Source: Streptomyces rubrogriseus (GTDB taxonomy: Bacteria; Actinomycetota; Actinomycetes; Streptomycetales; Streptomycetaceae). Taken from it: a DNA stretch of 64,000 nt. A program made the position numbers and the translations under genes. The stretch covers positions 2,480,001 through 2,544,000 of the forward strand of contig NZ_CP116256.1 of NCBI RefSeq assembly GCF_027947575.1, read 5' to 3'. Shown piece after piece: positions 1 to 64,000 of the stretch. How positions within the stretch are numbered: position 1 is the stretch's first letter; each line of letters opens with the position of its first letter. The notes under the pieces are model-generated. The model had not been told where the DNA came from. It saw only the letters and a program-made list of their open reading frames with translations, and searched no databases.

Positions 1-881
1 GGGACGCGAACTACCGCGGCCTGACCCCGGCCAACCAGTACAACGTCGACTACTCCGTCCTCGGCACCGGCCGCGTCGAACCCCTGCTGCGCCGCATCCG
101 CAACGAGATGGCCGGTGCGGGGCTCACCGTCGAGTCCGCCAAGGGCGAGTGCAACCCGGGCCAGCACGAGATCGCCTTCCGCTACGACGAGGCCCTGGTC
201 ACCTGTGACCAGCACGCGGTCTACAAGACCGGCGCCAAGGAGATCGCCGCCCAGGAGGGCATGTCCCTCACCTTCATGGCCAAGTACAACGAGCGGGAGG
301 GCAACTCCTGCCACATCCACCTCTCGCTCGCCGACGCCGACGGCCGCAACGCGATGGCCGACGGGACCGGCATGTCCGAGGTCATGCGGCACTTCCTCGC
401 CGGACAGCTGGTGGCGCTGCGCGAGTTCTCCCTCCTCTACGCCCCGCACATCAACTCCTACAAGCGCTTCCAGCCCGGCTCCTTCGCCCCCACCGCCGTC
501 GCCTGGGGCCACGACAACCGCACCTGCGCCCTGCGCGTCGTCGGCCACGGCCGCTCGCTCCGCTTCGAGAACCGCCTCCCCGGCGGCGACGTCAACCCCT
601 ACCTCGCGGTGGCCGGCCTGGTCGCGGCCGGACTGCACGGCGTCGAGCAGCGCCTGGAGCTGCCCGACCCCTGCCCCGGCAACGCCTACGCCGCCGACTT
701 CGAGCACGTCCCCACCACCCTGCGCGAGGCCGCCGAGCTGTGGGAGAACAGCACCCTCGCCAAGGCCGCCTTCGGGGACGAGGTCGTCGCCCACTACCGC
801 AACATGGCGCGCGTCGAACTGGACGCCTACGACGCCGCCGTCACCGACTGGGAACTGCGCCGCTCCTTCGAACGCATGTGA
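1..881 (+). CDS. Glutamine synthetase-like gamma-glutamyl amine ligase (5' truncated by window)
   Basis: About 292 C-terminal residues are present; the frame is open to the left edge. The ATP-grasp-like catalytic half of the GlnA family is visible: NPGQHEIAFRYDEA carries a metal-binding Glu, GNSCHIHLSL corresponds to the GHHxHxSL-type ATP/metal segment, and NRTCALRV followed by RFENRLPGGDVNPYL is the substrate and C-terminal signature. Glutamine synthetases ligate ammonia to glutamate. Several actinobacterial paralogues instead use amines. From memory the locus corresponds to S. coelicolor GlnA4 (SCO1613), described as a gamma-glutamylethanolamide synthetase. The aldehyde dehydrogenase coupled downstream fits an amine-catabolic role rather than nitrogen assimilation, which is inference. 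Confidence 0.85.
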   Translation, partial: DANYRGLTPANQYNVDYSVLGTGRVEPLLRRIRNEMAGAGLTVESAKGECNPGQHEIAFRYDEALVTCDQHAVYKTGAKEIAAQEGMSLTFMAKYNEREGNSCHIHLSLADADGRNAMADGTGMSEVMRHFLAGQLVALREFSLLYAPHINSYKRFQPGSFAPTAVAWGHDNRTCALRVVGHGRSLRFENRLPGGDVNPYLAVAGLVAAGLHGVEQRLELPDPCPGNAYAADFEHVPTTLREAAELWENSTLAKAAFGDEVVAHYRNMARVELDAYDAAVTDWELRRSFERM

Positions 882-2311
882 GGCACCGGTTGTCCGAGCT
901 GTCCGAGCCGTCCGAGAAGCTCCCCGACGAGCTACGTGTCCTGAACCCCGCCACCGAAGAGGTCGTCGCCACCGTCCCCGCCGCCTCCGCGGCCGACGTG
1001 GACGCCGCCGTCGCCCGCGCCGCACGGGCGCAGACCGCCTGGGCCGCCCTCGCCCCCGGCGACCGGGCCCGGCTGCTGCGCCGCTTCGCCGTCACCGTCG
1101 ACGAGCACCTGGAGGAGCTGGCCCGCCTGGAGGTCCGCCAGGCCGGGCACCTCCTCGGCAACGCCCGCTGGGAGGCCGGCAACGTCCGCGACCTGCTCGA
1201 CTACGCCGCCGGGGGAGTGGAGCGGCTCACCGGCCGCCAGATCCCGGTGGCCGGCGGCCTGGACGTCACGCTTCTGGAACCCCTCGGCGTCGTGGGCGTC
1301 ATCGCCCCCTGGAACTTCCCGATGCCGATCGCGGCCTGGGCCACCGCGCCGGCGCTGGCGGCGGGCAACGCGGTCCTCCTCAAGCCCGCCGAGACGACCC
1401 CGCTCACCGCGCTGCGCCTGGCCGAACTCGCCCTGGACGCCGGCCTTCCCGAGGGCCTGTTCCAGGTGCTGCCCGGACACGGGCCGGTCGCGGGCGACGC
1501 GCTCGTCGAGCACCCCGGTGTCGCCAAGATCGTCTTCACCGGGTCCACGGCCGTGGGCCGGCAGGTGGCCGCCAAGGGCGCCGCCCTCCTCAAACCGGTC
1601 ACCCTCGAACTCGGCGGCAAGAGCCCCAACATCGTCTTCGCCGACGCGGACGTCGAGGCCGCCGCGGCCGCGACGCCCATGTCCTTCCTCGACAACAGCG
1701 GCCAGGACTGCTGCGCCCGCACCCGCATCCTCGTCCAGCGGTCCGTGCACGACCGCTTCCTCGAACTCCTCGCCCCCGCGATCGAGGCCGTCCGGGTCGG
1801 CGACCCGGCCGACGAGAGCACCGGGATGGGCCCGCTGATCTCCCGCGCCCAACTGGAGCGCGTCCGCTCCCACGTCCCCGCCGACGCCGCCGGCATCCGC
1901 GGCAAGGCGCCCGAGGGCGGCCCCGGCTTCTGGTTCCCGCCGACCGTCCTCACCGGCGTCGACGCGCACGCGCGCGTGGCCGTCGAGGAGGTCTTCGGGC
2001 CCGTCGCCGTCGTCCTGCCCTTCGACGACGAGGCCGACGCGGTCCGCCTGGCCAACGCCACCGCCTACGGCCTGTCCGGTTCGCTGTGGACCCGGGACGT
2101 CGGCCGCGCCCTGCGCGTGTCGGGCGCGGTGCGCGCCGGGAACCTGTCCGTCAACTCCCACGCCAGCGTCCGCTACTGGACGCCGTTCGGCGGCTTCAAG
2201 CAGTCCGGCATCGGCCGCGAGCTGGGCCCGGACGCGCTGACCGCGTTCACCGAGACCAAGAACGTCTTCATCAGCAGCACCCCATCGAGCACGGAGGGCC
2301 CCGCACAGTGA
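878..2311 (+). CDS. NAD(P)-dependent aldehyde dehydrogenase
   Basis: Cytosolic ALDH-family protein of 477 residues, a normal length. The general-base Glu lies near residue 244 in LELGGKSPN. The catalytic Cys is near residue 278 in NSGQDCCARTR, with a second Cys directly after it. The cofactor-binding PWNFPMPIA and GSTAVGRQV segments are intact. The GTG start at 878 overlaps the TGA of the glutamine synthetase-like gene (GTGA), so the two are translationally coupled; TTG at 890 is an alternative start. The probable substrate is the aldehyde formed after gamma-glutamylation and oxidation of an amine, judged only from the operon. Confidence 0.9.
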   Translation: MRHRLSELSEPSEKLPDELRVLNPATEEVVATVPAASAADVDAAVARAARAQTAWAALAPGDRARLLRRFAVTVDEHLEELARLEVRQAGHLLGNARWEAGNVRDLLDYAAGGVERLTGRQIPVAGGLDVTLLEPLGVVGVIAPWNFPMPIAAWATAPALAAGNAVLLKPAETTPLTALRLAELALDAGLPEGLFQVLPGHGPVAGDALVEHPGVAKIVFTGSTAVGRQVAAKGAALLKPVTLELGGKSPNIVFADADVEAAAAATPMSFLDNSGQDCCARTRILVQRSVHDRFLELLAPAIEAVRVGDPADESTGMGPLISRAQLERVRSHVPADAAGIRGKAPEGGPGFWFPPTVLTGVDAHARVAVEEVFGPVAVVLPFDDEADAVRLANATAYGLSGSLWTRDVGRALRVSGAVRAGNLSVNSHASVRYWTPFGGFKQSGIGRELGPDALTAFTETKNVFISSTPSSTEGPAQ

Positions 2312-3090
2312 GCGAAGACATCGTCTGCCGCAGGCTCGTCGGCCGTACCGCGGTCGTCACCGGGGCGGGCAGCGGCATCGGACTCGCCGCCACCCGCAGG
2401 CTCGCCTCCGAGGGCGCCCACGTCGTCTGCGGCGACGTGGACGAGACCCGGGGCAAGGCCGCGGCCGAGGACACCGGCGGCATCTTCGTCAAGGCCGACG
2501 TCACCGACCCCGAGCAGGTCGAGGCGCTGTTCGCGGCGGCGTACGACACCTACGGCAGCGTCGACGTCGCGTTCAACAACGCCGGCATCTCGCCGCCCGA
2601 CGACGACTCGATCCTGGAGACGGGGCTGGAGGCGTGGAAGCGCGTCCAGGAGGTCAACCTCACCTCCGTCTACCTGTGCTGCAAGGCCGCCATCCCCTAC
2701 ATGCGGCGCCAGGGGCGGGGGTCGATCATCAACACCGCCTCCTTCGTGGCCCGGATGGGCGCGGCCACCTCGCAGATCTCGTACACCGCGTCCAAGGGCG
2801 GCGTCCTCGCCATGTCCCGGGAACTGGGCGTGCAGTTCGCCCGGGAGGGCATCCGGGTCAACGCGCTGTGCCCGGGTCCGGTCAACACCCCGCTCCTCCG
2901 GGAGTTGTTCGCCAAGGACCCGGAGCGGGCCGCGCGCCGCCTGGTGCACATCCCGGTGGGCCGGTTCGCCGAGGCCGAGGAGATCGCCGCCGCCGTCGCC
3001 TTCCTGGCCAGCGACGACTCCTCCTTCGTCAACGCCACCGACTTCCTGGTGGACGGCGGCATCTCCGGGGCGTACGTCACACCGCTGTAG
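2308..3090 (+). CDS. Short-chain dehydrogenase/reductase (SDR), classical type
   Basis: A 260-residue classical SDR. The Rossmann glycine motif TGAGSGIG is at residues 18-25, NNAG follows in the central strand, the catalytic Ser is near residue 145 (NTAS), and YTASK (Tyr159/Lys163) completes the triad. The Asp after the second strand (CGDVD) suggests NAD rather than NADP. GTG at 2308 overlaps the ALDH stop (GTGA), making a three-gene coupled operon. It probably oxidises a hydroxyl intermediate of the same catabolic route. The substrate cannot be told from the sequence. Confidence 0.9.
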   Translation: MSEDIVCRRLVGRTAVVTGAGSGIGLAATRRLASEGAHVVCGDVDETRGKAAAEDTGGIFVKADVTDPEQVEALFAAAYDTYGSVDVAFNNAGISPPDDDSILETGLEAWKRVQEVNLTSVYLCCKAAIPYMRRQGRGSIINTASFVARMGAATSQISYTASKGGVLAMSRELGVQFAREGIRVNALCPGPVNTPLLRELFAKDPERAARRLVHIPVGRFAEAEEIAAAVAFLASDDSSFVNATDFLVDGGISGAYVTPL

Positions 3091-3121
3091 ATCCCCGCGC
3101 GTCGCGTCCTACAGTGCCGGG

Positions 3122-4081
3122 ATGAGCATGACGCCGCCGCCCGGCTGGTACCGCGACCCGTCGGCCCCGCACCAGGAACGCTGGTGGGACGGCACGGCCT
3201 GGACGGAGCACCGCCGCCCTCCCGAGCCCGTCGGGTACGGGCCGGCGGTGGGCCAGGCTCCCGTACCCGTGCCGGTGCCGGGTCCGGAGCGCGGGCCGGG
3301 CACCGGCGGACGCGGCAAGGCCGTCGCCGTCACCGCCGCCGCGGCCGTGCTGGTCGCGGCGATCGTCACCGGCGTGTTCGTGCTGGGCGAGGACGACGAA
3401 GGCAGCGCGCGGACGCGGACCCCGCCGGTCACGGCGACCGCCACCGACCCCGCGCCGGTCGACGACCCGCCGTCCTCCTCACCCACCGCCTCCGAACCCT
3501 CCGCCGACGACCCGGCCCTGGTCGAGGACCAGCTCAACGGCATCACCCTGCCGCTGCCGGACGGCTGGGTCCGGCCCGAGCACGTCGCCGAGGACGACGT
3601 CATGATGACCACCGACGGCACCTACGACTGCCCCGCCGACGGCAGCGTGTGCCGGCACGGCCTCGTCGTCTCGCGCACCGTCACGGCGAACGCCGAGTCC
3701 TCCCCGAAGGTCCTGGCCCAGCAGGACATCGAGGACGCGGCCGACGACGCCTACGACCGCGACCTGATCGGCAACAAGCCCTTCGGCGGCATCGAGTCCC
3801 ACGAGGAGGTGGCGTCCGGCCCCGTCGCGGTCGCCGGACGCGCCGGGTACTACGTGCGCTGGCGGGTGACGACGGCCGAGGGACCCGGCGGCTACGTGCA
3901 GTCCATGGTGTTCCCGTCCACCGTCGGCACCGAGTCCCCGATCCTCGTCCGCTACGTCTTCGACGCAGGCGAGGACGGGCCGCCGCTGGCCGACATGGAC
4001 ACCATCACCAAGGGCATCCGGCCGATCGGCGACGCGGACACCGGCGGCGGCGTGGGCAGCGGCATCGGCCCGACGGACTGA
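3122..4081 (+). CDS. DUF2510-domain membrane protein
   Basis: 319 residues. The N-terminus has the short DUF2510 Trp-rich motif (PPGWYRDPS ... WWDGTAWTEH, residues 6-30), found in actinobacterial membrane proteins. A Pro-rich linker, one transmembrane helix (about 67-88) and an extracytoplasmic domain of about 200 residues with two Cys (YDCPADGSVCRHG) that could form a disulfide follow. The domain starts DQLNGITLPLPDGW, typical of secreted lipoprotein-like actinobacterial proteins. The role is unknown. Start ATG 3122 is 31 nt after the SDR stop, and ATG 3128 is also possible. Confidence 0.8.
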   Translation: MSMTPPPGWYRDPSAPHQERWWDGTAWTEHRRPPEPVGYGPAVGQAPVPVPVPGPERGPGTGGRGKAVAVTAAAAVLVAAIVTGVFVLGEDDEGSARTRTPPVTATATDPAPVDDPPSSSPTASEPSADDPALVEDQLNGITLPLPDGWVRPEHVAEDDVMMTTDGTYDCPADGSVCRHGLVVSRTVTANAESSPKVLAQQDIEDAADDAYDRDLIGNKPFGGIESHEEVASGPVAVAGRAGYYVRWRVTTAEGPGGYVQSMVFPSTVGTESPILVRYVFDAGEDGPPLADMDTITKGIRPIGDADTGGGVGSGIGPTD

Positions 4082-4102
4082 CCCGCCCCGGAAGGGCTCC
4101 CG

Positions 4103-5311
4103 CTACAGGAAGGTGTGCCCCTCGCCCCGGTACGTCGGCACCGTCGCCGTCACCGCGTCCCCCTCCACCAGGTGCAGCGCGTCGAACCGCTCGCACAGCT
4201 CCCCGGCCTTGGCGTGCCGGAACCACACCTTGTCGCCGATGAGCAGGTCGTCGGCGGGCGAGCCCAGCAGCGGCGTCTGGACCTCACCGGGCCCCTCCTG
4301 CGGGTCGTAGCGCAGACCCTCGGGCAGATACGGCACCGGCAGCCGGTCGGGGCCCGCCGCGCCGGAGGCCGGATACCCGCCGCCGAGCACGGTCACCACC
4401 CCGACGCCCGGCCGCCGCACGACGGGCTGGGCGAACAGCGCCGCCGGACGACCGCTGAACGACGTGTAGTTGTCGAACAGCCGCGGCACGTACAGCCCCG
4501 ACCCGGCCGCGATCTCCGTCACCGCGTCCTCGGCGGCGGTGTGCTGCACGCTGCCCGTGCCGCCGCCGTTGACGAACTCCAGGCCGGGCACCACGGCCCG
4601 GACCGCCCGCACCACGGCCGCCCGCCGCTCGGCCAGTTCCCGACGCGCGGCCGCCTGCATCAGCCGCACGGCACGCGACCGGAACGGATGCCCCGCCACC
4701 GCGTCCCCGACCCCGGCGACATGCCCCTCGTACGCCATGATGCCGACGACCTCGAACCCCGGCCGACGGGTCACCGCCCGGGCCAGGTCGGCGACCTGGG
4801 CGGGGGAGTGCAGCGGCGAGCGCCGGGCACCGACCCGCACCCGGCCCCCGAGCAGCCGCAGCGACGTGTCCAACTCCAGGCAGACCCGCACGACTTCCCC
4901 GCCGCCGTCGCCGTCGCGCGCCGCGTCGACGAGGTCCAGCTGCGCCGGGTCGTCGACCATCACGGTCACGGCGGAGGCGAGCTTGGGATCCGCCGTCAGC
5001 TCTGCGTACCCCGCGCGGTCCGCCGACGGATAGGCGAGCAGCACGTCCTCGAAACCGGAGCGCGCCAGCCACAGGGACTCGGCCAGCGTGAACGACATGA
5101 CGCCCGCGAAACCGTCCCTGGCCAGGGCCCGTTCCAACAGCGCACGGCAGCGTACGGACTTGCTGGCGACCCGGACCGGCTTCCCGCCGGCCCGGCGGAC
5201 CAGGTCGTCCGCGTTGGCATCGAAGGCCTCCAGGTCCACGATCGCCACGGGGGCGTCCAGATGGGCGGTGGCCCGGTCGTAACGGGCCCGGTCTGCGGCG
5301 CGTGCGGTCAT
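4103..5311 (-). CDS. PLP-dependent D-threonine aldolase-like / amino acid deaminase (alanine racemase N-terminal fold)
   Basis: 402 residues from ATG 5311 to the TAG at 4103. The alanine-racemase-type TIM barrel begins APVAIVDLEAFDANADDL. The PLP Schiff-base Lys is in VASKSVRC (Lys51). Glycine-rich phosphate-binding segments (NGGGTGSVQHT) follow, and a C-terminal D-threonine-aldolase-like metal-binding portion ends RHAKAGELCERFDALHLVEGD. Proteins of this family act on D-amino acids or D-hydroxy amino acids. The gene is convergent with the DUF2510 gene, leaving only about 20 nt between stops. The frame is open further upstream, but that part is low-complexity Pro/Arg-rich and is probably not translated. 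Confidence 0.8.
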   Translation of the reverse strand: MTARAADRARYDRATAHLDAPVAIVDLEAFDANADDLVRRAGGKPVRVASKSVRCRALLERALARDGFAGVMSFTLAESLWLARSGFEDVLLAYPSADRAGYAELTADPKLASAVTVMVDDPAQLDLVDAARDGDGGGEVVRVCLELDTSLRLLGGRVRVGARRSPLHSPAQVADLARAVTRRPGFEVVGIMAYEGHVAGVGDAVAGHPFRSRAVRLMQAAARRELAERRAAVVRAVRAVVPGLEFVNGGGTGSVQHTAAEDAVTEIAAGSGLYVPRLFDNYTSFSGRPAALFAQPVVRRPGVGVVTVLGGGYPASGAAGPDRLPVPYLPEGLRYDPQEGPGEVQTPLLGSPADDLLIGDKVWFRHAKAGELCERFDALHLVEGDAVTATVPTYRGEGHTFL

Positions 5312-5613
5312 GACGGCAGCCTGCCAGACAGGATTACCGCAGGGTAGGGGGACGATCCGGGCCAATGCCGCGGCCGCGCGGACTGGTTCCCCGTCGGGCG
5401 GGGTCACGCCGTAGAGTGACGCGCACGCACGGGCGGATCCGGCCCCGGCGGCAGGGCCCCGGCAGCCCGCGCCGGGATGGCGGTCCTCCCGAGCGGGTAT
5501 GCGTGCCCGGGACGGATCGGTTCCGCGCCGGGCCGGGCAGGAGACCACGGTCAGGACCACCGTCTCCGGCCCGTGTCGGAGAAACGGGCCGGGCCCGAGG
5601 AAACGGGGGGTGC
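5312..5613 (+). promoter_or_regulatory. Intergenic region with dyads ahead of the interrupted membrane protein gene
   Basis: About 300 nt between divergent genes. A TAGAGT -10-like hexamer lies at 5412-5417. Two dyads lie nearer the downstream start: GGAGAC (5540-5545) with GTCTCC (5562-5567), nested with GGT/ACC, and GGCCCGT (5568-5574) with ACGGGCC (5584-5590). They are adjacent and could act as an operator or as 5'UTR hairpins. No small gene is recognised here. Confidence 0.35.
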
Positions 5614-7497
5614 ATGAGCACGGAAGCGCGCCGCGCCTCCCTTCCGCCGCACCTCCAAACTCCGCCCCGCCCGGCGACTCCGCCCCGTCCCGAGGCGCCG
5701 CCGCGCACGGACCCCGGACCGCCCTCCGCGCCCACGCCGGGCACCGACGAGACGCCCCGACCGGATGCCGCCGCCGGGCCGCCGGCACCCCCGCGTGCCG
5801 GGGGTGCGCCGGTGCCGGGGTCCGCGCGGGGTCCGGACGCGGCTGCCAGCCCGGAGTCCTCGGACCGTTCCGGCTCCGCGCCGGATCCCGCCACGTCGTT
5901 CGGCCGGGCGGTACCGCCCCGCCCCACGCGGGAGCCCGCGGCGGGACCGGACTCCGCGCCCGGTTTCGGAGGCGCCTCCCGTCCGGCGTCCGGGTCCCGA
6001 CCGGCTGCCGCTTCCGGACCGCGGACGTCCGCCGCTGGCCGAGCTGTGCCCCGCCCGGCGGCCGGGCCGGGCCCGGATGTCCCGTTCCGGGCGGCAGCGC
6101 CGCGTTCGCCGGTGCCGCCGCACCCGGGGACCCCGCCCCGACCCGGTGTTCCTCCCCGCCCGGCGCAGGCGCCGGCGGGGAGCGCGGCGAGGCCGCGGAG
6201 CCCGGGCGCCTCGGCGCACCGGTGGGACCGGCGCACCCGCATCCACGGCGGGCCGTGAGGGCCGTGACGGCCGTGGGGAACGTCCACCGCCCCGGACGAC
6301 GGCCGGAGCGGGGACGCCACGGGCCCCGGTGCCCGGACCGGCTACCCGCGCTTCCGGCTCGGCGACTCCCGGTCCGCCGACGCCGCCGCCCCGCCGCCCA
6401 GCGCCTCCGCCCGCTTCCCCGACGCCGCCCCGACCGTCGGCAGGGACGCCCCGCGCGGCGACGGCGCGGCGCAGGCGCCCTCCCGCCGTCCCGGCGCCCC
6501 CGCACAGACCCCGGCGGAGACGACCGCACGCCTGCGCCCGATACCGGCGGCGCCGGACCCGGAGACGGCGGCCGGAACGGACGTTCCCGCGCCCCGGGCA
6601 GCCGTCCCGCCCTCCGGCCCCGACGCCCCCCGCACCCCCGACCCGGCCCTCTCCTGGAGCACTCCGTACGAGGCGCGGCCCCGGGTCTCCTTCGGGGAGC
6701 CCGAGGGGTACGACGGACTGGCCCGGCCGCGCCCGCTCGGCGGGCGTCCGCGACCGCAGGTCGTCGCCGCGGCCGTCTGTCTCGTGCTCGGCGTGGGGCT
6801 CCTCACCGGAGCCGTCACCGGCAGCTGGCTCGCCGGGGACTCCGGGGACGACGGCGCGCGCAGCGCGTACACCGAGGCCGGGGACCTGTGGCACAGCGTG
6901 CCCGTCGACCAGCTGTTCCCGCCCACCGTCCAGGGCAAGGGCGCGGGACCCGGCGGAGCCGACCGCACCTGGACGCGGGTCGCGGTCGCCCCGGACGGCG
7001 ACTGCGCGGGCGCCTTCGACCGGCTCCTCGCCAAGGTGCTCGACCCGGTCGGCTGCGCCCGCCTGCTGCGCGCCACCTACACCGACGCCACCCAGAGCCA
7101 CGTCACCACCGTCGGCCTGCTCTTCACCAAGGCCGACGCCGCCGCGATGACCTCGCTGGCGGGCCGGTTCGAGAAGGAGGGCCTGGGCCGCCGGGACGAC
7201 CTCATGCCCCTGCCGTACCCGGCGAAGGACACGGTCGCCGAGGGCTTCGGCGCACCCCAGCGGGGATCGTGGACCGTCTCCGTCCTCACCGACGCCCCCG
7301 TCGTCGTCTACGCCGTGTCCGGCTGGGCCGACGGCCGCACCGTCGACGAACCCGAACCCGCCGAGGAGGCCATCGAGTCGGGTGCCGCGTCGGCGCCCGC
7401 CCAGGCCGGTCTCGGCCACGAGGCGCAGGGCCTCGCCGACCGCGTCGAACGCGCCCTGCGCAGACACGTCGGCGCGCCCACGGAGCACCCGTCGTGA
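5614..7497 (+). pseudogene. Interrupted Pro-rich single-pass membrane protein gene (two in-frame TGA codons)
   Basis: From ATG 5614 (MSTEARRASLPPH) one frame stays open with a Pro/Ala/Gly-rich sequence until TGA at 6256 and a second TGA at 6265. The same frame then continues uninterrupted to 7497. The second half has near-perfect G/C third positions from about 6277. It encodes another Pro-rich stretch, one transmembrane helix (VVAAAVCLVLGVGLLTGAV, around 6760-6815) and an external domain of about 220 residues with two Cys. No ATG, GTG or TTG start lies in this frame between 6268 and the GTG at 6784, which would cut the helix in half. The likeliest reading is one membrane protein gene broken by two stops or by paired frameshifts in a 9-bp repeat. 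Its end is coupled (GTGA) to the mycosin-like protease. Confidence 0.55.
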
Positions 7498-8675
7498 CCC
7501 CCGCGGACATCCGCCGCAGGACCGGCGCCCTGAGCCTCTTCCTCGCCGCCGCCCTCGTCCTCGCCCCGACGCCCGCCGCGCACGCCGACGGCATCCGCGC
7601 CCAGCAGTGGGCCCTGGACGCGATGCACACCCAGCAGGCGTGGCGCACCACCAAGGGCGCGGGCGTCACCGTCGCCGTCCTGGACACCGGCGTCGAGGCC
7701 GACCACCCCGACCTGACCGGCAACGTCCTCCCCGGCAAGGACCTGGTCGGCTTCGGTGCGAGCGAGGGCGACCGCTCCTGGGCCCGGCACGGCACCGCCA
7801 TGGCCGGGATCATCGCCGGCCACGGACACGGCACCGGCAACACCGAGGGCGTCATGGGCATCGCCCCGGAGGCCAGGATCCTCCCCCTGCGGGTGATCCT
7901 GGAGGACGGCGACCCCTCCCGCGCCAAGGCCCGCAAGACCCGCGGCAACGCCCTGGCCGAGGGCATCCGCTGGGCCGCCGACCACGGCGCCGACATCATC
8001 AACCTCTCCCTCGGCGACGACTCCGCCTCCGCCCACCCCGAACCCGCCGAGGACGAGGCCATCCAGTACGCCCTGAAGAAGGGCGTGATCGTCGTCGCCT
8101 CGGCCGGCAACGGCGGCGAGAAGGGCGACCACATCTCCTACCCGGCCGCCTACCCGGGCGTGATCGCCGCGACCGCCGTCGACCGCTACGGCACCCGCGC
8201 CTCCTTCTCCACCCGCCGCTGGTACGCCACGGTCAGCGCCCCCGGCGTCGACGTGATCATCGCCGACCCCGACCACCGCTACTACGAGGGCTGGGGCACC
8301 AGTGCCGCCTCCGCCTTCGTCTCCGGGGCCGCCGCCCTGGTGAAGGCGGCCCACCCGGATCTCACCCCGGCCCAGGTCAAGTCCGTCCTGGAGGACACCG
8401 CACGCAACGCCCCGGCCGAGGGCCGCGACGACTCCCGGGGCTTTGGCTTCGTCGACCCGGCCGCCGCCATCGAGGCGGCCGGACGGCTCAAGCCGGAGGG
8501 CCTGAGGGCGGCGTCGTACGGGGACGAGTACTTCGGCACCGGACCGGACGCCCCCGACTCCGACGACGACACCTCCGCCTGGGCCGCACCGCTGGCCGGC
8601 GGGGCGGGCGGCGTCCTGGTGGTCGCGGCCGTGGTCCTGTGGCGGGGCCGCCGCGAACGCCCCGACGACTTCTGA
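7494..8675 (+). CDS. Mycosin-like membrane-anchored subtilisin-family serine protease
   Basis: 393 residues. A signal peptide (residues 1-31, ending AAHA) is followed by an S8 peptidase domain with a complete triad: Asp64 in VAVLDTGVEADHPDL, His99 in RHGTAMAG and Ser270 in GTSAASAFVSG. A C-terminal transmembrane helix (LAGGAGGVLVVAAVVLW) precedes a basic tail, so the domain faces outside. This is the architecture of mycosins (MycP), which accompany type VII secretion, but no ESX genes are in the window. GTG 7494 overlaps the stop of the preceding membrane protein gene, so the two products probably act together. Confidence 0.9.
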   Translation: MTPADIRRRTGALSLFLAAALVLAPTPAAHADGIRAQQWALDAMHTQQAWRTTKGAGVTVAVLDTGVEADHPDLTGNVLPGKDLVGFGASEGDRSWARHGTAMAGIIAGHGHGTGNTEGVMGIAPEARILPLRVILEDGDPSRAKARKTRGNALAEGIRWAADHGADIINLSLGDDSASAHPEPAEDEAIQYALKKGVIVVASAGNGGEKGDHISYPAAYPGVIAATAVDRYGTRASFSTRRWYATVSAPGVDVIIADPDHRYYEGWGTSAASAFVSGAAALVKAAHPDLTPAQVKSVLEDTARNAPAEGRDDSRGFGFVDPAAAIEAAGRLKPEGLRAASYGDEYFGTGPDAPDSDDDTSAWAAPLAGGAGGVLVVAAVVLWRGRRERPDDF

Positions 8676-8691
8676 CCGCCCGGAGAGACCC

Positions 8692-9660
8692 CTAGGGCGT
8701 GTCGTCGGTCACCACGGACACCGCCGCCCGCGCCGCCGCCTCGGTCAGCGAGATCCCCTCCGCCTGCGTACCGCTGCCCCGCGATACCACCGCCACCAGG
8801 CAGCCGTGGCCGCCCGTCTCCACCCGCCCGATGCTGTTGACGATCCACAGTCCGGTGGTGCTGCGCCGCAGCCAGCCGTTCTTCAGCGCCCACGTCGAAC
8901 CGGCCGTCGAACCGGCCGGGTCGGCGGCCGCCGACACACCCCACCGCTGACCGTCCGCGATCCGCTCCATCAGCCCGCGCACGTACGCCCGTGAGGCCTC
9001 GCTCAGCGCCGAGCCGTCCGGCACGAACACCTGGCGCAACAATGCGACCTGGTCGGCGGCGGTGGTCCGGGTCAGCCCCCACAACGGGCCGTCGCCGCCC
9101 TCGGTGCCGGTCAGTCCGAAGCGTTCGTTCGCCGCGTCGAGTCCTTCGGCCGTCCCGATCGCCCGCCACAGTGCCGACGCCGAGTCGTTGTCGCTGTTCT
9201 CGATCATCGCGGTGGCGTACGTCCTCTCCGCCGCGGTGAGCGAACGTCCCGCGTCCTGCGCCTGCAACAGCAGCGCCGCCAGGATGTCGACCTTGACGAT
9301 GCTCGCCGTGTCGAAGGCGCCCGTGCCGTACGCGGCGCCCGCGCCCGAGTCCGGGTCGAGCACCGCCACCGACACCTCGGCGCCGTCCGGCACCGGCACC
9401 GACGCCATGGCGGCGGCCAGCCGCGCGTCGCCGTCGACCCCCGGTTCGACCGGCTCGACCGTCTCCACCGATGCCTCCCCGCCCGAGGGTGCCGAGGCCG
9501 ACGACGATACGGCGCCGCCGGCGCCCGGGCCTGCGTGGCCCTGCCAGTACCCGGCGCCGGCGGCGGTGGCGCCGAGGACCGCCAACGCGATCAGTGCGGG
9601 CCGTACCCGGGCAGGCCGACGCCGGGCCCGCCGCGCCCGCCGGGCTCTGGAGGATGCCAT
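8692..9660 (-). CDS. Secreted serine hydrolase, class A beta-lactamase/PBP-like
   Basis: 322 residues. A basic N-terminus and a membrane anchor (residues 20-38) are followed by a Ser/Gly-rich linker and a penicillin-recognising fold. The motifs are SxxK (Ser120-Ile-Val-Lys123), SDN (156-158) and a KNG box (LKNGWL) in place of KTG. The class A omega-loop Glu motif (ExxLN) is not obvious, so it may be a peptidoglycan-related hydrolase rather than a beta-lactamase. The gene is convergent with the protease gene, 16 nt apart. Start ATG 9660. Confidence 0.8.
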   Translation of the reverse strand: MASSRARRARRARRRPARVRPALIALAVLGATAAGAGYWQGHAGPGAGGAVSSSASAPSGGEASVETVEPVEPGVDGDARLAAAMASVPVPDGAEVSVAVLDPDSGAGAAYGTGAFDTASIVKVDILAALLLQAQDAGRSLTAAERTYATAMIENSDNDSASALWRAIGTAEGLDAANERFGLTGTEGGDGPLWGLTRTTAADQVALLRQVFVPDGSALSEASRAYVRGLMERIADGQRWGVSAAADPAGSTAGSTWALKNGWLRRSTTGLWIVNSIGRVETGGHGCLVAVVSRGSGTQAEGISLTEAAARAAVSVVTDDTP

Positions 9661-9779
9661 GGCGGCGATGGTCCAGCCGGTTGCTGTGCGGGTCGTTTGG
9701 CGGAGGTTAAATCCGGGTCAGAGACCCCTGAGAGGCCGGTGAGGAGCGCCGTACCGGTGCCCCGATAGGGTCGGGGACC

Positions 9780-10511
9780 GTGGCGAACAAGAACATCCCC
9801 GACTCCGCCTTCTCCGACGACGACGGCACCGCCGACCCCCGGCTGAGCGCCGCGCTCGCCGCCTGGTCCCAGGACCGCGCCGCCGTCGGCCCGGTCCTGG
9901 AGGCGCTCAAGGGCGCCAGGCTGCTCGTGCCCGTCGTCGCCGTACTCGGTGAGGCGGAGGAGGACGAGAACGGCCTGCGCCGCGAGAAGACCAGCGACAT
10001 GGCCGTGCCGACCCTGAAGGCGGGCGACCGCACCGCGCTCCCCGCCTTCACCTCGACCGCGTCGCTCGCCCGCTGGGACCCCGCGGCCCGTCCCGTCGCC
10101 GTACCGGTGCACCAGGCACTGGAGGCCGCCGCGCACGAGAAGGCGGACACCGTCGTACTGGACCTGGCGGGCCCGGTGCCGTTCGAGCTGACCGGAGCGG
10201 TGCTGCTGGCACTGGCCGAGGGACGTACGACGACCGACCCGCTCGCCGACCCGGCCGTGGCCGGGGCCGTGCGCGCCGCCCTGGCCGACGAGCCCGCCGT
10301 GCTCCGCGCCCACCTCGGACCGGGACGCGCCGACGGCACGCTCGCACTGGTCCTGGACCCGGCCGCCGACGCGGCGAAGGCCGCGCGCGCCGTCGCCGAG
10401 CGGCTGGCCGCCGACGACACGCTGAGGGCCCGCCTGGTGCGCGGCCTCGACCTGGCACTGCTGCCGGCCGGGGCGACGCCGCCGGGCGAGCCCTTGTACG
10501 TGCGGGGGTAG
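9780..10511 (+). CDS. SseB-family protein
   Basis: 243 residues with a GTG start at 9780. The N-terminal part (NKNIPDSAFSDDDGTADPRL, then ALKGARLLVPVVAVLG) and the segment MAVPTLKAGDRTALPAFTS are typical of the SseB N-terminal domain found in many actinobacterial proteins of unknown biochemical role. No signal peptide or transmembrane helix is present, so it is probably cytosolic. It diverges from the hydrolase gene across about 120 nt. From memory this gene commonly sits just upstream of the infC region in Streptomyces. Confidence 0.75.
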   Translation: MANKNIPDSAFSDDDGTADPRLSAALAAWSQDRAAVGPVLEALKGARLLVPVVAVLGEAEEDENGLRREKTSDMAVPTLKAGDRTALPAFTSTASLARWDPAARPVAVPVHQALEAAAHEKADTVVLDLAGPVPFELTGAVLLALAEGRTTTDPLADPAVAGAVRAALADEPAVLRAHLGPGRADGTLALVLDPAADAAKAARAVAERLAADDTLRARLVRGLDLALLPAGATPPGEPLYVRG

Positions 10512-10532
10512 CTCCGGGTCGCCGGGCGGCGG

Positions 10533-10898
10533 TCAGCCGTAGACCGCGCCCGTGTACTTCTCGCCCGGGCCCTGCCCCGGCTCGTCCGGGACGAGCGAGG
10601 CCTCGCGGAAGGCGAGCTGGAGCGACTTCAGACCGTCGCGCAGCGGCGCCGCGTGGAACGAGCTGATCTCGGTCGCCGTCGCGTCCAGCAGACCGGCCAG
10701 CGCGTGCACCAGCTTGCGCGCCTCGTCCAGGTCCTTGTGCGCGTCGCCCTCCTCGGTGAGGCCCAGCTTCACGGCGGCGGCACTCATCAGGTTGACGGCG
10801 ACCGTCACGATCACCTCGACCGCCGGGACCTCGGCGATGTCGCGGGTCATGGCGTCGAAGTCGGGGTTCGCCGAGGGTTCGGGAGGGGTCTCACTCAT
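10533..10898 (-). CDS. DUF1844 protein
   Basis: 121 residues. The conserved DUF1844 core is recognisable (AVEVIVTVAVNLMSAAAVKLGL, then DLDEARKLVHALAGLL). It is a small, probably cytosolic all-helical protein of unknown function. ATG 10898 (MSETPPEPS) is preferred over the GTG three codons upstream. It is convergent with the SseB gene (about 20 nt apart) and divergent from infC, a neighbourhood typical of actinobacteria. Confidence 0.8.
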   Translation of the reverse strand: MSETPPEPSANPDFDAMTRDIAEVPAVEVIVTVAVNLMSAAAVKLGLTEEGDAHKDLDEARKLVHALAGLLDATATEISSFHAAPLRDGLKSLQLAFREASLVPDEPGQGPGEKYTGAVYG

Positions 10899-10939
10899 GC
10901 CGCACACGATAGGCGCAGCGGGGGAGCGGGCCCCACTCG

Positions 10940-11281
10940 GACTCGGTTAGCCCTTCCCCGGCCGAGCTGCTAACCTTGTGTAACGACCGGTCGGACACGC
11001 ACGCCCACGGCAGCGGATCCGGCCCACAAGTGGAGGCTTCGAACTCCCACCTGGCCGTCCTCCGGACGGCGGGTCACCGGTCAGGCGGTCCCGTCCCACG
11101 GCGGTGACCAGCCCGAAATCGCGCCCCGCGGTCATCGCGGCGGTGCTCCGGTAGCAGTTCGAGGAGCCCCGCCTGTGATCGTCCGGGGCATTTTTTGTGC
11201 GCCGGCGCGGTTAGGTCTATCGAACACAGACGTTACGCGGCTGTCCGCCAGACCGTCGCGTGGTGCTACCGAGGAGGATCC
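10940..11281 (+). promoter_or_regulatory. Structured 5' leader of infC with possible attenuator
   Basis: About 340 nt separate the DUF1844 start from infC. A -10-like TAACCT lies at 10971-10976. Three perfect stems follow: GCCGTCC/GGACGGC (11054-11060 with 11064-11070), GGTCACCG/CGGTGACC (11072-11079 with 11102-11109), and GCCCCG/CGGGGC (about 11166-11171 with 11184-11189). The last is followed at once by A and six T, the form of an intrinsic terminator, which is rare in Streptomyces. The terminator ends about 85 nt before the infC start. infC operons are autoregulated in other bacteria, by IF3 itself or by L20. Which ligand acts here is unknown. Confidence 0.6.
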
Positions 11282-11938
11282 ATCAGCGCCGAGCCCCGCA
11301 TCAACGACCGGATTCGCGTTCCCGAGGTGCGACTTGTCGGTCCCAGCGGCGAGCAGGTCGGGATTGTCCCGCTTGCCAAGGCCCTGGAGCTTGCGCAGGA
11401 GTACGACCTCGACCTCGTCGAGGTCGCGGCGAACGCCCGTCCGCCCGTGTGCAAGCTCATGGACTACGGGAAGTTCAAGTACGAGTCGGCCATGAAGGCC
11501 CGTGAGGCGCGCAAGAACCAGGCGCACACGGTCATCAAGGAGATGAAGCTCCGGCCGAAGATCGACCCGCACGACTATGACACCAAGAAGGGTCACGTCG
11601 TCCGGTTCCTCAAGCAGGGCGACAAGGTCAAGATCACGATCATGTTCCGTGGTCGCGAGCAGTCCCGGCCGGAGCTCGGCTACCGACTGCTGCAGCGTCT
11701 CGCGGAGGACGTCCAGGACCTCGGCTTCGTGGAGTCGAACCCGAAGCAGGACGGCCGGAACATGATCATGGTCCTCGGTCCGCACAAGAAGAAGACCGAG
11801 GCGATGGCCGAGGCTCGCCAGGCGCAGGAAGCGCGCAAGGCGGACGCGAAGGCGAACCCCGGCAAGTCGCAGAACGCCGCGGAGGCCGACGCCGACGTCG
11901 AAGCCGAGGCCCCGGCCGAGGCACCTGCCGAAGCGTGA
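11282..11938 (+). CDS. infC: Translation initiation factor IF-3, probable ATC start codon
   Basis: IF3 binds the 30S subunit and checks start codon-anticodon pairing. Both domains are present: the N-terminal [20 protein letters not shown] and the C-terminal [20 protein letters not shown], with the linker and [13 protein letters not shown]-terminal Ala/Glu tail of about 40 residues is an actinobacterial addition. No ATG or GTG fits: homologues begin around ISAEPRIN, and directly upstream lies a full Shine-Dalgarno AGGAGG (11272-11277), which points to ATC at 11282 (218 residues). A GTG at 11195 is in frame but has no ribosome site and would precede the conserved start by 29 codons. A non-standard start is the classical basis of IF3 autoregulation in E. 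coli (AUU). Confidence 0.9.
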
Positions 11939-11985
11939 CCCCGGGGGACCGCCAGTCCCCAGGACACCAACCGATACAAGAGCGA

Positions 11986-12027
11986 CGCTCCACCCCGTGC
12001 CCGGTTTCACGACCGGGCACCGGAGCG
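11986..12027 (+). promoter_or_regulatory. Intercistronic hairpin between infC and rpmI
   Basis: A perfect 9-bp stem, GTGCCCGGT (11997-12005) with ACCGGGCAC (12012-12020), is extended by an outer CGCTCC/GGAGCG pairing (11986-11991 with 12022-12027). It sits just before the rpmI ribosome-binding site (GAGGAGAG). It may be a processing or L20-responsive translational control site. That role is inference. Confidence 0.45.
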
Positions 12028-12052
12028 CCACCGACGAGGAGAGAACGGCGCT

Positions 12053-12247
12053 ATGCCGAAGAACAAGTCGCACAGCGGTGCCAGCAAGCGCTTCAAGATC
12101 ACCGGCTCCGGCAAGGTGCTCCGTGAGCGCGCCGGCAAGCGCCACCTGCTCGAGCACAAGTCGTCCCGCGTGACGCGTCGCCTCACCGGCAACGCCGAGA
12201 TGGCCCCGGGCGACGCCGCGAAGATCAAGAAGCTTCTCGGCAAGTGA
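12053..12247 (+). CDS. rpmI: 50S ribosomal protein L35
   Basis: 64 residues, the standard length. The sequence [20 protein letters not shown] and the C-terminal [11 protein letters not shown] are diagnostic for bL35, a small basic component of the large subunit. The ribosome site GAGGAGAG lies about 10 nt upstream of ATG 12053. It is second in the infC-rpmI-rplT operon. Confidence 0.98.
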
Positions 12248-12325
12248 CGTACGGGCGCCACTGAGCGCCGTACGGCAGGACCGGGACCCAATCGATACCG
12301 GGCCGCGTGAGGACCACCGCGGCCC
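12248..12325 (+). promoter_or_regulatory. Two hairpins between rpmI and rplT
   Basis: Directly after the rpmI stop, 12248-12258 pairs with 12265-12274 (ten base pairs with a one-base bulge). A second stem is GGGCCGCG (12300-12307) with CGCGGCCC (12318-12325). The second ends about 20 nt before the rplT GTG start, next to its AAGGAG ribosome site. Both may modulate expression of L20 relative to L35, which is inference. Confidence 0.4.
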
Positions 12326-12344
12326 CGCTACAAGGAGTTAACAA

Positions 12345-12728
12345 GTGGCACGCGTCAAGCGGGCAGTCAACGCCCACAAGAAGCGCCGGGCGATCCTCGA
12401 GCAGGCCTCCGGCTACCGCGGTCAGCGTTCGCGCCTGTACCGCAAGGCCAAGGAGCAGGTCACCCACTCGCTGGTCTACAACTACAACGACCGCAAGAAG
12501 CGCAAGGGTGACTTCCGCCAGCTGTGGATCCAGCGCATCAACGCCGCTGCCCGCGCCAACGGCATCACGTACAACCGCTTCATCCAGGGCCTGAAGGCCG
12601 CCAACGTCGAGGTCGACCGCAAGATCCTCGCCGAGCTGGCCGTCAACGACCCGAACGCGTTCGCCGCGCTCGTCGAGGTCGCGCAGAAGGCGCTGCCGAG
12701 CGATGTGAACGCGCCGAAGGCGGCGTGA
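12345..12728 (+). CDS. rplT: 50S ribosomal protein L20
   Basis: 127 residues with a GTG start preceded by [21 protein letters not shown], the basic N-terminal extension, and [16 protein letters not shown] are diagnostic for bL20. bL20 is needed early in 50S assembly and represses this operon in other bacteria by binding leader RNA. It is the last gene of the infC operon and is followed by a strong terminator. Confidence 0.98.
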
Positions 12729-12754
12729 CGCTGCGCTGGCTCTAGCCGGTTGTC

Positions 12755-12791
12755 GAAGGGACCCGCAGGCTTGAAGCCTGCGGGTCCCTTC
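12755..12791 (+). terminator. Strong terminator after rplT
   Basis: A perfect 16-bp hairpin. The left arm 12755-12770 (GAAGGGACCCGCAGGC) pairs with the right arm 12776-12791 across the loop TTGAA. It closes the infC-rpmI-rplT operon. No long T-run follows, as is usual in Streptomyces. Confidence 0.9.
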
Positions 12792-12816
12792 GGTTGCCGT
12801 TGTCCGGTTCGATTTC

Positions 12817-12878
12817 GGCTGCGGGTGCGTTGTGGCTGGTCGCGCAGTTCCCCGCGCCCCTTTGGGGCGCGTTGCAGT
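12817..12878 (+). repeat. Interspersed intergenic repeat, copy 1
   Basis: About 60 nt sharing the core GGTCGCGCAGTTCCCCGCG with copies near 18810 and 36375. This copy ends in a perfect hairpin, GCGCCCC (12854-12860), loop TTT, GGGGCGC (12864-12870). It lies just beyond the rplT terminator. Confidence 0.8.
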
Positions 12879-12910
12879 CCACGACGATTCAGATGTGAAG
12901 GTGAGCAAGA

Positions 12911-13759
12911 GTGCGTCCTGTCAGCCCCGAGCTGATCTCCCCACGGTCCCCCCGTGTCGCCGCCGCGCGGCGGCTCGGGAAGCGGAACTTCCGGGGGAAG
13001 GAGCGGCTTTTTCTGGCCGAGGGGCCGCAGGCCGTGCGGGAGGCCGCGGGGTATGGGGAGACGCTGGTCGAGCTGTTCGCGACCGTGGAGGCCGCCGAGC
13101 GGTACGCCGACATCGTGGGGGCCGCGCGTGACGTCGGTGCCCGGGTGCACCTCGCCGCCGACTCGGTGATCGAGGACATCTCCACCACCGTCACCCCGCA
13201 GGGTCTCGTCGGGGTCTGCCGGTTCCTGGACACGCCCTTCGAGGAGATCCTCGCCGCCCGGCCCAAGCTGGTCGCCGTCCTCGCGCACGTGCGGGACCCC
13301 GGCAACGCGGGCACCGTGCTGCGCTGCGCCGACGCCGCCGGGGCCGAGGCGGTGGTGCTCACCGACGCCTCCGTCGACCTGTACAACCCCAAGGCCGTAC
13401 GCGCCTCCGTCGGCTCCCTCTTCCACCTGCCGGTCGCCGTCGGCGTCCCCGTCGAGCGGGCCGTCGCCGGGCTGCGGGAGGCGGGGGTGCGGGTGCTGGC
13501 CGCGGACGGCGCGGGCGAGGACGACCTCGACACCGAGTTGGACGCCGGCACCATGGGCGGGCCCACCGCCTGGGTGTTCGGCAACGAGGCCTGGGGGCTG
13601 CCGGAGGAGACCCGCGCCCTCACCGACGCCGTCCTGCGCGTCCCGATCCACGGGCAGGCGGAGAGTCTGAACCTCGCGACCGCCGCCGCCGTATGTCTCT
13701 ACGCGTCGGCGCGTGCACAGCGCGCCGCCGGAGGGTGCCGCTCCGTCACCGAGAGCTAG
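12911..13759 (+). CDS. TrmH/SpoU-family RNA 2'-O-methyltransferase
   Basis: 282 residues with a GTG start at 12911. SPOUT-family motifs are clear: motif 1 RDPGNAGTVLRCADAAG, motif 2 GNEAWGLPEE, and motif 3 IPIHGQAESLNLATAAAVCLY-like (here VPIHGQAESLNLA). These form the knotted SAM site. The N-terminal substrate-binding domain (RFLAEGPQAVREA type) is present. It probably methylates a ribose of 23S rRNA. From memory the gene follows rplT in many actinobacteria, near the tsnR-like family. Confidence 0.88.
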   Translation: MRPVSPELISPRSPRVAAARRLGKRNFRGKERLFLAEGPQAVREAAGYGETLVELFATVEAAERYADIVGAARDVGARVHLAADSVIEDISTTVTPQGLVGVCRFLDTPFEEILAARPKLVAVLAHVRDPGNAGTVLRCADAAGAEAVVLTDASVDLYNPKAVRASVGSLFHLPVAVGVPVERAVAGLREAGVRVLAADGAGEDDLDTELDAGTMGGPTAWVFGNEAWGLPEETRALTDAVLRVPIHGQAESLNLATAAAVCLYASARAQRAAGGCRSVTES

Positions 13760-13809
13760 TAGGGTGACCAGCTCAAGGCCCCTGCGCGGTTGAGAGGTGG
13801 GGTACGGGG

Positions 13810-14949
13810 ATGAGCGTCGGCACGAGCAGCGCACCGGGAGCACGCCAGGTGCCGCGCCCGCCCGCGCCCCGCACGTCCGTCGATCCCGCCGACCTCGGCA
13901 TCGACCCGGACCAGCTGCCCGACGGCCTGGTCGTCGCCGACGAGCACGGCCGGGTGGTCTGCTTCAACGCCGCCGCCGTCCGGATCACCGCCACCCCCGC
14001 CGCCGAAGCCCTCGGACAGCCCCTGGAGAGCGCCCTGCCGCTGGAGGACCTGGAGGGCCGCCGCTGGTGGCAGCTCACCGACCCCTACGGCGGCCTCGCC
14101 ATCCGGGTCCGACAGCCCGAGCGCAACCTGCTGCTCCCCGGCGGACGGGAGGTCCTGGTCACCGCCCGCTACGTCCGCGCCGAACGCCTCGGCCCCGTCC
14201 ACCGCGTCGTCGTCACCCTGCGCGATACCGAGGCCCGCCGCCGCACCGAGCGCAGCCATGCCGAGCTGATCGCCACCGTCGCCCACGAGCTGCGCTCCCC
14301 GCTCACCTCCGTCAAGGGCTTCACGGCCACCCTGCTGGCCAAGTGGGAGAGGTTCACCGACGACCAGAAGCGGCTGATGCTGGAGACCGTCGACGCCGAC
14401 GCCGACCGCGTCACCCGGCTCATCGCCGAGCTGCTCGACATCTCCCGGATCGACTCCGGCCGCCTGGAGGTGCGCCGCCAGCCCGTCGACATCGGCGCCG
14501 CCGTCGGCCGGCACATCCAGGCGTACGTCGCCTCCGGTCTGGAGGCCGACCGCTTCCTGCTCCGCCTCGCGCAGCCGCTGCCCGACCTGTGGGCCGACCC
14601 CGACAAGGTCGACCAGGTGCTCAGCAACCTGCTGGAAAATGCCGTGCGGCACGGCGAGGGAACCGTCACCATTGACGTCACGCCCACGGCGTCCCCCCGC
14701 GAAGGGGAGGACACCGGCACGTCGGTCACGGTGAGCGACGAGGGGGCGGGCATCCCGGAGGAATCCATGAACCGCGTCTTCACCCGCTTCTGGCGGGGCA
14801 GCAAGCGCGGTGGCACCGGCCTCGGGCTGTACATCGTCAAGGGCATCGTCGAGGCCCACGGCGGCACCATCACGGTCGGCCGCGCCCCCGGGGGCGGCGC
14901 CGAGTTCCGATTTACGTTGCCCGTGGCGGCACCGGCGTACCTCACCTGA
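13810..14949 (+). CDS. PAS-domain sensor histidine kinase (orphan, no adjacent regulator)
   Basis: 379 residues, soluble, with no transmembrane helix. The PAS domain is at about 35-140 (LPDGLVVADEHGRVVCFN). The H-box VAHELRSPLTSVKGF puts the phospho-acceptor at His159. The N-box is NLLENAVRHG, G1 is DEGAGIP and G2 is GTGLGLYIVKGI. All catalytic boxes look intact. No response regulator is encoded within 10 kb, so its partner lies elsewhere or it signals through another kinase. The soluble PAS suggests an internal signal. Confidence 0.9.
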   Translation: MSVGTSSAPGARQVPRPPAPRTSVDPADLGIDPDQLPDGLVVADEHGRVVCFNAAAVRITATPAAEALGQPLESALPLEDLEGRRWWQLTDPYGGLAIRVRQPERNLLLPGGREVLVTARYVRAERLGPVHRVVVTLRDTEARRRTERSHAELIATVAHELRSPLTSVKGFTATLLAKWERFTDDQKRLMLETVDADADRVTRLIAELLDISRIDSGRLEVRRQPVDIGAAVGRHIQAYVASGLEADRFLLRLAQPLPDLWADPDKVDQVLSNLLENAVRHGEGTVTIDVTPTASPREGEDTGTSVTVSDEGAGIPEESMNRVFTRFWRGSKRGGTGLGLYIVKGIVEAHGGTITVGRAPGGGAEFRFTLPVAAPAYLT

Positions 14950-15010
14950 GCATCAGCTGAGACGGCCGACGACCCCACGGGCGTAATCCAGCGTTCCACA
15001 GCCCCGTTAG

Positions 15011-16251
<1,241 letters not shown>

Positions 16252-16252
<1 letters not shown>

Positions 16253-18765
16253 TGCGGGTCCCGCTTTCCTGGCTGCGGGAGTACGTCGACCTGCCGGCCA
16301 CCGAGACCGGCCGCGACGTGCAGGCCAAGCTGATTTCGGCCGGCCTCGAGGTCGAGACCGTCGAGCACCTGGGCGCCGACCTCAAGGGCCCCCTCGTCGT
16401 CGGCCAGGTGCTGACCATCGAGGAGCTGGAGGGCTTCAAGAAGCCGATCCGCTTCTGCACGGTGAACGTCGGCCGGGCCAACGGCACCGGTGAGCCGCAG
16501 GAGATCGTCTGCGGCGCCCGGAACTTCGCCGTCGGCGACAAGGTCGTCGTGGTCCTCCCCGGCGCCACCCTGCCCGGCGGATTCTCGATCTCCGCCCGCA
16601 AGACCTACGGCAAGACGTCCCACGGCATGATCTGCTCCAGCGACGAGCTGGGCATGGGCGACGACGGCACCCACGGCATCATCGTGCTGCCGCCGGAGAC
16701 CGAGGTCGGCAAGGACGCCATCGAGCTGCTGGAACTGGTCGACGAGGTGCTGGACATCGCCGTCACCGCCAACCGCGGCGACTGCCTGTCCATCCGCGGT
16801 GTCGCCCGTGAGGCCGCCATCGCCTACGGCCTGCCGCTGCGCGACCCGGCGCTGCTCGACGTGCCCGGTCCCAACGCCTACGGCTACCCGGTGAAGATCG
16901 CCGACCCCACCGGCTGCGACCGCTTCACCGCCCGCACCGTGACCGGCCTCAGCGCCGAGGCCCGCTCCCCGATCTGGCTCCAGCGCCGGCTCCAGAAGGT
17001 CGGCATGCGCCCGATCTCGCTCGCCGTCGACGTCACCAACTACGTGATGATGGAGCTGGGCCAGCCCCTGCACGCCTACGACCGCTCCCTGGTCCAGGGC
17101 ACCATCGGCGTGCGCCGGGCCCAGGAGGGCGAGAAGATCGTCACCCTCGACGGCACCGAGCGGAAGCTGCACGCCGAGGACCTGGTCATCACCGACGACC
17201 GGGGCCCGATCGGCCTCGCCGGGGTCATGGGCGGCGCCAACACCGAGATCGCGGACCACGGCGACACCGAGAACGCGACGAGTGACGTGGTCATCGAGGC
17301 CGCCCACTTCGACCAGGTGTCCATCGCGCGCACCGCCCGCCGGCACAAGCTGTCCTCCGAGGCGTCCCGCCGCTTCGAGCGCGGCGTCGACCCGCAGGCC
17401 GCCGCCGCTGCCGCGCAGCGCACCGTCGACCTCCTCGTGCTGCTCGCGGGCGGCACCGCCGAGGCCGGCGTCACGGAGATCAGCGCCCCGTCCGCACCGC
17501 ACACCATCAGCGTCCCGGCCGACCACCCGGACAAGGTCGCGGGTGTGGAGTACGGCCGGGAGACCGTCGTGCGCCGCCTCCAGGAGGTGGGCTGCGACGT
17601 CTACGGCCAGGACGAGCTGATCGTCACCGTGCCGTCCTGGCGGCCCGACCTCACCGACCCGAACGACCTCGCCGAGGAGGTCATCCGCCTGGAGGGCTAC
17701 GAGAACCTGCCCTCCACGCTGCCCCGACCCCCCGCGGGCCGCGGCCTCACCTCCCGGCAGCGGCTGCACCGCCGCGTCGGGCGGGCCCTGGCCGGTGCCG
17801 GTTACGTCGAGGCGCTGAACTACCCGTTCGTCGGCGAGCAGGTCTTCGACCAGCTCGGTCTCGACGCCGACGACCCGGCCCGCCGCGTCGTCAGGCTGGT
17901 CAACCCGCTCAGCGACGAGGAGCCCGCGCTGCGTACCTCGCTGCTGCCGGGCCTGCTCGCGGCGCTGCGGCGCAACGACGGCCGGGGCGCGCACGACCTC
18001 GCGCTGTTCGAGACCGGCCTGGTGTTCCACCCGCGCGACGAGCAGCGCGTCGCCGCCAACCTGCCCGTCGACCGGCGCCCCAGCGAGGAAGACCTCGCCG
18101 CGCTGGACGCGGCGCTGCCCGACCAGCCCCGGCACGTCGCCGTGGTCCTGGCCGGCGCCCGCGAGCAGGCCGGCTGGTGGGGCAAGGGCCGTCCGGCCGA
18201 CTGGGCCGACGCGGTCGAGTCCGCCCGGACCGTCGCCCGCGAGGCCGGCGCCGAACTGGGCGTCCGCAAGGGCCAGTACGGGCCGTGGCACCCGGGCCGC
18301 TGCGCCGAGCTGTTCGTCACCGTGGACGGCGAGGAGCGCGTCGTCGGACACGCGGGTGAGCTGCACCCGCGGGTCGTGAAGACGCTGGGCCTGCCCGCGC
18401 GCACCTGCGCGATGGAGCTGGACCTCGACGCGGTGGAGCGGGTCGGCGACGACATCCCGCAGGCGCCGGGCATCTCCACCTTCCCGGTCGCGACGCAGGA
18501 CGTGGCGCTGGTGGTCGACGCGTTCGTCCCGGCCAGTGAGGTCGAGGCCGCGCTGCGCGAGGGTGCGGGCGAACTGCTGGAGTCCCTCCGGCTGTTCGAC
18601 GTGTACGACAACGCGGAGCAGCTCGGTGAGGGGCGCAAGTCGCTGGCGTACGCGTTGCGCTTCCGCGCGGGGGACCGGACGTTGACGGTCGACGAGGCGT
18701 CGGCCGCCCGCGATGCCGCGGTCGCCCTCGCGGGCGAGCGGGTCGGAGCGGTGCTGCGCAGTTAG
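16252..18765 (+). CDS. pheT: Phenylalanyl-tRNA synthetase beta subunit
   Basis: 837 residues, full length. The EMAP/OB-type tRNA-binding domain is at about 40-150 ([14 protein letters not shown]). B3/B4 editing domains are central ([16 protein letters not shown]), B5 DNA-binding-like sequence follows, and a C-terminal ferredoxin-fold anticodon-binding domain starts [20 protein letters not shown] ([13 protein letters not shown]). Its ATG shares one base with the pheS stop (TGATG), a tight translational coupling that keeps the subunits balanced. Confidence 0.97.
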
Positions 18766-19104
18766 CGGTTCGGTTCGCCCAAGGGGCGTGGGGTTTCTGC
18801 CGGTTCGGCGGCCGCGGGTAGTCGGTGGCCGGTCGCGCAGTTCCCCGCGCCCCTTGACGGACGTCAGCGCGACGTGCCTTCTTCGGGGGCGCGGGGAACT
18901 GCCTCTGCGTACCCGGCGGAGCCGGCTCGCCGTCCGCCCCGCCACGGAGTGTCGGGCAGGCAGCTGGGCGGACGGCGCGGATACGGGCCGCCGCACTGTA
19001 CGAGGGGGAGCCGGCGGCCCGGCCGGCCTCTTTCGAGGCCCCTCAGTCAACCGGCCCGGAACTCTCCGCGACAGCGCGCACACGCTGCGGATGCGCGTAC
19101 TCCG
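18766..19104 (+). other. Intergenic region after pheT: repeat, terminator, then nothing recognisable
   Basis: The first 140 nt hold repeat copy 2 and its long hairpin. From about 18905 to 19100 I see no gene, and open frames here run through the repeat and lack a ribosome site. The promoter and operator of the downstream regulator begin near 19105. Confidence 0.6.
18808..18902 (+). repeat. Interspersed intergenic repeat, copy 2, with long inverted partner
   Basis: The shared core runs to 18853. Its last 17 nt (18837-18853, GCAGTTCCCCGCGCCCC) are exactly reversed and complemented at 18886-18902, giving a 17-bp perfect stem with a 32-nt loop. It should serve as the pheST terminator. Confidence 0.8.
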
Positions 19105-19165
19105 TTCACACCCCGTGTGAAGACCGACGCACTACGCTGTCGGCACCGATTCACCGGGGGCACCC
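19105..19165 (+). promoter_or_regulatory. Promoter with TTCACAC/GTGTGAA palindrome
   Basis: A perfect 7-bp palindrome, TTCACAC-CCC-GTGTGAA (19105-19121), lies just upstream of a -10-like TACGCT (19133-19138). This is where a repressor or activator of the downstream regulator gene would bind. GGGGGC upstream of ATG 19166 is a plausible ribosome site. Confidence 0.55.
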
Positions 19166-20506
19166 ATGCAGCCCAACACCCTGCTCGACGCGATCCTCGA
19201 CGAGGCCGGGATCTCGCACGCGGGACTGGCCGCGCACGTCAACCAGGCGGGCCGGGCGCGCGGGCTCGCACTGAGGTACGAACACACCGCCGTCGCGCGG
19301 TGGTTGAAGGGCCAGCGTCCGCGCGGCCAGGTGCCCGACCTGATCTGCGAGGTCCTTGCGTCCCGGCTGCACCGCCCCGTCACCCTCGACGACATCGGCC
19401 TCGGCGTGCCCGGCGAACCCGCCGCCCCGCACACCGGATCGCTGTCCGGGTTCGTGGAGCGCGCCACCGCCCTGTGGCGCTCCGACCAGCAGCAGCGCCC
19501 GCACATCCTCGGCGCCCCCGCGCTCACCGGCACGCCGGCCGTGCTGCCCGTTTGGGAGTGGGAGAACCCGCCCGAGGACACGGACGTCTCCCGCGGCGGG
19601 CGGCACCGGGTCACCGCGGCCGACCTGGAGACGGTGCGCTGCGCCCGTACGCACTACGAGCAGATGTACCGCAAGGCCGGCGGCATCGCGACCCGCGCCC
19701 GCATCGTCGGCTTCCTCAACTCCGAGGCCGCGCCGCTGCTGCGCGGCAGCTACACCGACGCCACCGGACGGCAGTTGCACCGGGCCACCGGGGGCCTGGT
19801 GGCCGTCGCCGGGATCTGCGCGTACGACTCCGACGCGCACGGCCTCGCGCAGCGCTACTTCCACCAGGCGCTGCGGCTCGCCAAGGCCAGCGGCGACCGG
19901 GGGCTCGGCGCGTACGTCATCGCGCTGCTGGTCAACCAGGCGCTCTTCATGCGGGAGTACCGGCAGGCCGTCGCCTTCGCCGAGGCCGCGCTGCGCGCCG
20001 CCGGCCGGCACATCACCCCGGCGCTCGCCTCCGACCTGTACGCGATGCAGGCGAAGGCGTACGCGCACCTGGGCGACGGCAGCGGCGCGCTGGCCTGCAT
20101 CCGCCGGGCCGAGCAGGCCGCCGAGCGCATCCGGCGGGGGTACGAGCCCGACGAGACCGGCTACGTCCAGCCCGGACTGGTCAACGTCCAGGTGGCGGAG
20201 GCGCTGCTGAGCCTCGGTGAACTCGCGGCGGCCGGGGAGCACGCGGCGGCGGCCGTCGACACGCCCGCGCACGACCGGGGCCGCGTGCACCGGCTCGCCA
20301 TGCTCAGCACGATCGAACTGCGTCAGGGCCACGCGGACAAGGCGGTGGCGACGGCCGTGCGGATGGCCGAACAGGCCCGGGGAATGGAGTCCCACCGGCT
20401 GCGCGACAGACTGCGCGCGGTGCGCGAGCACCTGGTGAGCAGCGGTTGCGCGGGCACGGCCGAGGCCGCCGAACTCATCGACGGGGCACTGCGCGTACCG
20501 CTGTAG
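19166..20506 (+). CDS. NsdA-like HTH/TPR regulatory protein
   Basis: 446 residues. The N-terminus has a helix-turn-helix-like start (LDEAGISHAGLAAHVNQ, then YEHTAVARWLKGQRPRGQVP). A long TPR-like helical region follows (ALRLAKASGDRGLGAYVIALL, AKAYAHLGDGSGALACIRRAEQA). This layout is that of the Streptomyces NsdA group, cytosolic proteins that influence sporulation and antibiotic production. No catalytic motif is visible. It is probably autoregulated through the palindrome at 19105-19121, which is inference. Confidence 0.8.
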   Translation: MQPNTLLDAILDEAGISHAGLAAHVNQAGRARGLALRYEHTAVARWLKGQRPRGQVPDLICEVLASRLHRPVTLDDIGLGVPGEPAAPHTGSLSGFVERATALWRSDQQQRPHILGAPALTGTPAVLPVWEWENPPEDTDVSRGGRHRVTAADLETVRCARTHYEQMYRKAGGIATRARIVGFLNSEAAPLLRGSYTDATGRQLHRATGGLVAVAGICAYDSDAHGLAQRYFHQALRLAKASGDRGLGAYVIALLVNQALFMREYRQAVAFAEAALRAAGRHITPALASDLYAMQAKAYAHLGDGSGALACIRRAEQAAERIRRGYEPDETGYVQPGLVNVQVAEALLSLGELAAAGEHAAAAVDTPAHDRGRVHRLAMLSTIELRQGHADKAVATAVRMAEQARGMESHRLRDRLRAVREHLVSSGCAGTAEAAELIDGALRVPL

Positions 20507-20592
20507 GCGTCCCGTCCGCCCCGCCCCTGCGCCCACCCCTGCGCCGTGAGCGGCCCCGTACGCCTGCTGCCGGAACGCTGCTGCTGCGATAT

Positions 20593-20618
20593 TGCCACCT
20601 ACTCAAAGAAAGGTGGCA
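20593..20618 (+). promoter_or_regulatory. Hairpin that sequesters the Nudix gene ribosome-binding site
   Basis: TGCCACCT (20593-20600) is perfectly complementary to AGGTGGCA (20611-20618) with a 10-nt A-rich loop. The right arm contains the only Shine-Dalgarno (AGGTGG) for GTG 20624. The left arm would act as an anti-Shine-Dalgarno in the mRNA. Confidence 0.55.
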
Positions 20619-20623
20619 GAACA

Positions 20624-21166
20624 GTGCAGTGGGCGAAACAGAGCGAACAAAATGTGTACTCAAATCGATGGTTCAGCGTCAATCTCGCCGATGTCCTCCT
20701 GCCGGACGGCCGGCACCTCGACCACTTCCTGATACGGATGCGCCCCGTGGCGGCCGCCACGGTCGTGAACGAGGCCGACGAGGTCCTCCTGCTGTGGCGG
20801 CACCGTTTCATCACCGACAGCTGGGGCTGGGAACTGGCGGCCGGAGTCGTCGAGGACGGCGAGGACGTCGCGGTGGCGGCGGCCAGGGAACTGGAGGAGG
20901 AGACGGGCTGGCGGCCCGGACCGCTGCACCACCTGATGAGCGTGGAGCCCTCCAACGGCCTCACCGACGCCCGGCACCACGTCTACTGGGCCGAGGAAGG
21001 CACGTACGTCGGACACCCCGTGGACGACTTCGAGTCGGAGCGCCGGGAATGGCTCCCCCTCAAGCTCGTCCCCGACCTCGTCGCCCGCGGGGAGGTCCCG
21101 GCCGCCAACATGGCGGCCGCGTTACTCCTGCTGCACCACCACAGGCTCGGGCGCGATCAGCCGTAG
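20624..21166 (+). CDS. Nudix hydrolase containing a TTA codon
   Basis: 180 residues from GTG 20624, chosen because AGGTGG lies just upstream; the frame is open further upstream but has no ribosome site. The Nudix box GVVEDGEDVAVAAARELEEETGW matches Gx5Ex7REUxEExGU. The fold resembles ADP-ribose pyrophosphatases (start YSNRWFSVNLADVLLPDG). Codon 167 (21122-21124) is TTA, the only in-frame TTA I found in the window, so translation should depend on the developmentally regulated bldA tRNA. It follows the NsdA-like regulator and is convergent with the dehydrogenase gene, overlapping it by about 10 nt. Confidence 0.88.
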   Translation: MQWAKQSEQNVYSNRWFSVNLADVLLPDGRHLDHFLIRMRPVAAATVVNEADEVLLLWRHRFITDSWGWELAAGVVEDGEDVAVAAARELEEETGWRPGPLHHLMSVEPSNGLTDARHHVYWAEEGTYVGHPVDDFESERREWLPLKLVPDLVARGEVPAANMAAALLLLHHHRLGRDQP

Positions 21167-22029
21167 GCGTAGAAGCCCGAGCCGCTCTTGCGGCCGAGGC
21201 GGCCCGCGTCGACCATGCGCTGGAGCAGCGGGGGAGCGGCGTACAGCGGCTCCTTGTACTCCTCGTACATCGAGTACGCCACCGAGGCGACCGTGTCCAG
21301 GCCGATCAGGTCGGCCAGCTTCAGCGGGCCCATCGGGTGGGCGCAGCCCATCTCCATGCCGTTGTCGATGTCCTCGCGGCTGGCGATGCCCGACTCGAAC
21401 ATCCGGATCGCGGAGAGCAGGTACGGGATCAGCAGCGCGTTGACCACGAAGCCGGAGCGGTCCTGGGCGCGGATCGCGTGCTTGCCGAGCACCTTCTCGG
21501 TGAACAGCTGGGCCCGGCTGAGCGTGCCCTCGGAGGTGGTGAGCGCCGGGATCAGCTCGACGAGCTGCTGCACCGGGGCCGGGTTGAAGAAGTGGATGCC
21601 GATCACGTGGTCGGGCCGCGAGGTGGCGACCGCCAGCTTCACCAGCGGGATGGAGGAGGTGTTGGAGGCCAGGATCGCGTCCGGCCGGGTCACGACCTGA
21701 TCGAGCACCTGGAAGATCTCGGTCTTGACCTGCTCGTTCTCGACGACGGCCTCGATCACCAGATCACGGTCGGCGAACTCGCCGAGGTCGGTGGTGAAGC
21801 TGAGTCGCGCCTGCGTCGCGTCCCGCTCCTCCTCGGTGATCTTGCCGCGCTCGGCCGCCTTGGTCAGCGAGTTGTACAGCCGGGTGCGGCCGATCTCCAG
21901 AGCCTCGCCGGTGGTCTCGGCGACCATCACCTCCAGACCCGAGCGGGCGCACACCTCGGCGATGCCCGCCCCCATCTGACCGCAGCCGACCACGCCGACG
22001 CGTGCGATATCTCCCGAGATGCCGGTCAC
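21157..22029 (-). CDS. 3-hydroxybutyryl-CoA dehydrogenase (3-hydroxyacyl-CoA dehydrogenase family)
   Basis: 290 residues from GTG 22029, preceded by AAGGGA at good spacing. The NAD-binding GxGxMG motif (VGVVGCGQMGAGIA) is at the N-terminus. The catalytic His is in IGIHFFNPAPVQQLVELI, and NTSSIP plus the C-terminal dimerisation domain (HPMGPLKLADLIGLD) are present. It reversibly oxidises 3-hydroxybutyryl-CoA in fatty acid/butyrate metabolism. The length fits the single-domain enzyme, not the multifunctional one. The gene stands alone. Confidence 0.92.
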   Translation of the reverse strand: MTGISGDIARVGVVGCGQMGAGIAEVCARSGLEVMVAETTGEALEIGRTRLYNSLTKAAERGKITEEERDATQARLSFTTDLGEFADRDLVIEAVVENEQVKTEIFQVLDQVVTRPDAILASNTSSIPLVKLAVATSRPDHVIGIHFFNPAPVQQLVELIPALTTSEGTLSRAQLFTEKVLGKHAIRAQDRSGFVVNALLIPYLLSAIRMFESGIASREDIDNGMEMGCAHPMGPLKLADLIGLDTVASVAYSMYEEYKEPLYAAPPLLQRMVDAGRLGRKSGSGFYAYG

Positions 22030-22161
22030 ATCGTCCCTTTCGCTGACTCCACGGCTGGCCGCAGGCATGCCGGGTCCCCGGCGCCTGCTCCGATCGAGCA
22101 CGTTACCTCCGAATGGTCACGGTTCCGTCTCCCGGGTCGGGCATGCTGAGGCCCCGTACAC

Positions 22162-22204
22162 GATCCGTGACCGTACGGATCCACAGCGTTCAGGAGGTCT
22201 TCCC
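22162..22204 (+). promoter_or_regulatory. Palindrome GATCCGT/ACGGATC upstream of the glycoside-hydrolase-like gene
   Basis: Seven-base arms (22162-22168 and 22175-22181), perfectly complementary with a 6-nt spacer, lie 24 nt before the ATG. A strong ribosome site AGGAGG is at about 22191-22196. This is a candidate operator or 5'UTR hairpin. Confidence 0.4.
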
Positions 22205-23449
22205 ATGGGCGGTGTCTCGCGCCGTGCCTTCACGGTGGCGGCGTTGTCGGCGTTCACGCTCGTGCCCGAGGCGTCGGCAGCGGCCCCAGGCCCGGCGAAG
22301 CCGGCGCCCCCGCGCAGCGCCGCCGCCGGGATGCGGGGGATGTGGCTGGCGACCGTGGCCAACCGCGACTGGCCCACCCGCGCGGGGCTGCGCGCCGCCG
22401 AGCAGCGCGCGGAGCTGATCGAGCACCTCGACAACGCGGTCCGGCACCGCCTCAACACGGTGATCCTCCAGGTGCGGCCGACGGCCGACGCGCTGTGGCC
22501 CTCGGCACACGAGCCGTGGTCGCAGTACCTGTCCGGCAGTCAGGGCCGCGACCCCGGCTGGGACCCGCTGGGCACGGCGGTCAAGGAGGCCCACGCCCGC
22601 GGCCTGCACCTGCACGCCTGGTTCAACCCGTACCGCGTCGCCACCCACGACGACCCGGCCCGCCTCGTCTCCTCCCACCCCGCGCGGAAGAACCCCGGGT
22701 GGGTGGTGCCGTACGGCGGGCAGCTGTACTACAACCCCGGGCTGCCCGAGGTCCGGGCGTTCGTCCAGGACGCGATCATGGACGCGGTGGCGAAGTACGA
22801 GGTGGACGGGGTCCACTTCGACGACTACTTCTACCCCTATCCGGTGGCGGGCCGGAGCTTCGACGACGGCGGCACCTTCACCACCTTCGGCACCGGCTTC
22901 GCCACGAAGGCCGACTGGCGCCGGGACAACATCGACCGGCTGGTGCGCGAGACCGCGCAGCGCGTCAAGGACGTCCGGCCGGCCGCCCGCTTCGGCGTCA
23001 GCCCCTTCGGCGTGTGGCGCAACGCCGCCACCGACGAGCGCGGCTCCGACACCCGCGCGGGCGTGCAGACGTACGACGACCTGTACGCGGACACCCGCAA
23101 GTGGGTGCGCGAGGGCTGGATCGACTACGTCGTGCCGCAGCTGTACTGGAACATCGGCCTGGACGGCGCCGACTACGCGAAGCTGCTGCCCTGGTGGGCC
23201 GAGACCGCCCGGGGCAGCCGCACCCAGCTGTACGTGGGCGAGGCGCTGTACAAGTCCGGGGACCCGGCGCAGCCCGCCGCCTGGCAGGACCCGGCCGAAC
23301 TCTCCCGCCACCTGACGCTGGCCGCGCGGTACCCGGAGGTCCGCGGTCACGTCTACTTCTCGGCCAAGGACGTCGCCGACGACCGCAGCGGCGCGATGGC
23401 GCGGCTGGCCGCCGACCACTACGCGCAGCCAGCCGCCGCCCCGCGCTGA
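22205..23449 (+). CDS. Secreted glycoside-hydrolase-like protein (DUF187/GHL10 family)
   Basis: 414 residues. A twin-arginine-type signal (SRRAFTVAALSAFTLVPEASA) suggests Tat export. The mature protein has the GHL10/DUF187 TIM-barrel signature: MRGMWLATVANRDWP, LQVRPTADALWPS, LHLHAWFNPYRV, then DGVHFDDYFYPYP, where two Asp are the likely catalytic site, and VVPQLYWN. Relatives act on glycans or peptidoglycan-derived sugars, but the substrate here is unknown. The catalytic segment is intact. Confidence 0.85.
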   Translation: MGGVSRRAFTVAALSAFTLVPEASAAAPGPAKPAPPRSAAAGMRGMWLATVANRDWPTRAGLRAAEQRAELIEHLDNAVRHRLNTVILQVRPTADALWPSAHEPWSQYLSGSQGRDPGWDPLGTAVKEAHARGLHLHAWFNPYRVATHDDPARLVSSHPARKNPGWVVPYGGQLYYNPGLPEVRAFVQDAIMDAVAKYEVDGVHFDDYFYPYPVAGRSFDDGGTFTTFGTGFATKADWRRDNIDRLVRETAQRVKDVRPAARFGVSPFGVWRNAATDERGSDTRAGVQTYDDLYADTRKWVREGWIDYVVPQLYWNIGLDGADYAKLLPWWAETARGSRTQLYVGEALYKSGDPAQPAAWQDPAELSRHLTLAARYPEVRGHVYFSAKDVADDRSGAMARLAADHYAQPAAAPR

Positions 23450-23480
23450 ACCGCTCGCGCGCGGGGGTGCGGCCGCTGGG

Positions 23481-23675
23481 CTACAGCTGGGTCTCCCGGT
23501 GCCGGATCTCCGAGTCGGGGCCGGGCGAGCACACGGCCTCGTGCCCGTCCTCGAACCGGACCCGGTACGGGGGAGTGCCCTTGTCGCCCATCACTTCGAC
23601 GATCTCCGCGACCTTGTCGTGCTCACCGACCACCCGGCCGTGCTGGACCAGCTGGTCGCCCTTGGTTGCGTGCAT
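23481..23675 (-). CDS. DUF1918 protein
   Basis: 64 residues. MHATKGDQLVQHGRVVGEHD and the SH3-like PPYRVRFEDGHEAVCSPGPDS are the DUF1918 signature, a small cytosolic beta-barrel common in actinobacteria whose function is not known. It lies just downstream of the EamA transporter on the same strand (40 nt) and is convergent with the GHL10 gene. Confidence 0.85.
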   Translation of the reverse strand: MHATKGDQLVQHGRVVGEHDKVAEIVEVMGDKGTPPYRVRFEDGHEAVCSPGPDSEIRHRETQL

Positions 23676-23715
23676 CCGTGAGGCCTCCTCACCTGTGTGC
23701 GGCTGAGGGCGGGCG

Positions 23716-24642
23716 CTAACCCCTGGCCCGCTGGGTGACCGCGATGCACACCAGTACGGCCGCGGCCGTCAGCGGAGCGGCCACCGGCAGGTGCTCGCCC
23801 AGGAGAAGTACCGACCACACCAGTGTGAGCAGCGGCTGGGCCAGCTGCAACTGGCTGGCCTTCGGAATGCCGATCGCCGCCATGCCCCGGTACCAGACGA
23901 CCAGGCCGAGGAACTGCGAACCGATCGCCACCCACAGCAGCCCGGTCACGGCGTGCGCCGTCAGGTGCACCGGCTCGAAGGACAGCGCCACCGCCGCCAT
24001 CGGCACCGTCAGCGGCAGGCACAGCACCAGCGCCCAGCCGATGACCTGCCACCCCGGCATCACCCGGGCCAGCCGGCCGCCCTCCGTGTAACCGGCGGCG
24101 CACACCAGCAGCGCCCCGAAGAGATAGGCGTCGGCCGAGGTCAGCGCTCCGCCGCTCTGCTGCACCGTGAAGGCGATCACGGCCGCCGCACCCGCCAGGG
24201 CCGCGATCCAGAAGGTGCGCGAGGGGCGGGTGCCGACGCGCAGGGCGGACAGCAGCGCGGTGGTCAGCGGCAGCAGGCCCACCACGACGGCGGCGTGCGC
24301 CGTGGTCGACGTCTGCAGGGCGAGCGTCGTGAGCAGGGGGAAGCCGAGGACCACCCCGGCGCCCACCACCGCGAGGCCCAGCCAGTGCCGCCGCTCGGGC
24401 GGTGCCACCCGCAGCACCACCAGGCAGGCCCCGGCGACGGCGGCGGCGAGGATACTGCGCACGGCGATCAGGGACCAGGGCCCGAAGCCCTCCAGGCCCC
24501 AGGCGGTGGCGGGGAAGGTGAGGGAGAAGGCGACGACACCGAGGGCGGCCTGGACGGTGCCGAAGGACGCACCGCCGGTGTCCGCGCCGGTGGCGTCGAC
24601 TGCTATCCGGGACGGCGCGGTAGCGCTACTCTGTGCTCTCAT
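23716..24642 (-). CDS. EamA/DMT-family transporter
   Basis: 308 residues with about ten predicted transmembrane helices in two EamA halves (first starting LGVVAFSLTFPATAW, second starting YLFGALLVCAAGYTEGG). It is a drug/metabolite exporter of unknown substrate. It is divergent from a MocR-type PLP regulator, and the two ATG starts share the palindrome CATG at 24640-24643. Regulator-exporter pairs of this kind usually respond to an amino acid or vitamin B6-related compound, which is inference. Confidence 0.88.
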   Translation of the reverse strand: MRAQSSATAPSRIAVDATGADTGGASFGTVQAALGVVAFSLTFPATAWGLEGFGPWSLIAVRSILAAAVAGACLVVLRVAPPERRHWLGLAVVGAGVVLGFPLLTTLALQTSTTAHAAVVVGLLPLTTALLSALRVGTRPSRTFWIAALAGAAAVIAFTVQQSGGALTSADAYLFGALLVCAAGYTEGGRLARVMPGWQVIGWALVLCLPLTVPMAAVALSFEPVHLTAHAVTGLLWVAIGSQFLGLVVWYRGMAAIGIPKASQLQLAQPLLTLVWSVLLLGEHLPVAAPLTAAAVLVCIAVTQRARG

Positions 24643-24660
24643 GCAAGAGCGTAGCAGCGT
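24620..24660. promoter_or_regulatory. Divergent, overlapping (probably leaderless) start sites
   Basis: The ATG of the regulator (24641) and the ATG of the exporter (24642 on the minus strand) overlap by two bases. Neither has a ribosome site. TANNNT-type -10 hexamers lie at a plausible distance on both strands: TACTCT (24627-24632, plus) and TACGCT (minus, 24648-24653). GCTAC/GTAGC arms flank the centre. Leaderless transcripts are common in Streptomyces. Confidence 0.5.
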
Positions 24661-26110
24661 CGCTGACCTGGTGACCGTGTTGCGGCGCGAGTTGGACCGC
24701 TACTCACCCGGCGGAAAGCTCCCGTCCAGCCGTGCCCTGGTCGACCGGTTCCGGGTGAGCCCGGTGACGGTCTCCCGCGCCCTGGCCCAGCTGGCCGCCG
24801 AGGGGCTGGTCGTCACCCGGCCCGGCGCCGGCGCCTTCCGTGCCCGGCCCCGCCCCTCGGCCGCACCCGCCGGGGACACCTCCTGGCAGGAGGTGGCGCT
24901 GAGCGCCGACGGCGCCGCCGACCTCGTACCGCGCTCGGTGGACGCCTCCGGGGTGCTGGTCTCGCTGGCCGCCCCGCCGTCCGGCGTCGTGGAGTTCAAC
25001 GGCGGGTACCTGCACCCCTCGTTGCAGCCGGAGCGGGCGATGGCGGCGGCCCTGGCCCGGGCCGGGCGGCGGCCCGGCGCCTGGGGCCGACCGCCGATGG
25101 AGGGGCTGCCGGAGCTGCGGGAGTGGTTCGCGCGCGGCATCGGCGGGGCCATCACGGCGGCCGAGGTGCTGATCACCGCGGGCGGCCAGTCCGCGCTGGC
25201 CACCGCCCTGCGCGCGCTCGCCCCGCCCGGCGCCCCCGTGCTCGTCGAGTCCCCGACCTACCCCGGCATGCTGGCCATCGCACGGGCGGCCGGCCTGCGC
25301 CCGGTGCCCGTCCCCGTGGACGCCGACGGCGTACGGCCCGCCCTGCTCGCCGACGCCTTCCGCGCGACCGGCGCCCGGGTCTTCGTCTGCCAGCCCCTGT
25401 TCCAGAACCCGACCGGTGCCGTGCTCGCCCCCGAGCGGCGCGGCGAGGTGCTGCGCATCGCGCGGGCGGCCGGCGCGTTCGTCGTGGAGGACGACTTCGT
25501 GCGCCGGCTCGTGCACGAGGACGCGGGCCCGCTGCCCGCCCCGCTCGCCGCCGACGACCCGGACGGCGTCGTGGTCCACGTCTGCTCGCTGACCAAGGCG
25601 ACCTCGCCCAGCTTCCGGGTGAGCGCCCTGGCCGCGCACGGGCCGGTCCTCGAACGCCTGCGCGCCATTCAGATCGTCGACACCTTCTTCGTGCCCCGGC
25701 CGCTCCAGGAGGCGGCGCTGGAACTCGTCGGCTCGCCCGCCTGGCCGCGCCACCTGCGCGCGGTGTCGGCCGAGCTGAAGGCCCGCCGGGACGCGATGAC
25801 CTCCGCACTGCGGCTGAATCTCCCCGAGATCTCCCTGGCCCACGTCCCCTCCGGCGGCTACCACCTGTGGCCCCGGCTGCCCGAGGGCGCTGGGGGCACC
25901 TCCCAGGCTTTCGGCTCTGGGGGAGAGAGCGCCCTCGCCTCGGCCGCCCTGCGCGCGGGCGTCGCGATCACCCCGGGCCGCCCGTACTTCAGCGCCGAAC
26001 CCCCGGCCGCCCACTTCCGGCTGAGCTTCGCCGCCGTCGCGAACGTCGGGGAGATCGCGGAAGGGGTACGGCGCCTGCGCACCGCCTGCCAGGAGGTGTG
26101 GGGCGGCTGA
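24641..26110 (+). CDS. MocR-family (GntR-aminotransferase) transcriptional regulator with inserted repeat
   Basis: 489 residues. The N-terminal GntR winged helix is at about 1-75 (GGKLPSSRALVDRFRVSPVTVSRALAQL). A type I aminotransferase domain follows (GGQSALATAL, VESPTYPGMLAIARAAGL, VCQPLFQNPTGAVL). The PLP Lys is in SLTKATSPSFRVSAL. MocR proteins use PLP or amino-acid-PLP adducts as effectors. About 15 residues (GAGGTSQAFGSGGES) near residue 420 are encoded by an interspersed repeat (25891-25925), inserted in frame in the C-terminal small domain. It is likely to control the divergent EamA exporter. Confidence 0.9.
   Translation: MQERSSVADLVTVLRRELDRYSPGGKLPSSRALVDRFRVSPVTVSRALAQLAAEGLVVTRPGAGAFRARPRPSAAPAGDTSWQEVALSADGAADLVPRSVDASGVLVSLAAPPSGVVEFNGGYLHPSLQPERAMAAALARAGRRPGAWGRPPMEGLPELREWFARGIGGAITAAEVLITAGGQSALATALRALAPPGAPVLVESPTYPGMLAIARAAGLRPVPVPVDADGVRPALLADAFRATGARVFVCQPLFQNPTGAVLAPERRGEVLRIARAAGAFVVEDDFVRRLVHEDAGPLPAPLAADDPDGVVVHVCSLTKATSPSFRVSALAAHGPVLERLRAIQIVDTFFVPRPLQEAALELVGSPAWPRHLRAVSAELKARRDAMTSALRLNLPEISLAHVPSGGYHLWPRLPEGAGGTSQAFGSGGESALASAALRAGVAITPGRPYFSAEPPAAHFRLSFAAVANVGEIAEGVRRLRTACQEVWGG
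25891..25925 (+). repeat. Short interspersed palindromic element inside the mocR-like gene
   Basis: A 35-nt element beginning TGGGGGCACCTCCCAGGC and ending CTGGGGGAG. It can fold because CTCCCAG pairs with CTGGGGGAG. A second copy lies at 36507-36543 between genes. Here it keeps the reading frame. Confidence 0.75.
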
Positions 26111-26165
26111 CCCGGGCCCGATATTCCGGTCGACGGGCTCTCACCGGCCCTGCGAGCATCCCGGC

Positions 26166-26606
26166 ATGACCGACACGCCGAGGCTCCCCGAGGGCTACGA
26201 GATCTCCACGGACCCGCACCGCATCGACGCCGGGCGCGTCCACCGCTGGCTGTCCACCGACGCGTACTGGGCCCTGGGGCGGACCCGCGAGAAGCAGGAC
26301 CGGGCCGTCGAGGGCTCGCTCAACTTCGGCGTGTACGACGTGGTCTCCGGCGAGCAGGTGGCGTACGCCCGGGTGGTCACGGACCTGGCCACCTTCGCGT
26401 GGCTGTGCGACGTGTACGTCGACCCGTCGGTGCGGGCCAAGGGCCTCGGCACGGCGCTGGTCGCGGCCGTACGCGAGCACCTGGCGCCCCACGGGCTGCG
26501 GCGCATCCTGCTGGCGACGCACGACGCGCACGGGGTGTACGGGAAACTCGGGTTCACCGCGCTGGACCGGCCGGAGCAGTGGATGGCGTTCGCCTTCGGT
26601 CGGTGA
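26166..26606 (+). CDS. GNAT-family N-acetyltransferase
   Basis: 146 residues. The acetyl-CoA motif A is clear: CDVYVDPSVRAKGLGTALVAAV matches the Q/RxxGxG/A pyrophosphate loop. The N-terminal start is LPEGYEISTDPHRID, and the C-terminus YGKLGFTALDRPEQWM is the typical motif B end. It resembles the small YjdJ/arylamine-type GNATs that acetylate small molecules. The substrate is unknown. Confidence 0.88.
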   Translation: MTDTPRLPEGYEISTDPHRIDAGRVHRWLSTDAYWALGRTREKQDRAVEGSLNFGVYDVVSGEQVAYARVVTDLATFAWLCDVYVDPSVRAKGLGTALVAAVREHLAPHGLRRILLATHDAHGVYGKLGFTALDRPEQWMAFAFGR

Positions 26607-26679
26607 GCCGTGGCACACCCTGGGTGACCCACAGGTAACAACCCTTGACCTGGACACCTTCCGGCTCCACCATCACCGC

Positions 26680-27300
26680 ATGGCGCTTCGGGTCACGTTC
26701 GTCGCGGCTGCGCGCAGCTCACCGCTGCTCGCCGAGCGCTTCGACGACGAGCGGCCGCTGGACCAGGCCGGATGGGACGAGGCGCTGCGCGCCGCGGGCG
26801 AGCTGCTGCCGCTTGCCGCCGCCGAGTTGCGCTACTGCTCGCCCACGCCCCGCAGCCGTGCCACCGGTGACGCCATCGGCTGCGCGCCACTGTCCCAACT
26901 GGCCCTGCGGGACTGCGACATGGGGCGATGGCGCGGCCTGACGCTCGGTGAGGCCATGGCCCGCGAACCGGCGGCCGTGGACGCCTGGCTCGCCGATCCC
27001 CGGTCGGCCCCGCACGGCGGGGAGTCGCTGCTGGCGTTCATCACCCGGGTGGGCGGCTGGCTCGACACCCGCCCCGGGGAGGACGGTGACCGGATCGTCG
27101 CCGTGGCCGAGCCCTCCGTGATCCGGGCCGCGCTCGTCTACGCACTGAAGGCGCCGCCCGCAACCTACTGGAACCTGGACGTCCGCCCGCTGTCGACGAC
27201 CACCGTGACGGGCCGCGCGGGCCGGTGGAGCCTCCGTTTCGACGGTGCGCCGGACCAGGGTGCTACGCATCCGGCGTTTCGCGCAGGTAATCCGTCGTGA
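26680..27300 (+). CDS. Histidine-phosphatase-fold protein lacking the catalytic RHG motif
   Basis: 206 residues with the overall pattern of the phosphoglycerate-mutase/CobC superfamily: first strand VTFVAAARSSPLLAERFDDERPLD, then YCSPTPRSRATGDAIG, DCDMGRWRGLTLGEA and a final VIRAALVYAL helix. The active-site RHG is replaced by AAR, and the second catalytic His (usually THGxxIR) is replaced by Glu in AEPSVIRAAL. It should be catalytically dead or act on a different reaction. Start ATG 26680 is preferred. Confidence 0.65.
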   Translation: MALRVTFVAAARSSPLLAERFDDERPLDQAGWDEALRAAGELLPLAAAELRYCSPTPRSRATGDAIGCAPLSQLALRDCDMGRWRGLTLGEAMAREPAAVDAWLADPRSAPHGGESLLAFITRVGGWLDTRPGEDGDRIVAVAEPSVIRAALVYALKAPPATYWNLDVRPLSTTTVTGRAGRWSLRFDGAPDQGATHPAFRAGNPS

Positions 27301-27715
27301 GCAGCAGGTCCTTGGCCGGGCCGCCCACCCGCCACACCGTCCGCCAGCGGTCCGGGCCCCGAACGGTGAACTCACCCCGGTAGAGGTCGGCGGCGCAGGG
27401 GTGGTCGGCCACATGGTGCCCCGAGCTCAGGTCCAGGCCGTGGAAGGGGCGGCCGTCCGCGAAACGCACGTCCACCCGGCCCGGCCCGCTCCCCGGCTCG
27501 TAACGCAGCGTGCGCTCGGCGGGCCGGGTCACCCCCTGCCAGGTGAAGGCGCCCGACTCCCGGCCGATCAGCCCGCCGCCGTCGAGCGCGTCGAAGGACG
27601 TGCGCCCCTCGAATCGGCCCTCCAGGCCACCCGCCAGATCCCGCACCGACCGCTCGGTGCGCCAGCGTCCCGCGAGGTACGCCAGCACGTCGGGCACCGG
27701 CCACAACTCGCCCAT
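27263..27715 (-). CDS. DUF6314-like lipocalin-fold protein
   Basis: 150 residues from ATG 27715. The pattern LAYLAGRWRTERSVRDL, GRFEGRTSFDAL, TLRYEP and DHPCAADLYRGEFTV describes a small beta-barrel family seen in actinobacteria and proteobacteria. No enzyme motif is visible and it is probably cytosolic. Its 3' end overlaps the 3' end of the histidine-phosphatase-fold gene by about 38 nt. It diverges from the arabinofuranosidase. Confidence 0.65.
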   Translation of the reverse strand: MGELWPVPDVLAYLAGRWRTERSVRDLAGGLEGRFEGRTSFDALDGGGLIGRESGAFTWQGVTRPAERTLRYEPGSGPGRVDVRFADGRPFHGLDLSSGHHVADHPCAADLYRGEFTVRGPDRWRTVWRVGGPAKDLLLTTDYLRETPDA

Positions 27716-27761
27716 TTCCACTCGCTTTCCCGCTCCGGCCCACTCGTTGCCGCGCGACCCA

Positions 27762-27790
27762 TTGACGCGCCGCGGCCCCCTCCCTATCTT
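27762..27790 (+). promoter_or_regulatory. Consensus promoter of the arabinofuranosidase gene
   Basis: TTGACG (27762-27767) and TATCTT (27785-27790) with a 17-nt spacer, close to the main sigma factor consensus. A GTTCG/CGAAC pair (27794 and about 27823) brackets the expected start of the transcript and may mark an operator. Confidence 0.7.
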
Positions 27791-27857
27791 GCCGTTCGAA
27801 GTGCTGACCAATGTCCGATATCCCGAACGACTACCTGGTGAGAGCCGCGGAGTATCC

Positions 27858-30332
27858 ATGTCACGCACCCGCTGGAGACTCGGTCTCAGCGTCACCGCCC
27901 TCCTGACGGCAGCCGCCCTGCTGCCGTCCCCGGCACACGCGGAGGCCGTCGCCGACTACACGATCACCGTCGACCCGACCGACCGGGGCCCCGTGATCGA
28001 CGACACGATGTACGGCGTCTTCTACGAGGACATCAACCGCGCCGCCGACGGCGGCCTGTACGCCGAACTCGTGCAGAACCGGTCCTTCGAGTACTCCACC
28101 GCCGACAACGCCTCGTACACACCGCTCACCGCGTGGGCGTCCGACGGCACGGCCGAGGTGGTGAACGACGAGGGCCGCCTCAACGAGCGCAACCGCAACT
28201 ACCTCTCCCTGGCGGCCGGCTCCACCGTGACCAACGCGGGCTACAACACCGGCATCCGGGTCGAGAAGGGCGAGAGGTACGACTTCTCGGTCTGGTCCCG
28301 GGCCGAACACGGCACCACCCTCACCGTGACGCTCACGGACGCCGCGGGCACCCTCGCGAAGGCGCGCCAGGTGTCGGCGAAGGGGCAGTGGCGCAAGTAC
28401 ACGGCCACCTTCACCGCGACCCGCACCAGCAACCGCGGCCGCCTCGCCGTCACCACCACCGCCCCCGCCGCCCTCGACATGGTGTCCCTCTTCCCCCGCG
28501 ACACCTACCGGCACCAGCCGAACGGCCTGCGCAAGGACCTCGCGGAGAAGATCGAGGCCCTGCACCCCGGCTTCCTGCGCTTCCCCGGCGGCTGCCTGGT
28601 CAACACCGGCTCCATGGCGGACTACAGCGCGGACTCCGGCTGGCAGCGCAAGCGCTCCTACCAGTGGAAGGACACGATCGGCCCGGTCGAGGAGCGCGCC
28701 ACCAACGCCAACTTCTGGGGCTACAACCAGAGCTACGGCCTCGGCTACTACGAGTACTTCCGCTTCGCCGAGGACATCGGCGCCATGCCGCTGCCCGTCG
28801 TCCCCGCCCTGGTCACCGGCTGCGGCCAGAACAAGGCCGTCGACGACGACGCGCTGCTGAAGCGGCACATCCAGGACACCCTGGACCTCATCGAGTTCGC
28901 CAACGGCCCCCGCACCAGCGAGTGGGGCGGCAAGCGCGCGGAGATGGGCCACCCCAAGCCCTTCCACCTCACCCACCTCGAAGTCGGCAACGAGGAGAAC
29001 CTCCCGAAGGAGTTCTTCGCCCGCTTCGAGCAGTTCCGCGCCGCCATCGAGGCGAAGTACCCGGACGTCACCGTCGTCTCCAACTCCGGTCCCGACGACT
29101 CCGGCGCCACCTTCGACACGGCCTGGCAGCTGAACCGCGACGCGGGCGTCGACATGGTCGACGAGCACTACTACAACAGCCCGCAGTGGTTCCTCCAGAA
29201 CAACGACCGCTACGACTCCTACGACCGGAACGGCCCCAAGGTCTTCCTCGGCGAGTACGCCTCCCAGGGCAACACCTGGAAGAACGCCCTCGCCGAGGCC
29301 GCGTTCATGACCGGCCTCGAGCGCAACGCCGACGTGGTCAGGCTGGCCTCCTACGCCCCGCTGCTGTCCAACGAGGACTACGTGCAGTGGAGCCCGGACC
29401 TGATCTGGTTCAACAACCACGCGTCCTGGGGCTCGGCCAACTACGAGGTCCAGAAGCTGTTCATGAACAACACCGGCGACCGCGTCGTCCCCTCCACGGC
29501 CACCGGCACCCCCGACGTCAGCGGCCCCATCACCGGCGGCGTCGGCCTGTCGACCTGGGCGACCAGCGCGGCGTACGACGACGTGAAGGTGACCTCGGCC
29601 GACGGGGAGACCCTCCTGTCCGACGACTTCTCGGGCGACGCCTCGCGGTGGGCCCACTCGGGCGCCGGCAGCTGGACGGTCCAGGACGGCCAGTACGTCC
29701 AGACCGACGCGGCCGCCGAGAACACCATGGTCACGGCGGGCGACCCGGCCTGGCACGACTACGACCTGCACGTGAGGGCCACGAAGAAGTCCGGCAAGGA
29801 GGGCTTCCTGGTCGCCTTCGGCGTCAAGGACACCGGCAACTACTACTGGTGGAACCTGGGCGGCTGGAACAACACCCAGTCCGCCGTGGAGCAGGCCTCC
29901 GACGGCGGCAAGTCCACGCTGCTGTCCAAGGCCGGCTCGATCGAGACGGGCCGCGCCTACGACATCGACGTCGAGGTCAGGGGCCGCCAGGTCACCCTCT
30001 ACCTCGACGGCGAGGAGTGGGGCAGCTTCACCGACGACAAGCCGGCCGAGCCGTTCCGCCAGACCGTCACCCGCGACGACCGCACCGGCGAGCTGATCGT
30101 CAAGGTCGTCAACGCCCAGGACACCGCGGCCCGCACCGCGGTGGACCTCGGCGGCGCGAAGGTGGCGTCCAGGGCCGCGGTCACCACGCTGGCCGCCGAC
30201 CAGGACGCGGTCAACACCGAGACGGACGCCCCGGTGACCCCGGTGACCTCGACCTTCTCCGGAGCGGCGAGCGAGTTCACGTACACCTTCCCGGCGAACT
30301 CGGTGACGTTCCTGCGGATCAGGCAGCGCTGA
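27858..30332 (+). CDS. Secreted GH51 alpha-L-arabinofuranosidase with C-terminal carbohydrate-binding-like domain
   Basis: 824 residues. The signal peptide (1-28, ending PAHA) is followed by a CBM4/9-like jelly roll (about 75-195), then the GH51 barrel and its sandwich domain. The acid/base Glu is in THLEVGNEENLP and the nucleophile Glu in VFLGEYASQGN. A LamG/3-keto-disaccharide-hydrolase-like domain (about 590-740, SDDFSGDASRWAHSG, ending in TLYLDGEEWGSF) separates it from a final sandwich strand region. It releases arabinose from arabinoxylan and arabinan outside the cell. A strong promoter lies about 70 nt upstream. Confidence 0.93.
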   Translation: MSRTRWRLGLSVTALLTAAALLPSPAHAEAVADYTITVDPTDRGPVIDDTMYGVFYEDINRAADGGLYAELVQNRSFEYSTADNASYTPLTAWASDGTAEVVNDEGRLNERNRNYLSLAAGSTVTNAGYNTGIRVEKGERYDFSVWSRAEHGTTLTVTLTDAAGTLAKARQVSAKGQWRKYTATFTATRTSNRGRLAVTTTAPAALDMVSLFPRDTYRHQPNGLRKDLAEKIEALHPGFLRFPGGCLVNTGSMADYSADSGWQRKRSYQWKDTIGPVEERATNANFWGYNQSYGLGYYEYFRFAEDIGAMPLPVVPALVTGCGQNKAVDDDALLKRHIQDTLDLIEFANGPRTSEWGGKRAEMGHPKPFHLTHLEVGNEENLPKEFFARFEQFRAAIEAKYPDVTVVSNSGPDDSGATFDTAWQLNRDAGVDMVDEHYYNSPQWFLQNNDRYDSYDRNGPKVFLGEYASQGNTWKNALAEAAFMTGLERNADVVRLASYAPLLSNEDYVQWSPDLIWFNNHASWGSANYEVQKLFMNNTGDRVVPSTATGTPDVSGPITGGVGLSTWATSAAYDDVKVTSADGETLLSDDFSGDASRWAHSGAGSWTVQDGQYVQTDAAAENTMVTAGDPAWHDYDLHVRATKKSGKEGFLVAFGVKDTGNYYWWNLGGWNNTQSAVEQASDGGKSTLLSKAGSIETGRAYDIDVEVRGRQVTLYLDGEEWGSFTDDKPAEPFRQTVTRDDRTGELIVKVVNAQDTAARTAVDLGGAKVASRAAVTTLAADQDAVNTETDAPVTPVTSTFSGAASEFTYTFPANSVTFLRIRQR

Positions 30333-30394
30333 CCGTCGCCGGGCCCGGCGACCGGCGCACCGCGTCGCCGCCGGGCCCGGCTAGCGTTGGGCCC

Positions 30395-30919
30395 ATGATC
30401 GTATGGCTGAACGGCACCCACGGCGCCGGCAAGACGACGACCGGCGCGCTCGTGCAGCGACTGCTCCCGGACTCCCGGGTGTTCGACGCCGAGAAGGTCG
30501 GCGAGACGCTCATGGACATCACACCGGGCCTGCCCGACACGGACAACTTCCAGCACTGGCCGCCGTGGCGGCCGCTCGTCGTCGAGACCGCCCGACGGGT
30601 GCTCGACTACACCGGCGGCACCCTGGTGATGCCGATGACGGTCCTGGTCGAGGAGTACTGGCGGGAGATCGCGGGCGGCCTCGCCGCGCACGGGGTCCCC
30701 GTACGGCACTTCGTGCTCCACGCCGACCAGGAGACCCTGCGGGCACGCATCGCGGGGGACAGCGTACTGGGACCGGACTCGCCGTTCCGCCTGCGGTACC
30801 TGGAGCCGTACGCCGAGGCCGCCCGCACCTGGCTGCACGCCGAGGCCGAGGTCGTCGACACCACGCACCTCACGCCCGCCGGGGCGGCGCTGCGGATCGC
30901 GGAGGCCGTCAAGGCGTAG
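30395..30919 (+). CDS. TmrB-like P-loop ATP-binding protein
   Basis: 174 residues beginning MIVWLNGTHGAGKTTT, a Walker A P-loop directly at the N-terminus as in TmrB (tunicamycin resistance) and related nucleotide-binding proteins. A kinase-like LID region (VLHADQETLRARIAGD) and a C-terminal DTTHLTPAGAAL follow. It could be a small-molecule kinase or a resistance-type ATP-binding protein, and the substrate is not evident. Its 3' end overlaps the convergent membrane protein gene by 11 nt. Confidence 0.8.
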   Translation: MIVWLNGTHGAGKTTTGALVQRLLPDSRVFDAEKVGETLMDITPGLPDTDNFQHWPPWRPLVVETARRVLDYTGGTLVMPMTVLVEEYWREIAGGLAAHGVPVRHFVLHADQETLRARIAGDSVLGPDSPFRLRYLEPYAEAARTWLHAEAEVVDTTHLTPAGAALRIAEAVKA

Positions 30920-31379
30920 GGGTGCGGTAGCGCCGGATCAACGCGGTCGTCTCCTGGTTGTACTTCGAGCGGCGCCGGGCGATCCACACGACGAGGGCCG
31001 CGCCGACCGGAGCCACCGTGTACTGGACCACCGCGTGCCGAAGCAGGGTCCCGCGGTCGGCGACCGCCCAGTCGCGGCCACCGAAGAGCGGGATGTCCTC
31101 GACCAGCTCCTCCTCGGCGGTGAAGTCCAGACCGTCGATCCTGCCCCGGCCCCGGCTGCCGTCCGCCAGCGTCCACGCGCCCCGGCACGGCCCGTCCCAC
31201 TCGCAGTCGACGAACCCTTCGGTCACGGTCGGCTGCCCCTGCCGGTACCGGTCCGTGTTCCCCGCGGCGAACCACAGGGGAAGCGCGAGGGAGCACAGGC
31301 ACACGACGAGCGCCGCGCGCTGCCACGGCCTCAGCCCGCCGACCAGCTCGACGATCCACGCACGCACAGCCACCCCCAC
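30909..31379 (-). CDS. Small two-pass membrane protein of unknown function
   Basis: About 156 residues from GTG 31379 (GTG 31373 is also possible). Two transmembrane helices (AALVVCLCSLALPLWFAAG and VVQYTVAPVGAALVVWIA) flank an external loop with two Cys (FVDCEWDGPCRGAW) that may form a disulfide. A basic cytosolic tail ends the protein. No known domain is recognised. It diverges from argC. Confidence 0.55.
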   Translation of the reverse strand: MGVAVRAWIVELVGGLRPWQRAALVVCLCSLALPLWFAAGNTDRYRQGQPTVTEGFVDCEWDGPCRGAWTLADGSRGRGRIDGLDFTAEEELVEDIPLFGGRDWAVADRGTLLRHAVVQYTVAPVGAALVVWIARRRSKYNQETTALIRRYRTPTP

Positions 31380-31448
31380 GGTGCTCGGAGTCCGGAAGCG
31401 GCAGGCTAGCCGACGCCGCGGCAGCGCCCCGGGGCCGTCCCGTATCGC

Positions 31449-33677
<2,229 letters not shown>

Positions 33678-33681
<4 letters not shown>

Positions 33682-34598
33682 GCGACGGAACGAGCAACGC
33701 ACCCACGCGGAAGCACACCGCGCTGCCCAAGGCCCAGATCCTCATCGAGGCGCTGCCCTGGCTGACCCGGCACCACGGCAAGACCGTCGTCATCAAGTTC
33801 GGCGGCAACGCCATGATCGACGAGGACCTCAAGGCCGCCTTCGCCCAGGACGTCGTCTTCCTGCGGCACGCCGGCCTCAAGCCCGTCGTCGTGCACGGCG
33901 GCGGCCCGCAGATCAGCGCCGCCCTCGACAGGCACGGCATCGTCAGCGAGTTCAAGGCCGGACTGCGCGTCACCACCGAGGACGCCATGGACGTCGTACG
34001 GATGGTGCTCGCCGGGCAGGTGCAGCGCGAACTGGTCGGGCTGCTCAACCAGCACGGGCCGCTCGCCGTCGGCCTCACCGGCGAGGACGCGCACACCCTC
34101 ACCGCCACCAAGCACCAGCCCGAGATCGACGGTGAGCTCGTCGACATCGGGCGGGTCGGCGAGATCACCGAGATCGACACCGGCGCCATCGAGGCACTGC
34201 TCGCAGACGGCCGCATCCCGGTCGTCTCCTCGATCGCCCGTTCCCAGGACGACCACCACGTCTACAACGTCAATGCTGATACGGCGGCTGCGGCACTCGC
34301 TGCTGCGCTCGGCGCCGAGACTCTCATGGTCCTCACCGACGTGGAGGGCCTCTACGAGGACTGGCCGAACTCCGACGAGGTGATCAGCCGCCTCACCGCG
34401 TCCGAGCTGGAAAAGCTGCTGCCCGACCTCTCCAGCGGCATGGTGCCGAAGATGGAGGGCTGCCTGCACGCCGTACGCGGGGGCGTCACCACCGCCCGGG
34501 TCATCGACGGCCGGGTCCAGCACTCGATCCTGCTGGAGATCTTCACCGACGAGGGGATCGGCACGATGGTCGTGCCGGACGAACAGGGGGAGTCGTGA
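33678..34598 (+). CDS. argB: Acetylglutamate kinase
   Basis: 306 residues. The amino-acid-kinase fold is shown by [15 protein letters not shown], then [18 protein letters not shown] and [13 protein letters not shown] ([14 protein letters not shown]). It phosphorylates N-acetylglutamate, normally the arginine-inhibited step. The ATGA overlap with argJ (33678) couples translation. The N-terminal extension before the kinase core is typical of arginine-sensitive enzymes. Confidence 0.97.
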
Positions 34599-35803
34599 GC
34601 AACGAAGAGCTGACCGAGCGGTGGCAGGGCACCCTCATGAACAACTACGGCACGCCGCGCCTGCCCCTGGCGCGCGGCGAGGGCGCCCGGCTCTGGGACG
34701 CCGACGGCAAGGAGTACCTGGACTTCGTCGGCGGTATCGCGGTCAACGCGCTCGGCCACGCCCACCCGGCGGTGGTGGACGCCGTGAGCCGGCAGATCGC
34801 CTCCCTCGGCCACGTCTCCAACCTCTTCATCGCCGAGCCGCCCGTCGCCCTCGCCGAACGGCTGCTCCAGCACTTCGGCCGCGACGGCAAGGTCTACTTC
34901 TGCAACTCCGGCGCCGAGGCCAACGAGGGCGCCTTCAAGATCGGCCGGCTCACCGGCCGGCCGCACATGGTCGCCACCCGCGGCGGCTTCCACGGCCGCA
35001 CCATGGGCGCCCTGGCGCTGACCGGCCAGCCCGGCAAGCAGGAGCCGTTCCTGCCGCTGCCCGGCGACGTCACGCACGTGCCGTACGGCGACCCGCAGGC
35101 GCTGGCCGCGGCGGTCACCGAGGAGACGGCGCTGGTGATCATCGAGCCGATCCAGGGCGAGAACGGCGTCGTCGTCCCGCCCCCCGGCTATCTGAAGGCG
35201 GCCCGCGCCATCACCGCCGCCACCGGTGCGCTGCTCGTCCTGGACGAGGTGCAGACCGGCGTCGGCCGGACCGGGCACTGGTTCGAGTACCAGGCCCACG
35301 AGGGCGTCCTGCCGGACGTCGTCACCCTCGCCAAGGGCCTCGGCGGCGGACTGCCGCTCGGCGCGACGGTCGCCTTCGGCCGCGCCGCCGACCTGCTCCA
35401 GCCCGGCCACCACGGCACCACCTTCGGCGGCAACCCGGTCGCCTGCGCCGCCGGACTCGCCGTCCTGGACACCATCGCCGACGAGGGACTGCTCGACAAC
35501 GTCAAGCGGCAGAGCGAGACGCTGCGCGGCGGGGTCGAAGCGCTCGGCCACCCGCTCGTCGCCCACGTCCGGGGCGCCGGACTGCTCCTGGGTATCGTGC
35601 TCACCGAGCCGCTCGCCGCCCAGGTGCAGCAGGCGGCTCAGGACGCCGGAATCCTGGTGAACGCGCCCGCACCCGATGTCGTACGGCTGATGCCCGCGCT
35701 GAACCTCGGCGACGACGTGGTGGAGGCGTTCCTCGGGGCGCTGCCCGGCATCCTTGACCAGGCCGCCGAGACGGCCCACGGGGACGGACGATCCGGAGAA
35801 TGA
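34595..35803 (+). CDS. argD: Acetylornithine aminotransferase
   Basis: 402 residues, class III PLP aminotransferase. It contains [34 protein letters not shown] and the PLP Lys in [14 protein letters not shown]. It converts N-acetylglutamate semialdehyde to N-acetylornithine. GTG 34595 overlaps the argB stop (GTGA). No unusual features were seen. Confidence 0.97.
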
Positions 35804-35810
35804 GACGACG

Positions 35811-36350
35811 ATGAGCCACGCGCAGGAGCACGAGCAGACGGCAGGGCCCGCCCTGCCGCAGACCCGCACCGCACGCCACCGCCGGATCGTGGACATCCTC
35901 AACCGGCAGGCGGTGCGCTCGCAGAGCCAGCTGGCGAAGCTGCTCGCCGACGACGGGCTCACCGTCACCCAGGCGACGCTCTCCCGGGACCTGGACGAGC
36001 TGAACGCGGTCAAGATCCGCAACACCGACGGCGACCTCATCTACGCGGTGCCCAGCGAGGGCGGCTTCCGCACCCCGCGGGCGCCGCTCGGGGAGTCGGC
36101 GAAGGAGGAGCGGATGCGGCGGCTCTCCGCGGAGCTGCTGATCTCCGCGGAGGCGTCGGCGAACCTCGTGGTCCTGCGGACCCCTCCGGGGGCGGCGCAG
36201 TTCCTCGCCTCGGCGATCGACCAGGCGGAGCTGCACGACATCCTGGGGACGATCGCGGGCGACGACACGCTGATGCTGATCAGCCGGGAGCCCACGGGCG
36301 GGCAGGCCCTGGCGGACCACTTGCTGCGGTTGGCTCAGAACGGGGCCTGA
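35811..36350 (+). CDS. argR: Arginine repressor ArgR
   Basis: 179 residues from ATG 35811. The N-terminal winged helix ([24 protein letters not shown], then [17 protein letters not shown]) binds ARG boxes. The C-terminal hexamerisation and arginine-binding domain ([20 protein letters not shown], then [15 protein letters not shown]) is complete. It closes the arg operon and should repress it and argH through the sites at 31449 and 41042. The frame is open upstream to 35754 inside argD, but the GAGACGACG region before 35811 favours this start. Confidence 0.96.
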
Positions 36351-36372
36351 AAGGGGCGGTGCGGTGATCTGC

Positions 36373-36432
36373 CGGCTGCGGGTAGTCGGTGGCTGGTCGC
36401 GCAGTTCCCCGCGCCCCTGAGGGCGTTGCAGT
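36373..36432 (+). repeat. Interspersed intergenic repeat, copy 3
   Basis: It follows argR within 25 nt and shares CTGCGGGTAGTCGGTGGC and the core GGTCGCGCAGTTCCCCGCG with copies 1 and 2. It ends in a small stem, CGCCC (36412-36416) with GGGCG (36421-36425). It may terminate arg operon transcription. Confidence 0.75.
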
Positions 36433-36506
36433 GAGGCGGGCCATAACGTCACCCCCCGGCGCAACCTGCGGGCATTCGTGCCGCCTGGGGCGGCACGGGT
36501 GGGCGA

Positions 36507-36543
36507 TGGGGGTACCTCCCAGGCCGTTCAGGCACTGGGGGAG
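36507..36543 (+). repeat. Short interspersed palindromic element, intergenic copy
   Basis: A 37-nt element starting TGGGGGTACCTCCCAGGCC and ending ACTGGGGGAG, closely similar to the copy inside the mocR-like gene at 25891. It lies between the 3' ends of argR and apbE. Confidence 0.7.
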
Positions 36544-36579
36544 GCACCCGCCAACGCGGGCCAGTGCCACGCCGGTACC

Positions 36580-37383
36580 TCATCCCAAGCGGGCCCCCAG
36601 CCCTCCCGTGCAGCGCACCTCGTCCCCCGCCGTGATCAGCAGCCCCTCGACGCCGGGCAGCGACTCCAGCCACCGCAACCCCTCCCGCGACCCCATCGCG
36701 AACGCCGCCGTCGCCCAGCAGTCCGCCCACGTCAGCCGGGACGCCACCACCGTCACGGACAGCAGGTCGGTCACCGCCGAGCGTCCGGTGCGCGGGTCGA
36801 CGACATGCGCCCCCCGCTCGGCGGAGCCGGACGTCGCCACGGCCAGCTCCGCCACCCCCGCCGCCGAGACGACCGCCGCGAGCCCGCCCGGCCGCAGCGG
36901 GTCGGACACACCGACCCGCCAGGGCCGCGCCGCCCCGGGCGTCCCGAGCAGCTGCACGTCCCCGCCCCCGTTGACGCTGACCCCGCTCGCGCCGCATGTC
37001 GCCGCGATCCCGCGTGCGGCGCGCTCCACGGCCCAGCCCTTGACGATCCCGGTCGGGTCGAGCCGGCCCCGGTACCGGGTGCTGAACCAGCCGTCGCTCA
37101 CCCGCTCCGCCTCGGCCGCCAGCTCCAGCACCTCGGCGACCTCCGGCGCGCACGCGGCGACGGTCAGTTCCCCGCGCGCCAGCCGGGAGATCTGGCTGCC
37201 GTCCCGGTACGTACTGAACACCTCGTCGACCCGGTGCAGCCCGGCGACCGCCTCGTCCAGTGCCGCCCGTACGGCCGCGGGTTCCCCGCCGCGGACGTCG
37301 AAGGAGAAGACGGTCCCCATCGCCTCCTCCGCATGACGCACCGCGGCGGGAGCCTCGGCGGACCCGGTCACGGTGTCAGCCAC
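36580..37383 (-). CDS. apbE: FAD:protein FMN transferase (ApbE)
   Basis: 267 residues. ApbE cleaves FAD and attaches FMN to a Thr/Ser of partner proteins. Motifs are FSTYRDGSQISRLARG, LDPTGIVKGWAVERA (flavin site), SVNGGGDVQLLG, and a C-terminal metal-binding VTVVASRLTWADCWATAAF. GTG 37383 overlaps the stop of the FMN-binding protein gene by 8 nt. No signal peptide is evident although most ApbE proteins act outside, so either it is exported differently or the start is misjudged. Its substrate is almost certainly the neighbour. Confidence 0.92.
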   Translation of the reverse strand: MADTVTGSAEAPAAVRHAEEAMGTVFSFDVRGGEPAAVRAALDEAVAGLHRVDEVFSTYRDGSQISRLARGELTVAACAPEVAEVLELAAEAERVSDGWFSTRYRGRLDPTGIVKGWAVERAARGIAATCGASGVSVNGGGDVQLLGTPGAARPWRVGVSDPLRPGGLAAVVSAAGVAELAVATSGSAERGAHVVDPRTGRSAVTDLLSVTVVASRLTWADCWATAAFAMGSREGLRWLESLPGVEGLLITAGDEVRCTGGLGARLG

Positions 37384-38173
37384 CGGCCCGGTCCAGCGCC
37401 GACTGGAGGGACTGTTTGTACCCCGCGCTGGTGTAGGTGGCGCCGGACACGGCGTCGATGTCGGCGGTGCCCGCGGTGACGGCGGCCCGGTTGAGCCTGG
37501 GTACGGCGTCGGCCGTGACCTGGTCGCTGCGGCCGCCCCGGGGCGCCTGGAGGGCCTCGGCGCCGGTGATCCTCCCGCCGCTGACGGTGACCCGGACCTG
37601 CACGGGTCCGTACTGGGTCTGCGCGGCGTCCCCGGTGAGCACCTGCGTGCCCTGCCCGGCGCCGCCCGCGCCCCGTCCGCCCTCGCCCGAGCCCGAGCCG
37701 CTCGACTCCTGCCCGGCGGGGCCGGCGGCCGCGGCCGCCTTGTCGAGTGCCGACTGGAGGGACTTCCGGTACCCGGCGCTGGTGTAGGTGGCGCCGGACA
37801 CGGCGTCGATGTCGGCGGTGCCCGCGGTGACGGCGGCCCGGTTGAGCCTGGGTACGGCGTCGGCGGTGATCCGGTCGCTCTGCCCGCCCCTGGGCGCCTG
37901 CACGGCCTCGGCCCCGGTGACCCTGCCCTCGCTCACCGTGACCCGGACCTGCACGGGTCCGTACTGGGTCTGCGCGGCGTCACCCGTGAGCGTGCCGGCT
38001 CCGGCGCCCCGGCCGCCCTGGGGCGACTGCGCGGCCACGGGCGGTGCCGCGCCGCCCGCCGCCGGGCCGGCGCCCGGGTCGGACGCCGGTTTCAGCGACA
38101 GCAGCAGCACGATCCCGGACACGGTGGCGGCCCCGGCGAGCACGGCACGCCGAACGGGGTGGCTTTTCCTCAT
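37376..38173 (-). CDS. Exported protein with two tandem FMN-binding domains
   Basis: 265 residues. An N-terminal signal/anchor (residues 8-27) is followed by a Pro/Gly linker, then two FMN_bind domains, each ending DAVSGATYTSAGY with the flavinylation Thr at 129 and 246. The domains repeat at exactly 117 codons and are nearly identical in DNA. ApbE-type enzymes add FMN to the Thr of D-x-x-SGAT. It should carry electrons between the membrane reductase upstream and an external acceptor. Confidence 0.93.
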   Translation of the reverse strand: MRKSHPVRRAVLAGAATVSGIVLLLSLKPASDPGAGPAAGGAAPPVAAQSPQGGRGAGAGTLTGDAAQTQYGPVQVRVTVSEGRVTGAEAVQAPRGGQSDRITADAVPRLNRAAVTAGTADIDAVSGATYTSAGYRKSLQSALDKAAAAAGPAGQESSGSGSGEGGRGAGGAGQGTQVLTGDAAQTQYGPVQVRVTVSGGRITGAEALQAPRGGRSDQVTADAVPRLNRAAVTAGTADIDAVSGATYTSAGYKQSLQSALDRAGG

Positions 38174-38200
38174 CTGTCCTGGACTCCCGATGTCCGTCGC

Positions 38201-39583
38201 TCACATCTCGAACGACTCGTGGTGGATACGGCGAGCGGGGACCCCCGCGCCGCGCAGTGCCTCGTACACCGACTGGGCGAAGCCGGGCGGCCCGCACAGG
38301 AAGACGTCGTGGCGCTCGACGTCCGGGATCTTCCGGGCCAGGGTCTCCGCCGAGATGTCCGGGCGCTCCCCGTCCGGGCTGTTGACCGCGTACATCAGCC
38401 GGGCCCCCCGCTCGTCGGCGATCCCGGCCAGCTCGTCCCAGAGCGCCAGGTCCTGGGTGCTGTTGGCCCGGTAGAGCAGCGTGATGTCGCCGGACGCGCC
38501 GGGCAGCGTCTCGAACAGCGCCCGCATCGGCGTGATCCCCACCCCGCCGGCCACCAGCAGCACCTTGCCGCGGCTGCGGCGCTGGGCGGTCAGGGCGCCG
38601 TACGGGCCCTCCGCCCACACCCGGGTGCCCGGGGTCAGCTCACGGAGCCGGGCGCTGTGGTCGCCGATCGCCTTCACGGTGATCCGCAGCATGTCCGGGC
38701 GCGGTGCCGCCGACAGCGAGTACGGGTGCGAGCTGAACCGCATGCCGGGCGCCAGGAACCGCCAGCGGAAGAACTGACCCGCCTCCGCGCCCATCCGGTG
38801 CAGCCGGCGCCCGCCGATGAGCACCGACACGATGCCGGGCGTCTCCTCGATCACCGCCTCCACCCGCATCCGGTGCCGCAGGTTGAGCCGGAGGGGCGTC
38901 AGCACCCGGTACCAGAGCAGCAGCGCGGTCACCGAGCCGTACAGCACGTACCAGACCGTCCCGGCGACCGGCTCGACGGCGAAGTCGTTGCCGGTGGTCA
39001 GCTGGTGCCAGAAGGTCAGGAACACCGCCGCGTAGGTGAGCAGGTGCACGTGGTACCAGGCGTCGTACGGGATCCGGCGGCGGATGGGGCCGACGGACAG
39101 GAGCCCGATGACGACCAGCAGGCCGGTGCCGATGGCGGCCTTGCCCATGTCGGGCAGCTGGTTCACGGAGTCGACCGTCTGCGCGACGACGTCGCCGAGG
39201 CCCCGGCCGGCCTGCGCCGCGTAGCCCCACATGATCAGGAAGACGTGGGCCAGGACCAGGCAGAGGGTGTAGCGGCCGGTCATGGCGTGCCAGCGGGCGA
39301 CCCGGTCGGAACCGACGCGCCGCTCCAGCGCAGGCACCCGCGCCATCTGGAGGACCACGAGCGCCATCAGGTACCCGGCGAGCAGGCCGGTGATCCGGCC
39401 GGCGCCGAGGATCCTGCCGGTGTCGTCGGAGATGGCGGGCGTGTTGCGCCACCACAGCCACAACACGCCCGCCGCGCCCGCCCACACGGCGAGCAGCAGG
39501 GGGACGGCGGGGGAGCGGCGCGGACGGATGCGCCGCATCGTCTGACGGCGGGCGGCACGGCCGCCGGCGAGCGTGGTGGTCAC
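38201..39583 (-). CDS. Ferric-reductase-like transmembrane flavocytochrome (FRE/NOX type)
   Basis: 460 residues from GTG 39583, with GGAGG five bases upstream. Five to six transmembrane helices (about 20-225) hold paired His candidates for two b-hemes: RWHAMTGRYTLCLVLAHVFL and WYHVHLLTYAAVFLTFWHQL. The FAD motif is HPYSLSAAP and the NAD(P) motifs are GGVGITPMRALFE and CGPPGFAQSVYE. It moves electrons from cytosolic NAD(P)H across the membrane. With the FMN-binding protein and ApbE it forms one leftward operon and probably an extracellular electron-transfer chain. Confidence 0.9.
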   Translation of the reverse strand: MTTTLAGGRAARRQTMRRIRPRRSPAVPLLLAVWAGAAGVLWLWWRNTPAISDDTGRILGAGRITGLLAGYLMALVVLQMARVPALERRVGSDRVARWHAMTGRYTLCLVLAHVFLIMWGYAAQAGRGLGDVVAQTVDSVNQLPDMGKAAIGTGLLVVIGLLSVGPIRRRIPYDAWYHVHLLTYAAVFLTFWHQLTTGNDFAVEPVAGTVWYVLYGSVTALLLWYRVLTPLRLNLRHRMRVEAVIEETPGIVSVLIGGRRLHRMGAEAGQFFRWRFLAPGMRFSSHPYSLSAAPRPDMLRITVKAIGDHSARLRELTPGTRVWAEGPYGALTAQRRSRGKVLLVAGGVGITPMRALFETLPGASGDITLLYRANSTQDLALWDELAGIADERGARLMYAVNSPDGERPDISAETLARKIPDVERHDVFLCGPPGFAQSVYEALRGAGVPARRIHHESFEM

Positions 39584-39671
39584 GGTTCCTCCGTGGGGAC
39601 TTGACCCTTGGCCCACAGATACGCGCCGTGCCGGTCGAGCGTTCAGCCCGTACCGGCGATGCCGCCCGCGT

Positions 39672-40388
39672 TCAGTACCGGGTGACCGCCGTCGGCCCGC
39701 CCGAGGTGCCGATCGCGATGTGCGGGCGCTCCGCCGGATCGGCCCACCGCAGGATCCGCCGCATCGCCTCCTTCGGCACCGACACGCATCCGGCCGTCGC
39801 CCCGCGCCCGTCGACGTGCAGGAAGATGCCCGCGCCGCGGCCGCGCACCGGGCGGTCGTAGTTGAAGCCGACGACCAGGGCGTGCGCGTACTGAGCCGAG
39901 TAGGTGATCAGGTGCTCGGCCTCGGCGGCGTCGCAGTCGGCGGGGCGCGGCTCGGTCCAGCGGTTGTAGGCGGGGGAGGCGTTGTCCTGGCACCACCAGG
40001 AGTCCTCGTGGACCGGCCGGTACCGGTACGCCGTGCCGCGCGGTGCCGCCTCGATGCCGAAGGCGTACGGCAGGTCGTACAGCCCGGTCGGCGTGGTGTT
40101 CGTGCCCTGGACGCGCGTCGCCCCTTCGATGAGCCCGCCGGAGCCGAAGCGGGCCGGCGCGGAGCCGGCCGCCACCCAGCGACCGCGGTCCCCGCCCTCG
40201 CGGTCCCACCAGGTGATGGTGCCGGTGGTCGAGCCGGTGTCCGGTGCGACGGCGGTGATCAGCTGGGTGCCGCCGCCGGTGTCCGCCATCCGGTCCGGCA
40301 GCGGCCGGGGAGCCGACCCGTCGGCGGGGGCGGCGCCGAGCAGGAGGAGGGAGGCGGACACGAGGACGGCGACGACACCGGGGCGCAT
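39672..40388 (-). CDS. Secreted L,D-transpeptidase (YkuD-like)
   Basis: 238 residues with a signal peptide (1-25). The catalytic motif is HVDGRGATAGCVSVP with the Cys nucleophile, and PTGLYDLPYAFG is the upstream part of the same fold. Such enzymes make 3-3 peptidoglycan cross-links or attach proteins to peptidoglycan. The usual SHGC is TAGC here, a variant also common in actinobacterial family members. It follows the oxidase gene at 40392 on the same strand. Confidence 0.82.
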   Translation of the reverse strand: MRPGVVAVLVSASLLLLGAAPADGSAPRPLPDRMADTGGGTQLITAVAPDTGSTTGTITWWDREGGDRGRWVAAGSAPARFGSGGLIEGATRVQGTNTTPTGLYDLPYAFGIEAAPRGTAYRYRPVHEDSWWCQDNASPAYNRWTEPRPADCDAAEAEHLITYSAQYAHALVVGFNYDRPVRGRGAGIFLHVDGRGATAGCVSVPKEAMRRILRWADPAERPHIAIGTSGGPTAVTRY

Positions 40389-40391
40389 GGG

Positions 40392-40979
40392 TCAGACGGT
40401 AGAGGGAGGCAGCGGCAACGGCAGCCCGGGGAGGCCGTCGATGCTGGAGGCGATGTGCTCCTTCTTGGTGAAGTACGCGCTGAGCGAGGCGTCGTCCTCC
40501 CGCGCGAACCGCTTGCCGTGCAGGTCCCGGTCGCTCTCGTACGCCATGAAGGGAACGGCGTACCCGCAGGTGTCCCGGACGAGTTCGGCGCTCACGACGA
40601 TCACGGCGCGCAGTCCGTGCACGGTGGGGTCGATGTCCGGGAAGTGGGTGAGCAGCTCGGGGAAGCGGGGGTCGTCGCGGAAGACCGGTTCGCCCCGGCC
40701 GTGCACCCGCACGATGTTCGGGGGGCCCTGGAAGGCGCACCACATCAGGGTGATCCGCCCGTTCTCCCGCAGGTGGGCGATGGTCTCCGCGTTGGAACCC
40801 GCGAAGTCGAGGTAGGCCACGGTCAGTTCGTCGAGCACCGCGAAGCAGCCCGTGAGGCCCTTGGGGGACAGGTTGACCGTGCCGTCGCCGGCCAGGGGAG
40901 CGGTGGCGGTGAAGAAGAGGGGCTGCGCCTCGATGAAGGCGCGGAGTCTGCCGTCTATGCGCTCGTAAGTCTTTCCCAT
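40392..40979 (-). CDS. Pyridoxamine 5'-phosphate oxidase-family protein
   Basis: 195 residues. The split-barrel flavin fold starts RLRAFIEAQPLFFTATAP, and NLSPKGLTGCFAVLDELTVAYLDFAGSN contains the conserved flavin-binding segment. This subgroup is usually flavin- or F420-dependent oxidoreductases, not the classical PdxH. The substrate is unknown. ATG 40979 diverges from argH across about 120 nt holding the argH control region. Confidence 0.85.
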   Translation of the reverse strand: MGKTYERIDGRLRAFIEAQPLFFTATAPLAGDGTVNLSPKGLTGCFAVLDELTVAYLDFAGSNAETIAHLRENGRITLMWCAFQGPPNIVRVHGRGEPVFRDDPRFPELLTHFPDIDPTVHGLRAVIVVSAELVRDTCGYAVPFMAYESDRDLHGKRFAREDDASLSAYFTKKEHIASSIDGLPGLPLPLPPSTV

Positions 40980-41031
40980 GTCTAACGATTATGCGGGAGC
41001 GGGACGCCGGTGGCGGCGGTAACCTGCAAGA

Positions 41032-41074
41032 TTGACGAAACATGCAGAGTTCTGCATACTCATGCATGACAGTG
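41032..41074 (+). promoter_or_regulatory. argH promoter with two ARG boxes
   Basis: -35 TTGACG (41032-41037) and -10 CATACT (41055-41060), spacer 17 nt. ATGCAGA-GT-TCTGCAT (41042-41057) is a perfect 7-bp palindrome covering the spacer. A second TGCAT-ACTC-ATGCA (41053-41066) overlaps it. This tandem arrangement is how ArgR hexamers bind. Confidence 0.85.
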
Positions 41075-41086
41075 ATCGTACGGTGA

Positions 41087-42526
<1,440 letters not shown>

Positions 42527-42601
42527 CGGCAGGCCGCGCCGGCAAGCGGCGGCAGGCAGCAGCAGCCGGTGTGTCCGAGGGGCATCGCGGTTACGTTGGT
42601 C

Positions 42602-42649
42602 AACAGCTCAACAGCTCAACAGCTCAACAGCTCAGCAGCTCAACAGCTC
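42602..42649 (+). repeat. 8-bp tandem repeat (AACAGCTC), six units
   Basis: Five exact AACAGCTC units and one AGCAGCTC in a row, 27-74 nt upstream of the aldo/keto reductase ATG. The unit length is not a multiple of three and it lies in the 5'UTR or promoter, so copy-number changes would alter spacing rather than protein sequence. Confidence 0.9.
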
Positions 42650-42675
42650 CAGCAGTCGACCGAACGGAGTCCGCG

Positions 42676-43647
42676 ATGCCCTTCGCCCGCCTGGCCGCGG
42701 CGACCACCCCCACCTGTCACATCGGGCTGGGACTCGCCGCCGTCGGCCGCCCCGGCTACATCAACCTCGGCCGCGACCGGGACCTGCCGGCCGACCGGAC
42801 CGTCGAGGCGTTGCGCGAACGCACCCACGACCTCCTGGACGCCGCCTACGCGCAGGGCGTCCGCTACTTCGACGCGGCCCGCTCCTACGGCCGTTCGGAG
42901 GAGTTCCTGGCCGGCTGGCTCCGGGACCGCCCCGACGTCGACGACGTGGTGGTCGGCAGCAAGTGGGGCTACACCTACACGGCCGACTGGTCCACCGAGG
43001 CCGAGCGGCACGAGGTCAAGGACCACGGCGTCGCCACCTACGACCGGCAGCGCGCCGAGACCGACGCCCTGCTCGGCGACCGGCTCGACCTGTACCAGAT
43101 CCACTCGCTCACCCCGGACAGCCCGGCCCTCACCGACAAGGAGCTGCACGCCAGGCTGGCCGAGGCCGCCGCGCAGGGCAGCACCGTCGGCTTCTCCACC
43201 AGCGGCCCCGCCCAGGCCGACGCCATCCGCGCCGCGCTCGCCGTGACCGTCGACGGCGAGCCCCTCTTCCGCACCGTCCAGTCGACGTTCAACGCGCTGG
43301 ACACCTCCGCCGGACCCGCGCTGGCCGAGGCGCACCAGGCCGGGCTCACCGTGATCGTCAAGGAGGGCATGGCCAACGGCCGCCTCGCGGAGCCGCACGC
43401 TCCCGGCGTCCTGAAGGCCGTCGCCGAGGAGACGGCCCTGGGCTGCGACGCGGTCGCCCTCGCCCTGGTCCTGCGGCAGCCCTGGGCCGGTGTGGTCCTG
43501 TCCGGCGCGGCGACGGTCAACCAGCTCGGCTCCAACCTGCACGCCGCCGTGGTCGACCTCGACGACGACCAGGTGGCGCGCCTCGGCGCACTCGCCGAGG
43601 ACCCGCACGTCTACTGGGAGCGCCGCGGGCAGCTGCCCTGGCACTGA
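42676..43647 (+). CDS. Aldo/keto reductase
   Basis: 323 residues from ATG 42676. The barrel starts with HIGLGLAAVGRPGYINLGRD. Catalytic residues of the family are seen: Asp and Tyr in FDAARSYGRSEEFLAGWL, Lys in VVGSKWGYTY, and YQIHSL carries the active-site His. NADPH-binding elements at the C-terminus (VILSGAATVNQL-like) are present. Substrate unknown. The 5' region holds the 8-bp tandem repeat. Confidence 0.9.
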   Translation: MPFARLAAATTPTCHIGLGLAAVGRPGYINLGRDRDLPADRTVEALRERTHDLLDAAYAQGVRYFDAARSYGRSEEFLAGWLRDRPDVDDVVVGSKWGYTYTADWSTEAERHEVKDHGVATYDRQRAETDALLGDRLDLYQIHSLTPDSPALTDKELHARLAEAAAQGSTVGFSTSGPAQADAIRAALAVTVDGEPLFRTVQSTFNALDTSAGPALAEAHQAGLTVIVKEGMANGRLAEPHAPGVLKAVAEETALGCDAVALALVLRQPWAGVVLSGAATVNQLGSNLHAAVVDLDDDQVARLGALAEDPHVYWERRGQLPWH

Positions 43648-43703
43648 GAGCGCCGACCCGCTGAACCCGTGACCGCCCCGAGAGGTGAGTCACGCATGCC
43701 CGA

Positions 43704-43745
43704 CATGAGACAAGATTGTCTCATGTGGGTTATCGTTGTCTCATG
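43704..43745 (+). promoter_or_regulatory. TetR operator: perfect palindrome plus third half-site over the start codon
   Basis: CATGAGACAA (43704-43713) and TTGTCTCATG (43716-43725) form perfect 10-bp arms around GA. The right arm is repeated exactly at 43736-43745, where its last ATG is the TetR start codon. No Shine-Dalgarno precedes the ATG, and TATCGT at 43731-43736 can serve as -10 of a leaderless transcript. Confidence 0.85.
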
Positions 43746-44294
43746 GCCGTCGATCGAGAACAGGTACTGCGCAGCGCCGCGGCCCTGCTGACCCGGAAGT
43801 CCACCGCGACCATGGACGAGGTCGCCAGGGCCGCCGGCCTCAGCCGGGCCACGCTGCACCGGCACTTCGCCGGGCGCGACGCCCTCGTCCGGGCGCTGGA
43901 GTCGCTGGGCATCGCCGAGTGCGAGGCCGCCCTCGCGGCGGCCCGCACCGACGAGGGCCCGGCGGCCGACGCGGTGCGCCGGCTGGTCCGCGAGATGGAA
44001 CCCTCCGCCGGTCTGCTCGCCTTCCTCTACACCGAGAACCAGCTGTTCGAGGGCGAGGAGCAGAACGAGGGCTGGGCCCGCATCGACACCGGGCTCACCG
44101 AGCTGTTCCGCAGGGGTCAGGAGGGCGGCGAGTTCCGCATCGACCTCACGCCCGCCTGGCTCACCGAGGCGCTGTACGGCCTGCTGGCCTCCGGCGCCTG
44201 GGCGGTGGCCGAGGGCCGCGTGGCCCGCAACGACTTCACCCACATGATCGTCGAGCTGCTGCTCGGCGGCGCACTCCGGAGAGAGGAACCATGA
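43743..44294 (+). CDS. TetR-family repressor
   Basis: 183 residues. The helix-turn-helix is at about 20-50 (TMDEVARAAGLSRATLHRHFAGRDALVRAL). The ligand domain follows without recognised signature. ATG 43743 lies inside a half operator, and transcription is probably leaderless. It is translationally coupled (ATGA) to the MFS exporter, so it should repress its own operon until a drug-like ligand binds. Confidence 0.92.
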   Translation: MAVDREQVLRSAAALLTRKSTATMDEVARAAGLSRATLHRHFAGRDALVRALESLGIAECEAALAAARTDEGPAADAVRRLVREMEPSAGLLAFLYTENQLFEGEEQNEGWARIDTGLTELFRRGQEGGEFRIDLTPAWLTEALYGLLASGAWAVAEGRVARNDFTHMIVELLLGGALRREEP

Positions 44295-45823
44295 ACCGCA
44301 CCCTGCAGCCGGTCCACCCGACCGAGGCGGTGAAGCGCCCCGGCCGCTGGCTGGCGCTGTCCGTCCTGGTGCTGGCCGTGCTGCTGGTGGCCGTCGACGC
44401 GACCGTCCTCGGTCTCGCGACCCCCTACATCAGCGAGGACCTGGCACCCTCCGGCACCCAGCTGCTCTGGATCGGCGACGTCTACTCCTTCGTCATCGCC
44501 GGTCTGCTGGTCTCCATGGGCAGCCTCGGCGACCGCATCGGCCGCAAGCGCATCCTGCTCGTCGGCGCCACGGCGTTCGGCGCGATCTCCGTCCTCAACG
44601 CCTACGCGCACAGCCCCGAGGTGATGATCCTCGCCCGGGCCCTGCTCGGCGTCGCGGGCGCCACCCTGATGCCGGCCACCCTGGCCCTGATCCGCAACCT
44701 CTTCCACGACCCGCGCGAACGCAGCCTCGCCGTCGGCATCTGGGGCGCGGCCGCCTCCGCCGGTGCGGCGGTCGGCCCGGTGGTCGGCGGGTTCCTGCTG
44801 GAGCACTTCTGGTGGGGCTCCGTCTTCCTGATCAACCTGCCCGTGATGGCCGTCCTGGTCGTCGTCGGCGTGAAGATGCTGCCCGAGTCCCGCAACCCGA
44901 ACCCGGGCCCCTGGGATCTGCTCAGCGTCGTCCTCTCCCTGGTCGGCATGGTCGGAGTCGTGTACGCGGTCAAGGAGACCGCCGCCCACGGGTTCGCCTG
45001 GCCCACGCTCGTCGCGGGGCTGCTGGGCGCCGCCGCGCTCTACGGCTTCGTCCGCCGCCAGCTGACCATGCCGGTCCCGCTGCTCGACATGCGGCTGTTC
45101 CGCAACCGCGGCTTCAGCGGCGCGGTCCTGGCCGACCTGCTGACCATCCTGGGCCTGTCGGGGCTGGTGTTCTTCCTCTCCCAGTACCTGCAACTCGTCC
45201 AGGGCAGGCGGCCCTTCGAAGCGGGCCTGGCCGAACTGCCCGCGGCCGTCGGCGCGGTGGTCGCCGGTCTGATCGCCGGCCGCGCGGCCCGGCGCTTCTC
45301 GGTCCGTGCCGTGGTCGCCGGCGGACTCGCCGCCGTCGGTCTCGCGCTCGCCGCGCTGACCGTCATCGGCCAGCACACGGGCTACCCGCTGCTCGGAGCG
45401 GCCCTGCTGGTCGTCGGCCTCGGCGCGGGCTTCGCGTTCACCGTCACCGCCGACGTGATCCTCTCCAGCGTCCCCGGTGAACAGGCGGGCGCCGCCTCCG
45501 CGGTCTCCGAGACGGCGTACGAACTCGGCGCCGCGCTCGGCATCGCGGTGCTCGGCTCCATCGTGACCGGCGTCTACCGCGACTTCACCGGGCCCGCGGG
45601 CACCCCGGACGCCGCCCACGAGTCACTGGGCGGCGCGGTGGAGGCCGCCGCCCACCTCCCCGGCCCCGCCGGCGAGGCGCTCCTCGACTCCGCCCGGCAG
45701 GCCTTCGTCGACGGCCTGACCCTCGCGGCGGGCGTAGGCGCCGCCGTGCTCCTGGCCGCCGCCGCGGCGTCCTGGTACCTGCTGCGCGGCCAGCGCCTGG
45801 AGGACGGGGTGGAACACCCGTAG
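44291..45823 (+). CDS. DHA2-family MFS multidrug exporter (14 helices)
   Basis: 510 residues with 14 predicted transmembrane helices. Motif A (GSLGDRIGRKRILL), a motif D-like VDATVLGLATPYISEDL and the QacA/EmrB-type antiporter motif C region (AGAAVGPVVGGFLLEHFWWG) are present. It uses proton gradient to export drugs. ATG 44291 overlaps the TetR stop. The resistance substrate is unknown. Confidence 0.93.
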   Translation: MNRTLQPVHPTEAVKRPGRWLALSVLVLAVLLVAVDATVLGLATPYISEDLAPSGTQLLWIGDVYSFVIAGLLVSMGSLGDRIGRKRILLVGATAFGAISVLNAYAHSPEVMILARALLGVAGATLMPATLALIRNLFHDPRERSLAVGIWGAAASAGAAVGPVVGGFLLEHFWWGSVFLINLPVMAVLVVVGVKMLPESRNPNPGPWDLLSVVLSLVGMVGVVYAVKETAAHGFAWPTLVAGLLGAAALYGFVRRQLTMPVPLLDMRLFRNRGFSGAVLADLLTILGLSGLVFFLSQYLQLVQGRRPFEAGLAELPAAVGAVVAGLIAGRAARRFSVRAVVAGGLAAVGLALAALTVIGQHTGYPLLGAALLVVGLGAGFAFTVTADVILSSVPGEQAGAASAVSETAYELGAALGIAVLGSIVTGVYRDFTGPAGTPDAAHESLGGAVEAAAHLPGPAGEALLDSARQAFVDGLTLAAGVGAAVLLAAAAASWYLLRGQRLEDGVEHP

Positions 45824-45868
45824 CCCCGGGGCCGGAACACCCGTAGTTCAGGGGCGTGGAAACGCGAC

Positions 45869-45899
45869 ACGGCGGACCGCTCACCGAGCGGTCCGCCGT
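45869..45899. terminator. Bidirectional terminator between convergent genes
   Basis: A 14-bp perfect stem: 45869-45882 pairs with 45886-45899 around the loop ACC (core GGCGGACCGCTC/GAGCGGTCCGCC). It lies between the MFS and the acyltransferase stops and can serve both. Confidence 0.85.
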
Positions 45900-45922
45900 A
45901 TCGCGTACGCCGGTCGGCGGCG

Positions 45923-46594
45923 CTACGCCGCCTTCGCCTTGCTCGCGTACATGTCCACGTACTCCTGGCCCGACAGCCGCATGACCTCCGTCATCACCGA
46001 GTCGGTCACCGCCCGCAGCACATAGCGGTCGCGGTCCATGCCCTCGTAGCGGGAGAACTCCATCGCCTCGCCGAAGCGGACCGTGACCCGGCCCGGCCGC
46101 GGCAGACCGGCGCCGCCCGGCTGGAGCTTGTCGGTGCCGATGACGGCGAACGGGACGACCGGGGCGCCCGTCATCAGGGTGAGCCGGGCGATACCGGTGC
46201 GGCCGCGGTAGAGGCGGCCGTCGGGGGAGCGGGTGCCCTCCGGGTAGATGCCGAAGACGTGGCCCTCCTCCAGGATGCGGCGGCCGGTCATCAGGGCCGC
46301 CACCCCGCCCCGGCCGCCGTCCCGGTCGACCGGGACCATGCCGACCCCGGTGAAGAACCACGCCATCAGCCGGCCCTTGAGGCCCTTGCCGGTGACGTAC
46401 TCGTCCTTGCCGATGAAGAAGACCTGCCGGTCGCAGGTCAGGGGCATGATCACCGAATCGATGAAGGTGAGGTGGTTGCCGGCCAGGATCACCGGACCGT
46501 CGCCCGGGATGTTCTCCACACCCTCCACCCGTGTGCGGAACATCAGGCGCATGATCGGACCGAGCACTGCCTTGATGAACACGAAGCGGGACAA
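45923..46594 (-). CDS. 1-acyl-sn-glycerol-3-phosphate acyltransferase (PlsC-like)
   Basis: 223 residues with a TTG start at 46594, supported by GGAGGG about five bases upstream. Motif I is NHLTFID (the NHx4D charge relay), motif II GMVPVDRDGG, motif III YPEGTRSPDG and motif IV APVVPFAVIG. It makes phosphatidic acid from lysophosphatidic acid at the membrane. The N-terminal hydrophobic segment can anchor it. The length is usual. Confidence 0.9.
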   Translation of the reverse strand: MSRFVFIKAVLGPIMRLMFRTRVEGVENIPGDGPVILAGNHLTFIDSVIMPLTCDRQVFFIGKDEYVTGKGLKGRLMAWFFTGVGMVPVDRDGGRGGVAALMTGRRILEEGHVFGIYPEGTRSPDGRLYRGRTGIARLTLMTGAPVVPFAVIGTDKLQPGGAGLPRPGRVTVRFGEAMEFSRYEGMDRDRYVLRAVTDSVMTEVMRLSGQEYVDMYASKAKAA

Positions 46595-46969
46595 CGTGGC
46601 CCTCCGGTGTCGGGGATGCGGTATGAGTCTGTGCAGGTGAGGACATTACTCGCGGCCCGGGGGATCACGCACCCCGGGTCACCCGGGGCCGGCGCGGCAT
46701 CGACGCGAAATTGACGCGTGTTCACCGGACACGGCCCGGATCGAAGCACACACGGCACCCGGGCCGCGTGAGGCGCGCCGCCCGGGCGACGCCACCGGGC
46801 CCATGTCCTTTCGCCTACCCCGGCGTGCCGCCGCCAAGCCGACGCCACGTCAGCCGCCGCCGCACACGACATCCCCCCGCACCCGCGTGTTCCGGCCGCG
46901 GTCTCCCGCTCGTCATGTACGCGCCCCTACGATCGGCCCGCACGGGACGGTCAACGGCAGGAGGGCCCC
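46595..46969 (+). other. 375-nt intergenic region upstream of the glycerophosphodiesterase gene
   Basis: No coding gene is seen. A TTGACG-like box (46711-46716) and a GTTCACC heptamer (46720-46726), the unit of PhoP-binding PHO boxes in Streptomyces, lie mid-region. Only one clear unit is present, not the direct repeat expected. A -10-like TACGAT is at 46928-46933. The last 45 nt hold the ribosome site GGAGGG of the downstream gene. Confidence 0.4.
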
Positions 46970-48133
46970 ATGGGAACGCAGGAGTCGGACGAGCGGGCGG
47001 GCGGCACCGGACGGCGGGCGCTCCTCGGCGCGGCGGTGCTCGGCGCGGGCGGCGCCGTACTGGGCGTGCCCGGCACGGCGAGCGCCGCGGGCACCCGGCA
47101 CGGCGGCGGGGTGCGGAGCCTGCCCGTCCCGACCGTCATCGGACACCGGGGCGCCAGCGGCTACCGCCCCGAGCACACCTTCGGCTCCTACGAACTGGCC
47201 CTCGACCTCGGCGCCGACATCGTCGAGGCCGGTGACCTGGTCCCCACGAGGGACGGCCACCTCGTCTGCCGGCACGAACCGGAGATCGGCGGCACCACGG
47301 ACATCGCCGACCACCGGGAGTTCGCCGACCGCAAGCGCACCAAACTGCTCGACGGGGTGTCCACCACCGGCTGGTTCACCGAGGACTTCACGCTCGCCGA
47401 GCTGAAGACGCTCCGCGCCACCGAACGCATCCCGGCCAACCGCCCGCACAACACCCTCTACGACGGCCGCTGGGAGATCCCCACCTTCGAGGAGGTGCTG
47501 CGCTGGCAGAACGAGCAGACCCGCAGGCGCGGCAAGCAGGTCTGGATCTACCCCGAGCTGAAGCACCCCACCTACTTCCGCAAGCTGGGTCTCGGCACGG
47601 AGGAGCGCCTGGCCCGGCTGCTGCGCAAGTACGGCAAGGACCGCAAGAACTCGCCCGTCATCATCCAGTCCTTCGAGCCCACCAGCATCCAGCGGATGAG
47701 CAGGCTGGTCCGCAACCCCCTCGCCGTTCTGCTGTCCGGCGCGAACAGCCGCCCCTGGGACTTCGTCGAGACCGGCGACCCGCGCACCACGGCCGACCTC
47801 GTCACGCCCAAGGGGCTGAAGGAGATCGCCTCCTACGCGCAGGGCATCGGCCCGACCCTGGACCTGATCATCCCGAAGGACTCCGCGGGGCGGCTCACCG
47901 AGCCGACGACGCTCGTCCGCGACGCGCACCGCGCGGGCCTGGTCCTGCACCCCTACACGATGCGCAACGAGAACCCCTTCCTGCCCGCGGACTTCCGCAG
48001 GGGCGGCGACCCCGACGCCTACGGCGACGTATTCGGCGCGTTCCGGACGTACTTCGCCACCGGTATCGACGGCATCTTCACCGACAACCCGGACACGGGC
48101 GTGCTGGCGCGCGAGGACTACGTCAACGACTGA
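46970..48133 (+). CDS. glpQ: Secreted glycerophosphodiester phosphodiesterase (GlpQ-like)
   Basis: 387 residues. A signal region with an Arg pair (RRALLGAAVLGAGGAV, possibly Tat) precedes the GDPD barrel: GHRGASGYRPEHTFGSYELAL (catalytic His), then VEAGDLVPTRDGHLVCRHEPEI (Ca/metal site and second His). GDPDs release glycerol 3-phosphate from phosphodiesters of lipids or teichoic acids. The metal Glu sits one residue further from the following Asp than in most members (EAGD rather than ExD). From memory S. coelicolor glpQ1 sits here and is phosphate controlled. Confidence 0.9.
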   Translation: MGTQESDERAGGTGRRALLGAAVLGAGGAVLGVPGTASAAGTRHGGGVRSLPVPTVIGHRGASGYRPEHTFGSYELALDLGADIVEAGDLVPTRDGHLVCRHEPEIGGTTDIADHREFADRKRTKLLDGVSTTGWFTEDFTLAELKTLRATERIPANRPHNTLYDGRWEIPTFEEVLRWQNEQTRRRGKQVWIYPELKHPTYFRKLGLGTEERLARLLRKYGKDRKNSPVIIQSFEPTSIQRMSRLVRNPLAVLLSGANSRPWDFVETGDPRTTADLVTPKGLKEIASYAQGIGPTLDLIIPKDSAGRLTEPTTLVRDAHRAGLVLHPYTMRNENPFLPADFRRGGDPDAYGDVFGAFRTYFATGIDGIFTDNPDTGVLAREDYVND

Positions 48134-48208
48134 GCGACCGCCCCCGGTTGGGGTGAACCTCCGGCCGCCCGGGCAACCCGCCGCCCGGGCGGCCGCGTCG
48201 ATGTGCAT

Positions 48209-48709
48209 ATGACGCACGACCTGGTCACCTCCCTGCGCCCGCTGCTCACCGCCGAGGCCTCGGCCGAGGCATATGCGTCCGGAGCCGAGCCCGGCGACCT
48301 GGAACAAGCCGTCTGGCTGCGCCTGCTGGAACGCCTGGAGGCCGACGGCCCGCCCCCGGACCCGCACCGCTGGCTGCGCAGCGCCGTGCGCACCGAGGCC
48401 CGCCGCACCCGCCGCAGGGCCCGTCACGAGCGGCCGTACGGGACCGAACCCGCCGGTGTCGCCGGGTACGCGTACGAGCCGGAGCGGCTCGCGCTCACCG
48501 CGGCCCGGCACCGCGCCCTGCGCGAGGCCGTGCGCCGGCTGCCGGGGCGCTGCCCCCGGCTGATCGAGGCCCTGTTGTCGCCCAGGGACCTCACATACCG
48601 GGAAATCGCGGGGGAGTTGGGTATCTCACAGGGCAGTCTTGGTCCGGAACGCTCCCGATGTCTGGGATGTCTGCGTCGATTGCTGACGCCGGAGGTTGCG
48701 GCCGGCTGA
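48209..48709 (+). CDS. Small sigma-factor-like protein (region 4 type)
   Basis: 166 residues. The N-terminal helix pattern (EPGDLEQAVWLRLLERLE ... PHRWLRSAVRTEARRTRRRAR) resembles sigma region 2, and the C-terminus (CPRLIEALLSPRDLTYREIAGELGISQGSLGPERSRCLGCLRRLL) is a region 4 helix-turn-helix. It is shorter than usual extracytoplasmic-function sigma factors and no anti-sigma gene is adjacent. ATG 48209 is preferred; GTG 48203 is in frame. Its promoter target is unknown. Confidence 0.75.
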   Translation: MTHDLVTSLRPLLTAEASAEAYASGAEPGDLEQAVWLRLLERLEADGPPPDPHRWLRSAVRTEARRTRRRARHERPYGTEPAGVAGYAYEPERLALTAARHRALREAVRRLPGRCPRLIEALLSPRDLTYREIAGELGISQGSLGPERSRCLGCLRRLLTPEVAAG

Positions 48710-48766
48710 GGACGGGGATAGGAGTGGGGGACCACAGGTGATCAGGTGAGCGGGAGGCATGCGCAC

Positions 48767-49264
48767 ATGGGCATGAGCGTGACCATCTCGGCGGCGACCG
48801 AACAGGATGCCGAGCAGATCTTCCGGCTGCAGTACCTCTGCTTCCAGAGCGAGGCGGCGCTGTACGCCAACTACCGCATCGACCCGCTCGTCCAGACCCT
48901 GGACTCCGTGCGCCAGGAGGTCGCCGCCGACTGCGTCTTCGTGGCGCGGCTCGGCGACGAGGTCGTCGGCTCGGTGCGGGGGCGGGTGACCGAGGACGGG
49001 GCGGCGTCCATCGGCAAGCTCTGCGTCCATCCCCGCCTCCAGGGGCACGGCATCGGGGCCCGGCTGCTGCGGGCCGCCGAGTCCAGCCTGGGCGGGGAGC
49101 GCGGCGCCAAGCGGTTCCGGCTGCACACCGGGCACCGCAGCGAGAGCAACCTGCGGCTCTACCGCCGGGTCGGCTACGAGACGGTCGGGACGGCCGAGGG
49201 CGCCGACGGCGTACCCATGATCGTCCTGGAGAAGCCGGCCGGGACGTACGCGACCACGGCCTGA
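48767..49264 (+). CDS. GNAT-family N-acetyltransferase
   Basis: 165 residues from ATG 48767, nine bases after GGAGG. Motif A is IGKLCVHPRLQGHGIGARLLRAAE (acetyl-CoA site), and YRRVGYETVGTAEGADGVPMIVLEK is the usual C-terminal end. The substrate is unknown. It is not coupled to its neighbours. Confidence 0.88.
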   Translation: MGMSVTISAATEQDAEQIFRLQYLCFQSEAALYANYRIDPLVQTLDSVRQEVAADCVFVARLGDEVVGSVRGRVTEDGAASIGKLCVHPRLQGHGIGARLLRAAESSLGGERGAKRFRLHTGHRSESNLRLYRRVGYETVGTAEGADGVPMIVLEKPAGTYATTA

Positions 49265-49327
49265 GGGTCCTGGCCCGAAGCGCGCGTCCCGGGGGCGACC
49301 GCCCTACGGCCGCCGGGCCCGCGACCG

Positions 49328-49744
49328 CTACGCGGTGCGGGCCCGGCGCAGCCAGTACAGGGCCGACAGCGGCAGCAGCACGGGAATGAAGAGGTACCCC
49401 ATCCCGTAGTCCGACCACACGGTCGCGTCGGCGAAGGCGGACGGCTCCACCAGTGTCCAGGTGCCGACGGTCAGCACCCCCACCAACTCGGCGGCGCAGC
49501 ACACCTGCGCGGCCTTGCGGGCCGTCTCGCCGCCGCGCACCAGGGTGTACGTGATGAACCCGTAGACGACGCCCGCGAGGGCCGACAGCGAGTAGGCGAG
49601 CGGGGCCCGGTCGAACTCGGTCGCGATCTGGTACGCGGACCGCGACACCGCGCCGACGACCATCACGCCGTACAGCCACACCAGCAGGATGCCGGGCCCG
49701 CCGATCAGCCGCTGCCCGGCCCGCTTCTCCTCCGTGGCCACCAC
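49328..49744 (-). CDS. Small integral membrane protein (four helices)
   Basis: About 138 residues from GTG 49744, two bases after the stop of the upstream gene at 49746. Four hydrophobic helices (GILLVWLYGVMVVGAV, YSLSALAGVVYGFITYTLV, AAELVGVLTVGTWTLV, YLFIPVLLPLSALYWL) and little else. It is an actinobacterial conserved membrane protein of unknown function, organised as a pair with the next gene. Confidence 0.75.
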   Translation of the reverse strand: MVATEEKRAGQRLIGGPGILLVWLYGVMVVGAVSRSAYQIATEFDRAPLAYSLSALAGVVYGFITYTLVRGGETARKAAQVCCAAELVGVLTVGTWTLVEPSAFADATVWSDYGMGYLFIPVLLPLSALYWLRRARTA

Positions 49745-49745
49745 G

Positions 49746-50105
49746 TCAGCCTCCCCAGATGTCGAACAGCCGCACCTCGAGGACGGCGAGGACGACACCG
49801 CCGGCCGCGACCGTCACCGAGCCCCAGCGGGTGCGCTCGGCCAGCGACATGAACCCCGCAGCCGGCACACACGCGAAGGCACCCAGCAGATACGCCACGA
49901 AGATCGTCGTGCCCTGCTCCGGGTCCTCGCCCCGCGCCAGCTGCACGATCCCGACCACCAGCTGGATCAGCGCCAGCGCCGAGACCGCGGCCATGCCGAT
50001 GAAGTGCCAGTCCTTCGTCGGCTGGTCACGGTAGGCGGCCCAGCCGCACCAAGCGGCCAGCAGCAGTGCGGCGACGCCGGTCACCAGCGTCAGGACGTCA
50101 AGCAT
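49746..50105 (-). CDS. Small integral membrane protein (four helices)
   Basis: 119 residues from ATG 50105. Four helices (MLDVLTLVTGVAALLLAAW, FIGMAAVSALALIQLVVGIV, IFVAYLLGAFACVPAAGF, VTVAAGGVVLAVLEVRLF). It is translationally coupled to the membrane protein downstream. Unknown function. Confidence 0.75.
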   Translation of the reverse strand: MLDVLTLVTGVAALLLAAWCGWAAYRDQPTKDWHFIGMAAVSALALIQLVVGIVQLARGEDPEQGTTIFVAYLLGAFACVPAAGFMSLAERTRWGSVTVAAGGVVLAVLEVRLFDIWGG

Positions 50106-50131
50106 GGCAGCGAGCCTATTACGGCCGAAAA

Positions 50132-50198
50132 GGGCCGCGGTCCCCGGGCCCGCAGGGCCGCGGTCCCCGGCCCCGTAGGGTCGCGGTCCCGGCCCGTA
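50132..50198 (+). repeat. Tandem repeat of about 22 bp upstream of the HAD phosphatase
   Basis: Three head-to-tail units: 50132-50154, 50155-50177 (both 23 nt, consensus GGGCCGCGGTCCCCGG then CCCGTA/CCCGCA) and 50178-50198 (21 nt). It runs up to the ribosome site of the HAD gene at 50211. Confidence 0.8.
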
Positions 50199-50210
50199 GG
50201 GTCGGGGGGC

Positions 50211-50861
50211 ATGAAGCTCCACGCACAAGCCCTCCTGTTCGACAACGACGGCACCCTCGTCTCCTCCCTGGAATCCGTGCGCCGCTGCTGGACGCGCTGG
50301 GCCGTCGAGTACGGGATCACCGCCGAGCAGTTCGGGCAGGTGGAACTGCACGGGCGGCCGGCCGCCGAGATAGCCGCCGACCTGCTGCCCACCGCGAGGG
50401 TCGCCGAGGCCGTCGCGCGGATCGAACAGCTGGAGGTCGAGGACGTGCCGGGCGGGGGCGTGCACCTGCTGCCCGGCACCCGCGCGTTCCTCGACGCGCT
50501 CCCGGCCGACCGCTGGGCCGTCGTCACCTCCGCCACCCGCCGCCTCGCCGAGGCCCGCCTCGACGCCGTCGGCATCCTGCCCAAGACCCTCGTGGCCGCC
50601 GACGACATCACCCGCGGCAAGCCCGACCCCGAGCCCTACCTGCTCGGCGCCCGCGCCCTGGGCGTCGACCCGGCCGACTGCGTCGTCTTCGAGGACGCCC
50701 CCGCCGGGCTCCAGGCCGGCCGGGCCGCCGGGATGCGGACCGTGGCGTTGGCCACAACCCACCGGGCCGACGAACTCGACGCCGACCTCGTCGTCACCGA
50801 CCTCTCGGCCTTGTCGGCACTGGCCACCGAGGGCGGAGTCGAGATCACCGTCCGGGGCTGA
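50211..50861 (+). CDS. HAD-superfamily phosphatase (beta-phosphoglucomutase-like)
   Basis: 216 residues. The nucleophile motif is LLFDNDGTLVSS (Asp-x-Asp), motif II VVTSATRR, motif III KPDPEPYL and motif IV VVFEDAPAGLQAG. The cap domain is of the helical C1 type. Members hydrolyse sugar phosphates, often 2-deoxyglucose-6-phosphate. The immediate upstream tandem repeat makes up its 5'UTR. Substrate unknown. Confidence 0.9.
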   Translation: MKLHAQALLFDNDGTLVSSLESVRRCWTRWAVEYGITAEQFGQVELHGRPAAEIAADLLPTARVAEAVARIEQLEVEDVPGGGVHLLPGTRAFLDALPADRWAVVTSATRRLAEARLDAVGILPKTLVAADDITRGKPDPEPYLLGARALGVDPADCVVFEDAPAGLQAGRAAGMRTVALATTHRADELDADLVVTDLSALSALATEGGVEITVRG

Positions 50862-50890
50862 TCCGCGCCCGCCGCGACCGTCCGTCGTCC

Positions 50891-50917
50891 ACCGCTGTCC
50901 AGTATCCGGACAGCGGT
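50891..50917 (+). terminator. Hairpin after the HAD gene
   Basis: ACCGCTGTCC (50891-50900) pairs perfectly with GGACAGCGGT (50908-50917), loop AGTATCC. It is a likely terminator for the HAD gene, or alternatively an operator for the following metNIQ promoter. Confidence 0.7.
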
Positions 50918-50954
50918 CTCCGGCCAGGGGCATACGTCTGCTTTACTGATCGGC

Positions 50955-51044
50955 ATGAGCACCACGAGCGACCGCACCCCTGCGACCGAGGCGACCACGA
51001 CGCCCGGTGCTCGTTGTATGTGCCGCCGAATGTGCGCCTTCTAG
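50955..51044 (+). CDS. Short Cys/Met-rich leader peptide ahead of metNIQ
   Basis: 29-residue ORF starting MSTTSDRTPATEATTT and ending GARCMCRRMCAF. Three Cys and two Met codons fall within eight codons just before the TAG at 51042. A weak -10-like TTTACT (50942-50947) lies 7 nt upstream, so the ATG may be leaderless. It ends about 240 nt before metN. Actinobacteria use Cys-rich leader peptides for sulfur-gene attenuation; an ORF with both Cys and Met codons directly upstream of a methionine transporter is the expected form of such a control element, which is inference. It is too short for normal gene calling. Confidence 0.7.
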   Translation: MSTTSDRTPATEATTTPGARCMCRRMCAF

Positions 51045-51285
51045 AGGGCCCCCGCACCACCTGAGTCTCGCGCCCCGAAGCGAGCGCCCCCTCGTGCCCG
51101 CCCGCGCCCCACGCGCACGCGGCCGAGCCACGCCCCGCGCACGTTTCTCCCCGGTCCCACCGCCGTGGCGCACCGCCACCGCGAGAACCGTGCCGCGTTC
51201 CGAAGGGCCCCGAGAACCCGAAGAACAACGCCCCGTGCCCGGCGCACACCACCGCGCCGCGCACTCGACAGTGACGGAAACCCAC
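51032..51285 (+). promoter_or_regulatory. metNIQ leader region with possible attenuation structures
   Basis: GTGCG (51032-51036, covering the last Cys codon of the leader ORF) can pair with CGCAC (51053-51057). CTCGC (51067-51071) pairs with GCGAG (51080-51084), and GTGGCG (51165-51170) pairs with CGCCAC (51174-51179). No T-run follows, so any termination would be Rho-dependent or act at translation. I see no SAM riboswitch signature. Confidence 0.4.
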
Positions 51286-52359
51286 GTGATCACCACATCG
51301 GGCCTCACCAAGGTCTATCGTTCACGCGGCCGTGAGGTCACCGCCCTGGACGGCGTCGACCTGCACGTCCGCGAGGGCGAGGTGTACGGCGTCATCGGCC
51401 AGTCCGGCGCCGGCAAGTCCTCGCTCATCCGCTGCGTCAACCTCCTGGAGCGCCCCACCGCCGGCACGGTCACCGTCGCGGGAGCGGACCTCACCGCGCT
51501 GGCCGGCCGCGGCCCCCGCGCGGGCCGGGAACTGCGGCAGGCGCGCAGCCGCATCGGCATGGTCTTCCAGCACTTCAACCTGCTCTCCTCGCGGACCGTC
51601 CAGGACAACGTCGAACTACCGCTGGAAATCCTCGGCAAGTCCGGGAAGGAACGTTCCCGCAAGGCGCTGGAGCTGCTCGACCTCGTCGGTCTCGCCGACA
51701 AGGCCAAGGCCTACCCCGCCCAGCTCTCCGGCGGCCAGAAGCAGCGCGTCGGCATCGCCCGCGCCCTGGCCGGCGACCCCAAGGTCCTGCTCTCCGACGA
51801 GGCCACCAGCGCTCTCGACCCGGAGACCACCCGCTCCATCCTCCAGCTGCTGCGCGACCTGAACCGGCAGCTCGGACTGACGGTCCTGCTCATCACCCAC
51901 GAGATGGACGTCGTCAAGAGCATCTGCGACTCGGCCGCACTCATGGACCGGGGCCGCGTCGTCGAGTCCGGCACGGTCGGCGAACTGCTCGCCACTCCGG
52001 GCTCCGAGCTGGCCGCCGCGCTCTTCCCGGTCGGCGGCGAGGCGTCCGGCGACGACCGCACCGTCCTCGACGTGACCTTCCACGGCGAGGCCGCCACCCA
52101 GCCCGTCATCTCCCAGCTCTCGCGCACCTACAACATCGACATATCGATCCTGGGCGCCGCCATCGACACCGTCGGCGGCCTCCAGATCGGCCGGATGCGC
52201 ATCGAACTGCCCGGACGCTACGAGGACAACGTCGTGCCCGTCGGCTTCCTGCGCGAACAGGGTCTCCAGATCGACGTGGTGAACGAGACGCCGGGGACGC
52301 CGGAGACGCCGACGACACCGGCCCAGTCGGCTTCGCTGGTGAAGGAAGGTGCCAAGTGA
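51286..52359 (+). CDS. metN: Methionine ABC transporter ATP-binding protein
   Basis: 357 residues from GTG 51286 (GTG 51271 also possible). Walker A is GQSGAGKSSL, the signature LSGGQKQRVGIARAL and Walker B VLLSDEATSALD. The C-terminal NIL (ferredoxin-like) domain, about 275-345 (FHGEAATQPVISQLSRTYN ... GLQIGRMRIELPG), binds methionine and inhibits the transporter when methionine is high. It is the first gene of metNIQ and probably controlled by the upstream leader. Confidence 0.95.
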   Translation: MITTSGLTKVYRSRGREVTALDGVDLHVREGEVYGVIGQSGAGKSSLIRCVNLLERPTAGTVTVAGADLTALAGRGPRAGRELRQARSRIGMVFQHFNLLSSRTVQDNVELPLEILGKSGKERSRKALELLDLVGLADKAKAYPAQLSGGQKQRVGIARALAGDPKVLLSDEATSALDPETTRSILQLLRDLNRQLGLTVLLITHEMDVVKSICDSAALMDRGRVVESGTVGELLATPGSELAAALFPVGGEASGDDRTVLDVTFHGEAATQPVISQLSRTYNIDISILGAAIDTVGGLQIGRMRIELPGRYEDNVVPVGFLREQGLQIDVVNETPGTPETPTTPAQSASLVKEGAK

Positions 52360-53093
52360 CCTGGTCGCAGATGCAGCCGCTGCTGGAGCAGGCGTCCTGG
52401 GAGACCCTGATCATGGTCGGCTGGTCCACCCTGATCGCCGTCGTCGTCGGTCTGCCGCTCGGCGTGCTCCTCGTCCTCACCGACCGGGGCGGCCTGCTGC
52501 AGAACGTCGTGGTCAACAAGGTCATCGGGCAGATCGTGAACATCGGCCGCTCGATGCCGTTCATCATCCTCATGGTCGCGCTGATGAGCTTCACCCGCTG
52601 GGTCACCGGCACCACCATCGGCAGCGAGGCCGCCATCGTGCCGCTCGCCATCGGCGGCATCCCGTTCTTCGCGCGGCTCGTCGAGACCGCCGTGCGCGAG
52701 GTCGACGGAGGGCTCGTCGAGGCCGTCCAGTCCATGGGCGGCAACACCTGGACCATCGTCCGCAAGGTGCTGGTCCCCGAGGCGCTCCCGTCGCTGATCG
52801 CCAGCACCACCACCACCGTCATCGCCCTCATCGGCTACTCCGCCATGGCGGGCACCGTCGGCGGCGGCGGCCTCGGCGACCTCGCCGTCCGCTACGGCTA
52901 CCAGCGCTTCGAACCCGACTTCATGTGGATCACCGTCGCGCTCCTCGCCGTCGCCATCTCGCTCATCCAGTTCGCCGGCGACTACGCGGCCCGCACCCTG
53001 CACCGCCGCGGCGGACGCGGCGGAGCCGCACCCAGGCTCCGGCTGCTCAGGGCCAAGGAGCCCGCCGCGGCCGACGTCGGCAAGGTCGCCTGA
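52356..53093 (+). CDS. metI: Methionine ABC transporter permease
   Basis: 245 residues with five to six transmembrane helices. The EAA-loop pattern (EVDGGLVEAVQSMGGNTWTIVRKVLVPEALP) contacts MetN. GTG 52356 overlaps the metN stop (GTGA). A short Arg-rich C-terminal tail (ARTLHRRGGRGG) is not typical but common in Streptomyces. It brings D/L-methionine across the membrane with MetN and MetQ. Confidence 0.95.
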   Translation: MTWSQMQPLLEQASWETLIMVGWSTLIAVVVGLPLGVLLVLTDRGGLLQNVVVNKVIGQIVNIGRSMPFIILMVALMSFTRWVTGTTIGSEAAIVPLAIGGIPFFARLVETAVREVDGGLVEAVQSMGGNTWTIVRKVLVPEALPSLIASTTTTVIALIGYSAMAGTVGGGGLGDLAVRYGYQRFEPDFMWITVALLAVAISLIQFAGDYAARTLHRRGGRGGAAPRLRLLRAKEPAAADVGKVA

Positions 53094-53158
53094 CCGCGTC
53101 CCCACAGACTCCCCGCCGTACCGGGCGGGGCCGCACCACCTCAGGAAAGGCACTTTTC

Positions 53159-53986
53159 GTGCGTAACACCGCCAAGTTCACCACCGCCGTCCTCGCCGCC
53201 GGAGCCCTCACCCTCGGGCTGACCGCCTGCGGCTCCGACAAGGACTCCGCCTCCGACACCTCGGGACCGCTGGTCGTCGCCGCGAGCCCCACCCCGCACG
53301 CCGAGATCCTCGACTACGTCAAGGACAACCTGGCCAAGGACGCGGGCCTCGACCTCGAGGTCAAGGAGTTCACCGACTACGTCACGCCGAACACGGCGAC
53401 GGAGGACGGCTCCGTGGGGGCCAACTACTTCCAGACCCAGCCCTACCTCGACGAGTTCAACAACAAGAACGGCACCCACATCGTGTCCGTCGTCGACGTG
53501 CACCTGGAGCCCCTGGGCCTCTACTCCCACAAGGTGAAGAAGGCCGACGACCTGAAGAGCGGTGCGACCGTCGCCGTCCCCAACGACACCGTCAACGAGG
53601 GCCGCGCGCTGCAGCTGCTCGCCGCCAACGGGATCATCACCCTCAAGGACGGCGTCGGCACCGCGGCGACCCCCTCGGACATCACCGAGAACCCGAAGAA
53701 GCTGGAGTTCAAGGAGCTGGAGGCGGCCCAGACCCCGCGCTCCCTGGACGACGTGGACGCCGCGGTCGTCAACGGCAACTACGCCATCGAGGCCGACCTG
53801 AAGCCCGCCCAGGACGCCCTCGTCCTGGAGAGCGCCAAGGGCAACCCGAACAGCAACCTCCTCGCCGTCAAGGAGGGCCACGAGGACGACCCGCGGGTCA
53901 AGAAGCTCGCGAAGCTCCTCAACTCGCCCGAGGTGAAGAAGTTCATCGAGGACAAGTACGCCGGCGCGGTCCTGCCCTCCTTCTGA
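53159..53986 (+). CDS. metQ: Methionine-binding lipoprotein (NlpA/MetQ family)
   Basis: 275 residues from GTG 53159. The lipobox LTAC (Cys at residue 24) anchors it to the membrane. The NlpA fold is shown by TPHAEILDYVKDNLAKDAGL, EFTDYVTPNTATEDG, ANYFQTQPYLDEFN and VAVPNDTVNEGRALQLL. It captures methionine outside the cell for MetNI. It is separated from metI by 65 nt and ends at a strong terminator. Confidence 0.96.
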   Translation: MRNTAKFTTAVLAAGALTLGLTACGSDKDSASDTSGPLVVAASPTPHAEILDYVKDNLAKDAGLDLEVKEFTDYVTPNTATEDGSVGANYFQTQPYLDEFNNKNGTHIVSVVDVHLEPLGLYSHKVKKADDLKSGATVAVPNDTVNEGRALQLLAANGIITLKDGVGTAATPSDITENPKKLEFKELEAAQTPRSLDDVDAAVVNGNYAIEADLKPAQDALVLESAKGNPNSNLLAVKEGHEDDPRVKKLAKLLNSPEVKKFIEDKYAGAVLPSF

Positions 53987-54039
53987 GCCTCCGGCCGAGG
54001 CTCCCTCCGGTCCGCCGTCCGGGCCGGACACCGCGCCAC

Positions 54040-54079
54040 CCACCGGGTCCGCTCCGTGCACACGGGGCGGACCCGGTGG
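54040..54079 (+). terminator. Terminator after metQ
   Basis: CCACCGGGTCCG (54040-54051) pairs with CGGACCCGGTGG (54068-54079), continuing with CTCCGTG/CACGGGG (one wobble) towards a tiny loop, about 19 bp in all. It ends the metNIQ unit. Confidence 0.85.
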
Positions 54080-54156
54080 TGTGGTTGAGTGCTTTCATGC
54101 TGCATGCTGGGCAGTTCGAGCAGGCCCTGACGGTTACACAGGTTACGGAGCGGCGC

Positions 54157-54795
54157 ATGACGAGCACCTTCCCCAACATCTCCATCAGCACGGAGCGGTT
54201 GGTGCTGCGCCCCCTCGACGAGGACGACGTCCCCGCACTGGCCGCGATGATGAACGACGAGCAGGTCGCCGCCTGGACCCACGTCCCCCAGCCCTTCACC
54301 GAGGACAACGCCGCCACCTGGATCGGCGACCACGCCCCCGCCGAGCGCACCGCGGGCCGGGGACTCGACCTCGCCGTCACCGAGTTCCTCACCCAGCGAC
54401 TGGTCGGCGTCGTCCAGCTGACCAAGACCAACTGGCACGTACGCTCCACCGAACTCTCCTACATAGTCGCCCCCTGGGCCCGGGGTGAGGGGTACGCGTC
54501 CGAGGCGGCGCTCGCCACCGCCCAGTGGCTCTTCGGCGACCAGAAGTTCGAACGCGTCGAGCTGCGCACCGCGGCCGACAACACCGCCTCCCAGCAGGTC
54601 GCCCAGAAGATCGGCTGCATCAGCGAGGGGGTGCTGCGCGGCGCCTGCATAGCGAGGGCACGCACCGACGACGGCGTCTGGACGGACGTCCGCACCGACT
54701 TCATCGTGTGGAGCCTGCTGCCGGAGGACCTCGAGGGCGCCACCGGACAGCTGACCGACCCCAACGGTTTCACCACCTTCACCGACTGGAACTGA
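54157..54795 (+). CDS. GNAT acetyltransferase (RimJ/RimL type)
   Basis: 212 residues from ATG 54157; the open frame continues upstream to 54076, but GGTTACGGAG just before 54157 favours this start. The pattern TERLVLRPLDEDDVPALAAMM, then YIVAPWARGEGYASEAALATAQWLF (acetyl-CoA loop) and VELRTAADNTASQQVAQKIGC is diagnostic for the RimJ/L group that acetylates ribosomal proteins, drugs or small molecules. The 3' end is followed by cobL. Confidence 0.88.
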   Translation: MTSTFPNISISTERLVLRPLDEDDVPALAAMMNDEQVAAWTHVPQPFTEDNAATWIGDHAPAERTAGRGLDLAVTEFLTQRLVGVVQLTKTNWHVRSTELSYIVAPWARGEGYASEAALATAQWLFGDQKFERVELRTAADNTASQQVAQKIGCISEGVLRGACIARARTDDGVWTDVRTDFIVWSLLPEDLEGATGQLTDPNGFTTFTDWN

Positions 54796-54912
54796 TACAC
54801 GAGGGGCGACCCGCGCCACCACCCCGGACCAGGCCGCACCGGATACCCCCACGGGGCGCGCCCGCGACGGTTCCACGACCACGACCTGCGAAAACCCTGG
54901 AGACTGACGACG

Positions 54913-56139
54913 ATGGCCGACCGGGTCACGGTGATCGGCTGGGACGGCTCGCCGCTGACCGCCGCGGCACGCTCCGCGCTGGGCGCCGCCACCCTGGTGG
55001 CCGGCGCAGCCCACCACCTGGCACTGCCCGAGGTACCGCCCGCCGCCGAACGCATCCGCCTCGGCAGCGTCGCCCTGGCCGCCCGCCGCCTCGCCGCGCA
55101 CCGCGGCACGACGGTGGTGCTGGCCGACGGCGACCCCGGCTTCTTCGGCGTCGTACGCACCCTGCGGGCCCCCGAGTTCGGCCTGGAGGTGGAGGTCGTC
55201 CCCGCCGTCTCCTCCGTGGCCGCCGCCTTCGCCCGTGCCGGGATGCCCTGGGACGACGCCCAGGTGGTCGTCGCCCACCCCCGCACCCTGCGACGCGCCG
55301 TGAACGTGTGCCGCGCCCACACCAAGGTCGCGGTCCTCACCTCACCGGGCGCCGGACCGGCCGAACTCGGTCTGCTGATGGAGGGCGTCCACCGCACCTT
55401 CGTCATCTGCGAGGAACTCGGGACCACCCGCGAACGCGTCACCGTCGTCACCTCCGACAAGGCAGCCGACCACACCTGGCGCGACCCGAACGTCGTCATC
55501 GTGGCCGGCGGCAGCGCAGGACCGTCCACCGCTGGCGACGGCACCGGCTGGATCACCGGCCGCGACCCCGCCACCGGACCGCGCGGCTGGTCCCTGCCCG
55601 CCGCGGTGTACGGCGGTGACCTGGGCGAGGGCGAGGCCGACCTGCTGCGCACCGCCCAACTCGCCCGCCTCGGGCCCCGCCTCGGCGACCTGGTCTGGGA
55701 CATCGGCTGCGGCAGCGGCGCCTTCGCCACCGAGGCCGCCCGCGCCGGCGCCGCCGTCATCGCGGTCGACCGGGACCGGGACGCCTGCGCCCGTACCGAG
55801 GCCACCGCACGGCACTTCGGCGTACAGCTCCAGACCGTGCACGGCAACGCGCCCCACGTCCTGGAGGACCTCCCCGAACCGGACGTCGTCCGGGTCGGCG
55901 GCGGGGGAGCGGCCGTGGTCTCCGCGGTCGCCGACCGCCGCCCGCAGCGCATCGTCGCGCACGCCGCGACCCGCGACGCGGCCGAACTCGTGGGCAGGGA
56001 CCTCACGGAGCACGGGTACCGCGTCGAGTGCTCCCTGCTGCAGTCCGTCGGGCTCGACACCCGGGCCTGGACGGAAACGGAGCGGAGCGTCGCGTTCCTG
56101 CTCAGCGGAGAGATCGTGCGGCGCGAGGCACCCCGCTGA
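54913..56139 (+). CDS. cobL: Precorrin-6Y C5,15-methyltransferase (decarboxylating), CobL (CbiE-CbiT fusion)
   Basis: 408 residues. CbiE-type precorrin methyltransferase domain first (VTVIGWDGSPLTAAARSAL, then LADGDPGFFGVV), then CbiT-type (WDIGCGSGAFATEAARAGA, SAM site). The fusion carries out methylation at C5 and C15 and decarboxylation in aerobic cobalamin synthesis. It is 115 nt from the upstream GNAT gene and divergence from other cob genes shows that the pathway is scattered. Confidence 0.95.
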   Translation: MADRVTVIGWDGSPLTAAARSALGAATLVAGAAHHLALPEVPPAAERIRLGSVALAARRLAAHRGTTVVLADGDPGFFGVVRTLRAPEFGLEVEVVPAVSSVAAAFARAGMPWDDAQVVVAHPRTLRRAVNVCRAHTKVAVLTSPGAGPAELGLLMEGVHRTFVICEELGTTRERVTVVTSDKAADHTWRDPNVVIVAGGSAGPSTAGDGTGWITGRDPATGPRGWSLPAAVYGGDLGEGEADLLRTAQLARLGPRLGDLVWDIGCGSGAFATEAARAGAAVIAVDRDRDACARTEATARHFGVQLQTVHGNAPHVLEDLPEPDVVRVGGGGAAVVSAVADRRPQRIVAHAATRDAAELVGRDLTEHGYRVECSLLQSVGLDTRAWTETERSVAFLLSGEIVRREAPR

Positions 56140-56511
56140 GGACCGACGAGGACCGCGCCCCGTGATCGGTTGTTCATACCGCGCGGGGTAGGCTGGCGGA
56201 TTGTTGTACCGCATGCGGACACCCGGCAGTTCGTCAGTCGATGTCCGTAAAAACCCGCACCTTCGGAGGTGGGTGTGGTACGGCAGAACCGGAGGACGCG
56301 CAACGTGGCGCAGTCCACAGCGGGCCGTCGCGGATCAAGCTGTCGTGGCGGGGGGACGACCGCGACAATGGCACTCAATGGCTTTGTCGTCTTTTCCCGC
56401 GGGTCGTTCGTGCCGCTGGGCACGCCCGCTCGTTCTTCACTACGGGCGGTCGGTGCGCCGTCCCGGGTGAGCTGGTCGTAGAAGCACTAACCGATGGGCG
56501 AGGGGTTACGC
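56140..56511 (+). promoter_or_regulatory. 372-nt leader of the bluB-cobT gene, no known riboswitch recognised
   Basis: A -10-like TAGGCT (56189-56194) is the best promoter candidate. A CACCT/AGGTG stem with a TCGG-type loop lies near 56252-56265. CGACAA (56363-56368) pairs with TTGTCG (56384-56389) followed by TCTTTT, an intrinsic-terminator-like element. Base composition from 56360 to 56400 is less GC-rich than around it. I could not find the B12 box of cobalamin riboswitches. Short ORFs here lack ribosome sites and are not listed. Confidence 0.4.
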
Positions 56512-60147
<3,636 letters not shown>

Positions 60148-60158
60148 CGGTCGCACGA

Positions 60159-60191
60159 CGCGGGGCCCGGGACCACGTGCCGGGCCCCGCG
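60159..60191 (+). terminator. Terminator after cobT
   Basis: CGCGGGGCCCGG (60159-60170) pairs perfectly with CCGGGCCCCGCG (60180-60191), loop GACCACGTG. It lies 12 nt after the cobT stop. Confidence 0.85.
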
Positions 60192-60335
60192 GGGCCCCCG
60201 TGCCCGCGGCCCCGTCCGCCGGCCGTCCAGCCACCGGACCAGCGGTCCACCCACCGGACCAACCGAGCCCCCACGGGCCACCCCGCCGTAAAATCCGCAC
60301 GTCAGCGCCACCGCCGCAAGAGGAGCCGTCCCCTC

Positions 60336-61568
60336 ATGGCCGAACACCCCGCCTACCCCGTAGGCCTCCGTCTCGCCGGCCGTCGCGTGGTCGTCCTCGG
60401 CGGCGGACAGGTCGCCCAGCGCCGCCTGCCCGCCCTCGTCGCGGCCGGTGCCGACATCCGCCTCGTCTCCCCGGAGGCGACTCCGTCCGTCGAGGCGATG
60501 GCGGACGCGGGCGAGATCACCTGGGAGCGGCGCCCGTACGCGGAGGGGGACCTCGCCGACGCCTGGTACGCCCTGATCGCCACCAGCGACACCGCGGCCA
60601 ACGACGCCGCCTCCGCCGAGGGCGAGCGGCACCGCGTGTGGTGCGTCCGCTCCGACGACGCCGACCGGGCCACGGCCTGGACCCCGGCGACCGGACACAG
60701 CGAGGGCGTCACCGTCGCCGTACTCACCACCGACGCCCGCCACCGCGACCCCCGGCACACCGCCGCCATCCGCGACGCGGTGGTGGAGGGCCTGCGCGAC
60801 GGCACCCTCGTCGCCCCGCACCAGCGCACCCGCACACCCGGCGTCGCCCTGGTCGGCGGCGGTCCCGGCGACCCGGACCTGATCACCGTCCGCGGCCGCC
60901 GCCTGCTCGCCGAGGCCGACGTCGTCATCGCCGACCGGCTCGGCCCCCGCGACCTGCTCGCCGAACTGCCGCCGCACGTCGAGGTCATCGACGCCGCCAA
61001 GATCCCGTACGGGCGCTTCATGGCCCAGGAGGCCATCAACAACGCGCTGATCGAGCACGCCAAGCAGGGCAAGGCGGTCGTACGGCTGAAGGGCGGCGAC
61101 CCGTTCGTCTTCGGCCGGGGCATGGAGGAGGCGCAGGCGCTGTCCGAGGCGGGCATCGCGTGCACCGTCGTCCCCGGCATCTCCAGCACCATCTCGGTCC
61201 CCGGCGCGGCCGGCATCCCGGTCACCCACCGGGGCGTCGCCCACGAGTTCACCGTGGTCAGCGGGCACGTCGCCCCCGACGACGAGCGCTCCCTGGTCGA
61301 CTGGCCGTCCCTCGCGAAGCTCACCGGCACGCTCGTGATCCTGATGGGCGTCGACAAGATCGGCAAGATCGCCGGGACCCTGATCGCGCACGGCAAGTCC
61401 CCCGACACCCCGGTCGCCCTCGTCCAGGAGGGCACCACGGCCGCCCAGCGCCGGGTGGACGCGACCCTCGCCACCGTCGCCGAGGTGGCCGTCGCCGAGG
61501 AGGTCAGGCCGCCCGCCGTCATCGTCGTCGGCGAGGTCGTCGCCGTAGGCCCGCACGGGACGGCCTGA
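60336..61568 (+). CDS. cysG: Uroporphyrinogen-III C-methyltransferase with precorrin-2 dehydrogenase domain (CysG/CobA type)
   Basis: 410 residues. An N-terminal Met8-type NAD domain (VVVLGGGQVAQRRLPALVAAGADIRLVSP) precedes the C-terminal SAM methyltransferase (VALVGGGPGDPDLITVRGRRLLAEADVVI, VRLKGGDPFVFGRG, PGISSTISVPGAAGIPVTHRG). It turns uroporphyrinogen III to precorrin-2 and then to sirohydrochlorin, the branch to siroheme and cobalamin. A TAAAAT -10-like hexamer lies at 60289-60294 and AGGAG before ATG 60336. CCACCGGACCA is repeated twice (60231, 60251) in the promoter region. Confidence 0.92.
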   Translation: MAEHPAYPVGLRLAGRRVVVLGGGQVAQRRLPALVAAGADIRLVSPEATPSVEAMADAGEITWERRPYAEGDLADAWYALIATSDTAANDAASAEGERHRVWCVRSDDADRATAWTPATGHSEGVTVAVLTTDARHRDPRHTAAIRDAVVEGLRDGTLVAPHQRTRTPGVALVGGGPGDPDLITVRGRRLLAEADVVIADRLGPRDLLAELPPHVEVIDAAKIPYGRFMAQEAINNALIEHAKQGKAVVRLKGGDPFVFGRGMEEAQALSEAGIACTVVPGISSTISVPGAAGIPVTHRGVAHEFTVVSGHVAPDDERSLVDWPSLAKLTGTLVILMGVDKIGKIAGTLIAHGKSPDTPVALVQEGTTAAQRRVDATLATVAEVAVAEEVRPPAVIVVGEVVAVGPHGTA

Positions 61569-61569
61569 C

Positions 61570-62388
61570 GTGGCCGACCTCATCACGATCCACGACCCCG
61601 ACGACCCGCGCCTGCACGACTACACCGGCCTCACCGACGTCGAGCTGCGCCGCCGCCGCGAGCCCGCCGAGGGCCTGTTCATCGCCGAGGGCGAGAAGGT
61701 CATCCGGCGGGCCGGCGAGGCGGGCTACGCGATGCGCTCGATGCTGCTGTCCGCCAAGTGGGTCGACACCATGCGCGACATCATCGACGCGGCACCCGCC
61801 CCGGTGTACGTCGTCGCCCCGGCGCTCGCCGAACGGGTCACCGGCTACCACGTGCACCGCGGCGCGCTGGCCTCGATGCAGCGCAAGCCGCTGGACACGG
61901 CCGCCGGCCTCCTGACGACCGCCCGCCGTGTCGTCGTCATGGAGTCCGTCAACGACCACACCAACATCGGGGCGATCTTCCGCTCCGCCGCCGCGCTCGG
62001 CATGGACGCGATCCTGCTCTCCCCGGACTGCGCGGACCCCCTGTACCGGCGCAGCGTCAAGGTCTCGATGGGCGCGGTCTTCTCCGTGCCGTACGCCCGC
62101 CTCGACACCTGGCCGGCCGGTCTGGCGACGGTCGGTGAGGCGGGCTTCACGCTCCTCGCCCTCACCCCCGACGAGCGGGCCGAGCCCCTCGACGCGGTCG
62201 CCCCGCACCGCATGGACCGGGTGGCCCTCATGCTGGGCGCCGAGGGCAGCGGCCTGACCCGGCGCGCCCTGGCGGCGTCCGACACGTGGGTGCGCATCCC
62301 TATGTCCCACGGCGTCGACTCCCTCAACGTCGGCGCGGCGGCCGCGGTCGCCTTCTACGCGGTGACGGCGGGACGCCCCTCGGCCTAG
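61570..62388 (+). CDS. SpoU-family RNA methyltransferase
   Basis: 272 residues with a GTG start one base after the cysG stop. SPOUT motifs: ESVNDHTNIGAIFRSAAALGM, LMLGAEGSGLTRRAL and IPMSHGVDSLNVGAAAAVAFY. An N-terminal RNA-binding domain (FIAEGEKVIRRA) is present. It is likely a ribose methyltransferase on rRNA or tRNA. It is cotranscribed with cysG. The target is not predicted. Confidence 0.88.
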   Translation: MADLITIHDPDDPRLHDYTGLTDVELRRRREPAEGLFIAEGEKVIRRAGEAGYAMRSMLLSAKWVDTMRDIIDAAPAPVYVVAPALAERVTGYHVHRGALASMQRKPLDTAAGLLTTARRVVVMESVNDHTNIGAIFRSAAALGMDAILLSPDCADPLYRRSVKVSMGAVFSVPYARLDTWPAGLATVGEAGFTLLALTPDERAEPLDAVAPHRMDRVALMLGAEGSGLTRRALAASDTWVRIPMSHGVDSLNVGAAAAVAFYAVTAGRPSA

Positions 62389-62426
62389 GGCCCGTCAGGC
62401 CGGGGCCCGGGCCCCGGTTCGGACCC

Positions 62427-63878
62427 TCAGCGCCCGGGGGTCCGCGGCTCCGGGAGGCCGCCCGGCGGGTCCGCCTGATCCTGCTGCGTCGCCCGCACGC
62501 CGCCGCCCCGGTCGTCGCCGAGCCCGCGCGCGGGCCCCTGGCAGCCCTGTGCGGCGGCGATACCCAACGCGACCAGCAGCGTCACGACCACGAACACGAA
62601 CAGCCGCTGCCGCAGCAGCCGCGGATTGGCGGGCCGCCGCCAGCCGGACCCCGTCGTCCTGGGCCCCGTACGGCCGGATCCGCCGCGCGATGCGGGCCGG
62701 CCACCGTCGTTGCGCGAGGGGTTCCGGCCGGTCGTGTCGCGGGACGGCGTGGGCCGGGACCCGGACCGCGCCCCCGTACCACCACCGCGCGACGACGTGC
62801 CACCGCGGGACGGAGTGCCACCGCGCGAGGGCGTTCCGCCACGAGAGGGCACGCCGCCCCGCGACGGGCCGGAACCGCGGGGCGCGGATCCCCGCGACCC
62901 CGAGGTGCCGCGCGGCGCGGGAGTGCCCTGCGGACCCGGCCGGCCCTGCGGACGCCGCTGGGCACGCTCCGGGTAGGTGTCGGCGAGCCGCCCCGTGGGC
63001 ACGTCCGCCTCACCACTGCGCGGCGCGGGCGGCCGTACGTCGGCCATGCCCTGGGCCTCCCGGGCGGCGATCTCCTTGAGCCGCAGCGACAGTTGCAGGG
63101 TGCTGGGGCGTTCCTCGGGGTCCTTGGCCAGGCACGCCCGCACCAGCGGGGCGAGCGCGTCCGGGACGCCGTGCAGCTGGGCCTCCTCGTGCACCACGCG
63201 GTACAGCATCACCTCGGAACTGCCGTGTCCGAAGGGCGAGTCGCCCATCGACGCGTACGCCAGCGTGGCCCCGAGCGAGAACACGTCCGTGGCCGGAGTG
63301 ACCGCGGCCCCGCGCACCTGCTCCGGCGCGAGGAACCCGGGGGAGCCGACCGCCGTCCCGACGTGCGTGAGGGTGGAGGCACCGGTGGCCCAGGCGATGC
63401 CGAAGTCGATGATCCGCGGCCCCTTCGGGGACAGCAGGATGTTGGACGGCTTCAGGTCCCGGTGCACCACCCCGGCCTCGTGCACGGCGACCAGGCCCTC
63501 GGACAGCGCGGCGCCCACGGCCGCGACGTCGGCCGCGACGAGCGGGCCCCCGTCGACGACCTTGTCGTGCAGAGAGGGGCCGGGCACGTACTGCGTGGCG
63601 AACCAGGGACGGTCCGCCTCCAGGTCCGCGGCGACCAGCCTGGCGGTGCAGCCGCCCCGGATGCGCCGGGCCGCCGAGACCTCACGGGCGAACCGCGACC
63701 GGAACTCCTGGTCCTCCGCCAGGTCCGGCCGGATGACCTTCAGCGCGACCCGCTGCCCCTTCTTGTCGGAGCCCAGGTAGACCACGCCCATTCCACCCGC
63801 GCCGAGCCGCCTGTGAAGCCTGAACGAGCCGACGACGCGCGGGTCCTCGCGCCTCAGGCGCATCATCGCCATGTTCAT
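62427..63878 (-). CDS. Membrane Ser/Thr protein kinase
   Basis: 483 residues from ATG 63878 (GTG 63908 also in frame). The Hanks kinase domain (about 15-270) is complete: GAGGMGVVYLGSD, catalytic Lys in VALKVIRPD, HRDLKPSNIL, DFGIA and APEQVRG. Then a basic Ser/Arg/Gly/Pro linker with repeated PSRGG units (about residues 335-375), a transmembrane helix (LFVFVVVTLLVALGIAAAQ) and a short external tail. It lacks PASTA domains, so the external signal is unlikely to be peptidoglycan. It stands alone. Confidence 0.92.
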   Translation of the reverse strand: MNMAMMRLRREDPRVVGSFRLHRRLGAGGMGVVYLGSDKKGQRVALKVIRPDLAEDQEFRSRFAREVSAARRIRGGCTARLVAADLEADRPWFATQYVPGPSLHDKVVDGGPLVAADVAAVGAALSEGLVAVHEAGVVHRDLKPSNILLSPKGPRIIDFGIAWATGASTLTHVGTAVGSPGFLAPEQVRGAAVTPATDVFSLGATLAYASMGDSPFGHGSSEVMLYRVVHEEAQLHGVPDALAPLVRACLAKDPEERPSTLQLSLRLKEIAAREAQGMADVRPPAPRSGEADVPTGRLADTYPERAQRRPQGRPGPQGTPAPRGTSGSRGSAPRGSGPSRGGVPSRGGTPSRGGTPSRGGTSSRGGGTGARSGSRPTPSRDTTGRNPSRNDGGRPASRGGSGRTGPRTTGSGWRRPANPRLLRQRLFVFVVVTLLVALGIAAAQGCQGPARGLGDDRGGGVRATQQDQADPPGGLPEPRTPGR

Positions 63879-64000
63879 CCCCGCTGCCCGGTCCCTGTGA
63901 CGTGCCACAGCTTACGTTTCCACGGCCGCCCGCGCGCAGAGGCCGCGCCCTCTCGCGACAACGGATTGTCAGTGCCCGGCGCGAGAGTTGAGCGGCGGTC

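Follow-up and report, generated by a model that had tools for sequence, protein, structure and literature searches.

The short ORF in front of metNIQ in Streptomyces rubrogriseus is probably a translated, leaderless regulatory leader peptide of these genes, through which the supply of methionine and cysteine would be sensed by ribosome stalling and attenuation. The ORF, its frame, its Met/Cys-rich tail, a frozen CGA-AUG codon pair and evidence for RNA helices in the leader all emerge from the comparison of related loci. The peptide itself is not new, although the preliminary description called it unannotated: the identical sequence of S. lividans TK24 was published as metL (SLIV_29928), a 29-residue peptide upstream of metNIQ whose mRNA is leaderless according to RNA-seq (Droste et al., 2021; PMC8079986). 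New are the comparative data, namely the conservation, the RNA helices, the CGA-AUG pair and a counterpart in the sister family. In a literature search for such a leader, with subscription journals mostly outside coverage, no further paper was recognised, and the main text of a Term-seq paper on S. griseus contains neither "metN" nor "methionine" (PMC8914203). If the proposed reading holds, methionine uptake in a large group of antibiotic producers would be tied to the supply of both cysteine and methionine, by a leader peptide whose sensing codons are retained as its RNA fold turns over.

The metL ORF and the metNIQ Genes

The window, i.e., the whole 64-kb stretch of DNA that was analysed, carries the 29-codon ORF on the forward strand at 50955–51044, exactly where it had been placed, with the product MSTTSDRTPATEATTTPGARCMCRRMCAF. 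The five Cys and Met codons that had drawn attention to it (C21, M22, C23, M26 and C27) fall within seven codons close to the stop, in the tail C-M-C-R-R-M-C (51015–51035), whose CGA (51027–51029) and ATG (51030–51032) form the frozen pair. The stop codon lies 241 nt before the presumed metN start, GTG 51286. On the same strand follow metN (51286–52359), encoding the ATP-binding subunit with its NIL domain (Pfam ABC_tran and NIL; best NCBIfam match MetN, under its cut-off), metI (52356–53093), encoding the permease (BPD_transp_1), and metQ (53162–53986, start approximate), encoding the lipoprotein (Lipoprotein_9, E 3.2e-98). A metN start at 51286 rather than 51235 is favoured by single-base indels found just before 51286 between relatives, and by the MIEIKNLTKVY start of the sister family.

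Tails of this composition are rare. At least five Cys or Met residues in the last nine codons occur in 2 of the 456 ORF tails of the window, five were reached by none of 18103 tails in a first-order Markov control, and Cys and Met account for 0.75% and 1.5%, respectively, of the codons of the predicted genes of the window. The other of the two tails in the window, the Cys-rich CPGSCCCCR (38092–38094, reverse strand), lies out of frame within a predicted gene (37376–38173) and was judged to be a chance occurrence.

Conservation of the Tail Codons

Conservation was assessed in an unfiltered set of ORFs, chosen by a –10-like box and by position before metN with no demand on Cys, Met or CGA. In this set 189 of 204 loci yielded an ORF (several of the other 15 lie near a locus end), and all of the 147 distinct ORFs contain an in-frame CGA-ATG, with one or more Cys and one or more Met among their last nine residues. 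The preliminary description had proposed that Cys and Met codons, and not the rest of the peptide, should be conserved among relatives; since the Met/Cys tail is kept in 147/147 same-genus ORFs and in 7/7 loci of the sister family after a different N-terminal part, this expectation was confirmed, and selection on the Cys and Met codons of a leader peptide is supported at the level of sequence. A set of 145 ORFs, used for several counts below, came from a finder with three requirements: a –10-like box, an M with C or R directly after it close to the C-terminus, and two Cys among the final 16 residues. This set is therefore partly selected for Cys, and the finder missed three true leaders (L189, L191, and L192), whose inserts are long. 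In a further set, chosen by the P3 helix and ATG only, all of the 153 true distinct leaders (155 minus two wrong matches) have at least two Cys and at least one Met after PGA.

The reading frame is preserved as well. In 142 of the 145 distinct ORFs the P3 arm and CGAATG are separated by a distance divisible by three, over eight lengths, and the other three (L094, L149, and L197) are errors of the first anchor, in which CGAATG is likewise in frame with the ATG. Some inserts in the tail bring extra Cys or Met, for example RCMCRLMCRMCAF, and others none; where a base was lost at the stop codon, a stop was still kept (TAG to TGA). Outside the ORF, the distances from stop to P5 are spread over the three residues modulo 3 (92, 20, and 29). 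An ordinary upstream ORF devoid of sensing, whose leaderless translation would do no more than determine the amount or stability of metNIQ mRNA, would be in keeping with the frequency of leaderless transcripts in Streptomyces (17% of the primary transcription start sites in S. lividans; PMC8079986), but it is very unlikely, given the Cys/Met-rich tails kept across two families and the extra Cys and Met residues of some inserts.

Within the tail, the Met codon is conserved better than any one Cys codon. RMC is present in 125/145 same-genus ORFs and in 38/39 ORFs from other genera, and CGA-ATG in 35/39 of the latter. No Cys codon is invariant: 20/145 ORFs have none directly after the last CGA-ATG, while the codon before it is TGT in 106/145 and TGC in 11/145. 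Both TGT and CGA are uncommon in the predicted genes of the window, where they make up 4 of 109 Cys codons and 47 of 1285 Arg codons.

Distribution of the Leader

A 146-nt leader query found matches in 376 of 392 same-genus genomes, a count of matches in which the position was checked for some genomes and not for each. Ten of the 16 genomes devoid of a leader match also have no metN match at E ≤ 1e-60; the other six comprise three with a diverged leader, two in which metN is cut at a contig end and one with distant matches only. With a covariance model of the leader (E ≤ 0.1), matches were obtained in 99 of 150 genomes of the family, in 13 of 17 genera; 40 of these loci were fetched and read, and since the tail is part of the model, conserved tails are favoured among them. 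A pattern scan of named genomes returned at least 119 stretches, all of them from Streptomyces among the matches listed. The genome of the window itself has a single strong leader match, the next best having an E value of 2.2; a TGYCGAATGTG match at 7702005, antisense to a long ORF that presumably encodes an NADH dehydrogenase subunit, was taken as chance.

In the order outside the genus, metN was found in 7 of 15 genomes, at 68–71% identity. An ORF that looks leaderless, its ATG lying 7 nt after a TATAGT box, precedes all seven metN loci of the sister family; its N-terminal part is unrelated to that of metL. These ORFs end in CRMCSC (four), CRMCGC (two) or CRMYGC (one), and both the codons TG[TC]-CGA-ATG and the residues CRM(C/Y) are present in 7/7. 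On reading these seven loci, neither the helices P1–P3 and P5 described below nor the GAGGGCC motif were seen, and therefore the tail codons outlive the RNA fold. Outside the order, 12 metN loci of other families in the class (50–64% identity) were read, and two of them have Cys/Met-rich short ORFs, neither with CRMC. One of these two ORFs, MTTTAGTPRHLRRAAPMACCRRPDASC in L338, has TAGGGT 7 nt upstream of its ATG and lies about 567 nt before the Walker A motif of MetN; it could be a distant counterpart or a product of chance.

RNA Structure of the Leader

Four helices can be drawn in and just after the ORF. P1 (50961–51017) pairs 50961–50969 with 51009–51017, with one mismatch in the sequence of the window and a compensatory change in L008; its helices 1 and 2 are paired in 86.8 and 95.3% of cells. 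P2 (50973–50984) pairs 50973–50976 with 50981–50984 (91.3% of cells paired, two of four pairs changed on both sides), and P3 (50985–51008) pairs 50985–50993 with 51001–51008, with one bulged A (99.4% of cells paired, two of eight pairs changed on both sides). After the stop, the hairpin P5, CTCGC-GCCCCGAA-GCGAG (51067–51084), is paired in 94.9% of cells with three of five pairs changed on both sides, and its core is present in 135/145 same-genus leaders and 28/39 from other genera. P3 was predicted by RNAalifold; P1, P2, P5 and the later P6 were named by eye. Over 43 leaders, P1–P3 and P5 are paired in 93.9% of 1118 cells, and changes on both sides affect 9 of 26 pairs in 22 cells, against 3.5 and 4.9 in shuffled alignments (0/500 reach the observed value), counts to be read with the provisos that the helices were chosen on the same sequences and that shuffling ignores relatedness. 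One slid version of these helices also reaches nine such pairs, with 14 cells and 38.7% pairing. RNAalifold on whole-leader alignments, which run across the variable spacer, gave noisy results.

In L008 both sides of P1 are changed, ACGAACAGC pairing with GCTGTTTGT (the DNA was compared for this locus), as would follow from selection acting more on the RNA fold than on the N-terminal peptide; N5 and V20 are common to the three peptides of L008, L066 and L088. Two other features of individual leaders concern the region around the stop. In L133 and L189–L192 a second ACCGAGGCGA stretch, identical to the P3 arm within the ORF, follows the stop directly before P5. In the family loci L253, L262, L285, L289 and L290 the motif CTGAGG(G)CC, usually overlapping the stop, is kept about 5 nt after an earlier TGA, so that it is apparently an RNA signal distinct from the stop.

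The conserved entity might then be an RNA element, e.g., a leader that binds a ligand or a protein, with the ORF as its by-product. The compensatory changes in P1–P3 and P5 and a conservation at the nucleotide level that includes a rare third-position T would suit such an element, which we consider quite unlikely all the same: indels in the tail keep the frame as described, whereas the spacing after the stop does not vary in threes; the sister family has a leaderless-looking ORF with the same tail and no visible fold; and the leader is not matched by Rfam in the window or in five relatives. More precisely, no Rfam covariance model matches the metL leader even at E ≤ 5, and none reaches the gathering score in the leaders of the five relatives; there is therefore no sign of a SAM riboswitch, as had been noted from the letters of the sequence.

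Pairing of the tail itself was considered in two forms. An alternative helix of the tail with P5, predicted by RNAalifold, is paired in 97% of cells, but it is not supported as the cause of tail conservation, as it has no change on both sides and loci devoid of the P5 core keep the tail. The preliminary description had proposed a stem overlapping the last Cys codon. Its arms, 51032–51036 (GTGCG) and 51053–51057 (CGCAC), exist, but the exact partner is limited to some species, with C[AG]CAC within 22 nt of the stop in 50/145 same-genus ORFs and 3/39 from other genera. A looser partner (any 5-nt complement, G-U allowed, up to 30 nt after the stop) is found in 134/145 and 24/39, and some pairing of the tail just after the stop, beyond the exact stem, may exist. 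What stands of the original leader-peptide reading is thus the selection on Cys and Met codons (147/147 and 7/7), and what is not supported is the word "unannotated" and the exact stem.

Promoter and Transcriptional Input

A –10-like box, TTTACT (50942–50947), lies 7 nt before the ATG, and the mRNA is therefore expected to be leaderless. The same hexamer occurs in 137/145 same-genus leaders and a spacing of 6–7 nt in 142, in a set that was chosen for having such a box. Further upstream, the palindrome CCGCTGTCC-N7-GGACAGCGG (50892–50916), with perfect 9-bp arms at about –63 to –39 from the transcription start, is a possible activator site; GTCC-N5-9-GGAC is present within 120 nt upstream in 131/145 same-genus leaders and 29/39 from other genera.

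This conserved upstream motif would agree with a regulation that is mainly transcriptional, through the palindrome or SenR, the leader having a minor part. Expression data point in the same direction: metNIQ (SCO1557–1559) is upregulated with cys genes under oxidative stress in the wild type, an hbpS-senS-senR mutant is devoid of normal metNIQ induction, and a SenR site is predicted before SCO1559 (PMC4991794). A transcriptional input to metNIQ is likely, and the two layers can coexist; as the principal control, however, it is rather unlikely, the conservation of the leader being left unexplained. The SenR site, predicted 31 nt before SCO1559 (PMC4991794), falls at 51188–51202 in the window, which fits an annotated metN start at GTG 51235 better than one at 51286.

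A Possible Mechanism

From this anatomy we infer stalling, a response to methionine and cysteine, and a termination step. Ribosomes would start at the 5′ AUG, open the P1–P3 fold while reading and arrive at the tail, UGU-(insert)-CGA-AUG-UGY-N-N-stop. With scarce Met-tRNA or Cys-tRNA they would stall in the tail and metNIQ expression would rise, while with both plentiful the ribosome would finish and leave, and less metNIQ would be made. The lowering step would most likely be premature termination, perhaps Rho-dependent, in the C-rich spacer before a hairpin, P6. Stalling on Met/Cys codons fits, as far as anatomy can tell, both the leader and the published precedents.

The C-rich, G-poor spacer (51085–51234) might act as a Rho loading region. 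The C-over-G skew of the entire gap from stop to metN is positive in 145/145 and 39/39 loci; in the window it is 0.27, above all 27 listed 5′ flanks (highest 0.24; one flank overlaps the leader), and the mid-gap value is reached by 2.4% of 110-nt background windows. Such a spacer is compatible with Rho and is not proof of it, other causes of C-richness being possible. By reading, no intrinsic terminator with a U-run was found, P6 being followed by TCGACAGTGACGG and P5 by CGCCCCC. P6 (51235–51264; 51235–51238 with 51261–51264 and 51240–51245 with 51254–51259) precedes the metN start region. RNAalifold predicted no pair on the pre-metN alignment; P6 was afterwards picked out by eye and its pairs were counted: 83.2% of 327 cells are paired, and seven of eight pairs are changed on both sides, in 10 cells against 2.8 in shuffled alignments and 11 in one slid version. 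Folding before metN has a mean z of –1.47, with 28 of 42 loci below –1.

Alternatively, the switch could be translational: the tail, when free, would pair with the metN start region, and a stalled ribosome would keep the two apart, as described for the polycysteine ORFs of mycobacteria. In single-sequence folding, many loci show pairing between the tail and the surroundings of the metN start (16–17% of that region on average), the UGUCGA of the tail is complementary to a UCGACA before metN in many Streptomyces loci, and short ORFs controlled by stalling are known (PMC9031893, PMC13236596). These points keep the switch in consideration as a doubtful possibility, against which several results speak. 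Cognate pairing is not stronger than pairing between swapped partners (mean –15.4 versus –16.1 kcal/mol; p 0.87 and 0.999), and among the 20 g27 loci fetched, which keep the tail, only 2 have UCGACA in the spacer; no co-evolution of tail pairing with the metN start or with the region after the ORF was found. The pairing of UGUCGA with UCGACA was therefore rejected as a general rule. With a stalled ribosome masked, the predicted accessibility of the metN start rises in 23 of 42 loci and falls in 8 (stalled at the first Cys) or 2 (at the last Cys), and the mean changes little, from 0.47 when free to 0.50–0.52 with a stalled and 0.51 with a terminating ribosome. Masking does not discriminate between the stalled and the terminating ribosome. 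Attenuation by stalling, with a lowering step before metN, is the reading we retain.

The fixed rare Arg codon CGA before Met is the most interesting point of the leader. Decoding of CGA is slow elsewhere. In the genome of the window, ARAGORN names 67 of 68 tRNA matches, the remaining one reading as Gly TCC, and among the Arg anticodons it lists ACG, CCG, CCT and TCT, and no TCG. In bacteria, as a general rule, CGA is read by the ACG tRNA, which carries inosine (PMC10454642). If CGA is read here only by this tRNA through an inosine-adenine wobble, a ribosome on CGA would be poised to stall at low Met-tRNA; the codon might thus be a built-in sensitiser of the sulfur-amino-acid sensor, with the flanking Cys codons as a second signal. 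We regard this idea as tentative and on balance unlikely. Against CGA as a slow codon, four consecutive CGA codons did not impede a reporter in wild-type Bacillus subtilis (PMC10454642). Were it true, metL would be a two-amino-acid attenuator tuned by the codon of a third amino acid, and with the frozen CGA-AUG pair it can be tested directly whether the choice among synonymous codons tunes an amino-acid sensor.

Comparison With Known Systems

As judged from its sequence, metL appears to share with ribosome-mediated attenuators a short translated upstream ORF and a run of the relevant codons. It resembles neither an attenuator with an intrinsic terminator nor a SAM riboswitch or another Rfam leader. 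Methionine genes of Streptomyces have RNA elements of their own, the Streptomyces-metH and Streptomyces-metK RNAs (RF03063 and RF03076), which are SAM riboswitches (PMC8079986), whereas the metL leader belongs to no Rfam family. The closest system is metL of S. lividans TK24 itself, with the same peptide, leaderless and before metNIQ; in its published description, as far as it was available, Met and Thr are noted and Cys is not, and the termination is called unclear (PMC8079986).

Candidate leader peptides of cys operons have been reported in Mycobacterium and others, with a suggested role of Rho (Seliverstov et al., 2005; PMC1262725). Like metL, they have Cys codons near the stop and no conserved terminator hairpin; they differ in the operon, and the account consulted mentions no Met codons. 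Before methionine operons, that study found no conserved RNA structures. In the polycysteine leaderless short ORFs of mycobacteria, downstream genes are regulated by the Cys-dependent speed of elongation (Canestrari et al., 2020; PMC9031893, PMC9094748, PMC13236596). They and metL are both leaderless short ORFs with Cys codons, metL starting at its AUG; the Cys codons of the mycobacterial ORFs are contiguous, whereas Met and Arg separate those in the CMCRRMC of the window. In some of the g27 relatives CC is found. Unlike the polycysteine ORFs, metL combines an invariant Met codon and a fixed CGA with a place in front of the genes of methionine uptake.
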